NCBI GenBank assembly: GCA_001564055.1
Contig: LKNB01000002.1
Location: forward strand, 62,001 to 126,000
Length of the DNA: 64,000 bases
Direction: 5' to 3'
Source of the DNA: Rhodothermaceae bacterium Tc-Br11_B2g6_7
Lineage (GTDB): Bacteria > Bacteroidota > Rhodothermia > Rhodothermales > Salinibacteraceae
Positions 1 through 64,000 of the stretch are shown here, piece by piece (position 1 is the stretch's first letter; every line of letters begins with the position of its first letter). The translations under genes were made by a program, and so were the position numbers. The notes under the pieces were generated by a model. That model was given only the letters and a program-made list of their open reading frames with translations. It was not told the DNA's origin and ran no database searches.

Positions 1-132
1 AGAGGCGATGGCGCGGCTGAAGGGCATACGGATCCATGCGACGGTACATACGGTCAGTGGGAAAAACTACAACACCATGGAGGTCGAGGCAGACTGCTCG
101 ACCTTCTTGAAAAGGAAAACCAGCAAGCGCGT
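1..132 (-). other. Left edge; possible start of the next gene of the SurA-like operon
   Basis: Downstream of the SurA-like gene on the minus strand about 130 bases remain before the window ends. ATG codons lie at 49, 37 and 27 on the minus strand. The one at 27 would begin M-P-F-S-R-A-I-A-S, which could open a signal peptide, with a weak GGA a few bases upstream. A second exported folding factor in the same operon would be usual, but too little is visible to call a gene. Confidence 0.25.
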
Positions 133-1008
133 CTACGGTTGGGCCGACGGATCTATCCTGTCGGGCACGTCAAGCAAGTCGCGAGACGCTGCATCAACGT
201 GCAGCCGTTGAACCTGACGCGCGAATGACTGTTTCCGTTTTTGAATGGTCAAGCGGTCTCGGATCACATCCTCAACCCACGTCAATTCGGGCACTGTTCC
301 TGGTTCAGCCCGGTCCTCAAGCCGTAGGAGCGCAATCGAATCGCCGGCGGCTACCCGGGCTACGTCGCCCGGGCTCATCCGTTGTAGTTGACTACGAAGC
401 GCCTCGTCTGTAGGGAAGACGTGGCGCTCGGGATGATAGTGGGTCGAAAGTTCAAGGGCAGCGGCTGGATCCGTCGCAAGCTCCCGTACCAGTCGTTCCC
501 ACCGGGGGAGAGAGAGCGCTTCCCCCTCCAAAGCGGCTTGCAGGCTGTCGGCTGCCACCGGGCTCCGGGTTTGTGCAAACCGGATGTAAACGTACGGCTC
601 GCGTAGCCGTAATTGCTCCTGATGACGGTCGTAGTATTGTTGCACTTCCTCGTCTGTAGGCTCGATATCATCCGCGTCGTGGAGATCCGACACCAGCGCG
701 TTAATCAGAATCGTGCGTTCGCTTTCACGGAGTTGCTCCTGCACGGCTGGAGTGTTGTGTAGGCCTCGTCGCTGCGCCTCGTGATAGAGGAGTTCGTTGC
801 GCACCCACTGGCTAATGACCTGTTCGGCCATGCCGGCAGAGTCTTGCTGCGCCCCGACGTTCCGCATCATCTGCTGCACGTCGGCATGTGAGAGGGTGGT
901 GTCGTGTACGCGGGCAACGTAGTCATCAGACTCATCGGCGGGTCCGCAGCCGGTCAGCCATAGGCCAAGCGCGAGAATGCAGACCGCAACGCCAGCGGGT
1001 AGACGCAT
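133..1008 (-). CDS. SurA/parvulin-like periplasmic lipoprotein (peptidyl-prolyl isomerase family, degenerate)
   Basis: This 291-residue protein begins with a lipoprotein signal peptide whose lipobox is L-T-G-C (Cys21), so it is probably anchored in the cell envelope. The start at 1008 was preferred over longer upstream starts because it places this signal at the N-terminus. Residues 30-120 resemble the helical N-terminal chaperone domain of SurA/PrsA proteins. The following region has a parvulin-like length, but I do not see the usual parvulin FGxLG signature, so isomerase activity is doubtful. A chaperone role for outer-membrane or secreted proteins is inferred from the family. It diverges from an ECF sigma factor, which fits an envelope-stress setting. 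Confidence 0.75.
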   Translation of the reverse strand: MRLPAGVAVCILALGLWLTGCGPADESDDYVARVHDTTLSHADVQQMMRNVGAQQDSAGMAEQVISQWVRNELLYHEAQRRGLHNTPAVQEQLRESERTILINALVSDLHDADDIEPTDEEVQQYYDRHQEQLRLREPYVYIRFAQTRSPVAADSLQAALEGEALSLPRWERLVRELATDPAAALELSTHYHPERHVFPTDEALRSQLQRMSPGDVARVAAGDSIALLRLEDRAEPGTVPELTWVEDVIRDRLTIQKRKQSFARQVQRLHVDAASRDLLDVPDRIDPSAQP

Positions 1009-1233
1009 GTTTGTAGATGCATATCTATCAGGGAGGCACCGAAAGCACAAAGCGACAGCCTGTACGTGCGCCATTGCTATGTGGTTGCCCGGTGACGGTA
1101 GCCGTCTTGCAAGGGGAAAGCAACTTTTAGGGGCTGCACGTGTCCTCCCATCACGCCCCTCAGGCCGAAAATAAATCGTAGTCAAGACAAAAACCCGCGC
1201 AGACCTGTCTCGCTGTGCTTTCTTTCCCCCGCT

Positions 1234-1812
1234 ATGACCACCGACGATCGCGCACTTATTGAGGCCATGCGGGACGGCGACGAGCTGGCATTTGTGTCGC
1301 TGTATAACCGCTACAAAGACCAGGTCTACGGCTTTTGTCTGAAGATGCTGCTTGACAAAGAGCGCGCCGCAGATGTGATGCAAGACACGTTTTTGCGCGT
1401 GTATGAAAACCGCGAGCGGCTGCTAAATGTGGGGTCCTTTCGGTCGTGGCTCTTCACCATTGCGCGCAATCAATGCCTGAACGTTATCCGGCGTGAAAAA
1501 CGGCAGGTGAGCCTGGAGCCAGCAATGCGCGAGGATGCGAGCATGAAGGCTTCGCAAAAGCCGAGTGCACCCTTGGAGAAAAGCGAGCAAGTGGAGCTGG
1601 TGAATCACTGCCTGGCGCAACTAAAACCCGATTATCGCGAAGTCATCATTCTCCGCGAGTACCAGAACCTGTCGTACAAAGAGATTGCAGCCGTTACCCG
1701 GAGCACGCTGAGCGCTGTAAAATCGCGTCTGTTTAAGGCCCGGCGAAAACTGGCGACGTTTATTAAGCCTGCAGTCGAGCAGCGGCGTGCACGGGCCGAG
1801 GGCAAGACGTAA
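1234..1812 (+). CDS. ECF (sigma-70 family, RpoE-like) RNA polymerase sigma factor
   Basis: A 192-residue sigma factor with only regions 2 and 4, as in extracytoplasmic-function sigmas. Region 2 (about residues 20-90) contains the core-binding and -10-melting helices, including the DxxQDTFLRVYE and SFRSWLFTIARN segments. Region 4 (about 125-180) has the helix-turn-helix YKEIA..TRSTLSAVKSRLFKARRKL that reads the -35 box. The gene 44 bases downstream encodes a membrane anti-sigma factor with a zinc-binding motif, so the pair is probably a signal-responsive switch at the envelope. The regulon cannot be read from this window. Confidence 0.93.
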   Translation: MTTDDRALIEAMRDGDELAFVSLYNRYKDQVYGFCLKMLLDKERAADVMQDTFLRVYENRERLLNVGSFRSWLFTIARNQCLNVIRREKRQVSLEPAMREDASMKASQKPSAPLEKSEQVELVNHCLAQLKPDYREVIILREYQNLSYKEIAAVTRSTLSAVKSRLFKARRKLATFIKPAVEQRRARAEGKT

Positions 1813-1856
1813 ACAGGAGAACAACCGCGACACACGATTAACCACGGACAACCGCC

Positions 1857-2447
1857 ATGCACGGGGATCGGAAAGAGCAGCAGCCGAGACACACGCCCTG
1901 CCCGGATGAGGCCCGAGTGGATGCCTATCTGGATGGGGAACTCCCTCTGAGCGAACATGCGGACTTGTTCACGCATCTCTCCGCCTGTGCCGCGTGTCGC
2001 GATGCGTTGGAAACCACCCTTGTTTTTCGTCGCATGTTGCGGCACGAGCGCCTCGTCGTACCGCCTGCGGTAGATGAGCACTTCTTGGAACGGCTGTCCG
2101 AGCAGCAAGACCGTAACGCACTTGTCGATCGCGCGGCGGACCGGAATCCGCTCTGGCAGGCCCGGCATCCCGTCTCCGCAGGGGTTGCGCTTACAGCGGC
2201 GGTCGCAATGTTTATCGCAGGGTTTCTCACCTCCGGCACTGACCGCACAGAGTCAACCGAGGCGGTGCCTTTCACCGTGGAAGGCGTTGAAGAGCGCGTG
2301 GAGTTTCGACACGTCTCATCCACCCAGCCCTCAGATCAGCCCTCAGCCTCAGTCACGGGGCCCATCTATGTGTACTACCCGGGAATCACAGTAGAGGCCG
2401 AGCGGCTTCCTGATGCAGAAACGGTCCGCGACCAGGAATCCATGTGA
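1857..2447 (+). CDS. Membrane anti-sigma factor with zinc-finger (ZAS) domain
   Basis: A 196-residue protein whose N-terminus carries the anti-sigma signature H40-x3-C44-x2-C47, typical of zf-HC2/ZAS domains that sequester ECF sigma factors. One transmembrane helix (about residues 107-125) is followed by roughly 70 extracytoplasmic residues, where a signal would be sensed or a protease would cut. It lies directly downstream of the ECF sigma gene and is almost certainly its partner. The extracytoplasmic part is Ser/Thr/Pro-rich and has no recognised domain. The start at 1857 gives the shortest lead-in to the zinc domain. Confidence 0.88.
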   Translation: MHGDRKEQQPRHTPCPDEARVDAYLDGELPLSEHADLFTHLSACAACRDALETTLVFRRMLRHERLVVPPAVDEHFLERLSEQQDRNALVDRAADRNPLWQARHPVSAGVALTAAVAMFIAGFLTSGTDRTESTEAVPFTVEGVEERVEFRHVSSTQPSDQPSASVTGPIYVYYPGITVEAERLPDAETVRDQESM

Positions 2448-2494
2448 CGTGATGGATCCGGAGGTGTCATTTCCGACTGCAGAACGAGGGGCTG

Positions 2495-2516
2495 GACGAT
2501 TCGTAGCGGAATCGTC
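2495..2516 (+). terminator. Hairpin after the sigma/anti-sigma operon, possible terminator
   Basis: A perfect 8-bp inverted repeat (GACGATTC / GAATCGTC) with a 6-base loop lies about 50 bases after the anti-sigma stop codon. It is followed a few bases later by a T-rich but interrupted tract, so it is a plausible but imperfect intrinsic terminator between this operon and gltX. Confidence 0.45.
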
Positions 2517-2608
2517 AGAGGTTCTTTGTTTGATCTTTGCGAACGGAATGGCGCTGATGAGTAGGTTACATGCTCATCATGCTGTTAACTGTACTCGCCG
2601 CTTCGCAC

Positions 2609-4084
2609 ATGTGTAGTCGCCCGGTTCGCGTTCGCTTTGCCCCCAGCCCCACGGGGTATCTTCACATCGGAGGGCTTCGTACAGCGCTCTACAATTACCT
2701 GTTGGCGCGAAAGCATGCGGGGACGTTCGTCCTTCGCATTGAAGACACGGATCGGGAGCGCTACGTCGAAGATGCGGAAACTGACATCACGGCGGCTTTG
2801 GAATGGGCGGGGTTGTCCTATGATGAGGGACCAACGGTTGGGGGCGATGTAGGGCCGTACTACCAGTCGGCCCGAAAGGAGCTCTACCAGCAGTATGTAC
2901 AGCAACTGCTGGATAGTGGACACGCGTACTATGCATTCGACACGCCGGAGACACTGGATGCGCGGCGTGAGGAAGCAGAGCACGGCTTTTCGTACAACGC
3001 GGCCACGCGAGGCGAGATGGAAAACAGCCTCACGCTGCCGGATGAGGAGGTCACGCGGCGTATTGCCCATGGCGACCCGTACGTGGTCCGCATGAAGGTA
3101 GCGCCCGAAAGCTCTATTCGGTTTGAGGACACGGTGCGGGGGACCGTCAGCTTCGCCTCTGAAAAGGTGGATGATCAGGTGCTGCTGAAATCCGACGGTA
3201 TGCCTACGTATCATCTGGCCAACGTCGTAGACGACCATCTGATGGCCATTACGCACGTCATTCGTGGGGAAGAGTGGCTGCCGTCAACGCCCAAGCACAT
3301 CCTCCTGTACCGCTACTTCGGGTGGGAGCCGCCGGCGTTTGCGCATCTGCCACTGATCCTGAGCCCGGAGGGCGGCAAGCTCTCCAAGCGCGACGCAGAG
3401 GCGCTTGGGATTCCGGTCTCGGTAAGCGATTACGCAGAGGCGGGCTATGAGCCAGAGGCCCTGCTCAACTTCCTGGCCCTGCTTGGTTGGAATCCAGGAA
3501 CGGAGGAGGAGGTGTTTTCACTGGAGGAGCTCGCCGAGGCCTTTTCACTGGACCGGGTGGGCTCCAGCGGGGTGCAGTTCGATATGGACAAGCTCCGCTG
3601 GTTTAATGAGCAGCATCTGCGAGCGCTTGATCTGGGTACGTTTACCGCCCGTGTGGCCGCACACGCCGACGCCCACGGCCTCGACGATGTCGACAAGGAT
3701 TATCTGCAGCAGGTGTGCGCCCTCATGCACGAACGGGTGTCCTTTGCACACGAAGTGTTTACCGAGAGTCGGTATTTCTTTGAGGCGCCAACATCGTACG
3801 ATCAGAAAGGCGTCAAGAAGCGCTGGAAGGACGACGCGCCGGCGCTGCTGAGCGCTTATGCGGAGGCCCTGGAAGCACTTGACACGTTCACAGAGGCGAC
3901 GGCGGAGCAGACATTGCGGGACATCGCCGACGCCCATGGTTGCGGCGCTGGGCGTATCATTCACCCCACCCGCCTTGCGCTCAGCGGCGTCACGTTTGGC
4001 CCAAGCCTCTTCGCCATGATGGAGGTGCTCGGCCGCGCGACCTGCGTGGAGCGCATGCGAACGGCTATCGAAGAACTCGGGTAG
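2609..4084 (+). CDS. gltX: Glutamyl-tRNA synthetase
   Basis: A 491-residue class I aminoacyl-tRNA synthetase that charges tRNA-Glu with glutamate. The N-terminal Rossmann fold opens with [14 protein letters not shown] (HIGH signature), and the second signature is GGKLSKRD (KMSKS variant, about residues 254-261). The C-terminal third is the helical anticodon-binding domain, ending at the expected length. I chose the ATG at 2609 because the family starts only a few residues before the ATP-binding motif; the in-frame ATG at 2570 would add 13 hydrophobic residues with no family counterpart. It converges with the GlnRS gene, so both glutamate-family synthetases sit side by side. Confidence 0.96.
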
Positions 4085-4135
4085 CCTGACGGCAGTCGGC
4101 TACAACAAGATGTCCTCCGCACCTTCTCTGCTGCG

Positions 4136-6475
4136 TTACTGCGCGGCAGGGGAGGTGTCCGTGGTGAGTGCCTCGCGGAGGAGCTTCTGTGCCGTTTTAG
4201 GGTCAGCCTGCCCGCCAGTTTCCCGCATCACCTGTCCCATGAAGAAGCCCAGCAACCCCTCTTTGCCGTTGCGGTAGGCTTCCACCTTGCCCGGATAGGC
4301 GGCGAGTTGTCCGTCGATAATCTCGCGCAGCGCGTCCTCATCGCTGATGTTGCGCAGGCCCTCGGCCGCGATGTACTCTTGCGGATCGACGCCGTCCTCC
4401 AGCATCGCCGTGAGGACGTCCTTGCCCACCCGCCCAGTGATTTCGTCGGTGGCTACCTGCCGCACCAGGACGCCAAACTGCTCCGGGGTAAAGGGCAGGT
4501 CCGGTAGGTCCGCCGGCGGTACCAGCCCCATCAGCTCGTTGAGGATCCAGTTGGTGACGGCCTGCGCTTCGTGGTGGCCATCCAGGGCAGCTTCGAGGTA
4601 ATCGGCAAGGGGCGGCGTGTCGATGAGTTGAACGGCATCGTCCCGCGCGATGCCGAGCGCTTCTGTGAAGTGCTCCAGCCGTGCATGCTGTGCTTCGGTA
4701 AACGACTCGGCCGGGTCGGCATGGATCTGCGGATTCGCGGCCTCGATCTCTTCCTTCGTTGGACCGGTCGCCGCGTCTTCCGGGTCATCATCGGTGCTCC
4801 AGGAGTCGCGCAGCGGGATGATCTGATTGAAGATGAGCGTATCATCGGTGGCGTCGGTGTCGCGCCAGAAGTAGCCCTGCCGCTCAAACTGCAGCCGCTG
4901 CTCGCCAGAAAAGCCGCGCACGGCGGGCTCCAGCAGAGCATCAGCTACGGGCATGGATTGCGGGTTCAGAAAGGCCGTGAAGTCGTCCTCGTGGGCCTCG
5001 GGGTCGGGCACAGAAAACAGGCGGTCCACCATGCGCACCTCAGCAGGCACCGCATGCGCCGCGCTCACCCAGTGGATGATGCCCTTGGGGCGGCGGCCGT
5101 CGCTGGCCTTGGCCTGGCCTTTCGTCTCCGGGTCGTAGGTGCACCGAAGTTCGGTGACGCGCCCATCGGCATCCTGGACGACCTCGTCGCAACGGAGGAA
5201 GTAGGCATGGCGCAGGCGCACCTCACGGCCGGGCGCGAGGCGATAGAACCCATCAGGCGGGTCCATCCGAAAGTCGTCGCGCTCAATATACAGCTCGCGA
5301 CCAAACGGCACGGCGCGGTGGGCCTCTTTGTCAATATCGCGGGGCCAATGGGGCGCCTCGATGTGCTCGGTTTCGCCTTCCGGGTAGTTGGTGATCGTTA
5401 CCTTTAGCGGATCGAGCACGCCCATGATGCGCGGCGACCGGTAGTTCAGGTCGTCGCGCAGGACGTGTTCAAAAAGGGCGATATCAACCCGACTGTTAGC
5501 CTTCGCCACGCCAATCCGCTCGCAGAAGGTGCGGATGGCTGAGGGGGGCACGCCCCGGCGGCGCAGCCCCGCCAGGGTGGGGAGGCGGGGGTCGTCCCAC
5601 CCGTTCACCAAGCCTTCCTCCACCAGGCGCAGCAGCTTGCGCTTGCTCATCACGGTGTAGTCCATGTTAAGCCGCGCGAATTCGTACTGATGCGGCCGTG
5701 TGGCCTGCTGCTCCTCGGGCAGGCACCGCTCCAAAATCCAGTCGTAGAGCCGCCGGTTATTTTCAAACTCCAGGGTGCAAAGCGAGTGCGTGATGTCCTC
5801 GATGGCGTCGGAGAGGCAATGCGCAAAGTCGTACATCGGGTAGATGCACCAGTCATCCCCCGTGCGGTAATGGTTGGCATGGCGGATGCGATAGAGGATG
5901 GGATCCCGCATGATCATGTGGGGGGAAGCCATGTCAATCTTCGCGCGCAGCACGTGGGCGCCATCTGCATGCGCGCCGGTCCGCATTTCGCGGAAGAGGC
6001 GCAGGTTTGCCTCGGGGGATCGGTCGCGATAGGGACTTGGCGTCCCCGGCTCCGTGACGGTGCCTCGGTTGTCCCGAATGGCTTCGCCGTCCTGGCTATC
6101 CACATAGGCATCGCCCTGCGTAATCAAGTGTTCGGCATAGGCGTAGAGCTGCTCAAAGTAGTCTGAGGCATGGTACAGGTGGTCGCCCCAATCAAAGCCC
6201 AGCCACCGCACATCTTCCTGAATCGACGCTACGTACCGCTCGTCTTCCGTCGTTGGGTTGGTATCATCAAAGCGGAGGTGACACCGACCATCATAATCAC
6301 GGGCCATACCAAAATTTAGGCAAATGGACTTGGCGTGGCCGATGTGCAGAAACCCGTTTGGCTCCGGCGGAAACCGGGTCACTACCGTCTCATGCGTGCC
6401 GTCGGCAAGGTCCGCCTCAATGATGTTGCGGATGAAATGTGAGCGGCTGTCGGGGGTGTCGGATGCAGTAGGCAT
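4136..6475 (-). CDS. glnS: Glutaminyl-tRNA synthetase with C-terminal YqeY/GatB-type domain
   Basis: A 779-residue fusion. Residues 1 to about 560 form a class I GlnRS, with PPEPNGFLHIGH (HIGH at 44-47), a VMSKR KMSKS variant near residue 275, and the beta-barrel anticodon-binding region. The last 190 or so residues match the helical GatB C-terminal/YqeY domain that grips the tRNA elbow in amidotransferases. Similar fusions are known, for example in Deinococcus GlnRS, where the tail helps bind tRNA-Gln. Its presence means the cell makes Gln-tRNA directly. The N-terminus is compact and the ATG at 6475 precedes the catalytic core by a normal distance. Confidence 0.95.
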   Translation of the reverse strand: MPTASDTPDSRSHFIRNIIEADLADGTHETVVTRFPPEPNGFLHIGHAKSICLNFGMARDYDGRCHLRFDDTNPTTEDERYVASIQEDVRWLGFDWGDHLYHASDYFEQLYAYAEHLITQGDAYVDSQDGEAIRDNRGTVTEPGTPSPYRDRSPEANLRLFREMRTGAHADGAHVLRAKIDMASPHMIMRDPILYRIRHANHYRTGDDWCIYPMYDFAHCLSDAIEDITHSLCTLEFENNRRLYDWILERCLPEEQQATRPHQYEFARLNMDYTVMSKRKLLRLVEEGLVNGWDDPRLPTLAGLRRRGVPPSAIRTFCERIGVAKANSRVDIALFEHVLRDDLNYRSPRIMGVLDPLKVTITNYPEGETEHIEAPHWPRDIDKEAHRAVPFGRELYIERDDFRMDPPDGFYRLAPGREVRLRHAYFLRCDEVVQDADGRVTELRCTYDPETKGQAKASDGRRPKGIIHWVSAAHAVPAEVRMVDRLFSVPDPEAHEDDFTAFLNPQSMPVADALLEPAVRGFSGEQRLQFERQGYFWRDTDATDDTLIFNQIIPLRDSWSTDDDPEDAATGPTKEEIEAANPQIHADPAESFTEAQHARLEHFTEALGIARDDAVQLIDTPPLADYLEAALDGHHEAQAVTNWILNELMGLVPPADLPDLPFTPEQFGVLVRQVATDEITGRVGKDVLTAMLEDGVDPQEYIAAEGLRNISDEDALREIIDGQLAAYPGKVEAYRNGKEGLLGFFMGQVMRETGGQADPKTAQKLLREALTTDTSPAAQ

Positions 6476-6640
6476 GGACGCAGAAAAAGCGTGGAGTGCG
6501 GGGTGATGAACAGCGAAGGGCTTGCAACGGCTTCTGGACTGAAAGGTCCCGTTGCCACGGCTCCCGAAACCGGGGGTTATGTTTTTCGCACGGAATGTGT
6601 CTATAGAGCCTCCGACGACCCCTCACGCGTCGCCTGTGCC

Positions 6641-8179
6641 ATGTTTTCAAAAGTCTGGTCCTCTACTACGATCGGGGTGGACGCGCTCCCCATTGTCATT
6701 GAAACACACATCTCGGGCGGTATGCCCAAGTACACCGTGGTGGGCCTCCCGAACGGAGCCGTGCGCGAGAGTCTAGATCGGATTTTTGCAGCGCTCTCCA
6801 ACACGGGGCTCCCGCGCCCACGCGGAAAAATAACCGTCAACTTAGCGCCCGCTGATGTGCGGAAGGAGGGGGCGGCCTTTGATTTGCCCATTGCGATCGG
6901 GCTCTTGGCCGCGTATGGAGATAATTTGTCGAAAGCGGCGCTGGAGCGCGTCGCCATCATGGGGGAGCTGGCGCTTGACGGACAGGTGCGGCCGGTGCGC
7001 GGTGTGCTACCGATGGCGCTCGAAGCCCGCTCGGCCGGCCGGGAGGCGCTGGTGGTACCCAAAGAGAACGCGGCTGAGGCTGCAGTGGTAGAGGGGTTGG
7101 CCGTGTACCCGGTCGCCTCGCTTCCGGAGGCGGTGGAGGTGATCCGCGGCACGGGTGGGCCCGCGCCTTTTGAGCAGGATGTGCGCGCGCTCTTCAAGCA
7201 AGCGCAGCAGCACGTCGTGGACTTCGCCGAGGTCCGGGGGCAGCACAATGTAAAGCGTGCCCTGGAGGTAGCCGCCGCGGGCGGGCACAATGGACTGCTC
7301 GTTGGGCCACCCGGCTCGGGCAAGACCATGCTCGCGCGGCGCTTGCCTACCATCCTGCCGCCCCTCAGCCCGGACGAGGCTCTGGAAACGACCAAGATCC
7401 ACTCCATCGACGGCAAGCTCAATGGGCGGGGGCTGGTGGCCACGCGTCCGTTTCGCGCGCCCCATCACACGATTTCGGATGCCGGCCTGTGTGGCGGCGG
7501 TGCCCATCCCATGCCTGGCGAAATTTCCCTTGCGCACCATGGCGTCCTTTTTATGGACGAGCTGCCGGAATTCAAGCGGCAGGTGCTGGAGGTGCTGCGG
7601 CAACCGTTGGAGGAGGGGCGCATCACGATCAGCAGGGCGCGCTTCACGGTCGAGTACCCGGCCCGCTTCATGATGCTCGCCAGCATGAACCCGTGCCCCT
7701 GCGGCTACCTCACCGATCCGAACCGCGAATGCGTTTGCGCCCCACCGCAGGTGCAGCGCTACCTGGGTAAGATCAGCGGTCCGCTGCTGGACCGTATCGA
7801 TCTGCACATTGAGGTAACACCGGTGTCGTTCGATGAGCTTGACAAGCCGCAGGATGGCGAGCCCAGTGCCGCGGTACGAGAGCGCGTCATCCAGGCCCGG
7901 GACCTTCAGGCGCAACGCTATGCAGCGCACCACGGCGTTCACTGCAATGCGCAGATGGGCTCCACGCTCGTCCGGCGCCACTGCGCGCTGGATACCCGTG
8001 GGAAGCAATTGCTGAAGACGGCCATCCGGAGGTTGGGGCTGAGCGCGCGCGCCTTCGACCGTATCCTGAAAGTGAGCCGGACCATCGCTGACCTCGAGGG
8101 GGAGGCCTCCATTACGCCAGCCCATCTGTCAGAAGCCATCCAGTACCGGTCGCTGGATCGCGATTGGTGGCATGGGTAG
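6641..8179 (+). CDS. YifB/ComM-family Mg-chelatase-like AAA+ ATPase
   Basis: A 512-residue protein with the three parts of the family: an N-terminal Lon-like S5 fold (residues 1-170, from FSKVWSSTTIGVDA), a central AAA+ ATPase with Walker A GPPGSGKTMLARR and Walker B/sensor segment LFMDELPEF, and a C-terminal Mg_chelatase_C helical region. A Cys-rich stretch, CPCGYLTDP..CVCAP, is typical of the family. ComM is a branch-migration helicase that aids integration of transformed DNA; the assignment here is by family. The in-frame region from 6491 lacks family similarity, so I start at the ATG at 6641. It is divergent from glnS. Confidence 0.92.
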   Translation: MFSKVWSSTTIGVDALPIVIETHISGGMPKYTVVGLPNGAVRESLDRIFAALSNTGLPRPRGKITVNLAPADVRKEGAAFDLPIAIGLLAAYGDNLSKAALERVAIMGELALDGQVRPVRGVLPMALEARSAGREALVVPKENAAEAAVVEGLAVYPVASLPEAVEVIRGTGGPAPFEQDVRALFKQAQQHVVDFAEVRGQHNVKRALEVAAAGGHNGLLVGPPGSGKTMLARRLPTILPPLSPDEALETTKIHSIDGKLNGRGLVATRPFRAPHHTISDAGLCGGGAHPMPGEISLAHHGVLFMDELPEFKRQVLEVLRQPLEEGRITISRARFTVEYPARFMMLASMNPCPCGYLTDPNRECVCAPPQVQRYLGKISGPLLDRIDLHIEVTPVSFDELDKPQDGEPSAAVRERVIQARDLQAQRYAAHHGVHCNAQMGSTLVRRHCALDTRGKQLLKTAIRRLGLSARAFDRILKVSRTIADLEGEASITPAHLSEAIQYRSLDRDWWHG

Positions 8180-8370
8180 GGACGGGCTGGCTGACAGGGC
8201 GTGAGCAGACCGGCCGGCGTGGCTTTGTTCGCGGGGCCTGAGGTGTGGGATACGGGCCACCTGCGCCGGGGCGTGAACGAACGAGGAAAGGTGCCGTACA
8301 CTCGCATCCTGTGGCGAGATGTAGTACGTTCCTACCGCTCCCCGATTTCTCACGAACCAACCAATGATCT

Positions 8371-9081
8371 GTGCTTGCTCCTGAAGGATATCGACTGATG
8401 GCCGGCGCGGCCGGGCTATGTGCAGGTGCGCTGGCGGTGGCACGGAAAACACCACGCCCGTACGGCTGGCCCATTGCTGCTGCTGGTGTGGCCGCACTGG
8501 GGTTTACCACCTGGTTTTTCCGCGACCCCACACGTACCCCGCCCCCCGACGCCCGCAACTTGCTGCTCGCTCCGGCAGATGGAAAGGTCGTGGTTGTGGA
8601 CGAGGTGCATGAGCCGCTTTTTCTCAAAAGCAGGGCGCAGCAGGTCTCCATCTTTCTGTCCCCCCTCAACGTGCACGTAAACCGCGCCCCGGCGGATGGC
8701 ACGATCGCGTTCGACGAATATGTGCCGGGCGACTACCTTGTGGCCTGGCATCCCAAGGCGAGCGAGAAAAACGAGCGGTCGCAACTGGGATTGGTGCACC
8801 CGACCGGTCGCAAAATCCTGTTCAAGCAGATTGCAGGCGCTATGGCCCGCCGGATTGTCTACCACATTAGCACCGGCGACACAGTGAAAGCCGGGGAGCG
8901 GTTCGGCATTGTTAAGTTTGGCTCCCGGATGGATGTGCTGGTACCCTCCGACGTCGCCCTCGACGTCTCCGTTGGGCAGCGCGTGGTGGCCGGCGAGACG
9001 GTGCTCGGCACCATTCCACAGACCACGCCGACGAACGAGGCTCCCGCCCAACCTGCAGCAGCTGCGACGATGGGGGCGTAA
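8371..9081 (+). CDS. psd: Phosphatidylserine decarboxylase proenzyme
   Basis: A 236-residue short-type decarboxylase that converts phosphatidylserine to phosphatidylethanolamine. Near the C-terminus is KFGSRMD, the self-cleavage site where Ser185 becomes the pyruvoyl prosthetic group after cutting behind Gly184. The segments LLAPADGKVVVVDEV and IFLSPLNVHVNRAP are typical of the family. A membrane-associating N-terminus covers residues 10-55. The start is a GTG at 8371, because the ATG seven bases upstream hits a stop after six codons. The stop codon shares one base with the start of the next gene (TAATG), so the two phospholipid enzymes are translationally coupled. Confidence 0.93.
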   Translation: MLAPEGYRLMAGAAGLCAGALAVARKTPRPYGWPIAAAGVAALGFTTWFFRDPTRTPPPDARNLLLAPADGKVVVVDEVHEPLFLKSRAQQVSIFLSPLNVHVNRAPADGTIAFDEYVPGDYLVAWHPKASEKNERSQLGLVHPTGRKILFKQIAGAMARRIVYHISTGDTVKAGERFGIVKFGSRMDVLVPSDVALDVSVGQRVVAGETVLGTIPQTTPTNEAPAQPAAAATMGA

Positions 9082-9938
9082 TGGCTGATCGATCGTCGAA
9101 AGGAAAGGGCCGCCGCTGGCCCCCGGCGTCGCAGCGCCAGTTTCGCAAGCGTCTGCGGCGCTACCGGGACCTCCGCAGCGGCGGCCGGACGCGCCGAATT
9201 CCGCGGACGGCTGTGCCCTCGTTCTTTACGCTGATGAACCTGCTCAGTGGCTTCATTGCCATCACGCAGGCCCATGAGGGTAACTTCGATGCCGCCTGCT
9301 GGCTGATTTTGCTGGCGGGCTTTTTCGATGCGCTGGATGGCATGATGGCCCGCCTCACAAATGGTACCAGCCTGTTTGGGGTAGAGCTGGACTCCTTGGC
9401 CGACGCTGTATCGTTCGGTGCCGCGCCTGCCTTCCTGGTGTGGACGTTTGGGCTCCACAACTTTGGCATGCTGGGCCTCATCGTGTCCTCGCTCCCCGCT
9501 ATTTGTGGCGTTGTGCGCCTGGCCCGCTTCAATCTCCAGTTCGATGGCGAGAAGAAGGACCACTTCTCCGGCCTGCCTATCCCGGCTCAGGCGCTCTTCC
9601 TGGCCGTTTTGGTACTTAATTTCAACCATCCGGACTGGTTTTCGATGCCCGGGCAAGAAAACATGGCCATCTTGATTCCGATCGTGGTGCTGCTTGCTCT
9701 ATTGATGATATCAAGTATCCCGTTTGATTCGATCCCCACACCCACCCCGGCGCACCTGCGCCTGCATCCGGTCCGGTCCAGCCTGTTTGCTCTCGGCGGG
9801 GTGCTGATCATCCTGTTTGCGTTCACCAGCCACCCGCACTTTGGCTTTGTGGTGGTGATTAGCGTCTACCTGGCCGTCGGGATCGGTCGCGCCGTGCTCG
9901 CGTTCATCCGCGATGTATTAAACACCCCAATCGAGTAA
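9081..9938 (+). CDS. pssA: CDP-diacylglycerol-serine O-phosphatidyltransferase
   Basis: A 285-residue integral membrane enzyme making phosphatidylserine from CDP-diacylglycerol and serine. The CDP-alcohol phosphatidyltransferase signature D-G-x2-A-R-x8-G-x3-D-x3-D is complete in the segment DALDGMMARL...GVELDSLADA. Several hydrophobic helices follow. The first 50 residues are strongly basic, unlike the membrane part. It follows psd with a one-base overlap, giving the two consecutive steps to phosphatidylethanolamine in one operon. Confidence 0.94.
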   Translation: MADRSSKGKGRRWPPASQRQFRKRLRRYRDLRSGGRTRRIPRTAVPSFFTLMNLLSGFIAITQAHEGNFDAACWLILLAGFFDALDGMMARLTNGTSLFGVELDSLADAVSFGAAPAFLVWTFGLHNFGMLGLIVSSLPAICGVVRLARFNLQFDGEKKDHFSGLPIPAQALFLAVLVLNFNHPDWFSMPGQENMAILIPIVVLLALLMISSIPFDSIPTPTPAHLRLHPVRSSLFALGGVLIILFAFTSHPHFGFVVVISVYLAVGIGRAVLAFIRDVLNTPIE

Positions 9939-9962
9939 CCTGCCTCCACGATTTCCCTGCCC

Positions 9963-10229
9963 ATGTTTCACGCACGCATCTTTGTAACCCGCCGCCCTTC
10001 TATCCTGGAGCCTGAAGGACGCGCCATCAAGCAAGCGCTGGGGACCCTCGATTACGACGAGGTCACTACCGTCCGGATGGGCAAACTTGCTGATCTTGAA
10101 ATTGACGTGGCCGAACGATCTGAGGCCGAACGAATTGCCGAGGAAGTGGCCGAGAAGCTGCTGGCAAATCCGGTGATGGAGGACTTCTCCGTAGAGGTGT
10201 CCCCGGTGGAAACGCCGACGGCTGCGTAG
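9963..10229 (+). CDS. purS: Phosphoribosylformylglycinamidine synthase subunit PurS
   Basis: An 88-residue small subunit that bridges PurL and PurQ in the fourth step of purine synthesis. It has the family pattern: an N-terminal beta strand (HARIFVTRRPSILEPEG), the conserved run of residues ending in the L-D-Y-D-E-V region, and the C-terminal strand after EKLLANPVMEDF. purL and purQ are not next to it here, so the complex is encoded at more than one locus. It may be cotranscribed with pssA, 24 bases upstream. Confidence 0.93.
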   Translation: MFHARIFVTRRPSILEPEGRAIKQALGTLDYDEVTTVRMGKLADLEIDVAERSEAERIAEEVAEKLLANPVMEDFSVEVSPVETPTAA

Positions 10230-10285
10230 GTGGCCCGCTGCATGCCCTGTTGAGATCGCTGGCTGTTTGACCAACGCCGTTTGTT

Positions 10286-10657
10286 ATGTCTGTTATCCGC
10301 TCGTCCCATACCCATCCCGCGAGGCCGTGGCCCTTCACGTCTGCTGCTGGTGCTCCAGAGCGTGCCGAGCCCGCACCAGCGTCACCTGATGTGGAGGTGA
10401 TGGAGGAAGAAGAAACTGAAGAGCGCCTAAACGACCCGTGGGTAGTCATTCTGTACAACGACGATATTCACAGCTTTGACGAGGTCATCGAGCAGCTGGT
10501 GAAGGCCACGCATTGCTCCGTGAAACAGGCGGAGAAGCATGCGTGGACGGTCCACACCAAGGGGAAAGACGTCATCTACAAGGGCACGTTTGAGGAGTGC
10601 TTCCAGGTGCAGGGTGTGCTGCGCGAGATTCAACTGGTGACGGAAATCAAAGGGTAG
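10286..10657 (+). CDS. clpS: ATP-dependent Clp protease adaptor ClpS
   Basis: A 123-residue adaptor that delivers N-degron substrates to ClpA/ClpC proteases. The conserved core begins near residue 47 (DPWVVILYNDDIHSFDEVIEQL) and includes HTKGKDVIYKG and the C-terminal strand. The first 45 residues are an unusual Pro/Ala-rich then Glu-rich extension, longer than in E. coli ClpS. Its Glu-rich part could be the flexible segment that engages the ClpA/C pore, which is an inference. It converges with msrA. Confidence 0.93.
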   Translation: MSVIRSSHTHPARPWPFTSAAGAPERAEPAPASPDVEVMEEEETEERLNDPWVVILYNDDIHSFDEVIEQLVKATHCSVKQAEKHAWTVHTKGKDVIYKGTFEECFQVQGVLREIQLVTEIKG

Positions 10658-10673
10658 CGTCAGGTCTGTAGCT

Positions 10674-10692
10674 GGTTCGGTTTTAGCGAACC
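10674..10692. terminator. Hairpin between convergent clpS and msrA
   Basis: A 6-bp perfect inverted repeat (GGTTCG / CGAACC) with a 7-base loop ends at the stop of msrA and lies 17 bases after the clpS stop. There is no long T tract on either side, so a bidirectional terminator is possible but not certain. Confidence 0.35.
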
Positions 10693-11364
10693 TCAGGACG
10701 GGTTCGCCTCATCGCCCCACAGCTGCTCAAGCCGTGCATCTCGGCCGCACGCCTGCCGATAGCGGTTGTAGTGCCCGGGGTTTTTCAGGTAATACCCCTG
10801 GTGATACTCCTCGGCAGCATAGAATGCATCAAAGTCGTCAATAGTGACAACGATCGGGGAGTTGAAGCGCCCGTCCTCCTCTAAGGCTACCTTCGATGCC
10901 TCAGCTGCCGCGCGCTGCTCCTCGTTGTGCGCAAAAATAGCCGGGCGGTAGTAATCGCCCCGATCGCAAAACTGGCCGCCGTCGTCCAGCGGGTCCACAT
11001 TGCGCCAGTACACGTAAAGGAGCTCGTCGTAATCCACCACCGTGCGGTCGTAAATGATCTGCACGGACTCGGTGTGGCCCGTGCCGCCGGAGGTTACCTG
11101 TCGATAGGAAGGGTTCTCGACGTGCCCCCCAGAAAATCCGGAAATAGTGGCAGCTACGCCGTCCATACGATCAAAGGGCGGTTCCATGCACCAGAAGCAG
11201 CCGCCGGCAAACGTGGCTGTATCCGCGACGTTAGGATCGATGGCAAGGGTGTCGGGGGAAGTATCCGTCTGTTGATTCGGCGGCGGCGTGGAGGCGAACA
11301 AGAAATAGCCGGTCATCGACACGAGAAGAACGGCGGCGAGCCCTAACAGGGAGAGGCGTTTCAT
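10693..11364 (-). CDS. msrA: Peptide-methionine (S)-S-oxide reductase, exported
   Basis: A 223-residue MsrA that repairs the S-epimer of methionine sulfoxide. The catalytic motif GGCFWCME places the active Cys at 56. GGHVENPSYRQV and the C-terminal QACGRD (candidate resolving Cys) follow. The N-terminus (residues 1-25) is a hydrophobic signal or anchor helix, so the enzyme acts outside the cytoplasm. It is the third gene of a thpR-msrB-msrA run; the pair covers both sulfoxide epimers in the envelope. Confidence 0.95.
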   Translation of the reverse strand: MKRLSLLGLAAVLLVSMTGYFLFASTPPPNQQTDTSPDTLAIDPNVADTATFAGGCFWCMEPPFDRMDGVAATISGFSGGHVENPSYRQVTSGGTGHTESVQIIYDRTVVDYDELLYVYWRNVDPLDDGGQFCDRGDYYRPAIFAHNEEQRAAAEASKVALEEDGRFNSPIVVTIDDFDAFYAAEEYHQGYYLKNPGHYNRYRQACGRDARLEQLWGDEANPS

Positions 11365-11414
11365 GCGGAGTGGGTGCGGACTGGTGAAGAAACAAGTGGG
11401 GGTTGGGTGCGCAG

Positions 11415-11984
11415 CTACGTGCGGAGCGGTGGCAGCTCTTCGTCAGCTGGGACGAAGCGGAGAGCCGCGCCATTGTTACAGTACCGCAATCCCGTAGGGT
11501 CGGGGCCATCCTCAAACACATGCCCCTGGTGGCCTTCACATCGAATGCAGTGGTACTCCGTACGCGGTGTCAATAGTTTGGTATCGAGCTTCGTGCCCAA
11601 TACCCCTGCCAGTGGCGCCCAGTAGCTCGGCCAGCCCGTACCGCTGTCGTACATCGTCTGTGAGGAAAACAGCGGGAGGTTGCAGCCCTTGCAGATGAAG
11701 GTGCCCTCGCGTTTCTCATTGAGGAGCGGGCTGGCATAGGGACGCTCCGTGCCTTCTTCTCGTAGAATGTGGAAGGCTGTATCCGACAGTTGATCGCGCC
11801 AGGCCTGCTCCGATTGCTCGAAGGTATCGAACGATTCAGGCGGCGCGTGCACCACCAGGGAGTCCGGCGTGACCGGATCGTCGCTTGTGTTTGCCGTCTG
11901 CGACTGGCCCCCCGCGCAGGCCTGCAAGAGGAGGGGGGCGGCCGGGACCATCCAGGCGTAGCGGAAAAACTCTTTTCTTGTCAT
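11415..11984 (-). CDS. msrB: Peptide-methionine (R)-S-oxide reductase, lipoprotein
   Basis: A 189-residue MsrB that repairs the R-epimer of methionine sulfoxide. Structural zinc ligands C98/C101 and C146/C149 are present, and the catalytic Cys is C169 in GLRYCNNGAALRF. The start at 11984 gives a short hydrophobic leader ending L-Q-A-C (Cys23), a lipobox, so it is probably membrane-tethered in the periplasm like its neighbour MsrA. The in-frame codons upstream to 12056 have no signal-like character and were left out. Confidence 0.94.
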   Translation of the reverse strand: MTRKEFFRYAWMVPAAPLLLQACAGGQSQTANTSDDPVTPDSLVVHAPPESFDTFEQSEQAWRDQLSDTAFHILREEGTERPYASPLLNEKREGTFICKGCNLPLFSSQTMYDSGTGWPSYWAPLAGVLGTKLDTKLLTPRTEYHCIRCEGHQGHVFEDGPDPTGLRYCNNGAALRFVPADEELPPLRT

Positions 11985-12060
11985 TGGGACATGAAAAACC
12001 TTTGGGGTAAGATACCAACGGTAACGTAGGGCAAACGCATAGAGATTCCACTCCACTTGC

Positions 12061-12600
12061 TCATTCCCGTAACGGGATGTGCGTCACCGCGGTGTGCTGG
12101 GCACCCTCCGGATGCAGGGTGCTCTTATACAGTGTCACCTTTTTCGCCCGATGTGATGGATAGGTCCAATCGGCGTGGTTCTGGACAAACCGGTACACGG
12201 TAGCCGGATCGGCTTTCTGCAACCGGGCCACGGTGAGGTGCGGCGTAAACGAGTGGCGCTCTGCAGGAAACCCCAGGCGCTGGCACAGCGCCTCAACCTG
12301 ATCCTGCAAGGCTATCAATGCTGGGTTCGGTTCGACGCGAGCGAACAGCACGCGGGGGTTGCGCAGTGAGGGAAATGTGCCAAGCCCGGTGCCTTCAATG
12401 GGGCATGGGGAAGCGGTGATTTCCGCCAGCGCGTCGCACACGGTGGCTGTAGTTTCCGGCGTGGTATCACCCAGAAAACGTAGCGTCAGGTGGTATTGCG
12501 CCGGCGGCGTCCAGCGGGCCGCGAAGGTGTCGGTCTTCAAGCGTGCCAGCGCGTCGCGCTGCGCCTGTGAGGGGTCAAGGGCAATAAACAGTCGGGGCAT
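12061..12600 (-). CDS. thpR: RNA 2',3'-cyclic phosphodiesterase (2'-5' RNA ligase family)
   Basis: A 179-residue member of the 2H phosphoesterase family. The two catalytic HxTx motifs are H37-L-T-L and H121-L-T-V, at the usual spacing. Family members open 2',3'-cyclic phosphates on RNA; the in vivo role is poorly known. The ATG at 12600 (MPRLFIALD) matches the family N-terminus; an earlier in-frame ATG would add 33 unrelated residues. It is the first gene of the run leading into msrB and msrA. Confidence 0.9.
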   Translation of the reverse strand: MPRLFIALDPSQAQRDALARLKTDTFAARWTPPAQYHLTLRFLGDTTPETTATVCDALAEITASPCPIEGTGLGTFPSLRNPRVLFARVEPNPALIALQDQVEALCQRLGFPAERHSFTPHLTVARLQKADPATVYRFVQNHADWTYPSHRAKKVTLYKSTLHPEGAQHTAVTHIPLRE

Positions 12601-12834
12601 ACAAGGGCACAGCGCGTGAGTTTTGCGACAAGAACCAGGAACGGTATGCATCACGTGCCGCGTCGTTGCCAATGCATCCACGGTTTCATAGGTTGGCATA
12701 CCTCACCACAATTCCTGTGACGATCAGGACTCCCGCGCCGGGGATATCGACTACGGGCATGCTGGCGCAAGGTATGGCGTAAGTTGCCGGGCGTGCCTGA
12801 CGCTATTCACAACTGCCACATTTGAGAGGGCTGC

Positions 12835-13599
12835 ATGAGCACGGTTGACGATGTAACACTGATCATTGGGCGCAAGCCTGTCCGCGAGGCGCTTGACGCC
12901 CGGGCAGATGAAATCGATAAGGTACTACTGCAACAGGGGGCCCAGGGGGAGGTGATCGGGGCTATACGCGGCGCGGCCGACCGCCTGGAGGTGCCCGTGC
13001 AATACGTGCCGGAGGCCCGCCTAAACCGTATGACCAGCGGCGCTAATCACCAGGGCGCTGTGGCGGTGGCCCTGCCCATCAGCTACCATGAGCTGGACGA
13101 CATGCTGGCCACCATCGCGCCGACGCTCAACGAAGTGCAGCAGCGCAAGCCGATGCTACTCGCGTTGGATCGCATCTCTGATCCGTATAATTTCGGTGCG
13201 TTGCTTCGTACAGCGGTGGCCTCGGGCGTGGCCGGCGTGATCGTGCCAGATACGCACATGGCTCCCCTCAACGCAACGGTCATCAAAGCCAGTGCGGGGG
13301 CGGCCCGCCGGGTGCCGGTGGCGCGCGTCGGCGACCTGGCCGAGCGCCTCTACCACATGAAGGAACGCGGCTACTGGGTGGCCGGGGCCAGTGGGGAAGC
13401 CGAGACTTCCGTTTGGGACACCCAATGGGACCGCCCTACGGTGCTCGTCATGGGCAGTGAGGGCAAAGGCTTGCGGCACGACGTGGCCGCCCGCTGCGAT
13501 TACCTGGTGTCGATCCCGATGCTGGGCCCCATGGAATCGCTAAACGTATCCGTTGCGGCTGGTATCCTGCTTTTCGAAGCCGCCCGGGTGCGCCTGTAA
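12835..13599 (+). CDS. SpoU/TrmH-family 23S rRNA 2'-O-methyltransferase (RlmB-like)
   Basis: A 254-residue trefoil-knot (SPOUT) methyltransferase. An N-terminal L30e-like substrate-binding domain (residues 1-85, starting IIGRKPVREALDA) is followed by the SPOUT fold with its three motifs: ALDRISDPYNFGALLRTA, VLVMGSEGKGLR and PMLGPMESLNVSVAAGI. This architecture is that of RlmB, which methylates G2251 of 23S rRNA. The exact target nucleotide cannot be told from sequence alone. It converges with the UPF0104-type gene. Confidence 0.9.
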   Translation: MSTVDDVTLIIGRKPVREALDARADEIDKVLLQQGAQGEVIGAIRGAADRLEVPVQYVPEARLNRMTSGANHQGAVAVALPISYHELDDMLATIAPTLNEVQQRKPMLLALDRISDPYNFGALLRTAVASGVAGVIVPDTHMAPLNATVIKASAGAARRVPVARVGDLAERLYHMKERGYWVAGASGEAETSVWDTQWDRPTVLVMGSEGKGLRHDVAARCDYLVSIPMLGPMESLNVSVAAGILLFEAARVRL

Positions 13600-13605
13600 T
13601 ACGGG

Positions 13606-14640
13606 TTACGCCTTATCTGGGGTGGGACGCTTGCGCTGTAGCAAGTCACGCAGCGGAATGCCTTGCAAGGCGAGGCAGAGCGCGCCGCCCGCTACGTAAA
13701 ACACCAGCTGCACGCCATGTGCGATGATAGCGTACCCCGCAGCGGCGGCTGCATCAACGCCGTACACCACCACGAGCGTCTGGATGGTGATGTAGTGGTA
13801 CGAGCCCGCCCCTCCCGGCGAGGGCACCACAATGCCAAGCGCGCCCAAGGCCATGATCACCCACGTATCCAGCAGCGTCAGGTTGTAGGGGCCCGTCATC
13901 CCCAGCATGACGAAGGGAAGGAAGGCCATTCCCAGATAGCAGCCCCAGATGAGGACTGTGCTGAGCAATAGCCCGCCGCGTTCAGGCGAGCGCCACACCG
14001 TCTGCAGGCCCTCCCAGAATGAGCGAAGCATCGGCCTCAGGCGCTGCACATAGCGCAGAAGAAGCACGGCTCCAGCAAGGGAGACCAGCATCCCGGCGCC
14101 AATCAGTAGCCAGGGGAGCCGTTCCAGTTGGCTCTGGGCCGGATCCAAGAAAAGCTCCTGGACTACCGGTAGTCGGTCGAGGAGCAGCACGGCGGAGGAG
14201 ATGAGCGCCAGGGCCAGCACCACAACATCCAGTACGCGTTCACTTACCACGGTACCGAGCACGCTCGACACGCCATGGTGCGTCTGCGCTGAGAGGTTCA
14301 CCGTCCGGGCTACCTCGCCCACCCGCGGAGCGGCATAGTTTACCATATAGCCGATCATTACGGAATACGTCGCCGTGCGGAGGGTCGCCGGGCACGCGTC
14401 TGCGGGCCCCGCCGGAAGCGCGCGAAGGAGCAGCAACCAGCGCCAAGCGCGTAGCCCCACGCTTAATAGAATAAGTGCGCACAGCGGTACCAGCCAGCCA
14501 TAGGCCGCGGTACGAAGCGCGCCCATCATAGCCGTCAGGTCAATGCCGCGAAGGGCCAGGTACAGCAGCAGCGCGGCCAGTAGAAGGCCACCGCCAGTGG
14601 TAAGAGCGGTACGAACGCGCGTGGTCACGGTAAGAAGCAA
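13606..14640 (-). CDS. UPF0104/YbhN-like integral membrane protein (lysylphosphatidylglycerol synthase TM family)
   Basis: A 344-residue protein with about eight hydrophobic helices and no soluble catalytic domain. Conserved family segments include the NYAAPRVGEVARTVNLS region and PSPGGAGSYHYITIQTLVVVYGV near the C-terminus. Proteins of this type resemble the flippase half of MprF, but their substrate is generally unknown. The start is uncertain: TTG at 14640 or GTG at 14628, neither with a clear ribosome site. It sits 5 bases after lolA on the same strand. Confidence 0.82.
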   Translation of the reverse strand: MLLTVTTRVRTALTTGGGLLLAALLLYLALRGIDLTAMMGALRTAAYGWLVPLCALILLSVGLRAWRWLLLLRALPAGPADACPATLRTATYSVMIGYMVNYAAPRVGEVARTVNLSAQTHHGVSSVLGTVVSERVLDVVVLALALISSAVLLLDRLPVVQELFLDPAQSQLERLPWLLIGAGMLVSLAGAVLLLRYVQRLRPMLRSFWEGLQTVWRSPERGGLLLSTVLIWGCYLGMAFLPFVMLGMTGPYNLTLLDTWVIMALGALGIVVPSPGGAGSYHYITIQTLVVVYGVDAAAAAGYAIIAHGVQLVFYVAGGALCLALQGIPLRDLLQRKRPTPDKA

Positions 14641-14645
14641 AGGGG

Positions 14646-15299
14646 TCAGGAACGCAGGTCGATGACGTCCACGTCGTCCGGAATCTCGAAGGAGAAGAGG
14701 GCGGCATCCATGTCGGGGTCCAGCGTGACGTCCGCCAGGTCGAAGGTGAGCACGGTCTCGTTCACATCTTCGGCTCGAACACGGACGACGTGCTGCGTGT
14801 CGGGTTCATACCAGAGCGTAAGCGAAGTGAACATGGCGTCCGGCGCTTCTGAGGTGATCGTCAGCGTGCGCAGGCGGCGGCCGTCGCGTTCTTCCACGCC
14901 CGCATCTATAGCCTCAAACGAGTCATCAAGGCGGAGCAGGAGCGCACTGGGTGCAAAGGTCGCGTCGTCTTCTTCATACGGGCTCACCAGGACCTGTTCG
15001 TTCACGTGGTCATGAATCCATGTGGTGTGCCCGTCGGCAACAATGGTCTGGTCGTCCATTTCAATCCGAAACGCATCGCCTTGAACAAACAACTGGCCCG
15101 AGGCTCGCTGCGTCCCGCCAAATGGGCTTTGTACCTCTTGGGTAAACGACGCGGTAAGGGAAGACGTCGCGTCATAGACGTCTCGAAGGTCGGCGAACGC
15201 CGCTGCAGGATCCTGCGCCTGCGCAGATGCCATCATGCCGGCAGTACTTAGGAGCACCAGACTGCTCAAGAGGGCGGTGAGAAGGGTGCGCATATGCAT
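14646..15299 (-). CDS. lolA: Outer-membrane lipoprotein carrier protein LolA
   Basis: A 217-residue periplasmic protein that ferries lipoproteins from the inner to the outer membrane. A cleavable signal peptide (residues 1 to about 28, ending A-Q-A-Q) precedes the open beta-barrel domain, with LTASFTQEVQSPFGGTQRASG near the N-terminus and a hydrophobic-pocket pattern beyond. Starts at 15299 or 15293 (ATG CAT ATG) both fit. The many lipobox proteins in this window need such a carrier. It is probably cotranscribed with the membrane protein that follows. Confidence 0.88.
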   Translation of the reverse strand: MHMRTLLTALLSSLVLLSTAGMMASAQAQDPAAAFADLRDVYDATSSLTASFTQEVQSPFGGTQRASGQLFVQGDAFRIEMDDQTIVADGHTTWIHDHVNEQVLVSPYEEDDATFAPSALLLRLDDSFEAIDAGVEERDGRRLRTLTITSEAPDAMFTSLTLWYEPDTQHVVRVRAEDVNETVLTFDLADVTLDPDMDAALFSFEIPDDVDVIDLRS

Positions 15300-15489
15300 A
15301 GCGACGTGTGTGACCATAGATAAGAATGGGTTTCTGATATCACATCCAGTATCGTGCCAGCAAGCGATGGCCGGGCGTACCACTTCAGGTCGCTCAGATT
15401 TCTTTGACAGCAGATGAACCGGATACCACGGCTGTAGAGTATAGCCCTATGCGTAGTTCCATACCAATTGTCCTCAGTCTGCTCTACCT

Positions 15490-15939
15490 ATGCCTTCAAC
15501 TTCAGCCCTGAGCCTCGCCGATCATCACGCCATTGCCGACCAGGCCCGGACGACAGCGGCCCTGTGCCTCCGTGCACGAGTCCAGGTGAACGAGGCCTCC
15601 GAAAAGCATCAGGCCCTGGCGTCTACCCTTATGGACGTTAGCGAGTGCGCAGTCTTGCTGGCGACGTTTCTTGATCGCTCGTCTGCACATGCAGATGTTG
15701 TTGGGGAGGCCTTGCGCGCCCTGCTCGCCGCCTCAAAGGACACGCTGGCCCACGCGACGGATGCCGATGATACCTACCGTGCCGCCTATGCCGCGGTGGT
15801 GCAGCTCGATTCCTTCTGCGCTGTGCTGATCGGGGAGGAGAGCCGGGATCTCTTGCAGGCTGACGCTGATGCGCAGGATACGGCCCTAAAGGAAACGTTT
15901 CCGGCGAGCGATGCGGCAGCCTCGCCCACAAACCTGTAG
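15490..15939 (+). CDS. Small helical protein with C-terminal ETFPASD tail
   Basis: A 149-residue protein of unknown function. The body (residues 1-125) is Ala-rich, predicted helical and carries Cys residues at spaced positions, reminiscent of a four-helix bundle. The C-terminus contains A-L-K-E-T-F-P-A-S-D, a short tail motif I have seen at the ends or starts of many small bacterial proteins of unknown role. There is no signal peptide. The neighbours are lolA and a DUF2294-like gene, which do not suggest a function. Confidence 0.72.
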   Translation: MPSTSALSLADHHAIADQARTTAALCLRARVQVNEASEKHQALASTLMDVSECAVLLATFLDRSSAHADVVGEALRALLAASKDTLAHATDADDTYRAAYAAVVQLDSFCAVLIGEESRDLLQADADAQDTALKETFPASDAAASPTNL

Positions 15940-16140
15940 GGCGTCCATTCTAACGGGCCTCGCCTCTCTGTATACCGGTGGATAAGAAAGCGGTCCATCG
16001 CAGATAAGCACGTGATCTGTGCCGCCCGCGGTGAGGGGTCCCGACAGGTGCGCTGCGTAGGGGCGGCCATGCTGCCGCTGTACGCCCATAGTAGAACCTA
16101 TGCGAGAAAGTGTATACCCATCAGCCAGCCCTCATCAGCC

Positions 16141-16512
16141 ATGGTTAAACGGACCAAAGGCCAGGTCGAGAGTGAACTCACAGCAGCGATTGCTCGGTTC
16201 GAGCGCGATTACTTAGGACGTGGTCCGAAGGAAGCCCGCACATTTATCGTCGAAGACCTGGTCGTGGTGCGCCTCCAAGGTATTCTGAGTCCCGCCGAGC
16301 GGCAGCTAAGCCACGAAAGCGGCGGCGTCGAGCTCATCAAGCAAATGCGAACGCGTCTCATCGAGAGCTCCAGCGATGCGCTGCGCGGGTTTGTGGAAGA
16401 GGAGACTGGTGCGGAGGTTATCAGCATGCATACCGATATCAGCGCCCGAACCGGCGAGCGCGTGTTTGTGTTTAGCTTGACTGAGAGCCTGGAAGACACG
16501 TTCGATCGCTGA
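16141..16512 (+). CDS. DUF2294-like protein
   Basis: A 123-residue soluble protein resembling the DUF2294 family (proteins of about 120 residues with an N-terminal helix, a GRGPKEARTFIVEDLVVVRL segment and a C-terminal EVISMHTDISARTGERVFVF segment). Its role is not established. The ATG at 16141 is the natural start; upstream in-frame codons show no conservation. It lies immediately before the inorganic-carbon uptake operon on the same strand, separated by a 255-base spacer holding a strong hairpin, so it may or may not belong to that unit. Confidence 0.75.
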   Translation: MVKRTKGQVESELTAAIARFERDYLGRGPKEARTFIVEDLVVVRLQGILSPAERQLSHESGGVELIKQMRTRLIESSSDALRGFVEEETGAEVISMHTDISARTGERVFVFSLTESLEDTFDR

Positions 16513-16693
16513 TGCATGCGCAACTGTTAATTTCTCGTGAGCGTTGATCGGCGCCCTTGCGCATGGCGCTGTCGAAGCCTATCGTTTGCGGGTTGTGCGT
16601 TCGGAGCGCCCATCGGCGAGCTGCACGCGCACCCTACATAGCCACCGGCACAAGCCGCGTACACGCTCCCCTGGGGCGGGTGCAACGATTGTA

Positions 16694-16740
16694 AGCCGAC
16701 TTCTCACGCCTCCTGTGGCGTTGAAAGTCGGCTATTTTTG
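16694..16740 (+). terminator. Strong two-tier hairpin with T run in the leader of the carbon-uptake operon
   Basis: Outer arms AGCCGACTT / AAGTCGGCT (9 bp, perfect) enclose an inner ACGCC / GGCGT stem and are followed by ATTTTTG. This is a textbook intrinsic terminator 27 bases before the dabB start. It could end the DUF2294-like transcript or act as an attenuator in the leader of dabB. The 180 bases upstream contain further GC-rich partial inverted repeats. Confidence 0.75.
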
Positions 16741-16767
16741 TTTCTGGCACAGTTGATCCATTATCCC

Positions 16768-18192
16768 ATGCTATCCAGCTTCACCACACGCCTCACGTGG
16801 TTGCTCTTCCTGTGTACCGTCGGCGCACTGGTCGTCCATGCCGTAGCGGGTCTTGATGTGTCCCTCGGCGCACTGCTGCGTATTGATGGCCTGACGCTCA
16901 TCATGGCCGTCGTGGTCACCTTTGTGAGCGGTATCGTACATAGCTTTGCCCGGCGCTATATGGCCGGCAGCCACCACGGTGGCCGTTTCTTTAGTCGGCT
17001 CTTCGGCCTTACACTCGTCGTTTTACTCCTCACGGCGGCAGATCACCTGGCGCTGTTCGCCGGCTGTTGGGCGCTCATGGGCTGGTTGCTGGCTGATCTC
17101 ATCGGGCTCATCCGAGGCTGGCCACAGGCCCGAGCAGCGGCTCGCCACGCGCGCTGGTCGTTCCTCGGCGGTAGTGTACTGCTGGCTGCTGCGCTTGCCT
17201 TGCTGGCGGGGCAGACGGGCGCGACAACTATTTCCGCGGCGCTAAGCCGCATCGAGAGCCTGCCAGTAGGGACGCTTGCCAGTATCGCTGGATTGCTCAT
17301 TGTAGCGGCCATGATCCAGTCGGCCCTCATTCCGTTTCACCGTTGGTTGCTATCCTCAATGACGGCGCCCACCCCGGTTTCAGCGTTTATGCACGCGGGG
17401 TTGGTGAACGCCGGCGGTCTATTACTGGCGCGCTTTGCTCCTGTCGTGGCCGGATTGCCTGAGGTGATGCTCGCCGTGGTGGTGGTAGGCGCCCTCAGCG
17501 CCCTGCTTGCGCAGGCGTGGATGCTGGTGCAGGTGGATGTAAAGCGACAGCTCGGCTGTTCCACCGTGGCGCAGATGGGCTTTATGGTACTGCAGTGCGG
17601 GCTTGGCTATTTCGCTGCGGCGATCGCTCACCTGGTTTTGCACGGCTTCTACAAAGCCTACCTGTTCCTTTCGTCGGGGTCGACCGTAGTGATGAAGCCG
17701 CCCGGCGCCGAAGCCAGGGACGCCTCAGGCGGGCCTGCGCTCGTGGTGACAGGTCTGACGGCGGTAGCGGGGGGTGGGCTCTTCATGTGGTTCACGGGCA
17801 AGTCGATTGCCGCGCCTGATGGCGGATTGCTCCTAACGCTTGTGGTGGTGCTGGCTGTATTGCATGCAGCGCATACCATGCTGCGCACCACAGCGCTTAG
17901 CGCGCCAACGCGGGCCGTTGCGGTGCCGCTCGTGGTGCTCCCTGCCCTGGCATTATATGCCCTGGTGTATAACGGCATCGTCGCCCTGACGGCTACCACG
18001 CCTATGGCTACGGCTCCCGCCGAGGGCTCTGTGGTTCATGGCCTGGTAGGCGCACTCTTCGTGCTGGCGTACATTGCTGTTGAACGGGGCTGGCACCTCG
18101 AGCGGCCGCGCCTCTACACGCTGCTGCTGAATACGTCGCAACCCGCGGCTTCCACTGTTACTACGCATCGCACCGAGTATCATGCCCACTGA
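16768..18192 (+). CDS. dabB: DabB-type membrane subunit of the inorganic carbon accumulation complex (NuoL-like)
   Basis: A 474-residue integral membrane protein with about 13 helices, related to the proton-translocating subunit NuoL/MrpA (segments LLSSMTAPTPVSAFMHAGLVNAGG and VDVKRQLGCSTVAQMGF). In DAB systems it uses the ion gradient to drive bicarbonate accumulation by DabA. The ATG at 16768 starts just after the attenuator-like hairpin. Its last 11 bases overlap the start of dabA, which fixes the pairing and implies coupled translation. Confidence 0.93.
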   Translation: MLSSFTTRLTWLLFLCTVGALVVHAVAGLDVSLGALLRIDGLTLIMAVVVTFVSGIVHSFARRYMAGSHHGGRFFSRLFGLTLVVLLLTAADHLALFAGCWALMGWLLADLIGLIRGWPQARAAARHARWSFLGGSVLLAAALALLAGQTGATTISAALSRIESLPVGTLASIAGLLIVAAMIQSALIPFHRWLLSSMTAPTPVSAFMHAGLVNAGGLLLARFAPVVAGLPEVMLAVVVVGALSALLAQAWMLVQVDVKRQLGCSTVAQMGFMVLQCGLGYFAAAIAHLVLHGFYKAYLFLSSGSTVVMKPPGAEARDASGGPALVVTGLTAVAGGGLFMWFTGKSIAAPDGGLLLTLVVVLAVLHAAHTMLRTTALSAPTRAVAVPLVVLPALALYALVYNGIVALTATTPMATAPAEGSVVHGLVGALFVLAYIAVERGWHLERPRLYTLLLNTSQPAASTVTTHRTEYHAH

Positions 18193-20617
18193 TTTGTCTG
18201 CCCTCCGCGCCCGCGTCGAGAATGCTGCCAAAGTGCTTGGGCGCTGCTGGCCTTTGCAGTCCTACATCGCTGCTAACCCGCTGGCCGGGCTTGAAAAACT
18301 CCCGTTTGACGAAGCAGTCGCTGAGGGCCAAGCGCTCTACGGCGGGCGCGGGTATCCCAGCGTAGCGCAACTACGCGCGGCGTGGGACGCCGGAGCAATT
18401 AACGCCAACCATCTGGCCGATCGGCTGGAGGCCTATGGCTTTACGGAATCTCCAGCGCACCTTCTGGATCGGATGGAGGCTGCTACCCCACCCTCCGTGA
18501 ACCGATCAAACGATAGTCTGCTGAATCGTGTCATGGCGAAATGGCTGGCCGTGTTTGTGGACCAGGGACAAGCCACGTGGACTATGCCTCGTCGCCAAGA
18601 GGGCTTTTATGCCGCCTGGCGCGCCGTCGCACCATACGACACCACACTTGCCCATCGCGACTGCCTCCATGACCTTCCAGAGCGTCCCCTGGAGGCGTTA
18701 GCTGCGGCCCTGTCAGATGTTGAGCCATCGCAATGGGAGCGGGTCCTTCGGCATCACCTCACGGCCTTGCCCGGCTGGGCATCGTTTATCAAGTGGCGGT
18801 CGCAAGATCGGCACGACGCGTGGCAAGCCGCCCATCCCATTACGATGACGGGGTACCTTGCGGCGCGCCTGCACACGGCACGCGCTATCGGGCTACCGGT
18901 TGCTCCGGATGGCGTAGCCGAGGCGGCAGTGGGCGCTTCGCGTAATGGCCGCGACCGCCCCGCGATGGCGGCGCCCTGGTTGGAGGCCTGGGAAGCCACC
19001 TATCGCGAGCAGCTGCTACATGACGTGCAGGCGGCCGCCGCGACGATCCACACCGGGGCCGCGCCTGACCGGCCAAAGGCCCAGCTCGTGTTTTGCATCG
19101 ACGTCCGCTCGGAGGTGATCCGGCGGCATGTTGAGCAGGCGGGCCCGTATCAGACGTTCGGCTATGCGGGATTCTTCGGGCTGCCGATGCAGTTTCAGCC
19201 CTACGACAGCGACAACCGGATTACCGCGTGTCCACCTATCGTGGATCCGAAACACCGCATCCAGGAGGTATGCGGCGATCACCGGCCTGATGCTGCGGCT
19301 GCGCATGAGCGATGGGTAGCGCTTGGACGGGCATGGCAGCGGCTCATCAAATCGCTCAAGCACAACGTAGCTGCTGCTTTTGGCTTTGTAGAAGGCTCCG
19401 GCGGACTCTTCGGGGTGGCCATGGCTGCTCGGACGCTGATTCCTGGATGGCTCCGGACCCAGCATCAGGCGTGGGCGAAGCGCGTGCCTACGTCGGATAC
19501 CTTCTGTGATCTCTCCCTTGACCGCGCGCCCGCGGCCGACCATGCCGATGGATTGCCTGTGGGGCTGAGCGCCGAGGAGCGGTCGTATTACGCAGAGGCT
19601 GCCTTTCGCCTGATGGGATGGCAGCAGTTTGCCCCGGTGGTAGTCTTTACAGGGCATGGCAGCGAAACCGTCAATAATCCATACGCCTCAAGTCTGGACT
19701 GCGGCGCCTGTGCCGGGCATCCGGGCGGCCCCAACGCGCGAATCCTTGCGGCAATCTGTAACGACCCTGCCGTCCGCGAGGTGCTTTCCGAGCGCGGCAT
19801 CGTTATCCCCGAGGATACGGTATTTCTGGCGGCTGAGCATACCACCACCACCGATGCGGTGCGGCTCTTTCACCCGCCTACGCTAACCGAGCGGCAGGCC
19901 AAGATTGTAGACCAGCTTCGCCGGGACCTTCATACTGCTCGAGTCCAGGCTGCGGCCGAGCGTGCGCCGGCCCTCCAGGGGGCGCGCCGCAGCCATGCGG
20001 TAGCCGATACCGCGCGCCGTGCCGCCGACTGGGCAGAAACGCGCCCCGAGTGGGGGCTCTCCGGCAACGCCGCTTTCATTATGGCCCCACGAGCACTTAC
20101 CGCTGAGTTCTCATTGGACGGCCGCGCATTCCTGCATGCCTACAACTGGCAGACCGACGACCGAGGCACCGCGCTGGAAACAATCATGACAGGGCCCTTA
20201 GTCGTAGGCGAATGGATTAACATGCAGTACTATTTCTCGACGGTGGACAATGCCGTCTACGGCAGCGGTTCTAAAATCACGCAGAACGTGGTCGGAAACG
20301 TGGGGGTCTGGCAGGGGAACGGGGGGGACTTAATGACCGGGCTCCCGCTCCAGTCCCTGCAGGTTGATGATGCGACACCCTACCATCATCCGCTTCGGCT
20401 GTTGGCGGTAGTGTATGCGCCTCGAGCACGGGTCAGCCGGGTCATAGAGCGGAACGCCCAGCTCCGTTCGCTCTTCGACCATGAGTGGATGGCCCTCACC
20501 GTCCTGGATCCGGAGCACAGTAACAGGCGGTATGTGTACCAGCCGGGTGGCACGTGGGCAACGCCTTCTACTGAATCCCGGGACGATCAGGACACAGAGC
20601 CTGCCCTCGCGCTATAA
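18182..20617 (+). CDS. dabA: DabA (DUF2309), beta-carbonic-anhydrase-like subunit of the inorganic carbon pump
   Basis: An 811-residue peripheral membrane protein. The zinc-site pattern of DabA is intact: C305 and D307 in VFCIDVRSE, H492 in TGHGS, and C507 in DCGACAGHPGG. The H-to-C spacing of 15 and C-x-D spacing equal those described for Halothiobacillus DabA. In the known system DabA hydrates CO2 vectorially, with DabB supplying energy, so bicarbonate is trapped in the cytoplasm. It starts inside the end of dabB. The next two genes, a PII-like protein and a carbonic anhydrase, fit the same task. Confidence 0.96.
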   Translation: MPTDLSALRARVENAAKVLGRCWPLQSYIAANPLAGLEKLPFDEAVAEGQALYGGRGYPSVAQLRAAWDAGAINANHLADRLEAYGFTESPAHLLDRMEAATPPSVNRSNDSLLNRVMAKWLAVFVDQGQATWTMPRRQEGFYAAWRAVAPYDTTLAHRDCLHDLPERPLEALAAALSDVEPSQWERVLRHHLTALPGWASFIKWRSQDRHDAWQAAHPITMTGYLAARLHTARAIGLPVAPDGVAEAAVGASRNGRDRPAMAAPWLEAWEATYREQLLHDVQAAAATIHTGAAPDRPKAQLVFCIDVRSEVIRRHVEQAGPYQTFGYAGFFGLPMQFQPYDSDNRITACPPIVDPKHRIQEVCGDHRPDAAAAHERWVALGRAWQRLIKSLKHNVAAAFGFVEGSGGLFGVAMAARTLIPGWLRTQHQAWAKRVPTSDTFCDLSLDRAPAADHADGLPVGLSAEERSYYAEAAFRLMGWQQFAPVVVFTGHGSETVNNPYASSLDCGACAGHPGGPNARILAAICNDPAVREVLSERGIVIPEDTVFLAAEHTTTTDAVRLFHPPTLTERQAKIVDQLRRDLHTARVQAAAERAPALQGARRSHAVADTARRAADWAETRPEWGLSGNAAFIMAPRALTAEFSLDGRAFLHAYNWQTDDRGTALETIMTGPLVVGEWINMQYYFSTVDNAVYGSGSKITQNVVGNVGVWQGNGGDLMTGLPLQSLQVDDATPYHHPLRLLAVVYAPRARVSRVIERNAQLRSLFDHEWMALTVLDPEHSNRRYVYQPGGTWATPSTESRDDQDTEPALAL

Positions 20618-20661
20618 GATCCCGTATACCGCTACCGTTACACTGACAGAACCCTGGTGCC

Positions 20662-21033
20662 ATGAGTGATACGTCGCATAACATAGAGCACACGCTACAT
20701 CCGCTCAAAAAGATTGAGATCATCGTTAAGGGCAAGCGCGAACATTTCGTGCAAGACCTCTTGGAGAAATCCGGGGTGAGCGGATATACGATCCACCGAA
20801 ACGTGGCCGGCAAAGGAGCCAGTGGCTTCCACGAAGGTCATCTGTTATTCAATGATGAGGCCAGCCTGGTGATGTTTTTCGCCGTTAGTGACCAAAGCAA
20901 AATACAGGCGATCATCAACGGGCTATCGCCGCTGTTTGAAAGCAGCTCTGGTGTCATGTTTGTATCTGACACCAAGGTTGTTCGGCTGACAAAGTTCTTG
21001 AGCGCGGAAGGTCAGCAAGACGACGGCTCGTAG
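20662..21033 (+). CDS. PII-like signalling protein linked to carbon uptake
   Basis: A 123-residue protein with the ferredoxin-like PII fold: KKIEIIVKGKREHFVQDLLEKSGVSGYTI at the start and VMFVSDTKVVRLTKF at the end. The classic T-loop Tyr51 region is replaced by an N-V-A-G-K-G-A-S segment, as in carboxysome/DAB-associated PII-like proteins such as CPII, one of which binds bicarbonate and adenine nucleotides. It follows dabA by 44 bases, so an allosteric sensor or regulator of the pump is likely (inference). Confidence 0.87.
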   Translation: MSDTSHNIEHTLHPLKKIEIIVKGKREHFVQDLLEKSGVSGYTIHRNVAGKGASGFHEGHLLFNDEASLVMFFAVSDQSKIQAIINGLSPLFESSSGVMFVSDTKVVRLTKFLSAEGQQDDGS

Positions 21034-21133
21034 GCACACCGACGATGCGCGGGGCGCCGGCACGGAGGCGGATCATACCGTTGGCAGGGTCATACGACCT
21101 CATCCACACTACCTTCACATCTGGCGTGGATAC

Positions 21134-21775
21134 ATGCCCGATCGTTTGCTGCAGCGCAACCGGGAGTGGGCGGCAGGCCACACGCCAGGTTTTTTCGACA
21201 AGCTCACCGAGCGTCAGACGCCACGATTCCTATGGGTGAGCTGCTCCGATAGTCGTGTGCCTGCCAATGAAATTGTGGGTTGCGAACCCGGAGACCTCTT
21301 TGTACATCGCAACATCGCCAACCTCATCGACCATGGGGATCTTAACGCCCTTTCAGTGCTGCAGTATGCGGTAGACGTCTTAGCGGTACCGCACATTATC
21401 GTTTGTGGCCATTACCAGTGCGGTGGTGTGCGGGCAGCCATGGAGCACACCGACCACGGACTCATCGACAACTGGTTGCGGCCCATCAAGGATATCTACC
21501 ATCGCCATGCCGATGAACTGGAGGTCATGGATACTGAACAGGCCCGCTGGGATCGGCTCTGCGAACTGAATGTTCGAAAGCAGATCCGCGATGTAGCCTG
21601 CTCCACGATTGTCCAGAAGGCATGGCAGCGAGGGCATGAACTGACCATCCACGGGTGGATCTATCGGCTTGACGAGGGGCTGATTCGTGACATGGATGCG
21701 TCTATCGACGGACCGCAACAGGTGCCCGCGATCTATCGGTCGGGCCCCGCACGGGCGGTGGCCAAAAACAAGTAG
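21134..21775 (+). CDS. can: Beta-class carbonic anhydrase
   Basis: A 213-residue zinc enzyme interconverting CO2 and bicarbonate. Zinc ligands C37, H93 and C96 and the Asp39-Arg41 dyad (CSDSR, HYQCGG) are all present, with the same spacing as E. coli Can. There is no signal peptide, so it is cytoplasmic. Beside a bicarbonate-accumulating pump it would supply CO2 or bicarbonate to carboxylases. It is about 100 bases behind the PII-like gene and is probably the last gene of the unit. Confidence 0.96.
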   Translation: MPDRLLQRNREWAAGHTPGFFDKLTERQTPRFLWVSCSDSRVPANEIVGCEPGDLFVHRNIANLIDHGDLNALSVLQYAVDVLAVPHIIVCGHYQCGGVRAAMEHTDHGLIDNWLRPIKDIYHRHADELEVMDTEQARWDRLCELNVRKQIRDVACSTIVQKAWQRGHELTIHGWIYRLDEGLIRDMDASIDGPQQVPAIYRSGPARAVAKNK

Positions 21776-21846
21776 GAGCGCAATGGATGGACGATATGCA
21801 GGCAGGGGACCCGTGGTGCGGGCCCCGAGCAGTACAAGCTGATGAG

Positions 21847-22662
21847 TTATGAGTCCGGCGACTGATCAGATCTGAACACCGGCTCAAACTCTTGCAGCGA
21901 CATGCCCTTGGAGATGTCTTGGCCAGATGGGTCCCGCTCCAGCTCTAACTCATACGCTACGCGGTCGCTCCGGTAGTAGCGCTGCTGGTAGTAGATGATC
22001 TTATCGCCTGTGGCGAACGAGGTCCGCGCAATGCGCAGGACGGCGGTGCCTTCGGCTATGCGGAGGGGTTCAGCCACATCGCCTGGTGCGTCAACAGCTT
22101 CAATACGATAGCGCCCTCGTTCGACCTCAATGTCGTAGCTCGCCAGGACAGCGTAGATGGTCTCACGCTCCAGGTCATGGCCGCGCAGGAGTTGCGCGTA
22201 AAACACGGGCAGAAACGTCCGATCGAATGCAATGGGGGTGTCATCCGCCAGCCGCAGGCGGTCCAGGCGTTGCACCTTGTCCCCTGGTTCCAGCCCCAGC
22301 AGATTGGCCACACGTGGCGTGGCTGGCTCCAGCTCTTGCGCCAACACATCCGATCGGGCCTCGAGCCCGGCTTGGCGCATGTCCTGTGCGAAATCCGTCA
22401 GACGCACCAGGCCTTGCCTCACAGGAGGCGTTTGCACGAACGAACCCAGCCCTTGCCGCCGATAAATGTAGCCTTCGTTTTCGACGGTCTGTAACGCGCG
22501 CCGGACCGTCACCCGGCTAACACCAAACTGATCGCCTAAGGCGCTTTCTGATGGCAGCTGATCGCCCGGTTCGTATACGCCGGACTGGATTTGCTCTCGC
22601 AGCCAATCGCTAACCTGTTCATGACGCGGAGTATCGGGTTTGAGGGGGGGACCGGAAGGCAT
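21847..22662 (-). CDS. GntR-family (HutC subfamily, UTRA) transcriptional regulator
   Basis: A 271-residue regulator. Residues 12-80 form the winged helix (LREQIQSGVYEPGDQLPSESALGDQFGVSRVTVRRAL), and residues 95-250 form the UTRA ligand-binding domain. HutC-type proteins usually sense sugar phosphates, amino-acid derivatives or similar metabolites; the effector here is unknown. No metabolic operon adjoins it. It converges with the carbonic anhydrase gene. Candidate palindromes containing GTATAC lie in its own upstream region, consistent with autoregulation. Confidence 0.93.
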   Translation of the reverse strand: MPSGPPLKPDTPRHEQVSDWLREQIQSGVYEPGDQLPSESALGDQFGVSRVTVRRALQTVENEGYIYRRQGLGSFVQTPPVRQGLVRLTDFAQDMRQAGLEARSDVLAQELEPATPRVANLLGLEPGDKVQRLDRLRLADDTPIAFDRTFLPVFYAQLLRGHDLERETIYAVLASYDIEVERGRYRIEAVDAPGDVAEPLRIAEGTAVLRIARTSFATGDKIIYYQQRYYRSDRVAYELELERDPSGQDISKGMSLQEFEPVFRSDQSPDS

Positions 22663-22684
22663 GGGCCGGGGTGTAGAAGGCTAA

Positions 22685-22745
22685 TGTATACAAGAGGACG
22701 AACGCACAGTATAGGCACGGCGGCGGAGAGGTGCGAGCGGTATAC
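22685..22745. promoter_or_regulatory. Two GTATAC palindromes upstream of the GntR/HutC gene
   Basis: TGTATACA at 22685-22692 and GTATAC at 22740-22745 lie 54 bases apart, about five helical turns, in the spacer between the regulator and the divergent lipoprotein gene. Operators of HutC-type regulators are short palindromes rich in GT and AC, so these are candidates, but they do not match a specific consensus. Confidence 0.3.
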
Positions 22746-22830
22746 GCGCCGAGCGTATAGCCGCAAAGGCCAATGCCGAACCGCATACGGCAGCGAGCAT
22801 ATCATAGGTAGCTGCGACTTCAACTAACGC

Positions 22831-23460
22831 ATGATGACCAAACCCACCATTCCCATGTCGCTTCCCCTGCGCCTTTTCCTTGGATTGTTGAGTGCTTCGC
22901 TACTGCTTATCGGGTGTGCCACGGAGACCGCGGAGGAGCCCGACCGCGATGGGCCACCGATGGATGAACCGGGCGAGCCCATTGGGCAGATGGAGGCAGA
23001 AGCAACGGTCCCTCTCATTGACATCCCGAACGCTGTCATGCCGTTTGACGACTTGCTCATCGGCGGGCAGCCAACGCAGGACGACCTTCGTCGGGCGGCG
23101 GAGGAGGGCTACACCACGGTGGTGAACCTACGCCCTGATGACGAATTACCCGCATGGTATACACGCTCCTTCATTGAGGACGAACTCGGCCTGCGCTACC
23201 ACCGCATTCCGGTTGCCGGTGCCGATGATGTGACAGAAGAAAATGCAGAGGAGCTTGCCGCTATCGTTGACGATGCTGACATGTTTCCCGTCCTGATGCA
23301 TTGCAGCAGCGGGAACCGCGTGGGGGCCTTGTTTGCCGCTCGCGCATTTTACCTGGCGGGCGACGACCCCGAGCAGGCGCTTAGCGTAGGGCGCGCATCC
23401 GGGCTTACCGAGCTTGAGGAGCCCCTTCGCGAGCAATGGCACACCGACGACAATGAATAA
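22831..23460 (+). CDS. Lipoprotein of the protein-tyrosine-phosphatase-like (DSP-PTP) family
   Basis: A 209-residue protein with a lipoprotein signal (L-I-G-C, Cys29), a 35-residue acidic linker and a phosphatase-like domain (about residues 65-200). The P-loop is H157-C158-S-S-G-N-R163, one residue shorter than the canonical C-x5-R. GGQPTQDDLRRAAEEGYTTVVNLRP is typical of this DSP/DUF442-like subfamily. The substrate is unknown. It is divergent from the GntR regulator and lies upstream of a CBS protein on the same strand. Confidence 0.8.
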   Translation: MMTKPTIPMSLPLRLFLGLLSASLLLIGCATETAEEPDRDGPPMDEPGEPIGQMEAEATVPLIDIPNAVMPFDDLLIGGQPTQDDLRRAAEEGYTTVVNLRPDDELPAWYTRSFIEDELGLRYHRIPVAGADDVTEENAEELAAIVDDADMFPVLMHCSSGNRVGALFAARAFYLAGDDPEQALSVGRASGLTELEEPLREQWHTDDNE

Positions 23461-23508
23461 CGCTGGCACGTACGAACGCTTCTCTCTTCGACTTTCTACC
23501 CTTTTGCT

Positions 23509-23943
23509 ATGACGATTAACGACGTTCTAAAAACGAAAGGCACCGTGGTGTACACGGTCCAGTGCCAGCAACCCTTAGCCGTGGCCATTGAACGGTTGCA
23601 CGAGAAGGAAATTGGTGCGCTCGTGGTTTTGGGCGACAATGACGAAATCGCCGGTATCGTATCGGAGCGCGACGTGGTAGGTGCGCTCGCCATGAGAGGA
23701 CAGGCCGCACTTACTGAACCGCTGGAGCGGTGCGCAACAGAAGATGTTTACACGTGCGCTCCTTCCGATGACGTAAATACCGCTATGAACTGGATGACGC
23801 GGGAGCGCGTGCGGCACCTGCCGGTAGTGGAGGGTACGAAGTTATTGGGGATCGTAAGCATCGGCGACCTGGTCAAGCAGCGCATGCAAGCCATCAAAGA
23901 CGAAGCGAACGTGTTGCGGGACATGGTCATTGCTCAGCGGTGA
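23509..23943 (+). CDS. CBS-domain pair protein
   Basis: A 144-residue stand-alone protein made of two CBS motifs (roughly residues 12-65 and 75-130), with segments GALVVLGDNDEIAGIVSERDVV and RHLPVVEGTKLLGIVSIGDLVK. CBS pairs bind adenine nucleotides or S-adenosylmethionine and usually report energy state to a partner. No partner is adjacent. It might be cotranscribed with the phosphatase-like gene 48 bases upstream. Confidence 0.9.
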   Translation: MTINDVLKTKGTVVYTVQCQQPLAVAIERLHEKEIGALVVLGDNDEIAGIVSERDVVGALAMRGQAALTEPLERCATEDVYTCAPSDDVNTAMNWMTRERVRHLPVVEGTKLLGIVSIGDLVKQRMQAIKDEANVLRDMVIAQR

Positions 23944-23968
23944 GGCATCCTCACAGCGACGCGCCTTC

Positions 23969-24277
23969 TCACTCGTCCTCGACAGGAACCACTTGCCCCG
24001 TGGGCGTGATGCGTTCCCCTTCTCGTGGCTTGGTCGTCGGGAAACTTGAGAGCGGTACATCGGGGTTGCGGTCCTCGGGTACGTAGTGCACATGGTCCCC
24101 ATGCGGAATCGCGATGTAAGGCTCGCCGCCAAAGGGGTCGATGACATCGGTCATAGCATACGCGAGCAGGAGTAACACGACGATTACGGCAATCCAGCGC
24201 CGTTTGAACGAGCGTTCACCGCGATCCGGCGTGCCATCCGGGCGTGTGGCTTTAGGTGTGGAGGAGGGGGCCGTCAT
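23969..24277 (-). CDS. Small membrane protein with HGDHVH histidine-triad motif
   Basis: A 102-residue protein: a Pro/Arg-rich cytoplasmic start, one membrane helix (about residues 28-45), then an extracytoplasmic tail containing Y-I-A-I-P-H59-G-D-H62-V-H64-Y-V-P. The HxxHxH pattern and flanks resemble the zinc-binding histidine triad (HGDHYH) of streptococcal Pht surface proteins. No enzyme domain is visible. It lies about 70 bases after, and on the same strand as, a gene for a regulator with a zinc ribbon, so a metal-binding or metal-relay role is a reasonable inference. Confidence 0.75.
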   Translation of the reverse strand: MTAPSSTPKATRPDGTPDRGERSFKRRWIAVIVVLLLLAYAMTDVIDPFGGEPYIAIPHGDHVHYVPEDRNPDVPLSSFPTTKPREGERITPTGQVVPVEDE

Positions 24278-24346
24278 AATACCATTGCTGCTTCAGGGGC
24301 AGACGTCAAGAGAGGGGCTACGGATGCTGAGGCATAAGGCCTGCTG

Positions 24347-24682
24347 CTACACTAACTGCTCTTCTGCACATTGTGGACATTCCAGCCACTGTTCATTTGG
24401 AATGCGATCGAGGGCTTTGGGGCTGCGCCCGCGTTCAAACACGGGTCGGAAAAGGACGTCGCCCTCCTCGTGCACGGTGCTGCACGTATGGCACGCGGCC
24501 TCGTGGTCGATGCGTGTTGGCGAGTAGCCGGCTACCACCCAGCCATCATGCCCGATGTGGGTGGCCAGGCTCTCCAGGGCGGCGCGTACCGTCTGCGATT
24601 TGTTACCGCTGTAGTACGTCTTCGAAATATTTTCGAGCAGCTCGATCGTTGCCTCGTCGAGCGTGAAGTTAAGTCGTTTCAT
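24347..24682 (-). CDS. Ribbon-helix-helix regulator with C-terminal zinc ribbon
   Basis: A 111-residue protein. Residues 1-42 (KRLNFTLDEATIELLE...SQTVRAALESL) fit a MetJ/Arc ribbon-helix-helix DNA-binding domain. The C-terminal half has two Cys pairs, C64-x2-C67 and C102-x2-C105, plus nearby His residues (60, 65, 71), a probable zinc ribbon or metal sensor. It is divergent from the merC-like gene, and the spacer between them holds palindromes. I infer a metal-responsive repressor; I do not recognise a named family. Confidence 0.8.
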   Translation of the reverse strand: MKRLNFTLDEATIELLENISKTYYSGNKSQTVRAALESLATHIGHDGWVVAGYSPTRIDHEAACHTCSTVHEEGDVLFRPVFERGRSPKALDRIPNEQWLECPQCAEEQLV

Positions 24683-24783
24683 TCGTTTTGCTCCTAACGA
24701 GTGTTAATGGAGGGCGAATCGGGTGGGGGTCTCGTGCACAGCTACGCTGTCGCCTCCAAACACAGCTCCCTTGTGTCTGGCTA

Positions 24784-24804
24784 TGCGTATAATGTACACA
24801 CGCA
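24784..24804. promoter_or_regulatory. Imperfect 21-bp palindrome, candidate operator
   Basis: TGCGTATAATGT...ACGCA has complementary outer arms (TGCGT / ACGCA) and an inner TGTACACA resembling half of the perfect palindrome 150 bases away. It overlaps a TATAAT hexamer, so a bound regulator would cover a possible -10 element. Confidence 0.45.
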
Positions 24805-24937
24805 GGCGGAACCATAGTTTCCAAATATGACCTGCGTACAGCGCCCTGCGAGACGGATTCAAAACACCACCCCGGTAACAACGTTGCCAATTAAGCCACA
24901 TACAAACGTAGCCTTCAGCGCGCGTGGAACCTTGCAT

Positions 24938-24957
24938 GTGTGTATATATATACACAC
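24938..24957. promoter_or_regulatory. Perfect 20-bp palindrome upstream of the merC-like gene, candidate operator
   Basis: GTGTGTATAT followed immediately by its exact reverse complement ATATACACAC, 33 bases before the merC-like start codon. RHH proteins bind as dimers of dimers to such symmetric repeats. The size, symmetry and position suggest the operator of the divergently encoded RHH/zinc-ribbon protein, but binding is not shown. Confidence 0.65.
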
Positions 24958-24990
24958 GTAAGTTTATTTTCTATCTACCCGTATAGCGGT

Positions 24991-25422
24991 ATGTCGTCGA
25001 AATGTCCCACCTGCACTCCCTCCAAAGATGACGAAGGGGCCCATCCTTTTTGGGATCGCTTGGGTATCGGTCTTTCGCTGGCCTGCTTGATTCACTGCCT
25101 GACCCTTCCTGTTGTTGCGTCAGGGTTGGCCATCTGGGCAGCCGTAGACCTACACCTCTGGCTTGCCCTACTGATCGTCCCCATCGCCGGCGTCGTTGCG
25201 TGGAATGCACACCGGACGCACCGGCACCGGTGGGTGGGGCCCTTGCTCCTTTTAGGAAGCGCCTGCATCGTCGGAGCGATTCTGCTTGATCCGTTTGTAA
25301 GTGCCTGGACTGAAACGGCCGTTACGGCCATCGGCAGTGTCCTCGTAGTCGCGGGGCATTGGATTCACTACCGTGCCAGCCAGTCCGTACGCCGTACAAT
25401 GGCCGTGGGATCGGATGCTTGA
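24991..25422 (+). CDS. MerC-family membrane protein
   Basis: A 143-residue protein with four membrane helices. The first helix carries the MerC-type pair SLACLIHCLTLP (Cys and His-Cys), expected to bind a soft or transition metal. An N-terminal C-P-T-C adds a second candidate metal site. In mercury operons MerC imports Hg(II), but chromosomal homologues without merA, as here, are of unknown or possibly zinc-related function. The ATG at 24991 removes 17 codons that overlap the palindrome. The stop codon overlaps the start of the flavoprotein gene by 8 bases. Confidence 0.82.
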   Translation: MSSKCPTCTPSKDDEGAHPFWDRLGIGLSLACLIHCLTLPVVASGLAIWAAVDLHLWLALLIVPIAGVVAWNAHRTHRHRWVGPLLLLGSACIVGAILLDPFVSAWTETAVTAIGSVLVVAGHWIHYRASQSVRRTMAVGSDA

Positions 25423-26593
25423 CTGGTTAATTGTAGGCGGAGGGATCCATGGTACGCATCTCTCGCACGTGTTAACGGCGCAGGCTGGCGTCCAACGCCA
25501 CCGCATCCGGGTGCTGGACCCCTGGCAGGAACCGCTCGCTCGATGGCACGCCTGTACGCAAAATACCGGCATGGGCTACCTGCGCTCCAGCTTGGTCCAC
25601 CATCTGGCGCTGCATCCGTTTGACCTGAAGCACTTTGCTGAACGCGAGGACGGCACGGGGCACCCTTTTGCGCACCCGTACAAGCGCCCTTCGCGTGCAC
25701 TCTTTGCGGATCATTGCCGCCACGTCATCGCGACGCACGGCTTACGGGACCTGCGCTTGCAGGGCCGCGCCTCTGGGCTGCAGGCATGCGCGGGCGGCGA
25801 TGGATATGTCGTTGAGACATCCGATGGTGCCCTCCGGACGCGGCGGGTGCTGCTGGCGCTTGGGACGAGCGAGCAGCCCTGCTGGCCCGATTGGGCGACG
25901 CGCCTACGCAATGAGACTGCGCCCATCCAGCATATTTTTGAACCGTCGTTCGAGCGCACCGCCTGGCCACTGGAGGGGCACACCCTTATTGTGGGAGGGG
26001 GCATATCCGCAGCGCAGATCGCTATGGCCCTGTACCGAGCCGGCGCAGATCAGTTGACGCTGCTCCGCCGGCACGCCGCGCGTGTGCACCAACTTGACAG
26101 CGATCCCGGCTGGATGGGGCCCAAGTATCAAACGGCCTTCCAAAAAATAGCCGATTGGGATGCCCGGCGTGCAGCGGTTGATAAAGCGCGGCATCGGGGC
26201 GCCGTTCCTCCACGATTACACCGGCGTCTCATGCGGATTGGGCAGCGGGATCGCCTAACGATTCAGACCGGAGAGCTGGCGCGGATGGAGTACGCGGCGA
26301 ACGGACACTTTGTCGGTTGCCTTGCGCGCAACGGCGACCCCATCACAGCAGATCGCATTCTGTTAGCCACCGGTTTCGCGCGGGTCCGGCCTGGCGGGGC
26401 GTGGCTTGCGCGCGCTATTCATACGCTTGGCCTTGCCTGTGCTTCCTGTGGCTATCCCATCGTGGACGCCTCGTTGCAGTGGCACCCGGGGCTCTTCGTC
26501 ACGGGACCGCTGGCCGAGTTGGAGATCGGGCCTGTAGCGGGTAATATCGTTGGCGCACGGCAGGCTGCCGGGCGTATCGCAGCCGCCGCCTGA
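25415..26593 (+). CDS. FAD/NAD(P)-binding oxidoreductase (flavin monooxygenase-like)
   Basis: A 392-residue flavoprotein. An FAD-binding Rossmann motif is at the start (LIVGGGIHGTHLS), and a second dinucleotide motif (LIVGGGISAAQIA) lies near residue 200, with the late LLATGF signature. This order resembles lysine/ornithine N-hydroxylases (SidA/IucD) and other class B monooxygenases. No siderophore synthesis genes adjoin it. It overlaps the merC-like gene by 8 bases, so the two are translated together, and the flavin enzyme probably works in the same metal-linked process. The substrate is unknown. Confidence 0.8.
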   Translation: MLDWLIVGGGIHGTHLSHVLTAQAGVQRHRIRVLDPWQEPLARWHACTQNTGMGYLRSSLVHHLALHPFDLKHFAEREDGTGHPFAHPYKRPSRALFADHCRHVIATHGLRDLRLQGRASGLQACAGGDGYVVETSDGALRTRRVLLALGTSEQPCWPDWATRLRNETAPIQHIFEPSFERTAWPLEGHTLIVGGGISAAQIAMALYRAGADQLTLLRRHAARVHQLDSDPGWMGPKYQTAFQKIADWDARRAAVDKARHRGAVPPRLHRRLMRIGQRDRLTIQTGELARMEYAANGHFVGCLARNGDPITADRILLATGFARVRPGGAWLARAIHTLGLACASCGYPIVDASLQWHPGLFVTGPLAELEIGPVAGNIVGARQAAGRIAAAA

Positions 26594-26682
26594 GGGCCCT
26601 GTGCGAGCTTTTCATGAGCCTGAATCAGATAGGAGGAGCAGGGGTCCTATTCCCCTGGCTTTACTGAACCGATCCCCACCCG

Positions 26683-27444
26683 ATGCCCATGCGCCACACG
26701 CTCTACTTGCTTTTGCCGCTACTCGTTCTGCTGGCTGCCTGTAATAATGACGACGCCCTGCCCAGCGTAGCCGATGACCGGTCCTTCGAAAACGACACCC
26801 AGCTCATTCAACGAGCCGACCGGGCACGTATGTATGGCACCGATACGACGCGGGTAACAGTGGATGAGTATGTTGATTACGCATGCCCCGACTGCGCCGA
26901 CTTCCATGTAGAGCGGATGGACTCGCTCCGCACCCAGTTTGTAGACACCGGCCAATTTAACTTTGTCGTACGGTTCTACCCGATCCCGCGCCTCATGCGC
27001 GGTTTTCATGCGGCAGAAGCGGCCCTCTGTGCGGGCGCGTTTGGTGGACGCGCCGCGTTTGAGGGGATGCAAGATCGCCTGTTGCGCGAGCAGGACCAAT
27101 GGCGTCAGCTTCACAATCCGCAGGCACAGTTTGTGTCCTACGCCGACGACCTGAATCTGCCCATCGATGTATTTCTTGATTGCCTCGACCGCAGCGCGAC
27201 AGCACCGCTGATTCTCGGTGATTTGCAGTTGGCTGCGCAGGCTCAGGTAGAAGGTACTCCGACGTTTGTGTACAACGTGCCCGGGCCCTATGCCGGGGTG
27301 GTATCGTTCTATGGCAACCAGCCCATGGCACGGTTCCAGGAAGCGCTGATGGTGGCTTGGGGAGCACTGGAGGAGGATTCAGACCAGGAGACCGTAACCG
27401 AGACGGATGCGTTGCAGCAGGGGACACCATCGTCAAGCCTCTAA
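26683..27444 (+). CDS. DsbA-like thioredoxin-fold lipoprotein
   Basis: A 253-residue lipoprotein (lipobox L-A-A-C, Cys20) with a DsbA/DSBA-like thioredoxin domain. The active site is C68-P-D-C71 after VDEYVDYA, and the cis-proline loop is V-E-G-T-P-T-F. It would oxidise or isomerise thiols of exported proteins. The last 35 residues are an acidic, Ser/Thr-rich tail. It could be cotranscribed with the CPBP gene 20 bases downstream, and it lies about 90 bases behind the flavoprotein. Confidence 0.9.
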   Translation: MPMRHTLYLLLPLLVLLAACNNDDALPSVADDRSFENDTQLIQRADRARMYGTDTTRVTVDEYVDYACPDCADFHVERMDSLRTQFVDTGQFNFVVRFYPIPRLMRGFHAAEAALCAGAFGGRAAFEGMQDRLLREQDQWRQLHNPQAQFVSYADDLNLPIDVFLDCLDRSATAPLILGDLQLAAQAQVEGTPTFVYNVPGPYAGVVSFYGNQPMARFQEALMVAWGALEEDSDQETVTETDALQQGTPSSSL

Positions 27445-27463
27445 CCGCTGGCCTGCCATCGTA

Positions 27464-28054
27464 ATGAATGCACCCACACCTGACGCCGCTCCAACCCTGC
27501 GGCAGGGCCTTCTGGTAGAGGGGGGGTTGCTTGTTGCCGCTCTCGTGTTGGCCCTTGCGTTTGGGCTCACCCCTTGGCTGGACGTCACGTGGTCTGCAGA
27601 AGCGCTGGCCGTTAGCGTGGCCGGTACCCTCCCCATGGTGGTGCTGTTCTGGGGGCTCCTGCGACTGCCTTATTCCTGGTTAAAAGACCTGATGGCGTTG
27701 GTCCGAGAGCTCCTGCTGCCGATGTTTGAGCGCTCAGGGCTCTGGGGCATCGCGCTGCTCTCCATGATGGCCGGGGTCGGCGAGGAGATGCTCTTTCGTG
27801 GGGTGCTGCAGGCTGGTCTCGAGGGCTGGATGGGTGAACTGGGGGCGCTTGTGGTAGCCAGTGTAGCCTTTGGGCTGGCGCACTTCATCACGCCCGCTTA
27901 CTTCATCCTGGCCACGGTGATGGGCGCATACCTTGGCGGCCTGTACCTCTGGACGGGCAACCTGCTTATCCCCATCGTCGTGCATGCCCTCTATGATTTT
28001 CTGGCACTCGGGTATTATTATATTACACGCCCGGATCCCTCGGTGCCGTCATAG
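27464..28054 (+). CDS. CPBP-family intramembrane metalloprotease
   Basis: A 196-residue membrane protein with about six helices. The Abi/CPBP (Rce1-like) motifs are present: E107-E108-x3-R112 in GVGEEMLFRG, then FGLAHF and VVHALYDF providing the His ligands. Family members process prenylated proteins or bacteriocin-type peptides; the substrate here is unknown. The ATG at 27464 follows the DsbA-like gene by 20 bases; upstream in-frame codons overlap that gene and look non-coding. Confidence 0.88.
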   Translation: MNAPTPDAAPTLRQGLLVEGGLLVAALVLALAFGLTPWLDVTWSAEALAVSVAGTLPMVVLFWGLLRLPYSWLKDLMALVRELLLPMFERSGLWGIALLSMMAGVGEEMLFRGVLQAGLEGWMGELGALVVASVAFGLAHFITPAYFILATVMGAYLGGLYLWTGNLLIPIVVHALYDFLALGYYYITRPDPSVPS

Positions 28055-28121
28055 CCCAAGGCCCTGTGCCCCGACCTACGTTCACTGGCATCGTCCACAC
28101 ATACCTGCTCTCCTCTAACCC

Positions 28122-28892
28122 ATGGCTAACGCATTGACGCAAACCACGCGGCTTCTTGCCCTCACCCTTTTGTTGAGTGTGCTGGCCGCGTGCGGCACGG
28201 CGGCCCCGACAGCGGAAACAGCTGACGAGGCTACCCTCACCGTGTCGCATACAGTCGTCGACTCAACCGCGGCTACGGACAGCGACATGGCGTCCCTTGT
28301 CGCGCCGTATCGGGATGAAATGCAGGAGGAGGTAGAGAGGGTCATTGCACACGCCCCGGAAGAACTCAGAGAAGGCAGGCCAGAGGGGCGACTTGGCAAC
28401 CTGGCCGCGGATGCGATGCTACACCACGCCCGGCAGCTTGCGGAGGAACCTGTCGATATGGCGCTCACGAACAATGGCGGGCTGCGGGTACCGCTGGGTC
28501 CTGGTGATATCACGGTAGGCGCCGTCTACGAACTCATGCCTTTCGAAAACCGAATGGTCGTGCTTGTGCTGTCTGGTGCCGAGGTAGAGACGCTGGCTGA
28601 GCAACTGGTGACGCAGTATGGAGGCGAGCCCATTGCTGGCTTCTCCTTTGCGTTCGATCCTGATACTGACACCGTTGGTAACATTCGCATTGGAGGAACC
28701 CCGATGGACCCGGCGGCGCACTATCGGCTTGTAACCTCGGATTACTTGGCTGACGGGGGCGGGCCGCCCATGTTGGAAGGGCTGCCCCGCGAGGAGCTGC
28801 CTATGCTCCTGCGCGATGCGTTCATCACCTACTTTGAGTCCATGGGCACTCTTACCCATGAAATCGAGGGCCGCATCACTCCAATAGAGTAA
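28122..28892 (+). CDS. 5'-nucleotidase C-terminal (substrate-binding) domain lipoprotein
   Basis: A 256-residue protein with a lipoprotein-like leader (ending L-A-A-C) and a domain equivalent to the C-terminal half of UshA-type 5'-nucleotidases. It includes LGNLAADAML, TNNGGLRVPLGPGDITVGAVYELMPFEN and the DYLADGGGPPML region that stacks the nucleotide base. It lacks the catalytic metallophosphatase half, which is supplied by the next gene. Gene order (C-domain first) is reversed relative to the fused enzyme. Confidence 0.9.
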   Translation: MANALTQTTRLLALTLLLSVLAACGTAAPTAETADEATLTVSHTVVDSTAATDSDMASLVAPYRDEMQEEVERVIAHAPEELREGRPEGRLGNLAADAMLHHARQLAEEPVDMALTNNGGLRVPLGPGDITVGAVYELMPFENRMVVLVLSGAEVETLAEQLVTQYGGEPIAGFSFAFDPDTDTVGNIRIGGTPMDPAAHYRLVTSDYLADGGGPPMLEGLPREELPMLLRDAFITYFESMGTLTHEIEGRITPIE

Positions 28893-28937
28893 TTGCCCCG
28901 CCTGGTCTTCCCTGCTTTCCACTAACTGCATTACCGC

Positions 28938-29867
28938 ATGCCAACCTCACGCCGCCACTTCCTTCGCACGCTAACGGCTGGTGTGGCAGGTACCGCCCTC
29001 TGGCCCGGTCTAAGTGCTGCTGCCGCCGACCGTACCCACCTGGTCATCCTGCACACCAATGACACGCACTCCCGCATCGATCCCTTTCCCAATGATGGGG
29101 GACGATACGCTGGGCTTGGGGGGGTAGCGCGGCGGGCAGCGCTCATCAACGCTATCCGGGCCCAGCACGACCATGTGCTGCTCGTCGATAGCGGCGATAT
29201 CTTTCAGGGGACGCCGTACTTCAACTTTTTCGACGGCGAGCTTGAGTTTAAAGCGATGTCAAAAATGCAGTACGACGTCGCCACACTGGGTAATCACGAC
29301 TTCGACAATGGCGTGAGCGGTTTCATGGACGTGGTGTCCCATGCTGATTTTGAGTTCATTTCCGCGAATTACAATGTGCACGGCTCGCCCCTCGCACCGC
29401 ACGTCAGCCCCTACACGACGCGCAGCTTCGGTGGGCTGAAGGTGGGCCTGTTTGGTCTCGGGATCGCATTTGATGGGCTGGTGCTTCCATCGCTCCATCA
29501 AGGCATCACGTACGAAGATCCGACGGGCGTCGCGCGGGAGATGGTGCACCAGCTACGGGCAGACGGATGCGACCTGATTGTCTGCCTCTCTCATCTCGGC
29601 TACCGATACCAAAGCGACCGTCCGAGCGATGTTCGGGTGGCCGAAGACGTGGAGGGCATTGACCTTATTCTTGGGGGGCACACCCACACCTTTCTGGATG
29701 AGCCACACGTGATTCCGCACGAACATGCGGCGGCTACGCAGATCGCGCAGGTGGGCTTTGCCGGTATCCGGCTGGGGCGGATCGATGTGGTCGTCGACGG
29801 CACGGGGCGCGTGCAGCACTGGGCGCATCAGCAGTACGCGATTGACGACGCGGTGCGAGCGGCGTAG
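28938..29867 (+). CDS. 5'-nucleotidase/metallophosphatase catalytic domain, Tat-exported
   Basis: A 309-residue metallophosphatase equivalent to the N-terminal half of UshA. The metal motifs are all visible: HTNDTHSRIDP, VDSGDIFQGTPYFNFFDG, LGNHDFDNG and LGGHTHTFLDEP. The N-terminus carries a twin-arginine signal (S-R-R-H-F-L-R followed by a hydrophobic stretch), so it is exported folded, presumably with its metals. With the preceding C-domain lipoprotein it forms a two-gene periplasmic nucleotidase for salvage of nucleotides or phosphate. Confidence 0.92.
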   Translation: MPTSRRHFLRTLTAGVAGTALWPGLSAAAADRTHLVILHTNDTHSRIDPFPNDGGRYAGLGGVARRAALINAIRAQHDHVLLVDSGDIFQGTPYFNFFDGELEFKAMSKMQYDVATLGNHDFDNGVSGFMDVVSHADFEFISANYNVHGSPLAPHVSPYTTRSFGGLKVGLFGLGIAFDGLVLPSLHQGITYEDPTGVAREMVHQLRADGCDLIVCLSHLGYRYQSDRPSDVRVAEDVEGIDLILGGHTHTFLDEPHVIPHEHAAATQIAQVGFAGIRLGRIDVVVDGTGRVQHWAHQQYAIDDAVRAA

Positions 29868-29876
29868 TAGCGGTGC

Positions 29877-30716
29877 CTATCCGTCATCGGTCGATGCCCC
29901 TTCAGGCACATGCAGATCGACCTGTAGCCCGGCTTCAATGAGATGCTGCTTCGAAAAGTCGCCTGTGCTGACGTAGTACAGCAAGCCCTCCCGACCCAGG
30001 AGATCTGCGCGGGTGGCATCAGCAGGTTTTCCTTCGGCCCGCATGGCCTGGGCGCGAGCACAGAGGGCGACGAGGTAGTGCAGTTTCGACTTGAGCGCTC
30101 GGGCCCCCTCTGGCACAAGGCCGGCATGTCCGCAGAACAGGGTGTCAATGGGGCGGGCGCGCAGGGCGCGGAGTGAATCGATAAGTGCAGAGAGGTCCTC
30201 GTCGAAGCGGAGGTAGAGCGGGCGGCGCGTCAGAAACAGGTCAGCGCTAAAAAGCCAACCGCGTGACCGTTCGAACAGGCACACCATATCGTCGGCGTGG
30301 CCGGGCGCAGGAATGACCGAGAGCTGCTCGCCTGACCCGACGTCCAATGTATCCGAGAGGGGGCTGGCCGTGACGGCAGACGGTTTGCCCCAGACAAAGC
30401 GCCGATACAGCTCCTGCGGATAGCCCTTACGCAGCCGTTCCAGACTATCCGCAGGAGCGTACACAGGGCACCCAAGCATCTCCTGCAGGCGGGCGGCGTT
30501 GCCGGCATGGTCCTCATGGTGGTGCGTCAGGACGATTTGCTCAATCGGTCGCCGCGCGTGCTCTGCTTCAACAAACGTGCGGACGGTGCGCCAGCCCGCC
30601 GGCGGGCCCGTGTCGATCAGCGCATTGCCAAAACGGTAGCAGTAACTCTGGGTGTTGATGCCGCGATCGATGCGCCCTGAGCGAACCCCGGAGACCGGTC
30701 CATGGACGACCTTCAT
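29877..30716 (-). CDS. MBL-fold metallo-hydrolase
   Basis: A 279-residue metallo-beta-lactamase-fold protein with the binuclear metal motif LTHHHEDHAGN (HxHxDH) and further His residues in PGHADDMVCLF and CGHAGLVPEG. There is no signal peptide. The family covers glyoxalase II-like, lactonase and phosphodiesterase activities; nothing here fixes the substrate. It converges with the nucleotidase gene, with 9 bases between the stops. Confidence 0.87.
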   Translation of the reverse strand: MKVVHGPVSGVRSGRIDRGINTQSYCYRFGNALIDTGPPAGWRTVRTFVEAEHARRPIEQIVLTHHHEDHAGNAARLQEMLGCPVYAPADSLERLRKGYPQELYRRFVWGKPSAVTASPLSDTLDVGSGEQLSVIPAPGHADDMVCLFERSRGWLFSADLFLTRRPLYLRFDEDLSALIDSLRALRARPIDTLFCGHAGLVPEGARALKSKLHYLVALCARAQAMRAEGKPADATRADLLGREGLLYYVSTGDFSKQHLIEAGLQVDLHVPEGASTDDG

Positions 30717-30814
30717 AGCGTAGGAGTGGATAGATGCATGCGTCTACCTGCTCAACAGGCGGCAAGCGATCGGGGATCCCCGGGTGTTTCTCGGTTGAAA
30801 TATGGGCCGTAGCG

Positions 30815-32545
30815 CTACGCCAACTGCCGGTCCAGTGTCTTGTTGATTTGCTTGGCAATCCAGTCGGCTTCACGCTTATCGTGCAGGTTGTCTATTTGTG
30901 CCGCCATCGTACGGAATTGTTGGATGCCGCTGGCGAGGCTATTGGCCCGCTCCTCCCCAAGAAAGGAGCCCACATCGTTCAGTAATTGTCCGGCCACTCC
31001 TTCGGGTTGATCCACCGTGTCCTCGTAGCGATGCAGAATGATTCGGTAATGCGACTGGCCCTGAGTCCCTGTGATCTCAACCTCGGCATCTTTGAGGTCG
31101 CGCACCGGGATGCTGGTTTTTTTCTTACCGCCCGCGCCTGTTTGCACGGTGGCTGTTCCGTTTTCGATGGTGAGAATGGTTTCGTGCGTGAGCATGGTCT
31201 TTGCCCCGTACAACATGAGTCCTCCAAAACCGGCGAAAATGAGCGACCCGAAAAAGCCCATCCCAAGGATAAGCCCGGGCAGGGCAATTAATACAAGCAG
31301 TGCACCAATAGCGCCGATGACGTACGGTGTCCACGAATCACGCTGGGACGCCACATGGAGGCGCAGCCCTTCGTCAGGGAGCTGCTCAAGCGAGATGTTC
31401 TTGCTGATTGGCGCGTCAAGGTTCGGCTGAATGACGTACTCCGCGTACGGGTCCTCGGGCGAGGCGCCGGCCATCATACTACCCGTGAGCGCGCTGGCAG
31501 GAATCACGGGTTTGCCTTCGGTGGCTTCATCAGAGGCCTCCTCTACCGTGCGCTCCGGCGCATCCGCATCGGCGGGGGCAAAGACCGGGATTTCGAACGC
31601 GGCATCATAATTTGGACCCGGCAACTCGGCGTGCACCTCTACCTTCCAGCGTATGTCGTTCTCCCGCGTCCGGGCGAGGTAACTATCAGACCGACGGATA
31701 GGCGTAGAGGTGGGGTAGTCCTCTGGGAGGTCGAAGGTAAAGGGAATCTCCACCCCTTCAGACGTAACGCTTTTGGGGCGCATGTGGTGTTCATCGCGCC
31801 AGAGAAGATTCATGTCCACGCGCTTCGTCCGGCTGTTGTTTTTGCCACCGCTGCGTTCGTACCGTACGGAGCGGCGATAGCAAGAGCATTCAACGCGAAT
31901 TCCATGGCGGGGCAAATCGTCGGCTGGCAATTGAGCCAACACACGTCCCCGGACGGTCGCACCAAGCCGCGCCGGCACCTCGTCAAGCCGCAGCTCTGAA
32001 ACGCCAAACCGCTTGCCTCGCTGCCACTGCCGATACGCAACGCCAAGCATGATGAGGCCAGCTGTTGGAAATATGAGAATTAGCAGCGCGGCATACTCCG
32101 GATCCTCGCTGGAGAAGATGGCCTCATCCAGAATGCTCACAGTGCCGAACAATCCCATCACCGTGAAAATGACCCCCAAAACGATGAGTGCGCGTATTGG
32201 CCGCGTGCGGTGGGTCATCAGGTTTTCCCGCCAGGACTCGCGGAGCTTCCACGGTTCCTCATGGGCGAAGGCCTTATCGTAGCGCCGCTGCTCGCGCATG
32301 TTGGACCGCGTGCCAAGCAAAAAGACAATCCCAATAACGAGCATGATCAGCCCGATGAACAGCAGCTCCATGTCTGTGCCCTCCAGAGAACCCGTGTCAA
32401 GGAAAGCAGACGCAAAAGGGTACAGTAAATAAAGCGCGACAAGGACCATGGCGGCACCAATCAGCAGCGCAATGCCATGCTTCACTCGCTGTAATGGACC
32501 ATTCGAGTTGTTAGAGCCGTCTTTTCGGAAGTTGAGTCGAAGCAT
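30815..32545 (-). CDS. Large membrane protein with arrestin-like beta domain
   Basis: A 576-residue protein of unknown function. Four hydrophobic helices in the first 220 residues are followed by a soluble beta-rich domain (about 215-380). Its pattern, with IPFTFDLPEDYPTS and RWKVEVHAELPGPNYDAAFEIPVF, resembles arrestin/Spo0M-type folds. A second pair of helices lies near residues 425-470, then a C-terminal soluble part with EILTIENGTATVQTG and a final helical segment. The start is uncertain: ATG at 32545 or 32584. It stands between an MBL hydrolase and hsp20 with no obvious partner. Confidence 0.7.
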   Translation of the reverse strand: MLRLNFRKDGSNNSNGPLQRVKHGIALLIGAAMVLVALYLLYPFASAFLDTGSLEGTDMELLFIGLIMLVIGIVFLLGTRSNMREQRRYDKAFAHEEPWKLRESWRENLMTHRTRPIRALIVLGVIFTVMGLFGTVSILDEAIFSSEDPEYAALLILIFPTAGLIMLGVAYRQWQRGKRFGVSELRLDEVPARLGATVRGRVLAQLPADDLPRHGIRVECSCYRRSVRYERSGGKNNSRTKRVDMNLLWRDEHHMRPKSVTSEGVEIPFTFDLPEDYPTSTPIRRSDSYLARTRENDIRWKVEVHAELPGPNYDAAFEIPVFAPADADAPERTVEEASDEATEGKPVIPASALTGSMMAGASPEDPYAEYVIQPNLDAPISKNISLEQLPDEGLRLHVASQRDSWTPYVIGAIGALLVLIALPGLILGMGFFGSLIFAGFGGLMLYGAKTMLTHETILTIENGTATVQTGAGGKKKTSIPVRDLKDAEVEITGTQGQSHYRIILHRYEDTVDQPEGVAGQLLNDVGSFLGEERANSLASGIQQFRTMAAQIDNLHDKREADWIAKQINKTLDRQLA

Positions 32546-32707
32546 GAGGTTACGGTAAAAACGTCTGGTCAGAAGATCGCGCATCGCCGCAGCGGGTGCT
32601 ATGACATGTCCACGCGCTGCGTTGAGCGTACTTGGCACGGTGGGGGCGTTCGCTTGTAAATGCGTACGTGTGACCAAGAACCGGACGCGTATGCGGAAAA
32701 GTGCGAT

Positions 32708-32745
32708 ACAAAAAAGCCCCGCCGACAAAACGTGTCGACGGGGCT
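32708..32745 (-). terminator. Intrinsic terminator of hsp20
   Basis: Read on the minus strand, GCCCCG-t-CGACA pairs with TGTCG-g-CGGGGC and is followed by TTTTTTG. It lies 35 bases after the hsp20 stop codon. Confidence 0.85.
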
Positions 32746-32779
32746 GTCGCTGGATTTAACAGCGTACGCGGACTCGTTT

Positions 32780-33202
32780 TTACTGAATGGCAATGCGCCG
32801 GGGCTGGCGTTCCGCTGCCTTCGGAACGAAGACGTTTAAGACGCCATCTGTAAAGCGCGCTTCAATGCCGTCCGGGTTGATCCCTTCACCGAAGCGGAGG
32901 CGCCGGAAAAAGCGGCCCTGCCAGCGCTCCAGCCGGTGGTACTGCGGATCGGTGTCTTGCTGTGGAAGCGTGCGTTCACCGCTGATCTTCAGGATGCCGT
33001 CCTCAAACGTTAGGGTCACATCCTCACGGGAGAGGCCCGGCAGGTCAAGCGCCACCTGGTATCCATTGCTTGTTTCTGCAATATCCAGGGTGGGCGACCA
33101 CACGGTGGATTCGACCTCACGCGGGGTATCAAAAGGCTCGCTGAACAACCGTGTGCGTGGAAGAAGTCCGGTGTTGCGTGTCAGTAGACGTGTCATGGTC
33201 AT
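32780..33202 (-). CDS. Small heat-shock protein, Hsp20/alpha-crystallin family
   Basis: A 140-residue holdase chaperone. The alpha-crystallin domain (about residues 35-125) shows VALDLPGLSREDVTLTFEDGILKISGER and the FRRLRFGEGINPDGIEARFTDGVLNVFVPK strand pair. The C-terminus ends R-R-I-A-I-Q, providing the I-x-I motif that caps neighbouring subunits in oligomers. Several ATG or GTG starts lie within 12 bases; I chose 33202. It is divergent from groES, so heat-shock genes of both kinds share one control region. Confidence 0.93.
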   Translation of the reverse strand: MTMTRLLTRNTGLLPRTRLFSEPFDTPREVESTVWSPTLDIAETSNGYQVALDLPGLSREDVTLTFEDGILKISGERTLPQQDTDPQYHRLERWQGRFFRRLRFGEGINPDGIEARFTDGVLNVFVPKAAERQPRRIAIQ

Positions 33203-33549
33203 CACCTATTTGTTCGTATGAAATGATAGCGGCAATGATTAACAACTCCACTGAAATACAGCAACAAATGACATTCCAACGAAGGCGTGGCAGTTGCCAT
33301 TGGAGGCTGCATGGAAAATGCGTCAGGATTCATTACACGAGCTGTTGACAGATTAGCAGTTCAGGTGCCCGTTGCACCCCTTGGTGCTGCGGGTGGGGGA
33401 TGGTTACGTTACAGGCTGCCATGTTGGCCGCTCCGTTACCGTAGCATTCGTTGCGGCACGTCGTTTGATATTGTGCAGTTCAGATAAACTCCACTCATCG
33501 CACATGCGGGTTTCCGTGTGGTGAGGGTCCCACGTTAATAACTTGTCCC
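33203..33549. other. Control region between divergent hsp20 and groES
   Basis: This 347-base spacer must carry the promoters of two heat-shock operons. I looked for the CIRCE element (TTAGCACTC with its inverted copy) bound by HrcA and did not find it, and I see no clear sigma-32-type promoter. There is no convincing small gene. The regulatory signal therefore remains unidentified. Confidence 0.5.
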
Positions 33550-33849
33550 ATGCAATCTATGACCCAACTCAAGCCTCTGGGAGACCGCGTATTGGTCCGC
33601 CCCAACCCCGCAGACGAAACCACGGCTGGCGGACTCTTCATTCCCGACACCGCAAAGGAGAAGCCGCAGCAGGGTACTGTGGTATCCGTAGGACCTGGCA
33701 CGACAGAAAACGGCGTGCGCGTCGAGATGTCTGTAAACGACGGCGATGCGGTCCTCTACGGAAAGTACGCAGGAACGGAGGTGACACTCGACGGCGAGGA
33801 TCTCCTCATCATGCGGGAGACCGATATCCTGGGCGTTGTTGAGGCCTAA
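33550..33849 (+). CDS. groES: Co-chaperonin GroES
   Basis: A 99-residue (or 96 from the second ATG) heptameric lid of the chaperonin. It has the typical [39 protein letters not shown] start with a mobile loop, then [14 protein letters not shown] and the C-terminal DILGVVEA. It is followed 68 bases later by groEL in a standard operon. Confidence 0.97.
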
Positions 33850-33917
33850 CGCCGTTTTCCATTCACTGGCACGTGGCCGCGGATCGTTGAGACCCCGGTC
33901 AGCCCCAAACCTATGCT

Positions 33918-35552
33918 ATGAACATGTCAAAACAGATAATTTTTGATGCGGAGGCACGCAACGCGCTTAAGCGAGGCGTCGATACCTTGGCAAACGCTGT
34001 GAAAGTGACGCTCGGCCCCAAAGGCCGCAACGTGCTAATCGAGAAAAGCTTTGGCTCCCCGACGGTGACTAAGGACGGGGTGACGGTGGCGAAGGAGATC
34101 GAGCTCGCCGATCGCCTCGAAAACGTAGGCGCGCAGATGGTCAAAGAGGTGGCGTCCAAAACCAGCGACGTAGCGGGGGATGGGACCACCACAGCCACGG
34201 TGCTGGCGCAGGCTATCCTCACCTCCGGCATGAAGTCGGTGACCTCTGGCGTCAATCCGATGGACCTGAAGCGCGGGGTAGACGCAGCCGTTACGGCCGT
34301 TGTGGCCCGCCTGCGGGAGCAGAGCCGCGAGATCGACGGCAAGGACGAAATTGCGCAGGTGGCGGCTATCTCCGCGAACAATGACGACACGATTGGCTCG
34401 TTGCTGGCCGACGCGTTCGACCGCGTAGGCAAGGATGGCGTCATCACGGTGGAAAGCGCGAAGGGTACCGATACGCTTCTTGACGTAGTGGAAGGAATGC
34501 AGTTCGACCGCGGCTACCTCTCGCCCTATTTCGTCACGGATCCCGACACGATGGAAGCTGTGCTTGAGGATCCCTACATCCTGATTCACGACAAGAAGAT
34601 CTCCACGATGAAGGATGTGCTGCCTATCCTGGAGAAGGTGGCGCAGCTCAGCAAGCCGCTGCTCATTGTGGCGGAGAACATTGAAGGCGAGGCGCTGGCC
34701 ACGTTGGTCGTTAACAAGCTCCGTGGTACGCTAAACGTAGCGGCCGTCAAAGCCCCGGGGTTTGGCGACCGGCGTAAAGCGATGCTGGAAGACCTGGCCG
34801 TTCTTACCGGCGGCACGGTGATCAGCGAAGAGAAGGGCTATCGCCTGGAGAACGCGACCCTGGAAGCGCTGGGCCGGGCGCAGCGCATCGTGATCACCAA
34901 GGATAACACCACGGTGGTTGATGGGGCTGGCGAGCCGGAGCAGATAAAGGCACGGGTACAGCAAATCCGGCAGCAAATCGAGGCATCGACCAGTGATTAC
35001 GACGGCGAGAAATTGCAGGAGCGCCTGGCCAAACTGGCTGGCGGGGTCGCCGTGCTGAAGATTGGCGCGGCTACCGAAATCGAACTGAAAGAGAAGAAGG
35101 CCCGGGTAGAGGATGCGCTACATGCCACCCGCGCGGCTGTAGAGGAGGGCGTGGTGCCAGGCGGTGGCGTGGCCTTTATCCGTGCGCAAGAAGCGCTCAA
35201 CAATCTGGCGCTGGATAATGAAGATCAGCAGCATGGCGTACGCATTGTGCACCGAGCGCTGGAAGAGCCGCTGCGCCAGATCGTCCATAACGCCGGCCTC
35301 GAAGGCTCGATTGTGGTCGGGCGCGTTCGGGAAGGCTCGGGCGATTACGGTTTCAATGCTCGCACCGAAATCTACGGTAACCTGCTGGACGAAGGGGTCT
35401 TGGATCCCACCAAGGTTGCGCGGACGGCGCTTGAAAATGCGGCCTCGGTGGCGAGTTTGCTGCTCACCACCGAGAGCATCATTGCTGAGCGGCCCGCTAA
35501 GTCTAAGCGCAAGGCTGCGGCAGGCGGCGACCTCGACCATCTGAACTATTAG
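33918..35552 (+). CDS. groEL: Chaperonin GroEL, without the usual GGM tail
   Basis: A 544-residue ATP-dependent folding chamber subunit. The nucleotide-binding segments [34 protein letters not shown] and [12 protein letters not shown] are intact, as is the apical domain. The unusual part is the end: most GroELs finish with Gly-Gly-Met repeats, whereas this one ends [16 protein letters not shown], with a basic patch and no GGM. It may be a divergent paralogue or a lineage variant; with groES adjacent it is likely functional. Confidence 0.96.
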
Positions 35553-35578
35553 AGTAAGGGGTATCCTGAAAAGCTGTA

Positions 35579-35626
35579 CGAGGGGCCGTGCCATCCCAGA
35601 GGCGCGGCCCCTCGTCTATATTTTTT
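35579..35626 (+). terminator. Intrinsic terminator of groES-groEL
   Basis: Perfect 10-bp arms CGAGGGGCCG / CGGCCCCTCG with a 16-base loop are followed by TCTATATTTTTT, starting 27 bases after the groEL stop. Confidence 0.85.
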
Positions 35627-35736
35627 ACAGGTATGGCAAACGAATGCGAGATCGCCAACCGTTTATCGAACCAGCCCCACCGGATATGCCGTAAACAAGC
35701 CTGTGTTTATGTCCCCGTCTCCAGCGTTCCCTAACG

Positions 35737-36486
35737 ATGCGCTACCCCTCGCTCTTGCTTGTACTGTTTGCCCTGTTGCTGCTACCCTCAATGGCTACTG
35801 CGCAGGTCGGCATCACCATCGAAGCTGAAGCAGGACCCGTCTGGCAGGGGTCGAATACCGTAGAAGTGCCGAATGATGGGACGGCCACGCGGTTTGCCCT
35901 GACGGGCCTTACGGGACGCGGCGCTGCACCGGCGGGACGGCTTACCCTGACGTGGGGTATCACGGCGCGCCACAGTGTGCGTGCCCTGGCGGCTCCGCTG
36001 GCAATTAGCGAAACGGGCACGCGCACTGCTCCGATACAGTTTGCCGGCGAAACGTTCACGGCCGATACGCCCATCGATGCGCGCTACCAGTTCAACTCGT
36101 ACCGACTCACGTATCGATACCGCCTGTTGAATACGGACTCCTTTCAGGGAAGCATCGGCTTGACGGCTAAAATACGCGATGCTGAAGTGCGGCTCGAACA
36201 GGGGGACCAGCGCGCGTTCGACGACGACCTTGGGGTGCTACCGCTCGTGCACCTTGCGGCCCACTGGCAGCCGGCTGACCGATGGCAGGTGCGCCTTGAG
36301 GCCGATGCGCTCGCGGGCGGTCCTGGGCGCGCCGTAGATGCGGCGCTCACCGCAGGCTACGATCTCAGCACACAGTGGACCCTGAACGTCGGATACCGCG
36401 TCTTGGAAGGAGGGGCGGACGTACCGCAGGTGTACAACTTTGCTCTCCTGCATTATGCCCTCTTGTCCATCCAGTGGCGGCTTTGA
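35737..36486 (+). CDS. Exported beta-rich protein, probable outer-membrane barrel
   Basis: A 249-residue protein with a clear signal peptide (residues 1-23, ending A-T-A-Q). The mature part is made of alternating hydrophobic/polar strands with aromatic residues near strand ends (for example FNSYRLTYRYRL, LNVGYRVLEGG, LLSIQWRL) and ends in a beta strand, as outer-membrane barrels do. I do not recognise the family. It stands alone between groEL and the convergent MBL hydrolase gene. Confidence 0.72.
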   Translation: MRYPSLLLVLFALLLLPSMATAQVGITIEAEAGPVWQGSNTVEVPNDGTATRFALTGLTGRGAAPAGRLTLTWGITARHSVRALAAPLAISETGTRTAPIQFAGETFTADTPIDARYQFNSYRLTYRYRLLNTDSFQGSIGLTAKIRDAEVRLEQGDQRAFDDDLGVLPLVHLAAHWQPADRWQVRLEADALAGGPGRAVDAALTAGYDLSTQWTLNVGYRVLEGGADVPQVYNFALLHYALLSIQWRL

Positions 36487-36534
36487 ATAGCCGATGCTCA
36501 TTACAGAGAGCTTCAAGGCCGCTGCGGCCGTGCG

Positions 36535-37281
36535 CTAAAAGGGGTAGGCTCCCAACTCTTCACCCAGGTCAGTGCGGGGGAAAATTGTTCGCGCTGCAAA
36601 CACGTCGGCTGTCTTGTCGCCCGGCGGCAAGTGTACCAGGAGCAGCCGCCCGGCTTCCGCCTGCTTCGCCACTGAAGCGGCGCCTTCAGCCGACGAGTGT
36701 CCGGGGTACTCTCCATTGGCCTCATGTACCAGAATATCCGCCTGGTGGGCCAGGCGCGCGATCTCCGGGCTGGGCTCAGTATCGCACGAGTAGCCGACCA
36801 CGCCGCCCGAGCTACGGCTCTCTATGCGCAACCCTACGACGCGGACGCTGTGCGAGCCAGGGGATGCTGAAATGGTCCACTGTTCCGTCTCCAGCACAGG
36901 TGCTTGTTCTTCGAACGGGACCTCATGCCACGCAACGGCAAAGAGCCCATCCCAACCCGATGTATCGTACGTCTCAAAGGAGCGCTGCGCCTGCCCCAGC
37001 GCTTGGGCAATGCCATAGATAGGAAGTGGGCGTTCCCGCCCCGATAGCCACAGCTTTTCCATCAGGAGGGGAAAGCCGCTCACATGGTCGGCGTGGGCAT
37101 GCGTCAGGATGAGGGCGTCAAGCGAATCGAGCGACAGACCGGCGGCCTGGAATCGTTGCAACGCATCGCCTCCGCAATCGACCAGCACAGACGAGGTGCC
37201 GTTAGACACGGCCAGCATCGTCGTGGTGCGGTGCGGGTCAGATAGGGCAGCGCCGGTGCCAAGTAGATGAAGCGTAGCCAC
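36535..37281 (-). CDS. Ribonuclease Z-like MBL-fold hydrolase
   Basis: A 248-residue MBL-fold protein of the RNase Z/arylsulfatase-like group. It begins LHLLGTGAALSDPHRTTT and has ILTHAHADHVSGFP (HxHxDH), VGYSCDTEPSP and a HEANGEYPGHSSAEGAA segment with the later metal ligands. The RNase Z exosite arm is short or absent, so tRNA 3' processing is not certain. It is followed upstream in the genome by the polyprenyl synthetase on the same strand. Confidence 0.85.
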   Translation of the reverse strand: MATLHLLGTGAALSDPHRTTTMLAVSNGTSSVLVDCGGDALQRFQAAGLSLDSLDALILTHAHADHVSGFPLLMEKLWLSGRERPLPIYGIAQALGQAQRSFETYDTSGWDGLFAVAWHEVPFEEQAPVLETEQWTISASPGSHSVRVVGLRIESRSSGGVVGYSCDTEPSPEIARLAHQADILVHEANGEYPGHSSAEGAASVAKQAEAGRLLLVHLPPGDKTADVFAARTIFPRTDLGEELGAYPF

Positions 37282-37298
37282 GGGAAGGGGGGGTAGGC

Positions 37299-38330
37299 TT
37301 AGCGGGTACGAGCGACGGTGAAGGCGACAAGGTCCGATAACGCATCACGGGCCGGCGTAGGCGGGAGCGAAGCCAACTGCTGAAGGGCTTCGTCGGCATG
37401 GGTACGCATAGCATCCTGTGCGTAGGCGATGCCCCCGTTGGCCTCCACAAACGAACGAACCTTGCGGATATCGGCCCAGCTTTTCTCGTCCATACGGACG
37501 ATCTTCAGCATGCGATTCCGCGTGCGCTTATCCGTTGTGCGGAGGGCGTAAATCAGCGGGAGCGTCATCTTTTTCTCCTGAAGATCGATACCAATAGGCT
37601 TGCCGACGTCGGTGGTCCCGTAATCAAACAGATCGTCCCGAATCTGGAACGCCAATCCCAGCGATTCGCCAAAGCGGCGCATTTCTGCGAGGCGTTCGTC
37701 AGAGGCGCCTGCGCTGTAAGCGCCGCTCATCGTGCAGGCCGCAATCAGCGAGGCCGTCTTATCCGAGATGATCCGGAAGTAGGTGGCCTCATCAATGTTG
37801 AGATGGCGCGATTTTTCGATCTGCAGCAGCTCGCCTTCACTCATCCGCCGGACGGCATCGGAGAGGATGTGCAGCAGTTGGTAGTCGTTGTTCTCCAGCG
37901 AGAGGAGGAGGCCCTGGCTCAGGAGAAAATCGCCCATCAACACGGCGATTTTGTTTTTCCACAGCGCATTGATGGAGAACAACCCGCGGCGCGTCTCGGC
38001 GTCATCCACAACGTCGTCGTGCACCAGTGTAGCGGTGTGCATCAACTCCACGAGGGCCGCGCCGCGGTAGCTGGTATCGTTGATTTGTCCGCAGGCCTTC
38101 GCCGTGAGTAGGACCAGGGTGGGCCGGATGCGCTTGCCCTTCTGGCGCAGGATGTACTGCGTGATTTTGTCGAGCAGGCCAACGTCAGAGCGCATGGCCT
38201 CGCGGAAGCGGTGCTCAAACGCCCGCAGTTCATCCTCCACCACCCGCTGGATATCAAACAGCGAGAGAGGGCCGGACTGATCGAGCAGGGCTGCACGCCG
38301 CTGCGGAGAGGTCAGATTAGAGTGCGCCAT
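37299..38330 (-). CDS. Polyprenyl diphosphate synthase (trans-isoprenyl, octaprenyl/solanesyl type)
   Basis: A 343-residue all-helical enzyme that elongates isoprenyl diphosphate for quinone or related tails. Both Asp-rich Mg-binding motifs are present, LVHDDVVDDAETRRG and QIRDDLFDYG, with GKRIRPTLVLL and KTASLIAACTMSG in between. The start ATG at 38330 matches the family; codons upstream to 38417 run into the neighbouring permease gene and look non-coding. Chain length cannot be read with certainty. Confidence 0.93.
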   Translation of the reverse strand: MAHSNLTSPQRRAALLDQSGPLSLFDIQRVVEDELRAFEHRFREAMRSDVGLLDKITQYILRQKGKRIRPTLVLLTAKACGQINDTSYRGAALVELMHTATLVHDDVVDDAETRRGLFSINALWKNKIAVLMGDFLLSQGLLLSLENNDYQLLHILSDAVRRMSEGELLQIEKSRHLNIDEATYFRIISDKTASLIAACTMSGAYSAGASDERLAEMRRFGESLGLAFQIRDDLFDYGTTDVGKPIGIDLQEKKMTLPLIYALRTTDKRTRNRMLKIVRMDEKSWADIRKVRSFVEANGGIAYAQDAMRTHADEALQQLASLPPTPARDALSDLVAFTVARTR

Positions 38331-38409
38331 TGCCACCCTTTCAGAAATTAGTGAAAGTAAAATGCTATACGCTGGACCCGGGATAGTGTTTGACTCATAC
38401 GTGGCCCAC

Positions 38410-39435
38410 TCAGCCAAACCGATACGCGCTTTGGCGAAGTAAAATCAGGAAAAAAGGAACGCCACAGAGTGCGGTGACGACGCCGACGGGCAGCTCCGTG
38501 GGCAGGGCCGATCGCGCCACAAGATCGGCCCACACGAGAAACAGGGCCCCGGCCAAGAAGCTGAGCGGTACGAGCCGACGATGGGGCACACCTACCAGCA
38601 GGCGCACCGCATGCGGGACGATCAGGCCCACAAACCCGATGGCCCCAGAGATCGCCACGAGCGTGCCTGTGACAAGAGCCGCCAACCCGATGAGGGCGCG
38701 CTTCGCCCACTCGACGCGCACGCCGAGGCTTTGCGCGGGCTCCTCACCCACAAGCATGGCATCCAGCGGGCGGGCGAGGCCGATGAGCACCACCAGCCCG
38801 AAGGTAGTGACCAGCGTGGGCGCAATGAGCATCTCCCAGCGCATCCCGCTCAGCGATCCCAGGAGCCAGAACAGAATCGCACGCAGCTTGTCGGGCTCTG
38901 GCGAGGCCAGGGTGATGAACGACGTGATGGAAGCCATGAGGGCAGACATCGCCACGCCAGCCAGCAACAGCCGGGCTACGGAGAGGCCGGAGCGATCGCG
39001 CGCTACGAGGTACACGATGCTGATGGCCAGCAGTCCGCCAAGAAACGCCGCGATGGGCATGGAAAGCGTGCGTGCGACCAGCGCAGGGAAGAAGCCAAGG
39101 TAAAAGAGGGATGCCCCGGCGGAGGCGCCACTGGAAATGCCCAGCAGATACGGCTCGGCCAGCGGATTGCGCACCAGGGTCTGCATCGCCACGCCAATGA
39201 TGGAGAGGCCCCCGCCTACCAGCATAGCCGCCAGCACGCGTGGTAGGCGCAGGTCCCACACGATGCGTTCCACCGTACCCTCGGGCGCCCCCAGGCTCGT
39301 CCATCCAAGGCGGTAGGCCAGCACATGGTACACGTCACCGAGCGCCACCGATGTACTCCCCAAGGCCACGGCCATCCCGAGCGACACGGAAAGGGCCACC
39401 ACAAGACCGCCCGCAAGTACGGATGGGCGTATCAT
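38410..39435 (-). CDS. FecCD/BtuC-family ABC transporter permease
   Basis: A 341-residue permease with about ten membrane helices. Family segments include LRLPRVLAAMLVGGGLSIIGVAMQTLVRNPLAEPYLLGISSGASAG and GAIGFVGLIVPHAVRLLVG. It starts by an ATGA overlap with the substrate-binding gene, so the two are one unit for importing cobalamin, haem or ferric siderophore. No ATP-binding subunit gene follows in this window, so the ATPase must be elsewhere. Confidence 0.93.
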   Translation of the reverse strand: MIRPSVLAGGLVVALSVSLGMAVALGSTSVALGDVYHVLAYRLGWTSLGAPEGTVERIVWDLRLPRVLAAMLVGGGLSIIGVAMQTLVRNPLAEPYLLGISSGASAGASLFYLGFFPALVARTLSMPIAAFLGGLLAISIVYLVARDRSGLSVARLLLAGVAMSALMASITSFITLASPEPDKLRAILFWLLGSLSGMRWEMLIAPTLVTTFGLVVLIGLARPLDAMLVGEEPAQSLGVRVEWAKRALIGLAALVTGTLVAISGAIGFVGLIVPHAVRLLVGVPHRRLVPLSFLAGALFLVWADLVARSALPTELPVGVVTALCGVPFFLILLRQSAYRFG

Positions 39436-40361
39436 GGAAGGTGGGGCAGGTAGAGGGGAACGTCGAGCGTATCGCCATGAATGGCTGCACGCAGCGCCTG
39501 CACGCCGCGCAGTAGCCGCGGTCCGGGTCGGCTGATGAGCGCCCCGTCAATGGAGTACACGCGCCCGTCACGCACCGCCGGTACGATGTCCCAGGTGGGA
39601 TGCTTGGCCAGCAGGTCCGCGGTGGTGTACCCCTCACCAAATGATCCCACGATGACGTCAGGCCGCTGGGTAAGGACAAACTCCTCGCTCAGCACCGGCG
39701 CGGCGGCGGGTAAGGTGGCGGTGATGCTCTCGCCGCCCGCCATGGCAATAAGCTCATGCACATAGCTTCCCGCTCCATAGGCGTACAGCGTCTCGTCCCC
39801 AATCAGGAAGAGCACCCGCGGTCGATGCTTCACGGTGTCCGCAGCGGCGCGAAAGGCATCAAATTGCGCCGTTAACGTATCGGCGGTCGCGTCGGCTTCC
39901 GCCTCTGTGCCCAGCCACGTACCAAGTAGCCGAATCGTGCGCGGCACGTCCGCCACCGTCGTGTAGGTGAGAAACAGCGTCGGGATGCCCAGGGCATCGA
40001 GTGTCTCCGCGTCGCGCTCCGGGTTGATCTCCGCATTGGCGACCACAAGGTCGGGCTCCTCCGCTACGAGTGCTTCGAAATCGAGCGGTAGCGTGCCGAT
40101 GCGGGGAAGCTCATCCACCCATGGGGGATAGGTGTCTGCTGTGCTTACCGCCACCAACTGGTCGGCGCCTCCGGCCGCGACGATCTGCTCCGTGACGTTC
40201 GGCGCCAGCGGGAAGATACGGGTTGCCGGTGGACTAAACGAGACCTGGCGCTCCAGGTCGTCCGTTACGGTGGGCTCTTCCGTCGCTGCAGGCCCGCAAC
40301 TTGCCATGAAGGCTGCGGCAAGCAGGAGGGCAGGCAGATACCTACGGAAAAGACGAGACAT
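39432..40361 (-). CDS. BtuF-like periplasmic cobalamin/iron-complex-binding lipoprotein
   Basis: A 309-residue class III substrate-binding protein. A hydrophobic leader ends A-S-C in a loose lipobox, and the two-lobe domain shows RIFPLAPNVTEQIVAAGGADQLVAVS and ALVAEEPDLVVANAEINP. Similarity is to BtuF and to iron-siderophore binders; cobalamin is my preference, given BtuF-like length, but not proven. The ATG at 40361 is preferred over a GTG six bases earlier. Confidence 0.88.
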   Translation of the reverse strand: MSRLFRRYLPALLLAAAFMASCGPAATEEPTVTDDLERQVSFSPPATRIFPLAPNVTEQIVAAGGADQLVAVSTADTYPPWVDELPRIGTLPLDFEALVAEEPDLVVANAEINPERDAETLDALGIPTLFLTYTTVADVPRTIRLLGTWLGTEAEADATADTLTAQFDAFRAAADTVKHRPRVLFLIGDETLYAYGAGSYVHELIAMAGGESITATLPAAAPVLSEEFVLTQRPDVIVGSFGEGYTTADLLAKHPTWDIVPAVRDGRVYSIDGALISRPGPRLLRGVQALRAAIHGDTLDVPLYLPHLP

Positions 40362-40714
40362 GAACACGAAGGACAGTTAGGAACGGGCGCGTGATGAATG
40401 CAATCGGTAGTGGCATGATCCGCCCGGTCGGTATTCAGCTGGCGGTGTGCGCTCCTATAATGAGGTCTGGTGAAACCACCCGCAGGGCGTCACGCAATTA
40501 CCGGTCGTGACCTGGCGGGCCTACCCGGTGTGCAGACCATCCGTCTTGTAACGGAGCCGCGACCCATTTAAAATCGGCGCATTTAGACGATAACCGGCTC
40601 GAAGGCCGCCGCCCGGGTGCACGCCACCGGCTTCGCTACCCGCATATCTCGGGCGGAAAAAGTTACCCAACCACCGCGCTCCCCTCTGTGCACACCCGCT
40701 GACGCTTCTGCCTC
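40362..40714. other. 353-base spacer between the BtuF-like gene and the NtrC-type regulator
   Basis: The spacer separates two divergent genes and contains no convincing open frame. Its middle (40464-40538) folds into a compact multi-hairpin element, described separately. The rest is GC-rich with short inverted repeats. A regulatory RNA for the transporter would be expected on the minus strand, but I could not match one. Confidence 0.5.
40464..40538. ncRNA. Possible structured RNA or riboswitch-like element beside the BtuFC-like genes
   Basis: Arms GGTCTG and CAGACC 75 bases apart enclose three hairpins: TGGT/ACCA, GTCACG/CGTGAC with an 11-base loop, and GGG/CCC. On the plus strand the segment GACCTGGCGGGCCTACC loosely resembles a cobalamin (B12) box. 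However, that strand points away from the transporter genes and the match is partial. It is not a tRNA, because no T-loop is present. Confidence 0.3.
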
Positions 40715-42142
40715 ATGAAAAAACGCATATACATTGTCGATGACGAGCCCAAGATTGGGCAACTGTTCGTTAACGTACTGCAGCGCGATGGTTTTGAGGC
40801 CGAGGCCTTCGTTAGCCCCGGGGATATGCTGACCACCATTGACGATGGAACGATTCCCGACGTCATCATCGCCGACTTGATGATGCCCGATATGAACGGG
40901 ATCGAGCTTCTTGAAGAGCTTAAGGCGCGTGAGTTGTCACTCCCTGTTCTCATTATGACGGCTCACTCATCGGTTCAAACCGCTGTTGAGGCCATGCGGC
41001 TGGGCGCGTTTCACTACCTGCAGAAACCCGTGAACCTGGAGGAGATGCGCGCGCTTCTGAAAAAGGCGCTGGCCCTCTACGATACGACCCCGGCAGCAGA
41101 AACGTCGGAGACGCCGGCCAACGCCGCACGGACGCGGAAGCCAAAGAAAAAAACGAATCATGTGGCGGCCTCCCACACCCTCGATAGCATCCTGGGGGAG
41201 AGTGCAGCCATCCAGAGCGTTCGGGACACCATCCAGACCTTGCAGGATGTACCCAACACAATCGTCCTTATCAGCGGCGAAACGGGGACCGGAAAGAACC
41301 TCGTGGCACGCACGATTCATGATACGTCTGCTTACAATGCCGGGCGGTTCATGGACATTAATTGCGCGGCTCTTCCGGATAATCTGCTGGAGGCCGAGCT
41401 GTTCGGGTACGAGAAAGGAGCATTCACAGATGCGCGCGACAGTAAGCCGGGGCTCTTGGAAGTAGCCGATGGAGGAACGGTATTTCTTGACGAAGTAGAC
41501 TCGATGAGCATGGCGCTCCAGGCCAAGCTCCTTTCGTTTCTGGAGAGCCGCACGTTCAGGCGGCTGGGGGGCGTGGACGATATCCGCGTGACCACGCGCA
41601 TCCTGTGTGCCACCAACGCGAATCTCGTCCAGCGTGTGGCCGACAAGGAGTTTCGGCGCGACCTATACTATCGCATCAATGTGGTCAACCTGCACCTACC
41701 GCCGTTGCGCCGGATGGGTGACGATGTGCTGGCCATCGCGGAGCACGTGCTTCTGTCCTTTAGCGACGAACTGGGGCGTAGTCTCGAAGGGTTTACACCA
41801 GCGGCAGAAGAACGCCTGCAGGCCCATCCGTGGACGGGCAACGTCCGCGAGTTGCGGAACGTCTTGGAGCGGGCCGCCATCTTCGCGACGGGTCCTCAGG
41901 TCGATGCCGACGACCTCTCCCTCGGTGGCCCCGACGAGGCATTGCTGGCCTCAAGCAGTGCCGGCGCCTTTCATTTTCCTGAAGGCCGGACCCTGGAGGA
42001 TCTGGAGTGCGCCTACATCAAACACGCATTGGAGACGATGGACGCTACGTATGCGGAGGTTTCCGAAGTGCTTGGCATCTCTAAGAAAACCCTCTGGGAA
42101 AAGCGGAAGCGCTACAATCTGGATGAACAGATGCAGGCGTGA
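40715..42142 (+). CDS. NtrC-family sigma-54-dependent response regulator
   Basis: A 475-residue activator. The receiver domain (residues 1-120) has phosphoacceptor Asp54 in IIADLMMPDMNG, the MTAHSS Thr and the KP Lys. The AAA+ domain has Walker A ETGTGKN and FLDEVDSM. The sigma-54 contact loop reads GAFTDA instead of the canonical GAFTGA. A Fis-type helix-turn-helix closes the protein (VSEVLGISKKTLWEKRKRYNL). No histidine kinase gene is adjacent, so it is an orphan regulator here. A charged Lys-rich linker joins receiver and ATPase. Confidence 0.94.
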   Translation: MKKRIYIVDDEPKIGQLFVNVLQRDGFEAEAFVSPGDMLTTIDDGTIPDVIIADLMMPDMNGIELLEELKARELSLPVLIMTAHSSVQTAVEAMRLGAFHYLQKPVNLEEMRALLKKALALYDTTPAAETSETPANAARTRKPKKKTNHVAASHTLDSILGESAAIQSVRDTIQTLQDVPNTIVLISGETGTGKNLVARTIHDTSAYNAGRFMDINCAALPDNLLEAELFGYEKGAFTDARDSKPGLLEVADGGTVFLDEVDSMSMALQAKLLSFLESRTFRRLGGVDDIRVTTRILCATNANLVQRVADKEFRRDLYYRINVVNLHLPPLRRMGDDVLAIAEHVLLSFSDELGRSLEGFTPAAEERLQAHPWTGNVRELRNVLERAAIFATGPQVDADDLSLGGPDEALLASSSAGAFHFPEGRTLEDLECAYIKHALETMDATYAEVSEVLGISKKTLWEKRKRYNLDEQMQA

Positions 42143-42257
42143 GCCAATGGTTCGTCCGCTTTACGGGTAGGCCTGCGTCCACTGGTGGTCGACGTCCCCG
42201 GCCCGTGGCAGGGATCGGACTTGACTATGGGCAAGCGCGCGGCGTATACTAAGAATC

Positions 42258-42426
42258 CATTAAGGTAGTACCGCACTATTCCCCCTACATGGAGAAAAGA
42301 AGGCCGCGCGTCTTCTTTGACGTATCTATCGGCCCGGGCCTGTCCCTGGCAATGTTGTAGTCCACGCAGGACCGAGTAGAGGCTGCTGCTGCCGCACTAC
42401 ATGTATCACTTGACACCGCAGCAATT
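42258..42426 (+). promoter_or_regulatory. Long leader of the first cold-shock gene
   Basis: A CATTAAGGTAG element begins 169 bases before the start codon, and the leader ends in GCAGCAATT just before ATG. Both elements recur at the second cold-shock gene at nearly the same distances (see that entry). Long leaders are typical of cspA-type mRNAs, which refold at low temperature. The promoter itself is not identified. Confidence 0.5.
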
Positions 42427-42642
42427 ATGGAAGGCCGTGAGCAAGGAACCGTCAAATGGTTTAGCAACGAAAAGGGCTACGGATTCATCACGCCAGATCA
42501 TGGCGGCAAGGATCTGTTTGTCCACTTTAGCGAAATCAACAGCGATGGCTTCAAAGCCCTCGACGAAGGCGACCGCGTAGAGTATGAGGTAGGTGAAGGA
42601 CCGAAGGGCCTAAATGCCCAGGACGTGAATGTGCTTGCCTGA
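42427..42642 (+). CDS. Cold-shock protein, CspA family (first of two)
   Basis: A 71-residue OB-fold RNA/ssDNA chaperone with RNP1 KGYGFITPD and RNP2 DLFVHFSEI. It is over 85% identical by eye to the second copy 400 bases downstream, so the pair looks like a recent tandem duplication. Both have matched long leaders. The N-terminus [12 protein letters not shown] is short, as expected. Confidence 0.95.
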
Positions 42643-42694
42643 GGACGTGCACTCGTCACATTTGGTCACCTACCCCAGTGCTTCTGCACAACCG

Positions 42695-42727
42695 GCGTCC
42701 CTTTCCTTTTGGAGGGGGCGCTTTTTT
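42695..42727 (+). terminator. Terminator of the first cold-shock gene
   Basis: GCGTCCC pairs with GGGGGCGC (one G-T pair) around a 10-base loop and is followed directly by TTTTTT, about 52 bases after the stop codon. Confidence 0.75.
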
Positions 42728-42872
42728 GCTTCGCGATGGCGTATCCGTGGGCTTAATGTCGGCACTACTCCACGTGGTGCCCCCAAAGGATAATGTGTGT
42801 AAATTTTATGATTCCAACAGGCACCATGGCACACGTGGTAACAAACAGAATGGCGTGTTGTTAGCCCAAATT

Positions 42873-43040
42873 CATTAAGGTAGGTATCACAGCTTAATCT
42901 GACCCGGCGTAACGTCGGTTTTCCAACCGTGTTGGCAGCAAGCGACTCTTGAGCGACGCTCAGGCATCGCGGTATGTGTCCACGAAGGAAGGAAAGGCGA
43001 TACTACCGCGTAACAGTATCATTTTGAAAAGCAGCGAATT
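42873..43040 (+). promoter_or_regulatory. Long leader of the second cold-shock gene
   Basis: The CATTAAGGTAG element found upstream of the first cold-shock gene recurs here, 168 bases before this start codon (169 there). Near the start, AGTATCATTTTGA...GCAGCGAATT parallels TGTATCACTTGA...GCAGCAATT of the first copy. The middle of the two leaders is not conserved, so the matched ends probably matter. Confidence 0.5.
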
Positions 43041-43253
43041 ATGGAAGCTCGAGAACAAGGAACCGTCAAGTGGTTCAGCAACGACAAAGGCTATGGATTC
43101 ATCACCCCGGACCACGGCGGCAAGGATCTGTTTGTCCACTTTAGTGAAATCAACGTAGATGGCTTTAAGGCCCTCGACGAAGGTGACCGCGTAGAGTACG
43201 AAGTCGCGGAAGGCCCCAAGGGGCTCAACGCCAAGGACGTGTACCTCGTGTAA
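43041..43253 (+). CDS. Cold-shock protein, CspA family (second of two)
   Basis: A 70-residue OB-fold protein nearly identical to the first copy (RNP1 [12 protein letters not shown]2 DLFVHFSEI), differing mainly near the ends. It is the downstream member of a tandem duplication and has its own leader and terminator, so the two are separate transcription units. Confidence 0.95.
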
Positions 43254-43297
43254 CGCGTCACGTGCTGCGGCTGATTGCCGTGGCGCCTCCCCTTATA

Positions 43298-43334
43298 ACG
43301 CCCCGTCGCCGGTTCTGGTGACGGGGCGTTTTTG
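43298..43334 (+). terminator. Terminator of the second cold-shock gene
   Basis: Perfect 10-bp arms ACGCCCCGTC / GACGGGGCGT with a 12-base loop, followed by TTTTTG. It may also stop minus-strand transcripts coming from dnaE. Confidence 0.88.
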
Positions 43335-43399
43335 TGTGTGAAGGGCGCGCGGCCAGCCATTGTGCTATTCGCTGGCCGAGCAGGGCAGCATGGGTATTC

Positions 43400-46300
43400 C
43401 TACTCCTCGTTTTCGAGCGTCACGGCATGCCGCCCAAAGAGGGAGGCCATCCCATCAAGCAACTCAGGCGAAGCGTCCACGACGCAGCTGCGCGCCCGGA
43501 CCCGCTGGACGCCTGCGGGAAGTTGGGGATCGACGACGTCGAAGAAGAGCCGGGTGTTGCCACGGTTGCGGTCGCACAGCTGATGCAGGCGGTTCATGTG
43601 CTCTGCGCCTACGCGGCGGCGGTCGATCGTGAGGATAATATTGCGCACCATTTTCTCGCGCACCTGCCACATGGGCATGACCTCGCGGACGAGGATCTTC
43701 GTGCCGCCGCCTCGCTGCTCCACCTCGCCACGCACCAGCACGATGTTATCCACGGTCAGGTGTTGCTGTACGCGATCGAGAATGCTGGAGAAGCACACGA
43801 GCTCGGCCTGCCCGGTGTAATCTTCGAGTTGCGCAAACATGATCGGCTTGCCGGAGCGGGTGGTCCGCTGCTGCACCTCCGTGACGATGCCAAACACGGT
43901 GTGTGAGGGTTTTTGCCGGCCGTAGCGGCCATTTTGCTGGTCATCATCAGGTACTGCATTTGGGTCAAAGAGCGCATCGGCGTCGCCGAGAGGGGCAGAA
44001 GCAAACGCCTCAATCTCGGGCCGGTACTTGTCCAGGGGATGCCCGGACACGTACATGCCGGTCAGTTCGCGTTCTTCTTTCAGGATACGCCCCGTGGACC
44101 ACGGCTCGACCACCGGTAGGTTGGGTTCCATCGTGGTGCCGGGGGATGAGGCGTCACCAAAGAGGGAGTTCTGCCCCGCAGCGCGGTCCGCCTGCACTTT
44201 CTGTCCGTAGCGTACCGCATCGTCCAGCGCCTCCACAAACTGCGCGCGATGCCCTTCAAGGTCGTCCATGGCGCCCACCCGGGCCAGGCTCTCCAGCGCC
44301 TTCTTGTTGACGGTGCGCAAGTTGACCGTCGTCACAATGTCAAAGATGGTCTCAAACGGTCCTTCCTTGGCACGGGTGTCGACGAGTTCCTCAATAGCGC
44401 CGAGGCCCACGCCTTTGATGGCGCCCATGCCCATGCGGATCTGTCCGTCCTCTACGTTAAAACGGGCTTCGCTGCCGTTCACGGAAGCCGGCAGCACGTC
44501 AAGACCCATACGCTGCGCCTCGTCCAGTACCACCGTGAGTTTTTTAGTGTCGCCCATGTCATTGGTCATGGCAGCAGCCATGAACTCGGCCGGGTAGTGG
44601 GCCTTCAGGTAGCCGGTCTGGTATGCGACGACGGAGTAGGCTGCGCTGTGGCTCTTGTTAAAACCGTAGCCAGCAAACTTGGCCATCATATCGAAGACTT
44701 CGTGGGCCTTCTGCTCCTGCACGCCCTTCTCGGCGGCGCCAGCCACAAACACCTCGCGCTGCTTGTCCATCTCCTTCTGCTTCTTCTTGCCCATAGCGCG
44801 CCGCAGCAGGTCGGCTTGCCCCAGCGAGTAGCCGCCCATCACCTGGGCCATCTTCATGACCTGCTCCTGGTAGACGGGTATGCCATAGGTCGGCTCCAGG
44901 ATGTCTTCCAGCAGGGGGTGGGGGAAGGCCACCTCTTCGCGCCCGTGCTTGCGGTCGATGTAGTCCGGTATGAGGTCCATGGGCCCCGGCCGGTACAGGG
45001 CGTTCATGGCGATGAGGTCGTTGATGGAGGTGGGCTGTAGTTTGCGCAGCCACTCACGCATCCCCTCCGATTCGAACTGAAACACCGCTACGGTTTCGCC
45101 CCGCTGAAAGAGTTCGTATGTCGCCTCGTCATCGAGGGGGATTTCATCCAGGTTGATGTCTACCCCGTGATTCTCGCGGATAAGATCTAACGTATCGTTG
45201 AGCACGGTCAGCGTCTTCAGGCCCAGGAAGTCCATCTTCAGCAGGCCAAACTTCTCGACCCAGTCGCCGTCGTACTGGGTAGTGATGGTCTTTTCGCCCT
45301 TGCTTTTGGCCACCGCCACGGGCACATACTCGCTCACCTCGCCCGGGGCAATGATGACCCCGGCGGCGTGTACCCCGGTGTGGCGGGCGGAGCCTTCCAG
45401 CACTTCGGCGTAATGCATCAGACGGCGCACCTGCTTGTCATCGTGCTGCTTGAGTTGCCGCAGCTCGGGCACCTCCTTCAGGGCCGAGTCGAGGTCCACG
45501 CCGGGGCCATCCGGCACAAGCTTCGCGATGCGGTCAGCTTCGCTGAGGGGGATGTTCAGCACGCGCGCCACGTCGCGGATGACGGAGCGTGGGCCCATCG
45601 TCCCGAAGGTCACAATCTGGCAGACGTTTTCCCGGCCGTACTTCTGCACCACGTAGTCGATGACTTTGCTACGCCCGCGGTCGTCGAAGTCAATGTCGAT
45701 GTCCGGCATCGACACGCGGTCGGGGTTCAGGAAGCGCTCAAAGAGGAGATCGTACGTCAGCGGGTCGATGTTGGTGATGCCAAGGGCATACGATACGGCG
45801 CTTCCCGCGGCCGAGCCACGCCCCGGTCCCACGCGCACGCCAAGGTCGCGTGCCGCATCGGTGAAGTCTTGCACGATGAGGAAATAGCCCGCATAGCCCA
45901 TCTCTTTGATGATCCCCAACTCGTGGTCGAGCCGTTCGCGGATTTCCTCTGTGATTTCTCCATACCGACGGCGAGCGCCCTCATACACGAGATGCCGCAG
46001 GTAGGCATCCATGTCGTTATCAAAATCCTGCGGAATGGGGTAGTGGGGCATGAGCAGGTCGCCCATGGGCAGTTCAAACTTGCACTTGTCGGCAATCTCG
46101 CGGGAGGTTTCCATGGCCTCCTGCCGGATGTCCGCCGGTACCGAATCGAGCGCCGCGGCCATCTCTTCGGTGCTCTTCAGAAAGAACTGATCGTTCTCGA
46201 AGCGCATCCGGTTGGGGTCGTTGTAGTCCTTCCCGGTTTGCAGACACAGCAGCACGTCCTGCGCCTCGGCGTCCTCCTGGTTGACGTAGTGGACGTCGTT

Positions 46301-46900
46301 GGTGGCGAGCACCTTTACATCGTATTCCTTGGCCCAGCGCAGCAATACCGCGTTGCACTGATGCTGCTCCTCAATGCCATGGTCCTGTAATTCGATGTAG
46401 TAGTCGTCGCCGAATATATCGAGGTAGTGCTCGAAGACCTCCCGCCCGGCGGCCTCGCCTTTTTTAAGGATGGTCTGCAGCACCTCGCCCTGGAGGCAGC
46501 AAGTCGTGGCGACCAGTCCTTCGCTGTGCGCGCGGAGCACCTCTTTATCGATGCGAGGCTTGTAGTAGAAGCCGTCGGTGTAGGAGAGCGAGGACAGCTG
46601 AATCAGGTTTTGGTATCCCGTGCGCCCTTTGGCAAACAGGACCTGGTGGTAGCGTGTGGCGTCGTCCGTGTCATCCATCCCACTGGGGGTGATGTAGAAC
46701 TCCGAGCCGATCACCGGCTGAATGCCTGCTCGGCGGGCTGTGGTGTAGAACTCGGGCACGCCAAAGAGATTGCCATGATCGGTGATGCCGACGGCAGGCA
46801 TCTCGAGCTGCTGGGCGCGCTGGATGAGCTGTTTGATTTGCGCGGCGCCGTCGAGTAGGGAGTACTGCGTATGGCAGTGGAGATGGCAAAAATCAGCCAT
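43400..46900 (-). CDS. dnaE: DNA polymerase III alpha subunit
   Basis: A 1166-residue replicative polymerase. It starts with a PHP domain (FCHLHCHTQYSLLDG, metal-binding His motif), followed by the polymerase core with the catalytic Asp cluster PDIDIDFDDRGRSKVIDYV and FNKSHSAAYSVVAYQT. After the helix-hairpin-helix region comes a sliding-clamp-binding motif (Q-N-S-L-F-G, around residue 925) and a C-terminal OB fold (MFAQLEDYTGQAELVCFSS). The length is normal for DnaE1. It is transcribed alone from a spacer it shares with a divergent kinase-like gene. Confidence 0.97.
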   Translation of the reverse strand: MADFCHLHCHTQYSLLDGAAQIKQLIQRAQQLEMPAVGITDHGNLFGVPEFYTTARRAGIQPVIGSEFYITPSGMDDTDDATRYHQVLFAKGRTGYQNLIQLSSLSYTDGFYYKPRIDKEVLRAHSEGLVATTCCLQGEVLQTILKKGEAAGREVFEHYLDIFGDDYYIELQDHGIEEQHQCNAVLLRWAKEYDVKVLATNDVHYVNQEDAEAQDVLLCLQTGKDYNDPNRMRFENDQFFLKSTEEMAAALDSVPADIRQEAMETSREIADKCKFELPMGDLLMPHYPIPQDFDNDMDAYLRHLVYEGARRRYGEITEEIRERLDHELGIIKEMGYAGYFLIVQDFTDAARDLGVRVGPGRGSAAGSAVSYALGITNIDPLTYDLLFERFLNPDRVSMPDIDIDFDDRGRSKVIDYVVQKYGRENVCQIVTFGTMGPRSVIRDVARVLNIPLSEADRIAKLVPDGPGVDLDSALKEVPELRQLKQHDDKQVRRLMHYAEVLEGSARHTGVHAAGVIIAPGEVSEYVPVAVAKSKGEKTITTQYDGDWVEKFGLLKMDFLGLKTLTVLNDTLDLIRENHGVDINLDEIPLDDEATYELFQRGETVAVFQFESEGMREWLRKLQPTSINDLIAMNALYRPGPMDLIPDYIDRKHGREEVAFPHPLLEDILEPTYGIPVYQEQVMKMAQVMGGYSLGQADLLRRAMGKKKQKEMDKQREVFVAGAAEKGVQEQKAHEVFDMMAKFAGYGFNKSHSAAYSVVAYQTGYLKAHYPAEFMAAAMTNDMGDTKKLTVVLDEAQRMGLDVLPASVNGSEARFNVEDGQIRMGMGAIKGVGLGAIEELVDTRAKEGPFETIFDIVTTVNLRTVNKKALESLARVGAMDDLEGHRAQFVEALDDAVRYGQKVQADRAAGQNSLFGDASSPGTTMEPNLPVVEPWSTGRILKEERELTGMYVSGHPLDKYRPEIEAFASAPLGDADALFDPNAVPDDDQQNGRYGRQKPSHTVFGIVTEVQQRTTRSGKPIMFAQLEDYTGQAELVCFSSILDRVQQHLTVDNIVLVRGEVEQRGGGTKILVREVMPMWQVREKMVRNIILTIDRRRVGAEHMNRLHQLCDRNRGNTRLFFDVVDPQLPAGVQRVRARSCVVDASPELLDGMASLFGRHAVTLENEE

Positions 46901-47062
46901 AGGGTAGGGGCTGGGGCAGGGAAGACGGAGAGAACATGCAGTTAGCTAAGGTCGGGGATGCAGCGCCGCGGATCAAGAGCCCGGCCCACTCTTTAGCGAA
47001 TGTTAGCTGCGGGCGTTGCTTGCGCCTGTGCGATAGATCACTCCACCCACGCCTGACTGCTT

Positions 47063-47776
47063 ATGTATTTGCTGTGCATCGACGATTATCACCTGGCTGA
47101 CCCCCTCTTCATAGACGAGCTGGGGCGCGAGTTGAGCGCCAACCGTCAGCAGCTACCACCACTACTGCTCATCCATGGCAGTGGAGAGGCCGCGGAGCGC
47201 GCGCTGGAGGGGCAGGGGCTGTTCCGTGAGCGATCGGGCGGGGTGTTGCAGGTGGCCTCCGCACAGGAAGCCGCGGTGGTGGACCGGGCCACGCGCGAGG
47301 CCAACCAGCAGCTTGTCGACCGGCTTACGGATGCCGTGTTGCCTGCGGTGAGCATCCCGGGGGACGCGCGCGGCCTGCTGGTCCATGACGGCCCGGGCGT
47401 ACGCGTGGGAGCGGTGGCGTGGTTGCGTCAGCTTGTGGTGCAGGAGGCGCTTCCGGTGGTCTCGGCGCTGGCCCGTGATCCGTCCTCGGGCGGCAGCCGC
47501 GAGGTGGCCCTGGGCGATGCCGTCACAGCGCTGGCGCAGGCCCTTGCTGAGGATACCGTGACCGTCGTGGGCTTTGTGCGGAAAGGCGGTCGATCGTTGC
47601 TCTCAGAAGAGGCGTCCGCTGCGCCCCTTCCGATCGAAGATCTTCCACCGGCCAAAGCGGTGCCGGCCGCTGCAGCTCTCCGACAGGCCGCTGAAGCGGG
47701 CATTTCGGTGCTGCTGTCCACGCCGCAATTGCTCCTGACGCCCGGTTCGCTGCGCGGGCGCAGGGTTCAACGGTAG
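47063..47776 (+). CDS. Degenerate amino-acid-kinase-fold protein, acetylglutamate-kinase-like
   Basis: A 237-residue protein. From residue 34 the sequence LLIHGSGEAAERALE, then the ERSGGVLQVASAQEAAVVDRATREANQQLVDRL region, follows the pattern of N-acetylglutamate kinase (HGGG, then the substrate loop and helix), with VGLSGKDG replaced by VSIPGDARG. The Lys and Gly-rich residues needed for ATP chemistry are poorly kept and the N-terminal strand is altered, so kinase activity is doubtful. No arginine genes are adjacent. The family assignment is by pattern only. Confidence 0.55.
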   Translation: MYLLCIDDYHLADPLFIDELGRELSANRQQLPPLLLIHGSGEAAERALEGQGLFRERSGGVLQVASAQEAAVVDRATREANQQLVDRLTDAVLPAVSIPGDARGLLVHDGPGVRVGAVAWLRQLVVQEALPVVSALARDPSSGGSREVALGDAVTALAQALAEDTVTVVGFVRKGGRSLLSEEASAAPLPIEDLPPAKAVPAAAALRQAAEAGISVLLSTPQLLLTPGSLRGRRVQR

Positions 47777-47930
47777 AGTTTCCATGAAATAGACCAGATT
47801 CGGCCGTCCCCTGCGCGTATATCCGCTTAAATGGCCATCTACGGCTTGACAGCCCTGCCCCCGTGCCCTATGTTTTGCGCTGATCCAACGGAAAGGCACG
47901 CACTTTTCCACTTCCCATACTTTGTTGAAT

Positions 47931-47938
47931 AAGGAGGA
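47931..47938 (+). promoter_or_regulatory. Strong ribosome binding site of the H1-like gene
   Basis: AAGGAGGA five bases before the ATG is the clearest Shine-Dalgarno sequence in the window, fitting a very abundant small protein and fixing the start at 47943. Confidence 0.8.
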
Positions 47939-47942
47939 ATTT

Positions 47943-48125
47943 ATGAGTAATCGGTATCAGGAGCTTCTTGACCTCGTAGGCGAAGCCGAAGAAGACTTTG
48001 ACAAGTTCTACAACAGTGGTGTAAAAGCCGCCGGCACGCGCGTTCGTAAGGTCATGCAGGAGCTGAAGAAGAAGGCGCAAGACATTCGCGTCGAAGTACA
48101 GGACATTAAGAAGAACGAGCTGTAA
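47943..48125 (+). CDS. Histone H1-like DNA-binding protein
   Basis: A 60-residue basic protein similar to the short histone H1/Hc1-like proteins of Bacteroidota: an acidic N-terminal half (YQELLDLVGEAEEDFDKFYNSG) and a Lys/Arg-rich second half (GTRVRKVMQELKKKAQDIRVEVQDIKKNEL), predicted as one long helical unit. It is thought to help compact DNA. The strong ribosome site suggests high expression. The seven in-frame codons before the ATG were not included. Confidence 0.86.
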   Translation: MSNRYQELLDLVGEAEEDFDKFYNSGVKAAGTRVRKVMQELKKKAQDIRVEVQDIKKNEL

Positions 48126-48156
48126 GCATCGCCTGAAAGCATTGCGATTGCGCGGA

Positions 48157-48185
48157 AGGCTATGTCATCCACGGCATAGCCTTTT
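48157..48185 (+). terminator. Terminator of the H1-like gene
   Basis: AGGCTATG / CATAGCCT arms (8 bp, perfect) around a 10-base loop, followed by TTT, about 30 bases after the stop codon. Confidence 0.7.
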
Positions 48186-48297
48186 CGCTTATGTACCCTG
48201 TGTGCCCCCACCTCGGTGGTACTGTATACAGATGGTTTTGTATACTGGGTGGGCATGCTGCTCCCACGCCATACTCTGAAGTAAACACTACTCGGCT

Positions 48298-49227
48298 GTG
48301 CCCCTCTCTGCTCGTGTGCTCGCACTGTTTATTGTATATGCCTTACTGATTGCCATCGTGCCGCGCGTGTCAGCGCAAGACGTCGACATGGTAGCTGCGC
48401 CGGATGCGCAACAGGCGGCTGACACGGTGTCCGTCGCTGAGTGGATGACGGGGCTGCGGTTCGATCTGTCGGCCACGCAGGTAGGGTTTCAGAACTGGGC
48501 GGAAGGCGGGGTAAACTCGTTCTCCGTATCTACGCGCCTCGATGGCCATGCGATGCGCGGCGGCAATAGCTGGCGTCAGTCGTATCGCATGCGGCTTGGG
48601 TTTGGCCTCATCAACCAGGATGGCGAGTCGTTCCGCAAGTCAGAGGACATTATTCGGTTGGCCGGGGCCTTTCTCTACCGCGGGGAGGACTTCTTCCAGC
48701 TCTTCCAACCCACGATATCAGCCGAGTTACGGACGCAGTTTGCCTCTGGCTTTAATTTTAGCTCCGATCCTTTCGGCGAAGATCGGGACCCCCCGGTAAA
48801 GGTGTCAGAGTTCTTCTCACCAGCCACGTTCACCCAGTCGGTGGGCCTCACCTACGAACCCACGTCGTGGTTTCAGCAGCGGCTCGGGGTTGGTGCAAAG
48901 GAAACCATCGTAGCAATCCCGCGCCTGCGCGAATTATACGGCGTTGACCCGGATGATCTCATCCGGTTTCAGGTCGGCGTGGAGTCCACCACGGCATTAG
49001 ATGTAGAGATCGCTGAAAACGTCCGCTACATCTCGGGCCTTACCCTCTTCGCAGCGTTCGACCAGGACGACCTGCCAGACATGCTGTGGGAAAACCAGAT
49101 CCGGATGTCCGTCAACAGCTTTTTAGATGTGCGCTTCGAGTTTACAGCGTATTATGACCGCGACGTAAGTGCCGCGCTACAGCTGAAGGAAGTGTTGGCC
49201 GTCGGCGTGTCGTTTAGCATTCTCTGA
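48298..49227 (+). CDS. DUF3078 outer-membrane protein
   Basis: A 309-residue exported protein: signal peptide (residues 1 to about 24, ending V-S-A-Q), then the DUF3078 pattern FDLSATQVGFQNWAEGGVNSFSVSTRLDGH and a chain of beta strands ending in the aromatic-terminal strand VLAVGVSFSIL. This family is nearly confined to Bacteroidota and is thought to be an outer-membrane barrel of unknown role. The start is a GTG at 48298. The spacer before it has two copies of GTATAC (48222-48231 and 48239-48246). Confidence 0.9.
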   Translation: MPLSARVLALFIVYALLIAIVPRVSAQDVDMVAAPDAQQAADTVSVAEWMTGLRFDLSATQVGFQNWAEGGVNSFSVSTRLDGHAMRGGNSWRQSYRMRLGFGLINQDGESFRKSEDIIRLAGAFLYRGEDFFQLFQPTISAELRTQFASGFNFSSDPFGEDRDPPVKVSEFFSPATFTQSVGLTYEPTSWFQQRLGVGAKETIVAIPRLRELYGVDPDDLIRFQVGVESTTALDVEIAENVRYISGLTLFAAFDQDDLPDMLWENQIRMSVNSFLDVRFEFTAYYDRDVSAALQLKEVLAVGVSFSIL

Positions 49228-49261
49228 TCGCGGGAGGACCTTTTCTTGTGGTTCAGTTCGT

Positions 49262-51595
49262 ATGGCCGACGGTTTGAATGGCAGGACCAGCGTTGCCGGA
49301 GGAGTCCTCGGGCCGCTGCTTATTTACACGGCTGTCGTGTTGCTGTGCTGGATGGTGCCGTTGCTCCATCAGCTCAATGCATTTAGCATGGCGGTCCTGG
49401 CCACCGTTGCCTTCTTCACGGTGGGCTGGGTGGCTGTGGGTTCCTTCCGGTCGGGGAGATCTGTCGTCTCTGTATGGCAGCGGCAGACGCTGGTCCTGGT
49501 GTGGCCGCTTCTATTGTTTGGTGTAGCGTTGCTATGGGCGCCCGCCTGCGGGTTTCTTCAGGGGGTTTTGTTTTGGGTGCTCTTTCCAGTCGTCACTGTG
49601 GTGTTTGCTGTAGCCGTGGCCTACGTTCTCACCGCCTGGGGCCCGATGAGCGCTCGCTGGTCGCTGAGTGGGATAGGCGTGGCACTGATGCTCATGGGGC
49701 CGGTGTACGACCTGGGGTTCCATCCCCAGTTCTACACGTACAATCACGTGTTCGGCGGTGTGCTGGGGCCGATTTACGACGAGACGCTGGCGCTTCGTCC
49801 AGGCCTATTCTGGTTCCGCGGGCTTACGCTTTGCTGGGCGGCTGGGCTGCTACTGTTCGGGCGGTGGCTCCGGAAGGGATTTCCGGCTCCGGCCACCCGT
49901 GCCTGGTGGATACAGGGGCCGCCAGCGGTAGGCGCGCTGGCCTTGCTTATCGCAGGCATCTACGCTTTCGCCTCTCCGCTTGGCCTCAATACATCGATGA
50001 CGCATCTGGAGCGGCAACTCACCGGCCGGGTGTCCACGGATCGCGTGGTGCTACACTACGACCCGGAGGCGCTCTCCGATGCTGAGGTGGCGCATTGGGC
50101 GCGGTATCACACGTATCAGGTGGAGCGGTTGGCGGATCGGCTGGAGGTGACGCTTGACGTACCGGTGCATAGCTTTCTCTATCCGGATGAAGCCACGAAG
50201 GCAGCGCTGACTGGTGCCCGCACCACCAACACGGCCCCGGTATGGCTGGCCACGCCACAGATTCACGTGCTGCAATCTGTGGCCGAGCGGGTGGTTGCCC
50301 ACGAGCTCGCTCATGTAGCATCACGGCCGTTCGGGCTTCCCCTCGTGCGCGCCTCGGTATCGGTTGGGCTGGTGGAGGGGCTGGCCGTGGCACTGGAGCC
50401 GCCCAGCGGACGGCCCTCCGTACACGATCAGGTGGTAGCAGCGCAGGTAGCGGCACCGGGCGGAGCACGCGACGCGCTTAACCCCGACCTTTCGGCCGAC
50501 GTGGCCGCACGGCTGTCCCCACTCGGGTTCTGGACGGGGCGGGGGGCCGTGTCGTATACCGTGATGGGCTCATTCGTACAGTATTTACTCGACACCTACG
50601 GTCCAGCACCACTCAAGCAGGCCTACGCCTGGGCAGATTTTACGTCGGCGTACGGCCGCTCGTTGCCCGAGTTGACGGCCGAGTGGCAGTCGTTTCTGGC
50701 CGAGCGCCCTTCCGTAAGTCGAGCAGCGCGTCCCGTGATGGCTGCCCGGTTTGCACGCCCTTCGGTGTTCGAACAGCCGTGCCCATTTCAGCTCCCGCCC
50801 GCCACCGCGGTCTACCGCAAGGCACAGGCGGCCCTGGCAGATGACCGATTCGACGAGGCGCGTGGCTACGTGCTTGAGGCACTGGCCCACGAGCCGGCGC
50901 ATCCTGGCGCACAGGCGCTCTGGGCGGCGTTCCAGATAGCAGCGGGGGAGGCGCAAGCGGTAGTGGAGCGCATCGAACCGACAGGCCGGGGTAGCATGGA
51001 TTGGCGTATGCAGCTACGCTATGCCCAGGCGCTCGCCATAATGGGGAGGGGGACCGAGGCCACTGAGCAATACGACACGTTGCTACGGCGGCTACCGGTT
51101 CATCAACACGCGTTGTGGATGCAGCTCCAGTTGGAGCGGGCGCTCACCGACGTCCCGGATGTGTTTCTCGCCCTTCAACCGGTGCGCCCACCGCCTGAGC
51201 GCGCAGAACAGTTGGCTATGGCGCTTGATGGGCGTACCCCTGGGCGCTTTCTACTGGCCCTCCTTCTGGCAGATGCTCAGGATTGGGAGGGCGCGCTACA
51301 CGCCGCAGCTTCCGGCCGTGATGGGAGAGACGCTCTTGGCCTGACGGCTGGGCCCGGGCGGCGACTGCAGGCGCAGGTGCATGCCCACCGCGCCATGTGG
51401 GCCTACCGGCACGGGACGCTGGCTCAGGCCCAGACAGAAGCCGCGATGGCGAGCCGCGCGTTTCGTGCGATGGGGGCCGCTGAAGCCTCGGCGGAAGCGC
51501 AGGCGTTCCAGGCGTTTCTGTCGTGGGTTGATGCGCCGCCCGAAGCGTCTTCATCAGAGGATATACAAAATGGAGTTCGTAATTCGTTATACTGA
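49262..51595 (+). CDS. Multi-domain membrane protein with peptidase-MA-like HExxH domain and C-terminal repeats
   Basis: A 777-residue protein. The first 240 residues hold seven or eight membrane helices. An extracytoplasmic domain from about residue 255 contains VAHELAHVASRP (HExxH near 346-350), with the downstream VEGLAVALEPP Glu, as in peptidase-MA family proteins. From about residue 510 come TPR-like helical repeats (FDEARGYVLEALAHEPAHPGAQALWAAF and others). It looks like a membrane-anchored protease with a protein-interaction tail; the substrate is unknown. Its end overlaps the in-frame upstream part of the next gene. Confidence 0.78.
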   Translation: MADGLNGRTSVAGGVLGPLLIYTAVVLLCWMVPLLHQLNAFSMAVLATVAFFTVGWVAVGSFRSGRSVVSVWQRQTLVLVWPLLLFGVALLWAPACGFLQGVLFWVLFPVVTVVFAVAVAYVLTAWGPMSARWSLSGIGVALMLMGPVYDLGFHPQFYTYNHVFGGVLGPIYDETLALRPGLFWFRGLTLCWAAGLLLFGRWLRKGFPAPATRAWWIQGPPAVGALALLIAGIYAFASPLGLNTSMTHLERQLTGRVSTDRVVLHYDPEALSDAEVAHWARYHTYQVERLADRLEVTLDVPVHSFLYPDEATKAALTGARTTNTAPVWLATPQIHVLQSVAERVVAHELAHVASRPFGLPLVRASVSVGLVEGLAVALEPPSGRPSVHDQVVAAQVAAPGGARDALNPDLSADVAARLSPLGFWTGRGAVSYTVMGSFVQYLLDTYGPAPLKQAYAWADFTSAYGRSLPELTAEWQSFLAERPSVSRAARPVMAARFARPSVFEQPCPFQLPPATAVYRKAQAALADDRFDEARGYVLEALAHEPAHPGAQALWAAFQIAAGEAQAVVERIEPTGRGSMDWRMQLRYAQALAIMGRGTEATEQYDTLLRRLPVHQHALWMQLQLERALTDVPDVFLALQPVRPPPERAEQLAMALDGRTPGRFLLALLLADAQDWEGALHAAASGRDGRDALGLTAGPGRRLQAQVHAHRAMWAYRHGTLAQAQTEAAMASRAFRAMGAAEASAEAQAFQAFLSWVDAPPEASSSEDIQNGVRNSLY

Positions 51596-51644
51596 CGCAT
51601 GTACCCGACCGCCTTTCGCGCTTTCTTTGCTCGTCTACCTCGCT

Positions 51645-52988
51645 ATGCTGTTTCACCGGTCGGGCTGGTATCGTAGCTTCAGCAAAAGTAGCTGGGCCAT
51701 CGTTCTGATGCTGCTGCTTGCTGGATGTGCCAGTACACAGGACAACGAGGGAGCTAGGCAGGAGCCCGCCGGTCCGGAGGATATTGCGCCCCACATGGCC
51801 TCCGACGCGACCGATTTCCGCACCATCCGCCTGCACCCCACCCGGCAGCAGCGAAGCAGCATCCCGGTCGATGCCCAGCTTCCGGTGATAACGCTCAACT
51901 CGGGGGAGCAGCTCCAGCTTTCGTTTGATCTTATGGAGCCCCGGGGGCGCCCGCTGAATGTCCATTTCTATCAGGCCACGCGCCTCTGGGAGCGTCGGCT
52001 CTCGCCAAGCGAGTACATGCGCGGGTTTCAGCGGGATGACCTGACGGACTATCAGCCCTCAGAGGCCACCCAGGTGAACTATACGCACTACACCTACACC
52101 TTTCCGAATGAGCGTATTGGCTTCACGGTAAGCGGGAACTACATCGTCCGGGTGACCGAGCAGGGCAATGAGGAGGCTGTACTATTTGAGCGCGCCTTTT
52201 TCGTCTCCGAGCAGGAAGGGCGTATCGATCTCCGGTTCGATAGGATTCCTGTGGCCGGCCTCAACGGTCTGGCCGTCCAGCCGCTGGTACGCATACGCCC
52301 GCCTCGAGACCTGGAAGGCCGCGTCTTTGACTTCACAGCGTGCTTTATTCGCGACGGTCGTGTGAACCGCACCCGCTGTGCCGACCGCCCGCAGCTCATG
52401 GACCAACCGACGCTTCAGTTCGAGCTGGACCGGCGGCAAAGCTTTGCGCCGGTAGGGAGCGATTACCGACTGGATCTACGGGCGCTGCGCACGACCCGGC
52501 AGATTGAGACGGTTGACCGGGCGCCGGTACCCTTTCGCGTACGCCTGGCGCCTGACCTCGCGCGCTTTCCTGACCCGGGCACCGATGTACCGCTCAACGG
52601 CCAACCGGTAATCTCTCGGGTCCGTGATGTGCCCAGCCCCGAAACCAACGGCGAGTACGTGCAGGCCACGTTCCAGTACGTACCACCTGAGGAGGAGCCC
52701 ATCAACGGAGACGTTGTGCTGGTGGGCAGCTTCAACAACTGGACGGCGAACGACCAGGCCCCGACGCTTACATGGGACGCCGCAGCGGACCGGTATGTGG
52801 GGGTGGCAACACTTAAGCAGGGCGAGTACGAATACCGCTACGTGCGGGCCGGGGATCGCCAGATGCGGAGCCTCGCCGAGGGCCTACCGCCACAGCGCTC
52901 GCAGTACACCGCCTTTATCTATTATCGTGATCCCCAACGCAACACCGACCGCCTCATTGCCGTGACCGACGACCTGGCTCGCCCGTAG
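51645..52988 (+). CDS. T9SS plug-like (DUF5103) lipoprotein
   Basis: A 447-residue lipoprotein (lipobox L-L-A-G-C, signal starting at the ATG 51645; an earlier in-frame ATG at 51570 overlaps the previous gene). It follows the DUF5103 pattern: FRTIRLHPTRQQRSSIPV, then LPVITLNSGEQLQLSFDLMEP and SPSEYMRGFQRDDLTDYQPSEATQVNYTHYTYTFPN, then SGNYIVRVTE and the C-terminal beta domain. DUF5103 proteins seal the SprA translocon of the type IX secretion system when it is idle. No other T9SS gene is in this window. Confidence 0.85.
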   Translation: MLFHRSGWYRSFSKSSWAIVLMLLLAGCASTQDNEGARQEPAGPEDIAPHMASDATDFRTIRLHPTRQQRSSIPVDAQLPVITLNSGEQLQLSFDLMEPRGRPLNVHFYQATRLWERRLSPSEYMRGFQRDDLTDYQPSEATQVNYTHYTYTFPNERIGFTVSGNYIVRVTEQGNEEAVLFERAFFVSEQEGRIDLRFDRIPVAGLNGLAVQPLVRIRPPRDLEGRVFDFTACFIRDGRVNRTRCADRPQLMDQPTLQFELDRRQSFAPVGSDYRLDLRALRTTRQIETVDRAPVPFRVRLAPDLARFPDPGTDVPLNGQPVISRVRDVPSPETNGEYVQATFQYVPPEEEPINGDVVLVGSFNNWTANDQAPTLTWDAAADRYVGVATLKQGEYEYRYVRAGDRQMRSLAEGLPPQRSQYTAFIYYRDPQRNTDRLIAVTDDLARP

Positions 52989-53104
52989 CGTCCCTACAGC
53001 CACGCCGAGTTGCGTTTTAGGCCTCAATGTGGTTTGATGCACTGTGCAGACCGGATGCGCACCGCGTGCGGTTTTATGTTTTCCATGACTTAACCTCATA
53101 CCCC

Positions 53105-55588
53105 ATGACTTTTGGTACCAATCTGCGCCTGCCTGCGCTGATGCTCGTTGTAACCCTGCTTTTTGCAGGCTGCACCGGTGCACAGGAGGCGGCTACCGAT
53201 GCTCCCCCAGAACCTGAACAAGAGACGAACGATACGCCCTTCACGCCCTACAGTGAGGTGATCACGGATGCGGCTGAAAGCGATGAGGGCCTGTTCACCA
53301 GCCATCGCATCGACGACAACCTGTACTACGAGATCCCCGACTCGCTGCTGGGCAAGGAGATGCTCCTCGTGACGCGTATTGCCCAGACAGCCGATAATAT
53401 CGGCTATGGTGGGGAAAAGGCCAATGAGCAAGTCGTGCGCTGGGAGCGGCAGTTTGACAAAGTACTCTTGCGTGTGGCGCAGTACTCCAACGTGGCTGAT
53501 CCAGACACGCCCATCTACCAGGCCGTGCGCAACTCCAACTTCGAACCAATCATCATGTCGTTCGATATTGAGGCCCTCTCGGAGGACGAGGAGGGCGTTG
53601 TGATCGACGTGACGAGCCTGTACACATCGGACGTCCCGGCGCTCGGCTTGCAGCAGGGCCGCCGGTCAGCCTACGGGGTGCGTCGCCTGGACGCGTCACG
53701 GACGTATCTGGAATCCGTGCGCAGCTTCCCAGAAAACATCGAGGTGCGGCATCTGCTCACCTACGAGGCGCAGAATCCGCCCTCCAATAGCTCCACCAAC
53801 GCCATATCGCTGATGATGAATCAGTCGATGGTGCTGCTCCCGGCCGAGCCCATGCAGCGCCGTTTGGCCGATGAGCGGGTGGGCTTCTTCAGCATACAGC
53901 AGGTTGATTTTGGTCGCGATACCCAGCGCGCGGAGGAACGTACCTACATTTCCCGCTGGCGCCTGGAGCCAAGCGATATGGAGGCCTTCGAGCGGGGTGA
54001 ACTGGTGGAGCCCGTGAAGCCCATCGTGTACTACATCGACCCGGCCACGCCCGAGCAGTGGCGACCCTACCTGAAACAAGGCGTGGAGGACTGGAACGTA
54101 GCCTTTGAAGCTGCCGGCTTCAAGAACGCCATTATGGCGAAGGACCCGCCCACCGCTGAGGAAGACCCGGAGTTTAGCCCGGAGGATATCCGCTACTCTA
54201 CGATTCGGTACTTCGCATCGCAGACGCAGAATGCCTACGGCCCCCGTACCGTAGACCCGCGCACTGGTGAGATCCTGGGCTCGGATATCGGCTGGTACCA
54301 CAACGTCATGAATCTGCTGCGCGACTGGTACTTTGTGCAGACGGCTGCAGCGAACCCCGAGGCCCGAGGCGTCGAGTTCGAAGAGGAGGTCATGGGCGAA
54401 CTGATCCGGTTCGTATCTGCCCACGAGGTCGGCCATACGATTGGCCTGCCGCATAACTGGGGTTCGGCCGTCGCCACCCCGGTTGATTCGCTGCGCTCGC
54501 CAACGTACACTGCGAACAACGGCACAGCGGCTTCTATCATGGACTATGCCCGGTTCAACTACGTGGCTCAGCCCGAGGACGGTGTCACGGACTTCATGGC
54601 GAAGCTCGGCCCGTATGACCTGTGGTCGGTAGAGTTTGGCTATCGCCCCATTCCCGAGGCGTCCACACCGGACGAGGAGCGGCCCATCATCAACGAGTGG
54701 ATCAAGGCCCGCGCCGATGACCCGCGCTACTTCTACGGCCGGCAGACCGGTAATCCGATCGATCCGCGGTCCCAGCGCGAAGCCCTCGGCGATGATACCA
54801 TCGAGGCCAGCCGCCTGGGCGTGGAAAACCTGAAGCGCATCCTGCCCAACATTATCGAATGGACGTACCGCGAGGGCGAAAACTTCGATCAGGCGGGTGG
54901 TATCTTCAACCGCCTCATTGGCCAGTGGGACCTCTACATGGGTCATGTGGGTCGCTACGTCGGCGGTGTCTATGAGAACCATAAGACGTACGATCAGGAC
55001 GGCGTAGTGTACGAGGTGGTTGACGCGCAGTATCAACGCGACGCGATGGCCTTCCTGCAGGCCCAGGCGTTTGAAACGCCCACATGGATGCTGGAGGAAG
55101 ACCTGGTGCAACGCCTCGAGCACGGCGGCTTCATCGAACGCATCCGTACCCGGCAGGCCCGGGTGCTCAATCTGCTGATGGAGCCGCAGCGCCTGGCCCG
55201 CCTGATTGAGGCCGAAGCCCGGTTGGGTACGGACGCGTACAGCGCACCGGCCATGCTGGCCGATCTGCGTGAGGGCATCTGGCATGAGCTCAGCCGCGCC
55301 GAAGCTGTCGATCCGTTCCGCCGCAACCTGCAGCGCACGCACATCGACCGGCTGGGGAACCTCATGACGGCTGAAGTCAGTGCCCCTCCGGCGCAGTTCC
55401 GGGCGTTTCTCGGCTTTACGCCGGTGAACGTTGCGCAGTCTGATATTCGCGCGTTTGTGCGTGGCGAACTGATGACGCTGCGCTCTGACATCGAGCGCGC
55501 CGAGCGCCGCGCCAACGACCGCACCACGCAGCTGCACCTGCAAGACGCGCTGGTGCGCATTAACGACATCCTGGACGGCGACGCGTAA
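53105..55588 (+). CDS. Zinc-dependent metzincin metalloprotease lipoprotein (DUF5117/DUF5118-type)
   Basis: An 827-residue lipoprotein (leader ends L-L-F-A-G-C). The zinc-binding consensus HEVGHTIGLPHN (HExxHxxGxxH) lies near residue 440, and the Met-turn candidate SIMDYARFNYVAQPED follows some 35 residues later. The N-terminal domain (GLFTSHRIDDNLYYEIPDSLLGKEMLLVTR) and the long C-terminal helical part are typical of Bacteroidota zinc-dependent metalloproteases of this group. The ATG at 53105 is chosen over an upstream in-frame region lacking a signal peptide. It is followed by a strong terminator. Confidence 0.92.
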   Translation: MTFGTNLRLPALMLVVTLLFAGCTGAQEAATDAPPEPEQETNDTPFTPYSEVITDAAESDEGLFTSHRIDDNLYYEIPDSLLGKEMLLVTRIAQTADNIGYGGEKANEQVVRWERQFDKVLLRVAQYSNVADPDTPIYQAVRNSNFEPIIMSFDIEALSEDEEGVVIDVTSLYTSDVPALGLQQGRRSAYGVRRLDASRTYLESVRSFPENIEVRHLLTYEAQNPPSNSSTNAISLMMNQSMVLLPAEPMQRRLADERVGFFSIQQVDFGRDTQRAEERTYISRWRLEPSDMEAFERGELVEPVKPIVYYIDPATPEQWRPYLKQGVEDWNVAFEAAGFKNAIMAKDPPTAEEDPEFSPEDIRYSTIRYFASQTQNAYGPRTVDPRTGEILGSDIGWYHNVMNLLRDWYFVQTAAANPEARGVEFEEEVMGELIRFVSAHEVGHTIGLPHNWGSAVATPVDSLRSPTYTANNGTAASIMDYARFNYVAQPEDGVTDFMAKLGPYDLWSVEFGYRPIPEASTPDEERPIINEWIKARADDPRYFYGRQTGNPIDPRSQREALGDDTIEASRLGVENLKRILPNIIEWTYREGENFDQAGGIFNRLIGQWDLYMGHVGRYVGGVYENHKTYDQDGVVYEVVDAQYQRDAMAFLQAQAFETPTWMLEEDLVQRLEHGGFIERIRTRQARVLNLLMEPQRLARLIEAEARLGTDAYSAPAMLADLREGIWHELSRAEAVDPFRRNLQRTHIDRLGNLMTAEVSAPPAQFRAFLGFTPVNVAQSDIRAFVRGELMTLRSDIERAERRANDRTTQLHLQDALVRINDILDGDA

Positions 55589-55615
55589 GCGGGCTGCTTG
55601 CTGGATGCACCATGG

Positions 55616-55656
55616 GCCGGCCGGACGCAGCAGGTTTGCGTACGGCCGGCTTTTTT
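55616..55656 (+). terminator. Intrinsic terminator after the metalloprotease gene
   Basis: Perfect 8-bp arms GCCGGCCG / CGGCCGGC around a 19-base loop, followed by TTTTTT. Its position also argues that the next gene starts downstream, at 55678. Confidence 0.85.
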
Positions 55657-55677
55657 ATTGAATTGACCTCACTTGCC

Positions 55678-56748
55678 ATGCTCTCACCCCTTGCCGCCAC
55701 CGCTCCCCCAACGTTTCGTACCCATGACGAAAGTCTACAGCAGATACGCGCCGCCTGCGCCGATACCGATGTGCCTGCATCGTTCCACGACATCGGCGAG
55801 AGCCGGGAGGGGCGGCCGCTGGGCGGGGTGGTGCTGGGTGAGGGGCCGCTCACGGTAAGCCTCATCGCGGGGGCACACGCCGACGAACCGGTTGGCCCCG
55901 AAACGCTGCGCACCCTTGTGCTTGCCGCCTGCGATGCGCCGGAGGCCTTGGCGGACCTCCTCCAGCAGGTGCGCTTTCTCGTTGTACCGCACATCAATCC
56001 AGACGGCGAGGCGCGCAACCGGTCCTGGATGGACGCGTGGCCATCGCTCTCGGCCTATCTGCAGGAACGGGTTCGGGAAAAGCCGGGGGATGACCTGGAG
56101 TTTGGATTTCCTACCATGCGGCCCGAAAACCGGGCGGTCAGCCACTTTCTGCGACGCCACGGGCCCATGGATCTGCACCTTAGCCTGCACGGCATGGGGG
56201 TGTCGGAAGGGTTCTTCCTGTTGATTGAACGGCACTGGGGCTTTCGCACAGAAGCACTGCAGGACGCCCTCAAGGCCGAGGCAGAGCAGATGGAGCTTGG
56301 GCTCCACGATCATAATCGCCAAGGGGAGAAGGGCTTCTTCTACCTTGGCCCGGGATTCAATACTACACCTGAAGGCACGGCTATGCGGACGTTTTTCCGC
56401 GCCAAGAACAACCCGAAGGAGGCACGCCGCTTCCACCAGAGCTCCATGGAATTCGTCCGGTCCCTGGGCGGCGACCCGCTTTGCCTGGTGACCGAGCTGC
56501 CCCTTTTCCGAATCACCCCCACAACCGACACGCCCAGCACCGATGCCCCCGGGCGTCCGGCCACTTATCTGGCGTGCCGGCAAGCCCTGGCTGAGCTGGC
56601 CCTGGCCTCTTCTGCCGACTCCGACGACGCGCTGGAGGAGGTCCGGGCCAGGTTTGGGCTGGCGCCGCTGCCCCTGCGGGAGGCGATCCGGTTGCAGCTC
56701 CTCGTCATCATGCACAGCATCACTACCGCGCAAAAGCGCTTCCGCTGA
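55678..56748 (+). CDS. M14-family zinc carboxypeptidase-like protein
   Basis: A 356-residue cytoplasmic protein with the M14 zinc site: AGAHADEPVGPETLR (HxxE) and DLHLSLHGMG (His). Similar proteins remove C-terminal residues or act as amidases on small substrates (succinylglutamate-desuccinylase/AstE-like members are close). There is no signal peptide, unlike most digestive M14 enzymes. The ATG at 55678 lies just past the terminator of the preceding gene. Confidence 0.85.
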   Translation: MLSPLAATAPPTFRTHDESLQQIRAACADTDVPASFHDIGESREGRPLGGVVLGEGPLTVSLIAGAHADEPVGPETLRTLVLAACDAPEALADLLQQVRFLVVPHINPDGEARNRSWMDAWPSLSAYLQERVREKPGDDLEFGFPTMRPENRAVSHFLRRHGPMDLHLSLHGMGVSEGFFLLIERHWGFRTEALQDALKAEAEQMELGLHDHNRQGEKGFFYLGPGFNTTPEGTAMRTFFRAKNNPKEARRFHQSSMEFVRSLGGDPLCLVTELPLFRITPTTDTPSTDAPGRPATYLACRQALAELALASSADSDDALEEVRARFGLAPLPLREAIRLQLLVIMHSITTAQKRFR

Positions 56749-56915
56749 TCTCTCGTTATGAAGTTGATATGAGCTTTCCGTTAAGCTTTTCGCGTGGAAG
56801 CGCTTACCACCTGATGCGAAGTTGACGGCGTGCCTGATTATACCGGTTCTTATGGTGTGATCGTGCGTGCGCCGCACGGCACGCCCCTTTAATCCACACC
56901 TGGTCCTCCCTACAC

Positions 56916-57215
56916 ATGATTGAAAAAGACTTAAGCCCTGCAGGAAAATCGATGCGCGTTCACTTCACGCTGCCCGCTGAGGTTGCCGAAGAGAGCATTG
57001 CTATTGTTGGCGATTTTAACGACTGGGATCCCGAGGCCGACCTCATGGAGCTGCAGCCGGTCAACGGCATCTGGAAGAAGCGGATTTCGTTCAAGCCTGG
57101 TACCGATGTCGAGTTCAAGTACTGGGTCGACGGTGCCGAGTGGCGTAACGACGAGGAAGCCGATGGGTACGTGCCCAATGAGCACGGCACAGAAAACAGT
57201 ATGCTGAACCTGTAG
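56916..57215 (+). CDS. Stand-alone CBM48/AMPK-type glycogen-binding domain
   Basis: A 99-residue protein made almost only of an isoamylase-N/CBM48 fold: VHFTLPAEVAEESIAIVGDFNDWDPE, then MELQPVNGIWKKRISFKPGTDVEFKYWVDGAEW and the closing NEHGTENSMLNL. Such domains bind alpha-glucan or serve as AMPK-beta-like scaffolds. Being alone it may recruit another protein to glycogen. No glycogen gene is nearby. The T9SS plug-like lipoprotein in this window also ends in an E-set/CBM-like domain (NNWTANDQAPTL), which shares the motif style. Confidence 0.86.
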   Translation: MIEKDLSPAGKSMRVHFTLPAEVAEESIAIVGDFNDWDPEADLMELQPVNGIWKKRISFKPGTDVEFKYWVDGAEWRNDEEADGYVPNEHGTENSMLNL

Positions 57216-57336
57216 CTTTCAGGCAGGCCCGTCAACCCGGTGGAATAACGCCGCCCCAGACCAAAGCCTCGGAGAGCGGAGCGCAGACCGACTGTGCTTC
57301 GCTCTTCTCATTGGTGGGCGCGTGCGACCGGTCTGG

Positions 57337-57879
57337 CTACCCAAAAAGTAGTTGCACCACGTAGACCGCGAGCACCATAGCGGTAAAGTCCGCGATCAAC
57401 CCGGCCGGTACGGCGTGCCGGGTCTTCTGCACGTTGATGGCGCCAAAGTAGACCGCGATCACGTAAAAGGTCGTTTCGGTAGAGCCAAACATGGTAGCGG
57501 CGATTTTTACTATAAGAGAATCTTCTCCGTACGTGTTGATCAGGTCGACAACTACGCCCGCTGACCCTGAGCCGGTCAGGGGCCGGATGATGCCCATGGG
57601 GATCACCTCGGGCGGAATATTTACGAGGCTGAGGACGGGGCGCAGACCTTCTACAAGAAACTCCATCGCGCCAGACGCCCGAAACATGCCGATCGCAAAG
57701 AGAATGGCCACCAGGTAGGGAATAATCTGCACTGCCACCTTGAATCCCTCCTTTGCGCCTTCCACAAATTCCTCATAAACGGGCACTTTTTTATAAAGGC
57801 CATACAGCGGAAACCCGACAATGATAGCCGGCAATACAAACACCGCCATGAGTTCAACAATACTGCGAAACGTTTCCAT
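57337..57879 (-). CDS. spmB: SpmB-type nucleoside-recognition membrane protein
   Basis: A 180-residue membrane protein of the nucleoside recognition (Gate) family, similar to spore maturation protein B: the FVEGAKEGFKVAVQIIPYLVAILFAIGMFRASG segment, IPMGIIRPLTGSGSAGVV and TETTFYVIAVYFGAINVQKTRHAVPAGLIADF. Four to five helices. Outside spore-formers these pairs are of unknown function. Downstream partner of the spmA-like gene, 40 bases away. Confidence 0.9.
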   Translation of the reverse strand: METFRSIVELMAVFVLPAIIVGFPLYGLYKKVPVYEEFVEGAKEGFKVAVQIIPYLVAILFAIGMFRASGAMEFLVEGLRPVLSLVNIPPEVIPMGIIRPLTGSGSAGVVVDLINTYGEDSLIVKIAATMFGSTETTFYVIAVYFGAINVQKTRHAVPAGLIADFTAMVLAVYVVQLLFG

Positions 57880-57918
57880 ATCAGGGAATGAAGCGTTGGG
57901 TTAAGCTCAGGGGGTGAA

Positions 57919-58959
57919 TCAGGTGTTTGATGGCGGAGCATCAGGATCATCCACATCAGCAGCGTCTGAGGGATTGTTTTCTTCCAGCCTCACCGCGGTC
58001 TTACGGTTTGGGTCCGTCGCGCGATAGCGGCGCATCTTCGATAACAGCTTGGCCGCCGTGATGGCCACGAGCAACGAGCATCCGGTGACGATGATGATGC
58101 TGAAGATCAGCTCATTGATCTGCAGTCCCATGATGGCCACGAGCAAGACCGGGGGGACGAGTTGCACGCTCGCCGTATTCATCGCCAGCAGCATCACCAT
58201 GTCATCAGTGGCGGTGTCTTCGCTCTCGTTAAGCTTATGGAGCTCTTCCATCGCCTTGATGCCCAGCGGCGTTGCGGCGTTGCCCAGGCCCAGCATATTG
58301 GCTGAGAGGTTCAGGGCAATCACGCCGAGAGCGGGGTGGTCTTTCGGTACGCCGGGGAAGAGGGGGCGCAGTACGGGGCGCACGAGCCGGACGATGATGC
58401 CGACCAGGCCCGACTTCTCCGCGATGCGCAGCAGCCCCAGCCAGAGCGCCAGCGCGCCGATAAGCCCGATGATAATGTTCACGGCCGTATCTGCGAAGTC
58501 GAAAGCGGCCTGCGTGATGGCTGTCATCTTAACAAAGCGGACGGGCTCGAAGGCGACCGACGCCGCGACCGTGCGCCCGTTAGGGACGAAGTCTTGCAGA
58601 ACTGCCCGCAGTTCGCCGTCCGAACCCGCCGTTACTTCGCGGATGGTTGCCATTGGTTCGGGTAGCGACGCGCCTGCATCAAATCGTACCTGCCGCCCAT
58701 CCTGGGTTTGCACGAGCGTGCCATCGTACGCGCGCTCCGGGGTGGCGTCGGTGTCGTAGAAGGCCTGGTAGACCTCCGGCCGTATACGCACCTCCACGGA
58801 CTGCCGCCGGGCATCAGCGGCATAGCCGTCGGGGAAGTGGAGTTCAACCGGAAGCGCCGCATCATTGCGGTAACGGTCCTGGGCTATCTCCCGGGTATCC
58901 GTAGCCAGTGCAAACACCAGGCTAAACACAATCAGCCCGGCCCAGATGTAATTCAGCAT
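57919..58959 (-). CDS. spmA: SpmA-type nucleoside-recognition membrane protein with extracytoplasmic insert
   Basis: A 346-residue membrane protein. Its C-terminal 200 residues match spore maturation protein A (FADTAVNIIIGLIGALALWLGLLRIAEKSG, NLSANMLGLGNAATPLGIKAMEEL). Between the first helix and this core lies an extra soluble region (about residues 24-135) that ordinary SpmA proteins lack, as far as I know. The C-terminus is a charged, acidic tail. The ATG at 58959 is preferred over a GTG six bases earlier. Confidence 0.87.
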   Translation of the reverse strand: MLNYIWAGLIVFSLVFALATDTREIAQDRYRNDAALPVELHFPDGYAADARRQSVEVRIRPEVYQAFYDTDATPERAYDGTLVQTQDGRQVRFDAGASLPEPMATIREVTAGSDGELRAVLQDFVPNGRTVAASVAFEPVRFVKMTAITQAAFDFADTAVNIIIGLIGALALWLGLLRIAEKSGLVGIIVRLVRPVLRPLFPGVPKDHPALGVIALNLSANMLGLGNAATPLGIKAMEELHKLNESEDTATDDMVMLLAMNTASVQLVPPVLLVAIMGLQINELIFSIIIVTGCSLLVAITAAKLLSKMRRYRATDPNRKTAVRLEENNPSDAADVDDPDAPPSNT

Positions 58960-59213
58960 CCCCACGCAGTCGGCCCCTTAGCCATGTGCAAAAATGAGCG
59001 GCGCTGCTCAACATAGGAAGCAGCGAGGGAACGTGCGAGCAAAAATTCCGCCGCCGCCCGGCGCCATCGTCGGAGGTAGGCCGTGGTTACTGTGGCACCG
59101 GCAACCGATACAAATGTGTGAAGCCCTGCCTGGTACGGGCGGAGGCGCATCATTCGACGTAAACGTCTGTTCGAATAGATCCATAGACATTTACCAACAA
59201 ACGTCATGGTATC

Positions 59214-61166
59214 ATGGGACGCAACGTCACGGAAAAACTCATCAAATCCCATCTTGTGGACGGTGAGATGGAGGTGGGAGAGGAGATCTCGCTAAAGATG
59301 GACCAGACGCTGACACAGGATGCGACAGGCACCATGGTCATGCTGGAGTTTGAGGCCATGGGGCTTCCGCAGGTCCAGACTGAAGTGTCCGCGCAGTACG
59401 TGGATCATAACCTGATCCAGTCCGACTACAAGAATCCGGATGACCATCTCTTCTTACGCAGCGCGTGCAAGAAGTATGGGGTGCATTACAGCCGTCCCGG
59501 TAACGGCGTAAGCCACCCGGTGCATCAGGAGCGGTTTGGCGTGCCGGGCAAAACGTTGATTGGATCTGACAGCCATACCCCGGCGGCCGGCGCCATCGGG
59601 ATGCTGGCAATCGGCGCTGGTGGTCTCGACGTAGCGATGGCGATGGCGGGCGAGCCGTATACCATTCGGATGCCTGAGGTTTGGGGCGTGAAGCTGACGG
59701 GCGAGTTGCCGGACTGGGTAAGTGCAAAAGATGTGATTTTGGAGATGCTGCGGCGCCACGATGTCGATGGAGGCGTCAACCGTATTATCGAATATTACGG
59801 CCCTGGCCTGGATTCCCTCAGCTGCATGGACCGCCACGTGATCGCCAACATGGGCACGGAGCTGGGCGCCACCAGCACGGTTTTCCCTTCAGATGACGAG
59901 GTGAAGCGCTTCCTCCGCTCGCAAGGACGAGAGGAAGACTGGTCCGAGCTTAAGGCCGACCCGGATGCGACGTACGACGTGCACGAGGAGATCCACCTCG
60001 ATGACGTCGTCCCCATGATTGCCAAGCCAAGTAGCCCGGGCAACGTAGTGCCCGTACGTGAGGTGGAGGGGCAGGAGATCTACCAGTCGTACGTTGGCTC
60101 CTCAGCCAATCCGGGCTTCCGTGACTTCGCGGTGGCGGCCGACATTGTGGAAGGCAAGCAAGTGCACGATCGCGTCTCGTTTGACGTGAATCCCACGTCC
60201 CGGCAGATTCTGGAAAACCTGATGCACACGGGTCACCTGCAGAAGCTGACGCGGGCCGGTGCACGGATTCATCAGGCGGGCTGTAACGGCTGCATCGGCA
60301 TGGGGCAGGCGCCGGCAACCGGACGCATCAGTCTGCGCACGGTGCCACGCAACTTCCCCGGCCGCTCTGGTACGAAGGAAGATGCCGTCTACCTTGTGAG
60401 TCCAGAAACGGCCGCAGCTTCCGCGCTGACGGGTAAGATCACGGATCCACGGGATCTGGAAGAGCTGTACGGCATGTCGTATCCGCACGTGGAAGAGCCG
60501 GAGGATATCATCATCAACACGGAGCAAATCGTGCCGCCGGCTACTAACGGCGAGCGGCAGGAGCTGGAGAAAGGCCCGAATGTGGTTTCGCTGCCATCCT
60601 TCGAGCCGCTGCCCGAGTCCCTTACCGTGCCAGTGCTGCTGAAGGTAGGCGATGACATCTCGACGGACGAAATCATGCCGGCCGGTTCGCGCATTCTGCC
60701 CTACCGCTCCAATATTCCGAAAATCTCGGAGTTCGTGTTTGAAGTCGTGGATGAAAGCTTCTTCGAGCGCGCCCTGGAGCGTCAGGAGGAGGGCTTCGCC
60801 ATTGTCGCTGGTTCCAATTATGGCCAGGGGTCGAGCCGGGAGCACGCCGCCATTGCGCCGCGCTGGCTGGGTACCCGGCTGAAGCTGGTGAAGAGCTTTG
60901 CCCGGATCCACCGGCAAAACCTCGCCAACTTCGGCATCCTCCCGCTGATGTTTGCCGACGAGGATGACTTCAACCGCATCGACGAAGGGGATACCCTCAC
61001 CGTGGAAAACGCCCGGGCGGCCATTCAGTCGGGCACAAAGGTGAACGTCTACAATGAAACCAAGGACGAAACCTACACGGCCGAGCATGACCTCTCGCCT
61101 CGCGAGATCGAAATGCTGTTGAAGGGAAGCCTCATTAACGTCGTCAAAGACCGGTCGAACGCATAG
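59214..61166 (+). CDS. Aconitate hydratase
   Basis: A 650-residue aconitase interconverting citrate and isocitrate in the TCA cycle. The 4Fe-4S cluster is bound by Cys of SCMDRHVIANMG and the pair in AGCNGCIGMG; DSHTPAAGAIGMLAIGAGG and SNYGQGSSREHAAIAPRWLG complete the substrate site. The length and spacing match the short aconitase type of about 650 residues rather than the 900-residue AcnA. It is followed by its own terminator. Confidence 0.95.
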   Translation: MGRNVTEKLIKSHLVDGEMEVGEEISLKMDQTLTQDATGTMVMLEFEAMGLPQVQTEVSAQYVDHNLIQSDYKNPDDHLFLRSACKKYGVHYSRPGNGVSHPVHQERFGVPGKTLIGSDSHTPAAGAIGMLAIGAGGLDVAMAMAGEPYTIRMPEVWGVKLTGELPDWVSAKDVILEMLRRHDVDGGVNRIIEYYGPGLDSLSCMDRHVIANMGTELGATSTVFPSDDEVKRFLRSQGREEDWSELKADPDATYDVHEEIHLDDVVPMIAKPSSPGNVVPVREVEGQEIYQSYVGSSANPGFRDFAVAADIVEGKQVHDRVSFDVNPTSRQILENLMHTGHLQKLTRAGARIHQAGCNGCIGMGQAPATGRISLRTVPRNFPGRSGTKEDAVYLVSPETAAASALTGKITDPRDLEELYGMSYPHVEEPEDIIINTEQIVPPATNGERQELEKGPNVVSLPSFEPLPESLTVPVLLKVGDDISTDEIMPAGSRILPYRSNIPKISEFVFEVVDESFFERALERQEEGFAIVAGSNYGQGSSREHAAIAPRWLGTRLKLVKSFARIHRQNLANFGILPLMFADEDDFNRIDEGDTLTVENARAAIQSGTKVNVYNETKDETYTAEHDLSPREIEMLLKGSLINVVKDRSNA

Positions 61167-61200
61167 GATCGGCCGATCCTCCAGCCATAGCCACCAAACC

Positions 61201-61229
61201 AACGGGCGGGGGAACCCTCGCCCGTTTTT
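61201..61229 (+). terminator. Terminator of the aconitase gene
   Basis: ACGGGCG / CGCCCGT arms (7 bp, perfect, plus inner G-C pairs) followed by TTTT, 35 bases after the stop codon. Confidence 0.8.
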
Positions 61230-61277
61230 CGTTGGTACAGGCTCTACACCTGTGCCGCTATTTCTCTGCTGATCTGC

Positions 61278-62096
61278 ATGCCTTCTGCCGCTGCGCCTCC
61301 TGCTGTCCCACGTCCGTATTACACAGGCGGCTTCTCTGGGACGCAGCGCAACGCCGCACAGGCGTTCTGGGACTGGTACGCGGTCACAAATGAGGCGCCG
61401 GCGGGCTGGCAGCAGCACACGACGGAGGCCCTCCGCACGCTTGTGCTTGAGGAGCGTCCGCTGCCCGATGTGCCTGAATCAATTACCCGAAGCCTCTACC
61501 AGCATGCCGACACGCAGGGTGTGCCGCTGGACGTTTTTGCGCGGCAGCTCCGCAGTGCTGTCCGCGAGGGAGAAGAGCTCCGCTTTGAGACCTACGACGA
61601 GCTTGAGCGCTTCATGCATGACGGCGTCTGCCAGTTGGCCGAGGCCCTGATGCATCTGCTGGATATGGCCAACCGCTTTCAGCTGCCGCATGCGCATGCC
61701 TTTGCTCGTGCCCTCTTTCTCATCAGCCGGCTCATGCGGCTGCCGCATGACGTCCAGCGGGGGCGGCTCTACATTCCCTTGAATGCCTTAGCAACGTATG
61801 ACATTGAAGAGCATCGCTTATTTCGGGGCGAGGTGAACGAGGCCCTCCGCCGCGTGCTGTGGCGGCTTACGGTCCGCGCCCGCGACGAACTGGCCCAGGC
61901 TGAGCCGCTGGCGGCCGACTTGCCGTGGCGCATCCGGGGCACGTACAAGCGGTACTGGATTGGCGGGCTGGACATCCTGGCGCGCATCGAACGCCGCGAT
62001 TTCGATGTGTGGTCGAACCCTATCCAGGTCGGCCACATCGATCGCCTGCGTATTCGCCTGCAATCGCTGTTCAGCCGCTCGGCGCTGAGTGGCTAA
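61278..62096 (+). CDS. Squalene/phytoene-synthase-like protein lacking the Asp motifs
   Basis: A 272-residue all-helical protein resembling squalene/phytoene synthases in its second half: the ETYDELERFMHDGVCQLAEAL helix, then RALFLISRLMRLPHDVQRGRLYIPLNAL, which mirrors the canonical LTNILRDVxEDxxRGRVYLP motif. Both metal-binding Asp clusters are lost: the first becomes WYAVTNEAP and the second LMRLPHD. It is probably not a functional synthase. The neighbours, aconitase and purM, give no hint. It starts 28 bases before purM's start region and may be cotranscribed with it. Confidence 0.62.
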   Translation: MPSAAAPPAVPRPYYTGGFSGTQRNAAQAFWDWYAVTNEAPAGWQQHTTEALRTLVLEERPLPDVPESITRSLYQHADTQGVPLDVFARQLRSAVREGEELRFETYDELERFMHDGVCQLAEALMHLLDMANRFQLPHAHAFARALFLISRLMRLPHDVQRGRLYIPLNALATYDIEEHRLFRGEVNEALRRVLWRLTVRARDELAQAEPLAADLPWRIRGTYKRYWIGGLDILARIERRDFDVWSNPIQVGHIDRLRIRLQSLFSRSALSG

Positions 62097-62123
62097 CCTC
62101 CTTATCTTCATACCCCTATACAC

Positions 62124-63128
62124 ATGGCTACGTACAAAGACGCTGGCGTCGACATCGCCGCAGCCGACGAAACGGTCGACCGCATCAAACCGCTCGTCCG
62201 CGACACCTTCACGCCCGGCGTGCTGACCGACATCGGTGCGTTTGGGGCGTTCTTCGAACCGGACTTTGATGGGTACGACAGGCCTGTACTCGTTTCGTCG
62301 GTCGACGGCGTGGGCACCAAACTGAAAGTCGCCTTTCGGGCGGGGCGTCACGATACCGTTGGGGAGGACCTCGTCAACCACTGCGTAAACGACATCGCGG
62401 TGTGTGGTGCACAGCCATTGTTCTTTTTGGACTACTTCTCTACTGGGACGTTGGAGCCGGACGTCGCGCTCGACGTCGTCCGTGGTTTCGCGCGGGGCTG
62501 CAAGGCCAATGGCTGTGCCCTTATTGGCGGAGAGACGGCCGAGATGCCCGACTTGTATCAGGCGGGCGAATACGACCTGGCGGGCATGATTGTAGGCGTA
62601 GTGGATAAAACACGCGTCGTGGATGGCCACACCATCGAGGAAGGAGATGTGCTCTTGGGGCTATCCAGCACCGGGCTGCACACCAACGGTTACTCACTCG
62701 CCCGCCACGTGCTCTTTGAACAGTTTTCGGTAGAGGATCAGCCCGAGGCGCTTGAGGGCGTGTCCGTCGGCGACGCCCTGTTGGCCGTACACCGCTCCTA
62801 CCTGGAGCCGATCCAGGCGCTCCATACCAAGGGACTGGCCGAGGGCCTGGTGCATGTTACCGGAGGCGGGATTCCGGGGAATACCGCTCGCGTGGTACCC
62901 GACGGGCTGACCGCGGTCGTTGACTATGCGGCGTGGGAGCGCCCGGCGCTGTTCGACCTGATCCAGACCCTGGGCGATGTGCCAGAAGGCGACATGCGGC
63001 AGACGTTCAACTTGGGAATCGGCCTTATCGCTGTCGTGCGCCCCCAGAGCGTCCCAGCCGCTGTAAAGGTACTTGAAGCACATGGCGAGCAGCCTGTGCG
63101 GATAGGGCAAGTACAGTCCGCCGTATAG
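62124..63128 (+). CDS. purM: Phosphoribosylformylglycinamidine cyclo-ligase
   Basis: A 334-residue ATP-dependent enzyme that closes the imidazole ring of AIR in purine synthesis. Typical segments are DGVGTKLKVAFRAGRHDTVGEDLVNHCVNDIAV, GGETAEMPD and VTGGGIPGNTARVVP. The N-terminus and length match the family. purS lies about 52 kb earlier in the window, so purine genes are dispersed. A hairpin with T run follows. Confidence 0.96.
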   Translation: MATYKDAGVDIAAADETVDRIKPLVRDTFTPGVLTDIGAFGAFFEPDFDGYDRPVLVSSVDGVGTKLKVAFRAGRHDTVGEDLVNHCVNDIAVCGAQPLFFLDYFSTGTLEPDVALDVVRGFARGCKANGCALIGGETAEMPDLYQAGEYDLAGMIVGVVDKTRVVDGHTIEEGDVLLGLSSTGLHTNGYSLARHVLFEQFSVEDQPEALEGVSVGDALLAVHRSYLEPIQALHTKGLAEGLVHVTGGGIPGNTARVVPDGLTAVVDYAAWERPALFDLIQTLGDVPEGDMRQTFNLGIGLIAVVRPQSVPAAVKVLEAHGEQPVRIGQVQSAV

Positions 63129-63183
63129 CCTCCGCGCAGGTTGCCGCGGAATCGGATACATCCGGCACAGTGGCGCGTATGAA

Positions 63184-63220
63184 GGCCCGCTGCGGGAGTG
63201 CTTCCACCGTGGGCCCTTTT
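63184..63220 (+). terminator. Hairpin with T run after purM
   Basis: GGCCC / GGGCC arms with an inner GGGAG / CTTCC pairing, followed by CTTTT, about 55 bases after the purM stop and 30 before plsY. Confidence 0.55.
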
Positions 63221-63249
63221 AGACTCCTCATCAGATCGACATCCTCCTC

Positions 63250-63936
63250 ATGCTGTCGCTTCTTCTTATTCTCGTGCTTAGCTACCTCATCGGCTCGATT
63301 CCTTCGAGCGTGTGGCTGGGCAAGCTGGTGCACGGCATCGACGTGCGCGACCACGGAAGCGGCAATGCTGGTGCCACCAACGCGTTTCGCGTGCTGGGCT
63401 GGAAGGTCGGCGCCAGTGCACTGGCGTTTGATATGGGCAAGGGTGCGTTTGCAGCGGGCGTGCTTGCGCTGATCCGGGTAGACGCATTGCCTGCTTTTGG
63501 GGCCTGGGAGTTGGACACCGTGGTGGCACTGCTGGCTGGGTTGGCGGCCATTCTGGGGCATATGTTTCCACTCTACCTCGGGTTTGACGGCGGTAAGGGC
63601 GTGGCCACCACGGCTGGCGTGCTGCTCGCCATTACGCCCTTTACGATGCTCATCGTGATGGCTGTTTTTGTAGCGGTGCTGCTGCCTTCCGGCTACGTGT
63701 CGCTGGCCTCTATGCTGAGCGCCATCTCCTTTCCGGTCACGGCTGCCATCCAGAAGTACGGGTTCGGTGCCGATCTGGACCCGAGCATCCTCATCGTGGG
63801 TGTGCTTCTCGCCCTGGGTATTGTGTTTGCCCACCGGTCGAACATTAAGCGGTTGCTGGCCGGGGAGGAAAACCAGTTCAAGTCGTTCCGTCCGGCTAAA
63901 GGCATGATTGGGCGCGGGGAACTGGAGCAGCAGTAG
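63250..63936 (+). CDS. plsY: Glycerol-3-phosphate acyltransferase PlsY
   Basis: A 228-residue membrane enzyme that moves an acyl group from acyl-phosphate to glycerol-3-phosphate, the first step in phospholipid synthesis. The three PlsY motifs are visible: SIPSSVWLGK with DVRDHGSGNAGATNAFRVLG, the GHMFPLYLGFDGGKGVATTAGV segment and the C-terminal FAHRSNIKRLLAGEE. About five helices. The window ends 64 bases beyond, with nothing further seen. Confidence 0.95.
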   Translation: MLSLLLILVLSYLIGSIPSSVWLGKLVHGIDVRDHGSGNAGATNAFRVLGWKVGASALAFDMGKGAFAAGVLALIRVDALPAFGAWELDTVVALLAGLAAILGHMFPLYLGFDGGKGVATTAGVLLAITPFTMLIVMAVFVAVLLPSGYVSLASMLSAISFPVTAAIQKYGFGADLDPSILIVGVLLALGIVFAHRSNIKRLLAGEENQFKSFRPAKGMIGRGELEQQ

Positions 63937-64000
63937 CCATTGCCTACCTTGAGGCAACAGCGTGTGCCACCGGCGTGATGGTTCAGTTTAGGTATTCACT

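Follow-up and report, generated by a model that had tools for sequence, protein, structure and literature searches.

Which signal does a small divergent locus carrying a short putative regulator respond to, and is the regulator of a known kind? We addressed this question for four genes from the genome of Rhodothermaceae bacterium Tc-Br11_B2g6_7, which lie in a 64,000-nucleotide stretch of DNA analysed as a whole (the window). The contig derives from a genus of halophiles of the Salinibacteraceae type. The original prediction described a metal-responsive module of two divergent gene pairs, and all four open reading frames were present. The features of the locus are as follows:

23969–24277, minus strand: single-span His-triad protein, 102 aa, open reading frame confirmed
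24347–24682, minus strand: RHH/zinc-finger regulator, 111 aa, open reading frame confirmed
24783–24801, no strand: probable operator 2 on the RHH side, ATGCGTATAATGTACACAC, N5 form with two mismatches, about 100 bp 5' of the RHH start
24938–24957, no strand: candidate operator 1, GTGTGTATATATATACACAC, perfect 20-bp palindrome 33 bp 5' of the MerC start
24991–25422, plus strand: MerC-family membrane protein, ATG at 24991, 143 aa, CxxHC motif, PF03203 match with E=1.8e-20
25415–26593, plus strand: FAD/NAD(P)-binding oxidoreductase (flavoprotein), ATG at 25415, 392 aa, NAD_binding_9/Pyr_redox

The divergent regulator family and its setting

The RHH and MerC genes diverge from a 308-bp spacer (24683–24990), in which the predicted symmetric repeats were recovered as the perfect palindrome at 24938–24957 and the weaker one at 24783–24801. 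The MerC and flavoprotein genes overlap by exactly 8 bases (25415–25422), as described; the RHH and His-triad genes are indeed tightly spaced, although by 69 bases and not 70. The proposed metal-binding motifs were likewise found in three of the products, as C64HTC67 and C102PQC105 in the RHH protein, HGDHVH in the His-triad protein and CLIHC in the MerC protein. A PHROGs search gave no match. In each of the genus's three genomes, the flavoprotein gene is followed by one for a DsbA/thioredoxin-like lipoprotein with a CPDC motif (window 26683–27444), which may be co-transcribed with it. Elsewhere in the window (16768–21775), we noted a cluster resembling DAB-type inorganic-carbon uptake systems, with DabB-like (16768–18192), DabA-like (18182–20617), P-II-like (20662–21033) and carbonic-anhydrase-like (21134–21775) genes and a divergent GntR/UTRA regulator (21847–22662); all but the regulator were named by eye. 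In the sister species G001, another DabA-like gene lies immediately upstream (L087 811–3321).

Searches of Pfam and NCBIfam returned no match for the RHH protein; no Pfam RHH model passed, and the Fur winged-helix domain (PF01475) was absent. A profile match to NikR (1q5v, residues 1–80), in turn, covered its first 75 residues (E=9e-5), and the N-terminal strand-helix-helix with polar strand residues characteristic of the RHH superfamily is present (RLNFTLD...GNKSQTVRAAL). The ACT-like nickel domain of NikR is absent from the 111-residue protein, in which the residues past the NikR match carry CxxC...CxxC instead. An AF2 model (pLDDT 86) placed helices at residues 10–23 and 28–43, with the N-terminal strand not resolved in the monomer; its fold matches were weak (best E=0.08), with NikR on top and zinc-binding C1 domains matching part of the protein. 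Scanning 84,980 species genomes yielded 60 loci, 59 of them with a full-length protein, and an alignment of 49 of these proteins contained 32 invariant columns, including C64, C67, C102 and C105, together with a nearly invariant His45. Computation from sequence thus defines a family in which a predicted RHH domain at the N terminus is joined to a C-terminal, zinc-finger-like Cys4 domain, whose modelled fold weakly resembles zinc-binding C1 domains.

By record title, the relatives belong to Rhodothermota, Balneolota, Armatimonadota and Chloroflexota, several of these labels coming from metagenome-assembled genomes in which mis-binning is possible. Within the same order, 16 of 60 relatives carry the RHH gene, and the tree of this short protein was too poorly resolved to distinguish transfer from descent. 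Two Longimonas-type loci (L145, L154) hold an orthologue between phosphoesterase-like and phosphoribosyl-pyrophosphokinase-like genes, with no MerC, zinc genes or palindrome nearby.

A conserved palindrome upstream of the regulator

An inverted repeat, first found as an element common to the RHH upstream regions of unlike families, has the consensus GTGTGTA-N5/6-TACACAC, with nearly constant half-sites around an AT-rich, variable core. Candidate operator 1 is the sole match with up to two mismatches in the 64-kb window (0.11 expected), and operator 2 the sole match to the N5 form (0.08 expected); the sister species has a similarly placed counterpart of the latter. Across the 59 loci (693 kb), we counted 42 palindromes with at most one mismatch against a mean of 0.17 for permuted decoys, all of them upstream of the RHH gene within 1.6 kb, and the median distance from palindrome to next start codon was 25 bp. 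In L180, ACACAC half-sites flank the -10 element (TATAAT) of a sigma-70 promoter matching at 12 of 12 positions, and in Fimbriimonadales TATAAT runs into TACACAC some 20 bp 5' of the start. Such placement and promoter overlap are those of a predicted repressor site.

These counts bear on the most sceptical reading, namely that the genes are chance neighbours and the palindrome an intrinsic terminator or AT-rich repeat. A terminator scan does flag 24936–24959, and the exact four-gene set and order was found only in the three genomes of the window's genus. The excess over decoys, the constant promoter position, the varied cores and the conserved half-sites speak against it, however, as does the fact that the sites precede start codons instead of following genes. 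Both the RHH–MerC pairing and the palindrome are found again in several phyla, which is beyond chance; this conservation already contradicts the sceptical reading, which we regard as very improbable.

To what extent the palindrome marks a wider regulon is a separate matter. Exact N6 sites in 18 whole carrier genomes numbered one in 14, two in one and none in three, and the single sites checked by coordinates were those of the MerC–RHH operon. Among the 60 relatives, 15 N6 sites fell in 7 of the 16 genomes with RHH as against 4 sites in 4 of the 44 without (p=0.005), a significant if modest enrichment; when the N5 form was counted, 14 of the 16 had a site at the RHH operon, and the two exceptions lack MerC. 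Most Balneolota have an exact site at the RHH operon itself only, so the breadth of the regulon is uncertain. We discarded a more permissive pattern (GTGTR-N6-YACAC), which gave about as many sites as a backward control in several genomes, and sites with three mismatches in the window's own genome (51 versus 46 in the control). The sites in RHH-lacking genomes (G022, G030, G036, G040), and some in RHH carriers (G055 C79, G034 C39), were set aside as chance occurrences inside genes or by unrelated genes.

Beyond the locus, the window's own genome has just one other N6 site with at most one mismatch, 27 bp upstream of a CobW GTPase gene, and the sister species has a site with a different core at the same place. 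In G034, sites precede a TonB receptor–DUF1826–CobW–CobW series and a DUF2946–TonB pair. Palindromes before zinc-import or COG0523 genes, a feature of Zur-type regulons, are present in these loci. Weaker sites that we followed in the window's genome (C41, C84, C107) had no recognised zinc gene adjoining. As a further observation, a different flavoprotein (Pyr_redox_3, CzcO-like) is divergently placed at an exact operator in G034 (L127 5267–8315, G034:C75), and a truncated relative of it lies in a TonB–CobW–ZIP cluster of G016 (L242 7420–7722, G016:C7); flavin enzymes are recurrent in these predicted regulons.

Gene neighbourhoods and the choice of metal

The neighbours of the RHH gene point to a metal. 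Its recurrent companions are znuABC, ZIP, COG0523/CobW GTPases, an ABC–MacB–DUF3299 (Zrg-like) set and TonB receptors, as located by a simple codon-usage gene caller for which some starts may be off. RHH is followed by znuA-znuC-znuB in two Chloroflexota-labelled loci (L180 and L198; PF01297, PF00950), overlapping znuA in L198. In Fodinibius (L159), MerC and RHH are separated by a ZIP-family gene that scores below the Pfam cut-off; further ZIP genes occur near RHH in L186 and L188, and RHH accompanies ABC–MacB–DUF3299–CobW in L164, L174–L176, L182 and others. A zinc-type family (CobW, DUF3299, MacB permease, ZIP or ZnuA/B) lay within 8 kb of RHH in 26 of the 59 loci, many of which end early at contig ends, compared to 1 of 20 arbitrary 16-kb stretches (p=0.0008), a small control drawn from two genomes and applied to families that had partly been chosen from the RHH loci themselves. 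In several Armatimonadota members, no zinc gene adjoins RHH.

DUF3299 corresponds to ZrgE of the Vibrio Zur regulon, which zinc limitation strongly induces in Vibrio parahaemolyticus (PMC9817125), and DUF1826 and COG0523 are predicted members of Zur regulons (PMC2770081). Because these partner families match known Zur regulons, and ZIP and ZnuABC agree, zinc is the best choice of metal, on the sum of the indications rather than any single proof. A metal homeostasis module with an RHH regulator, as originally proposed, is supported in this way, with zinc genes recurring beside RHH relatives and zinc the most likely metal.

The same regulator and operator could instead serve another signal, be it a different metal (for example, cobalt, manganese, iron or copper) or redox and thiol state, with a purely structural Cys4 site. 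ABC-3 importers also carry manganese, COG0523 members serve several metals, the RHH relative NikR senses nickel, and a FecCD-type importer lies about 0.6–2 kb downstream of a one-mismatch site in G034; the flavoprotein and the nearby DsbA-like gene would suit a redox signal. Against this, ZIP, ZnuABC, DUF3299, DUF1826, CobW and Fe/Mn-SOD together indicate zinc, and nickel or cobalt transport genes were not seen in the loci. We consider such a different signal unlikely, though it is the most plausible of the alternatives to zinc sensing.

Several other gene types were observed in these neighbourhoods. Fe/Mn superoxide dismutases with a signal- or lipoprotein-like N terminus occur in zinc clusters (L089 13237–14052; L102 7417–8190; L149 9951–10721) and possibly stand in for Cu,Zn-SOD to spare zinc under shortage. 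ArsP_1 (YraQ-type) permeases, possibly a further metal permease of this circuit, lie beside RHH in Armatimonadota/Chloroflexota (L192 6999–7907; L196 6890–7954) and beside a His-triad gene in G034 (L243 8163–10064). Small His-rich secreted proteins, DUF2946-like but mostly below cut-off, are often encoded 5' of the TonB receptor in zinc clusters (L089 6402–6749; L133 10651–11022; L149 11972–12298).

The expected co-occurrence of all four families held for RHH–MerC and for MerC–flavoprotein, both recurrent pairings, and failed for the His-triad protein. A MerC-family gene adjoins RHH in 43 of the 59 loci, and in most RHH genomes the two are neighbours, on the same strand or divergent; 24 of the 60 relatives have a MerC homologue. 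The window's protein is a genuine family member (73.9 bits against a PF03203 cut-off of 27.6), and its name invites the view that the locus confers resistance to mercury or soft metals. The regulator, however, is not of the MerR family, no merR/T/P/A was recognised among the MerC neighbours in the loci read, and the adjoining genes are those of uptake. We therefore hold mercury or soft-metal resistance to be highly unlikely; compared with known MerC proteins, the one here has a zinc-import context and a CxxHC motif, with no mercury operon.

Full-length flavoprotein orthologues were found in only 6 of the 60 relatives, and all orthologues found sit in zinc-type clusters, those of other families and of Balneolota included. 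In G032, G035 and G056, they lie away from any RHH gene, amid ABC ATPase, MacB-type permease, DUF3299, MerC and CobW GTPase genes; two Balneolota orthologues (L149, L167) do have RHH in their cluster, with CobW and a TonB receptor as neighbours. Judged by this context, the flavoprotein belongs to the predicted RHH/MerC zinc module. With its two dinucleotide-binding domains it resembles YpdA/Bdr and ArsO-type enzymes, but it scores far below the respective NCBIfam cut-offs (27.3 vs 339.9 and 23.8 vs 425 bits) and carries a conserved CxxCG of its own close to the C terminus (invariant C342xxC345), potentially a redox or metal site. Profile comparison with the PDB returned general thioredoxin-reductase-type matches only, and the window's genome encodes a separate, more distant homologue of the fold (C2).

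The His-triad protein is order-wide, being present in 58 of 60 relatives as against 16 for RHH, and is beside RHH only in the window's genus. It is not of the Pht type, with one triad and 18.5 bits against a PF04270 cut-off of 27. Its distribution marks it as a presumed accessory that is not tied to the RHH regulator. A zinc role nevertheless stays plausible, because the His-triad family often neighbours ZIP or CobW genes: in several further genomes of the bacterial family, homologues have ZIP genes close by (Pfam-confirmed for G016); the G008 homologue adjoins CobW, and a second G016 copy stands between a TonB receptor and CobW–ZIP.

The predicted circuit among known metal sensors

Taken together, we consider it probable that the RHH protein, as a candidate, is a zinc-dependent repressor of zinc uptake that does the job of Zur in these bacteria. 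With RHH linked to importers and its site overlapping the promoter, zinc is most likely the corepressor, as in Zur. Zinc at the Cys4 site, perhaps also at His45, would let a pair of RHH dimers occupy both half-sites, thereby blocking the promoter; at low zinc, the protein would release DNA, and MerC, the flavoprotein, TonB receptors, ABC/ZIP importers and CobW zinc chaperones would be made. From the window's spacer, one regulator would control itself, the downstream His-triad gene and the MerC–flavoprotein pair, with the CobW GTPase gene as a second target in the genome. The flavoprotein would act as a zinc-starvation enzyme; at the level of a guess, MerC may carry zinc across the inner membrane, with the His-triad protein perhaps passing it on in the periplasm. 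Counting against the repressor reading, nearly every relative has a Fur-family gene, the single one in the window's genome lying elsewhere (C72), and this gene may itself be Zur.

The proposed regulator resembles Zur in predicted role, in its targets (znuABC, COG0523, DUF1826, Zrg/DUF3299, TonB receptors) and in its promoter palindrome, but Zur has the Fur winged-helix fold, whereas the protein here is an unrelated 111-residue RHH with a zinc finger, and the operators differ. Like AdcR of the MarR family, it would be a non-Fur repressor of zinc uptake, AdcR however being a winged-helix protein. With NikR, its best PDB match in sequence and fold, it shares the N-terminal RHH and the regulation of metal import, but it has a Cys4 finger in place of the ACT-like nickel domain. 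The operators also differ, that of NikR being GTATGA-N16-TCATAC and the one here GTGTGTA-N5/6-TACACAC.

The two families credited with up-regulating zinc import in a 2018 review are Fur (Zur) and MarR (AdcR) (PMC6103462), and our search of open-access papers found no RHH zinc regulator. We lean, with less assurance than for the repressor role itself, towards a third structural class of zinc-uptake sensor, an RHH protein gated by a Cys4 finger, which would replace Zur in Rhodothermota and Balneolota, reach Chloroflexota and Armatimonadota, and have the flavoprotein as a new zinc-starvation enzyme. If true, this sensor would add a third family in phyla with little-studied zinc control. Because the operator is so well conserved, its regulons should be readable by pattern search; the operator would further tie the orphan MerC-like, DUF3299, DUF2946, flavoprotein and His-triad families to zinc, making a zinc role testable for each.
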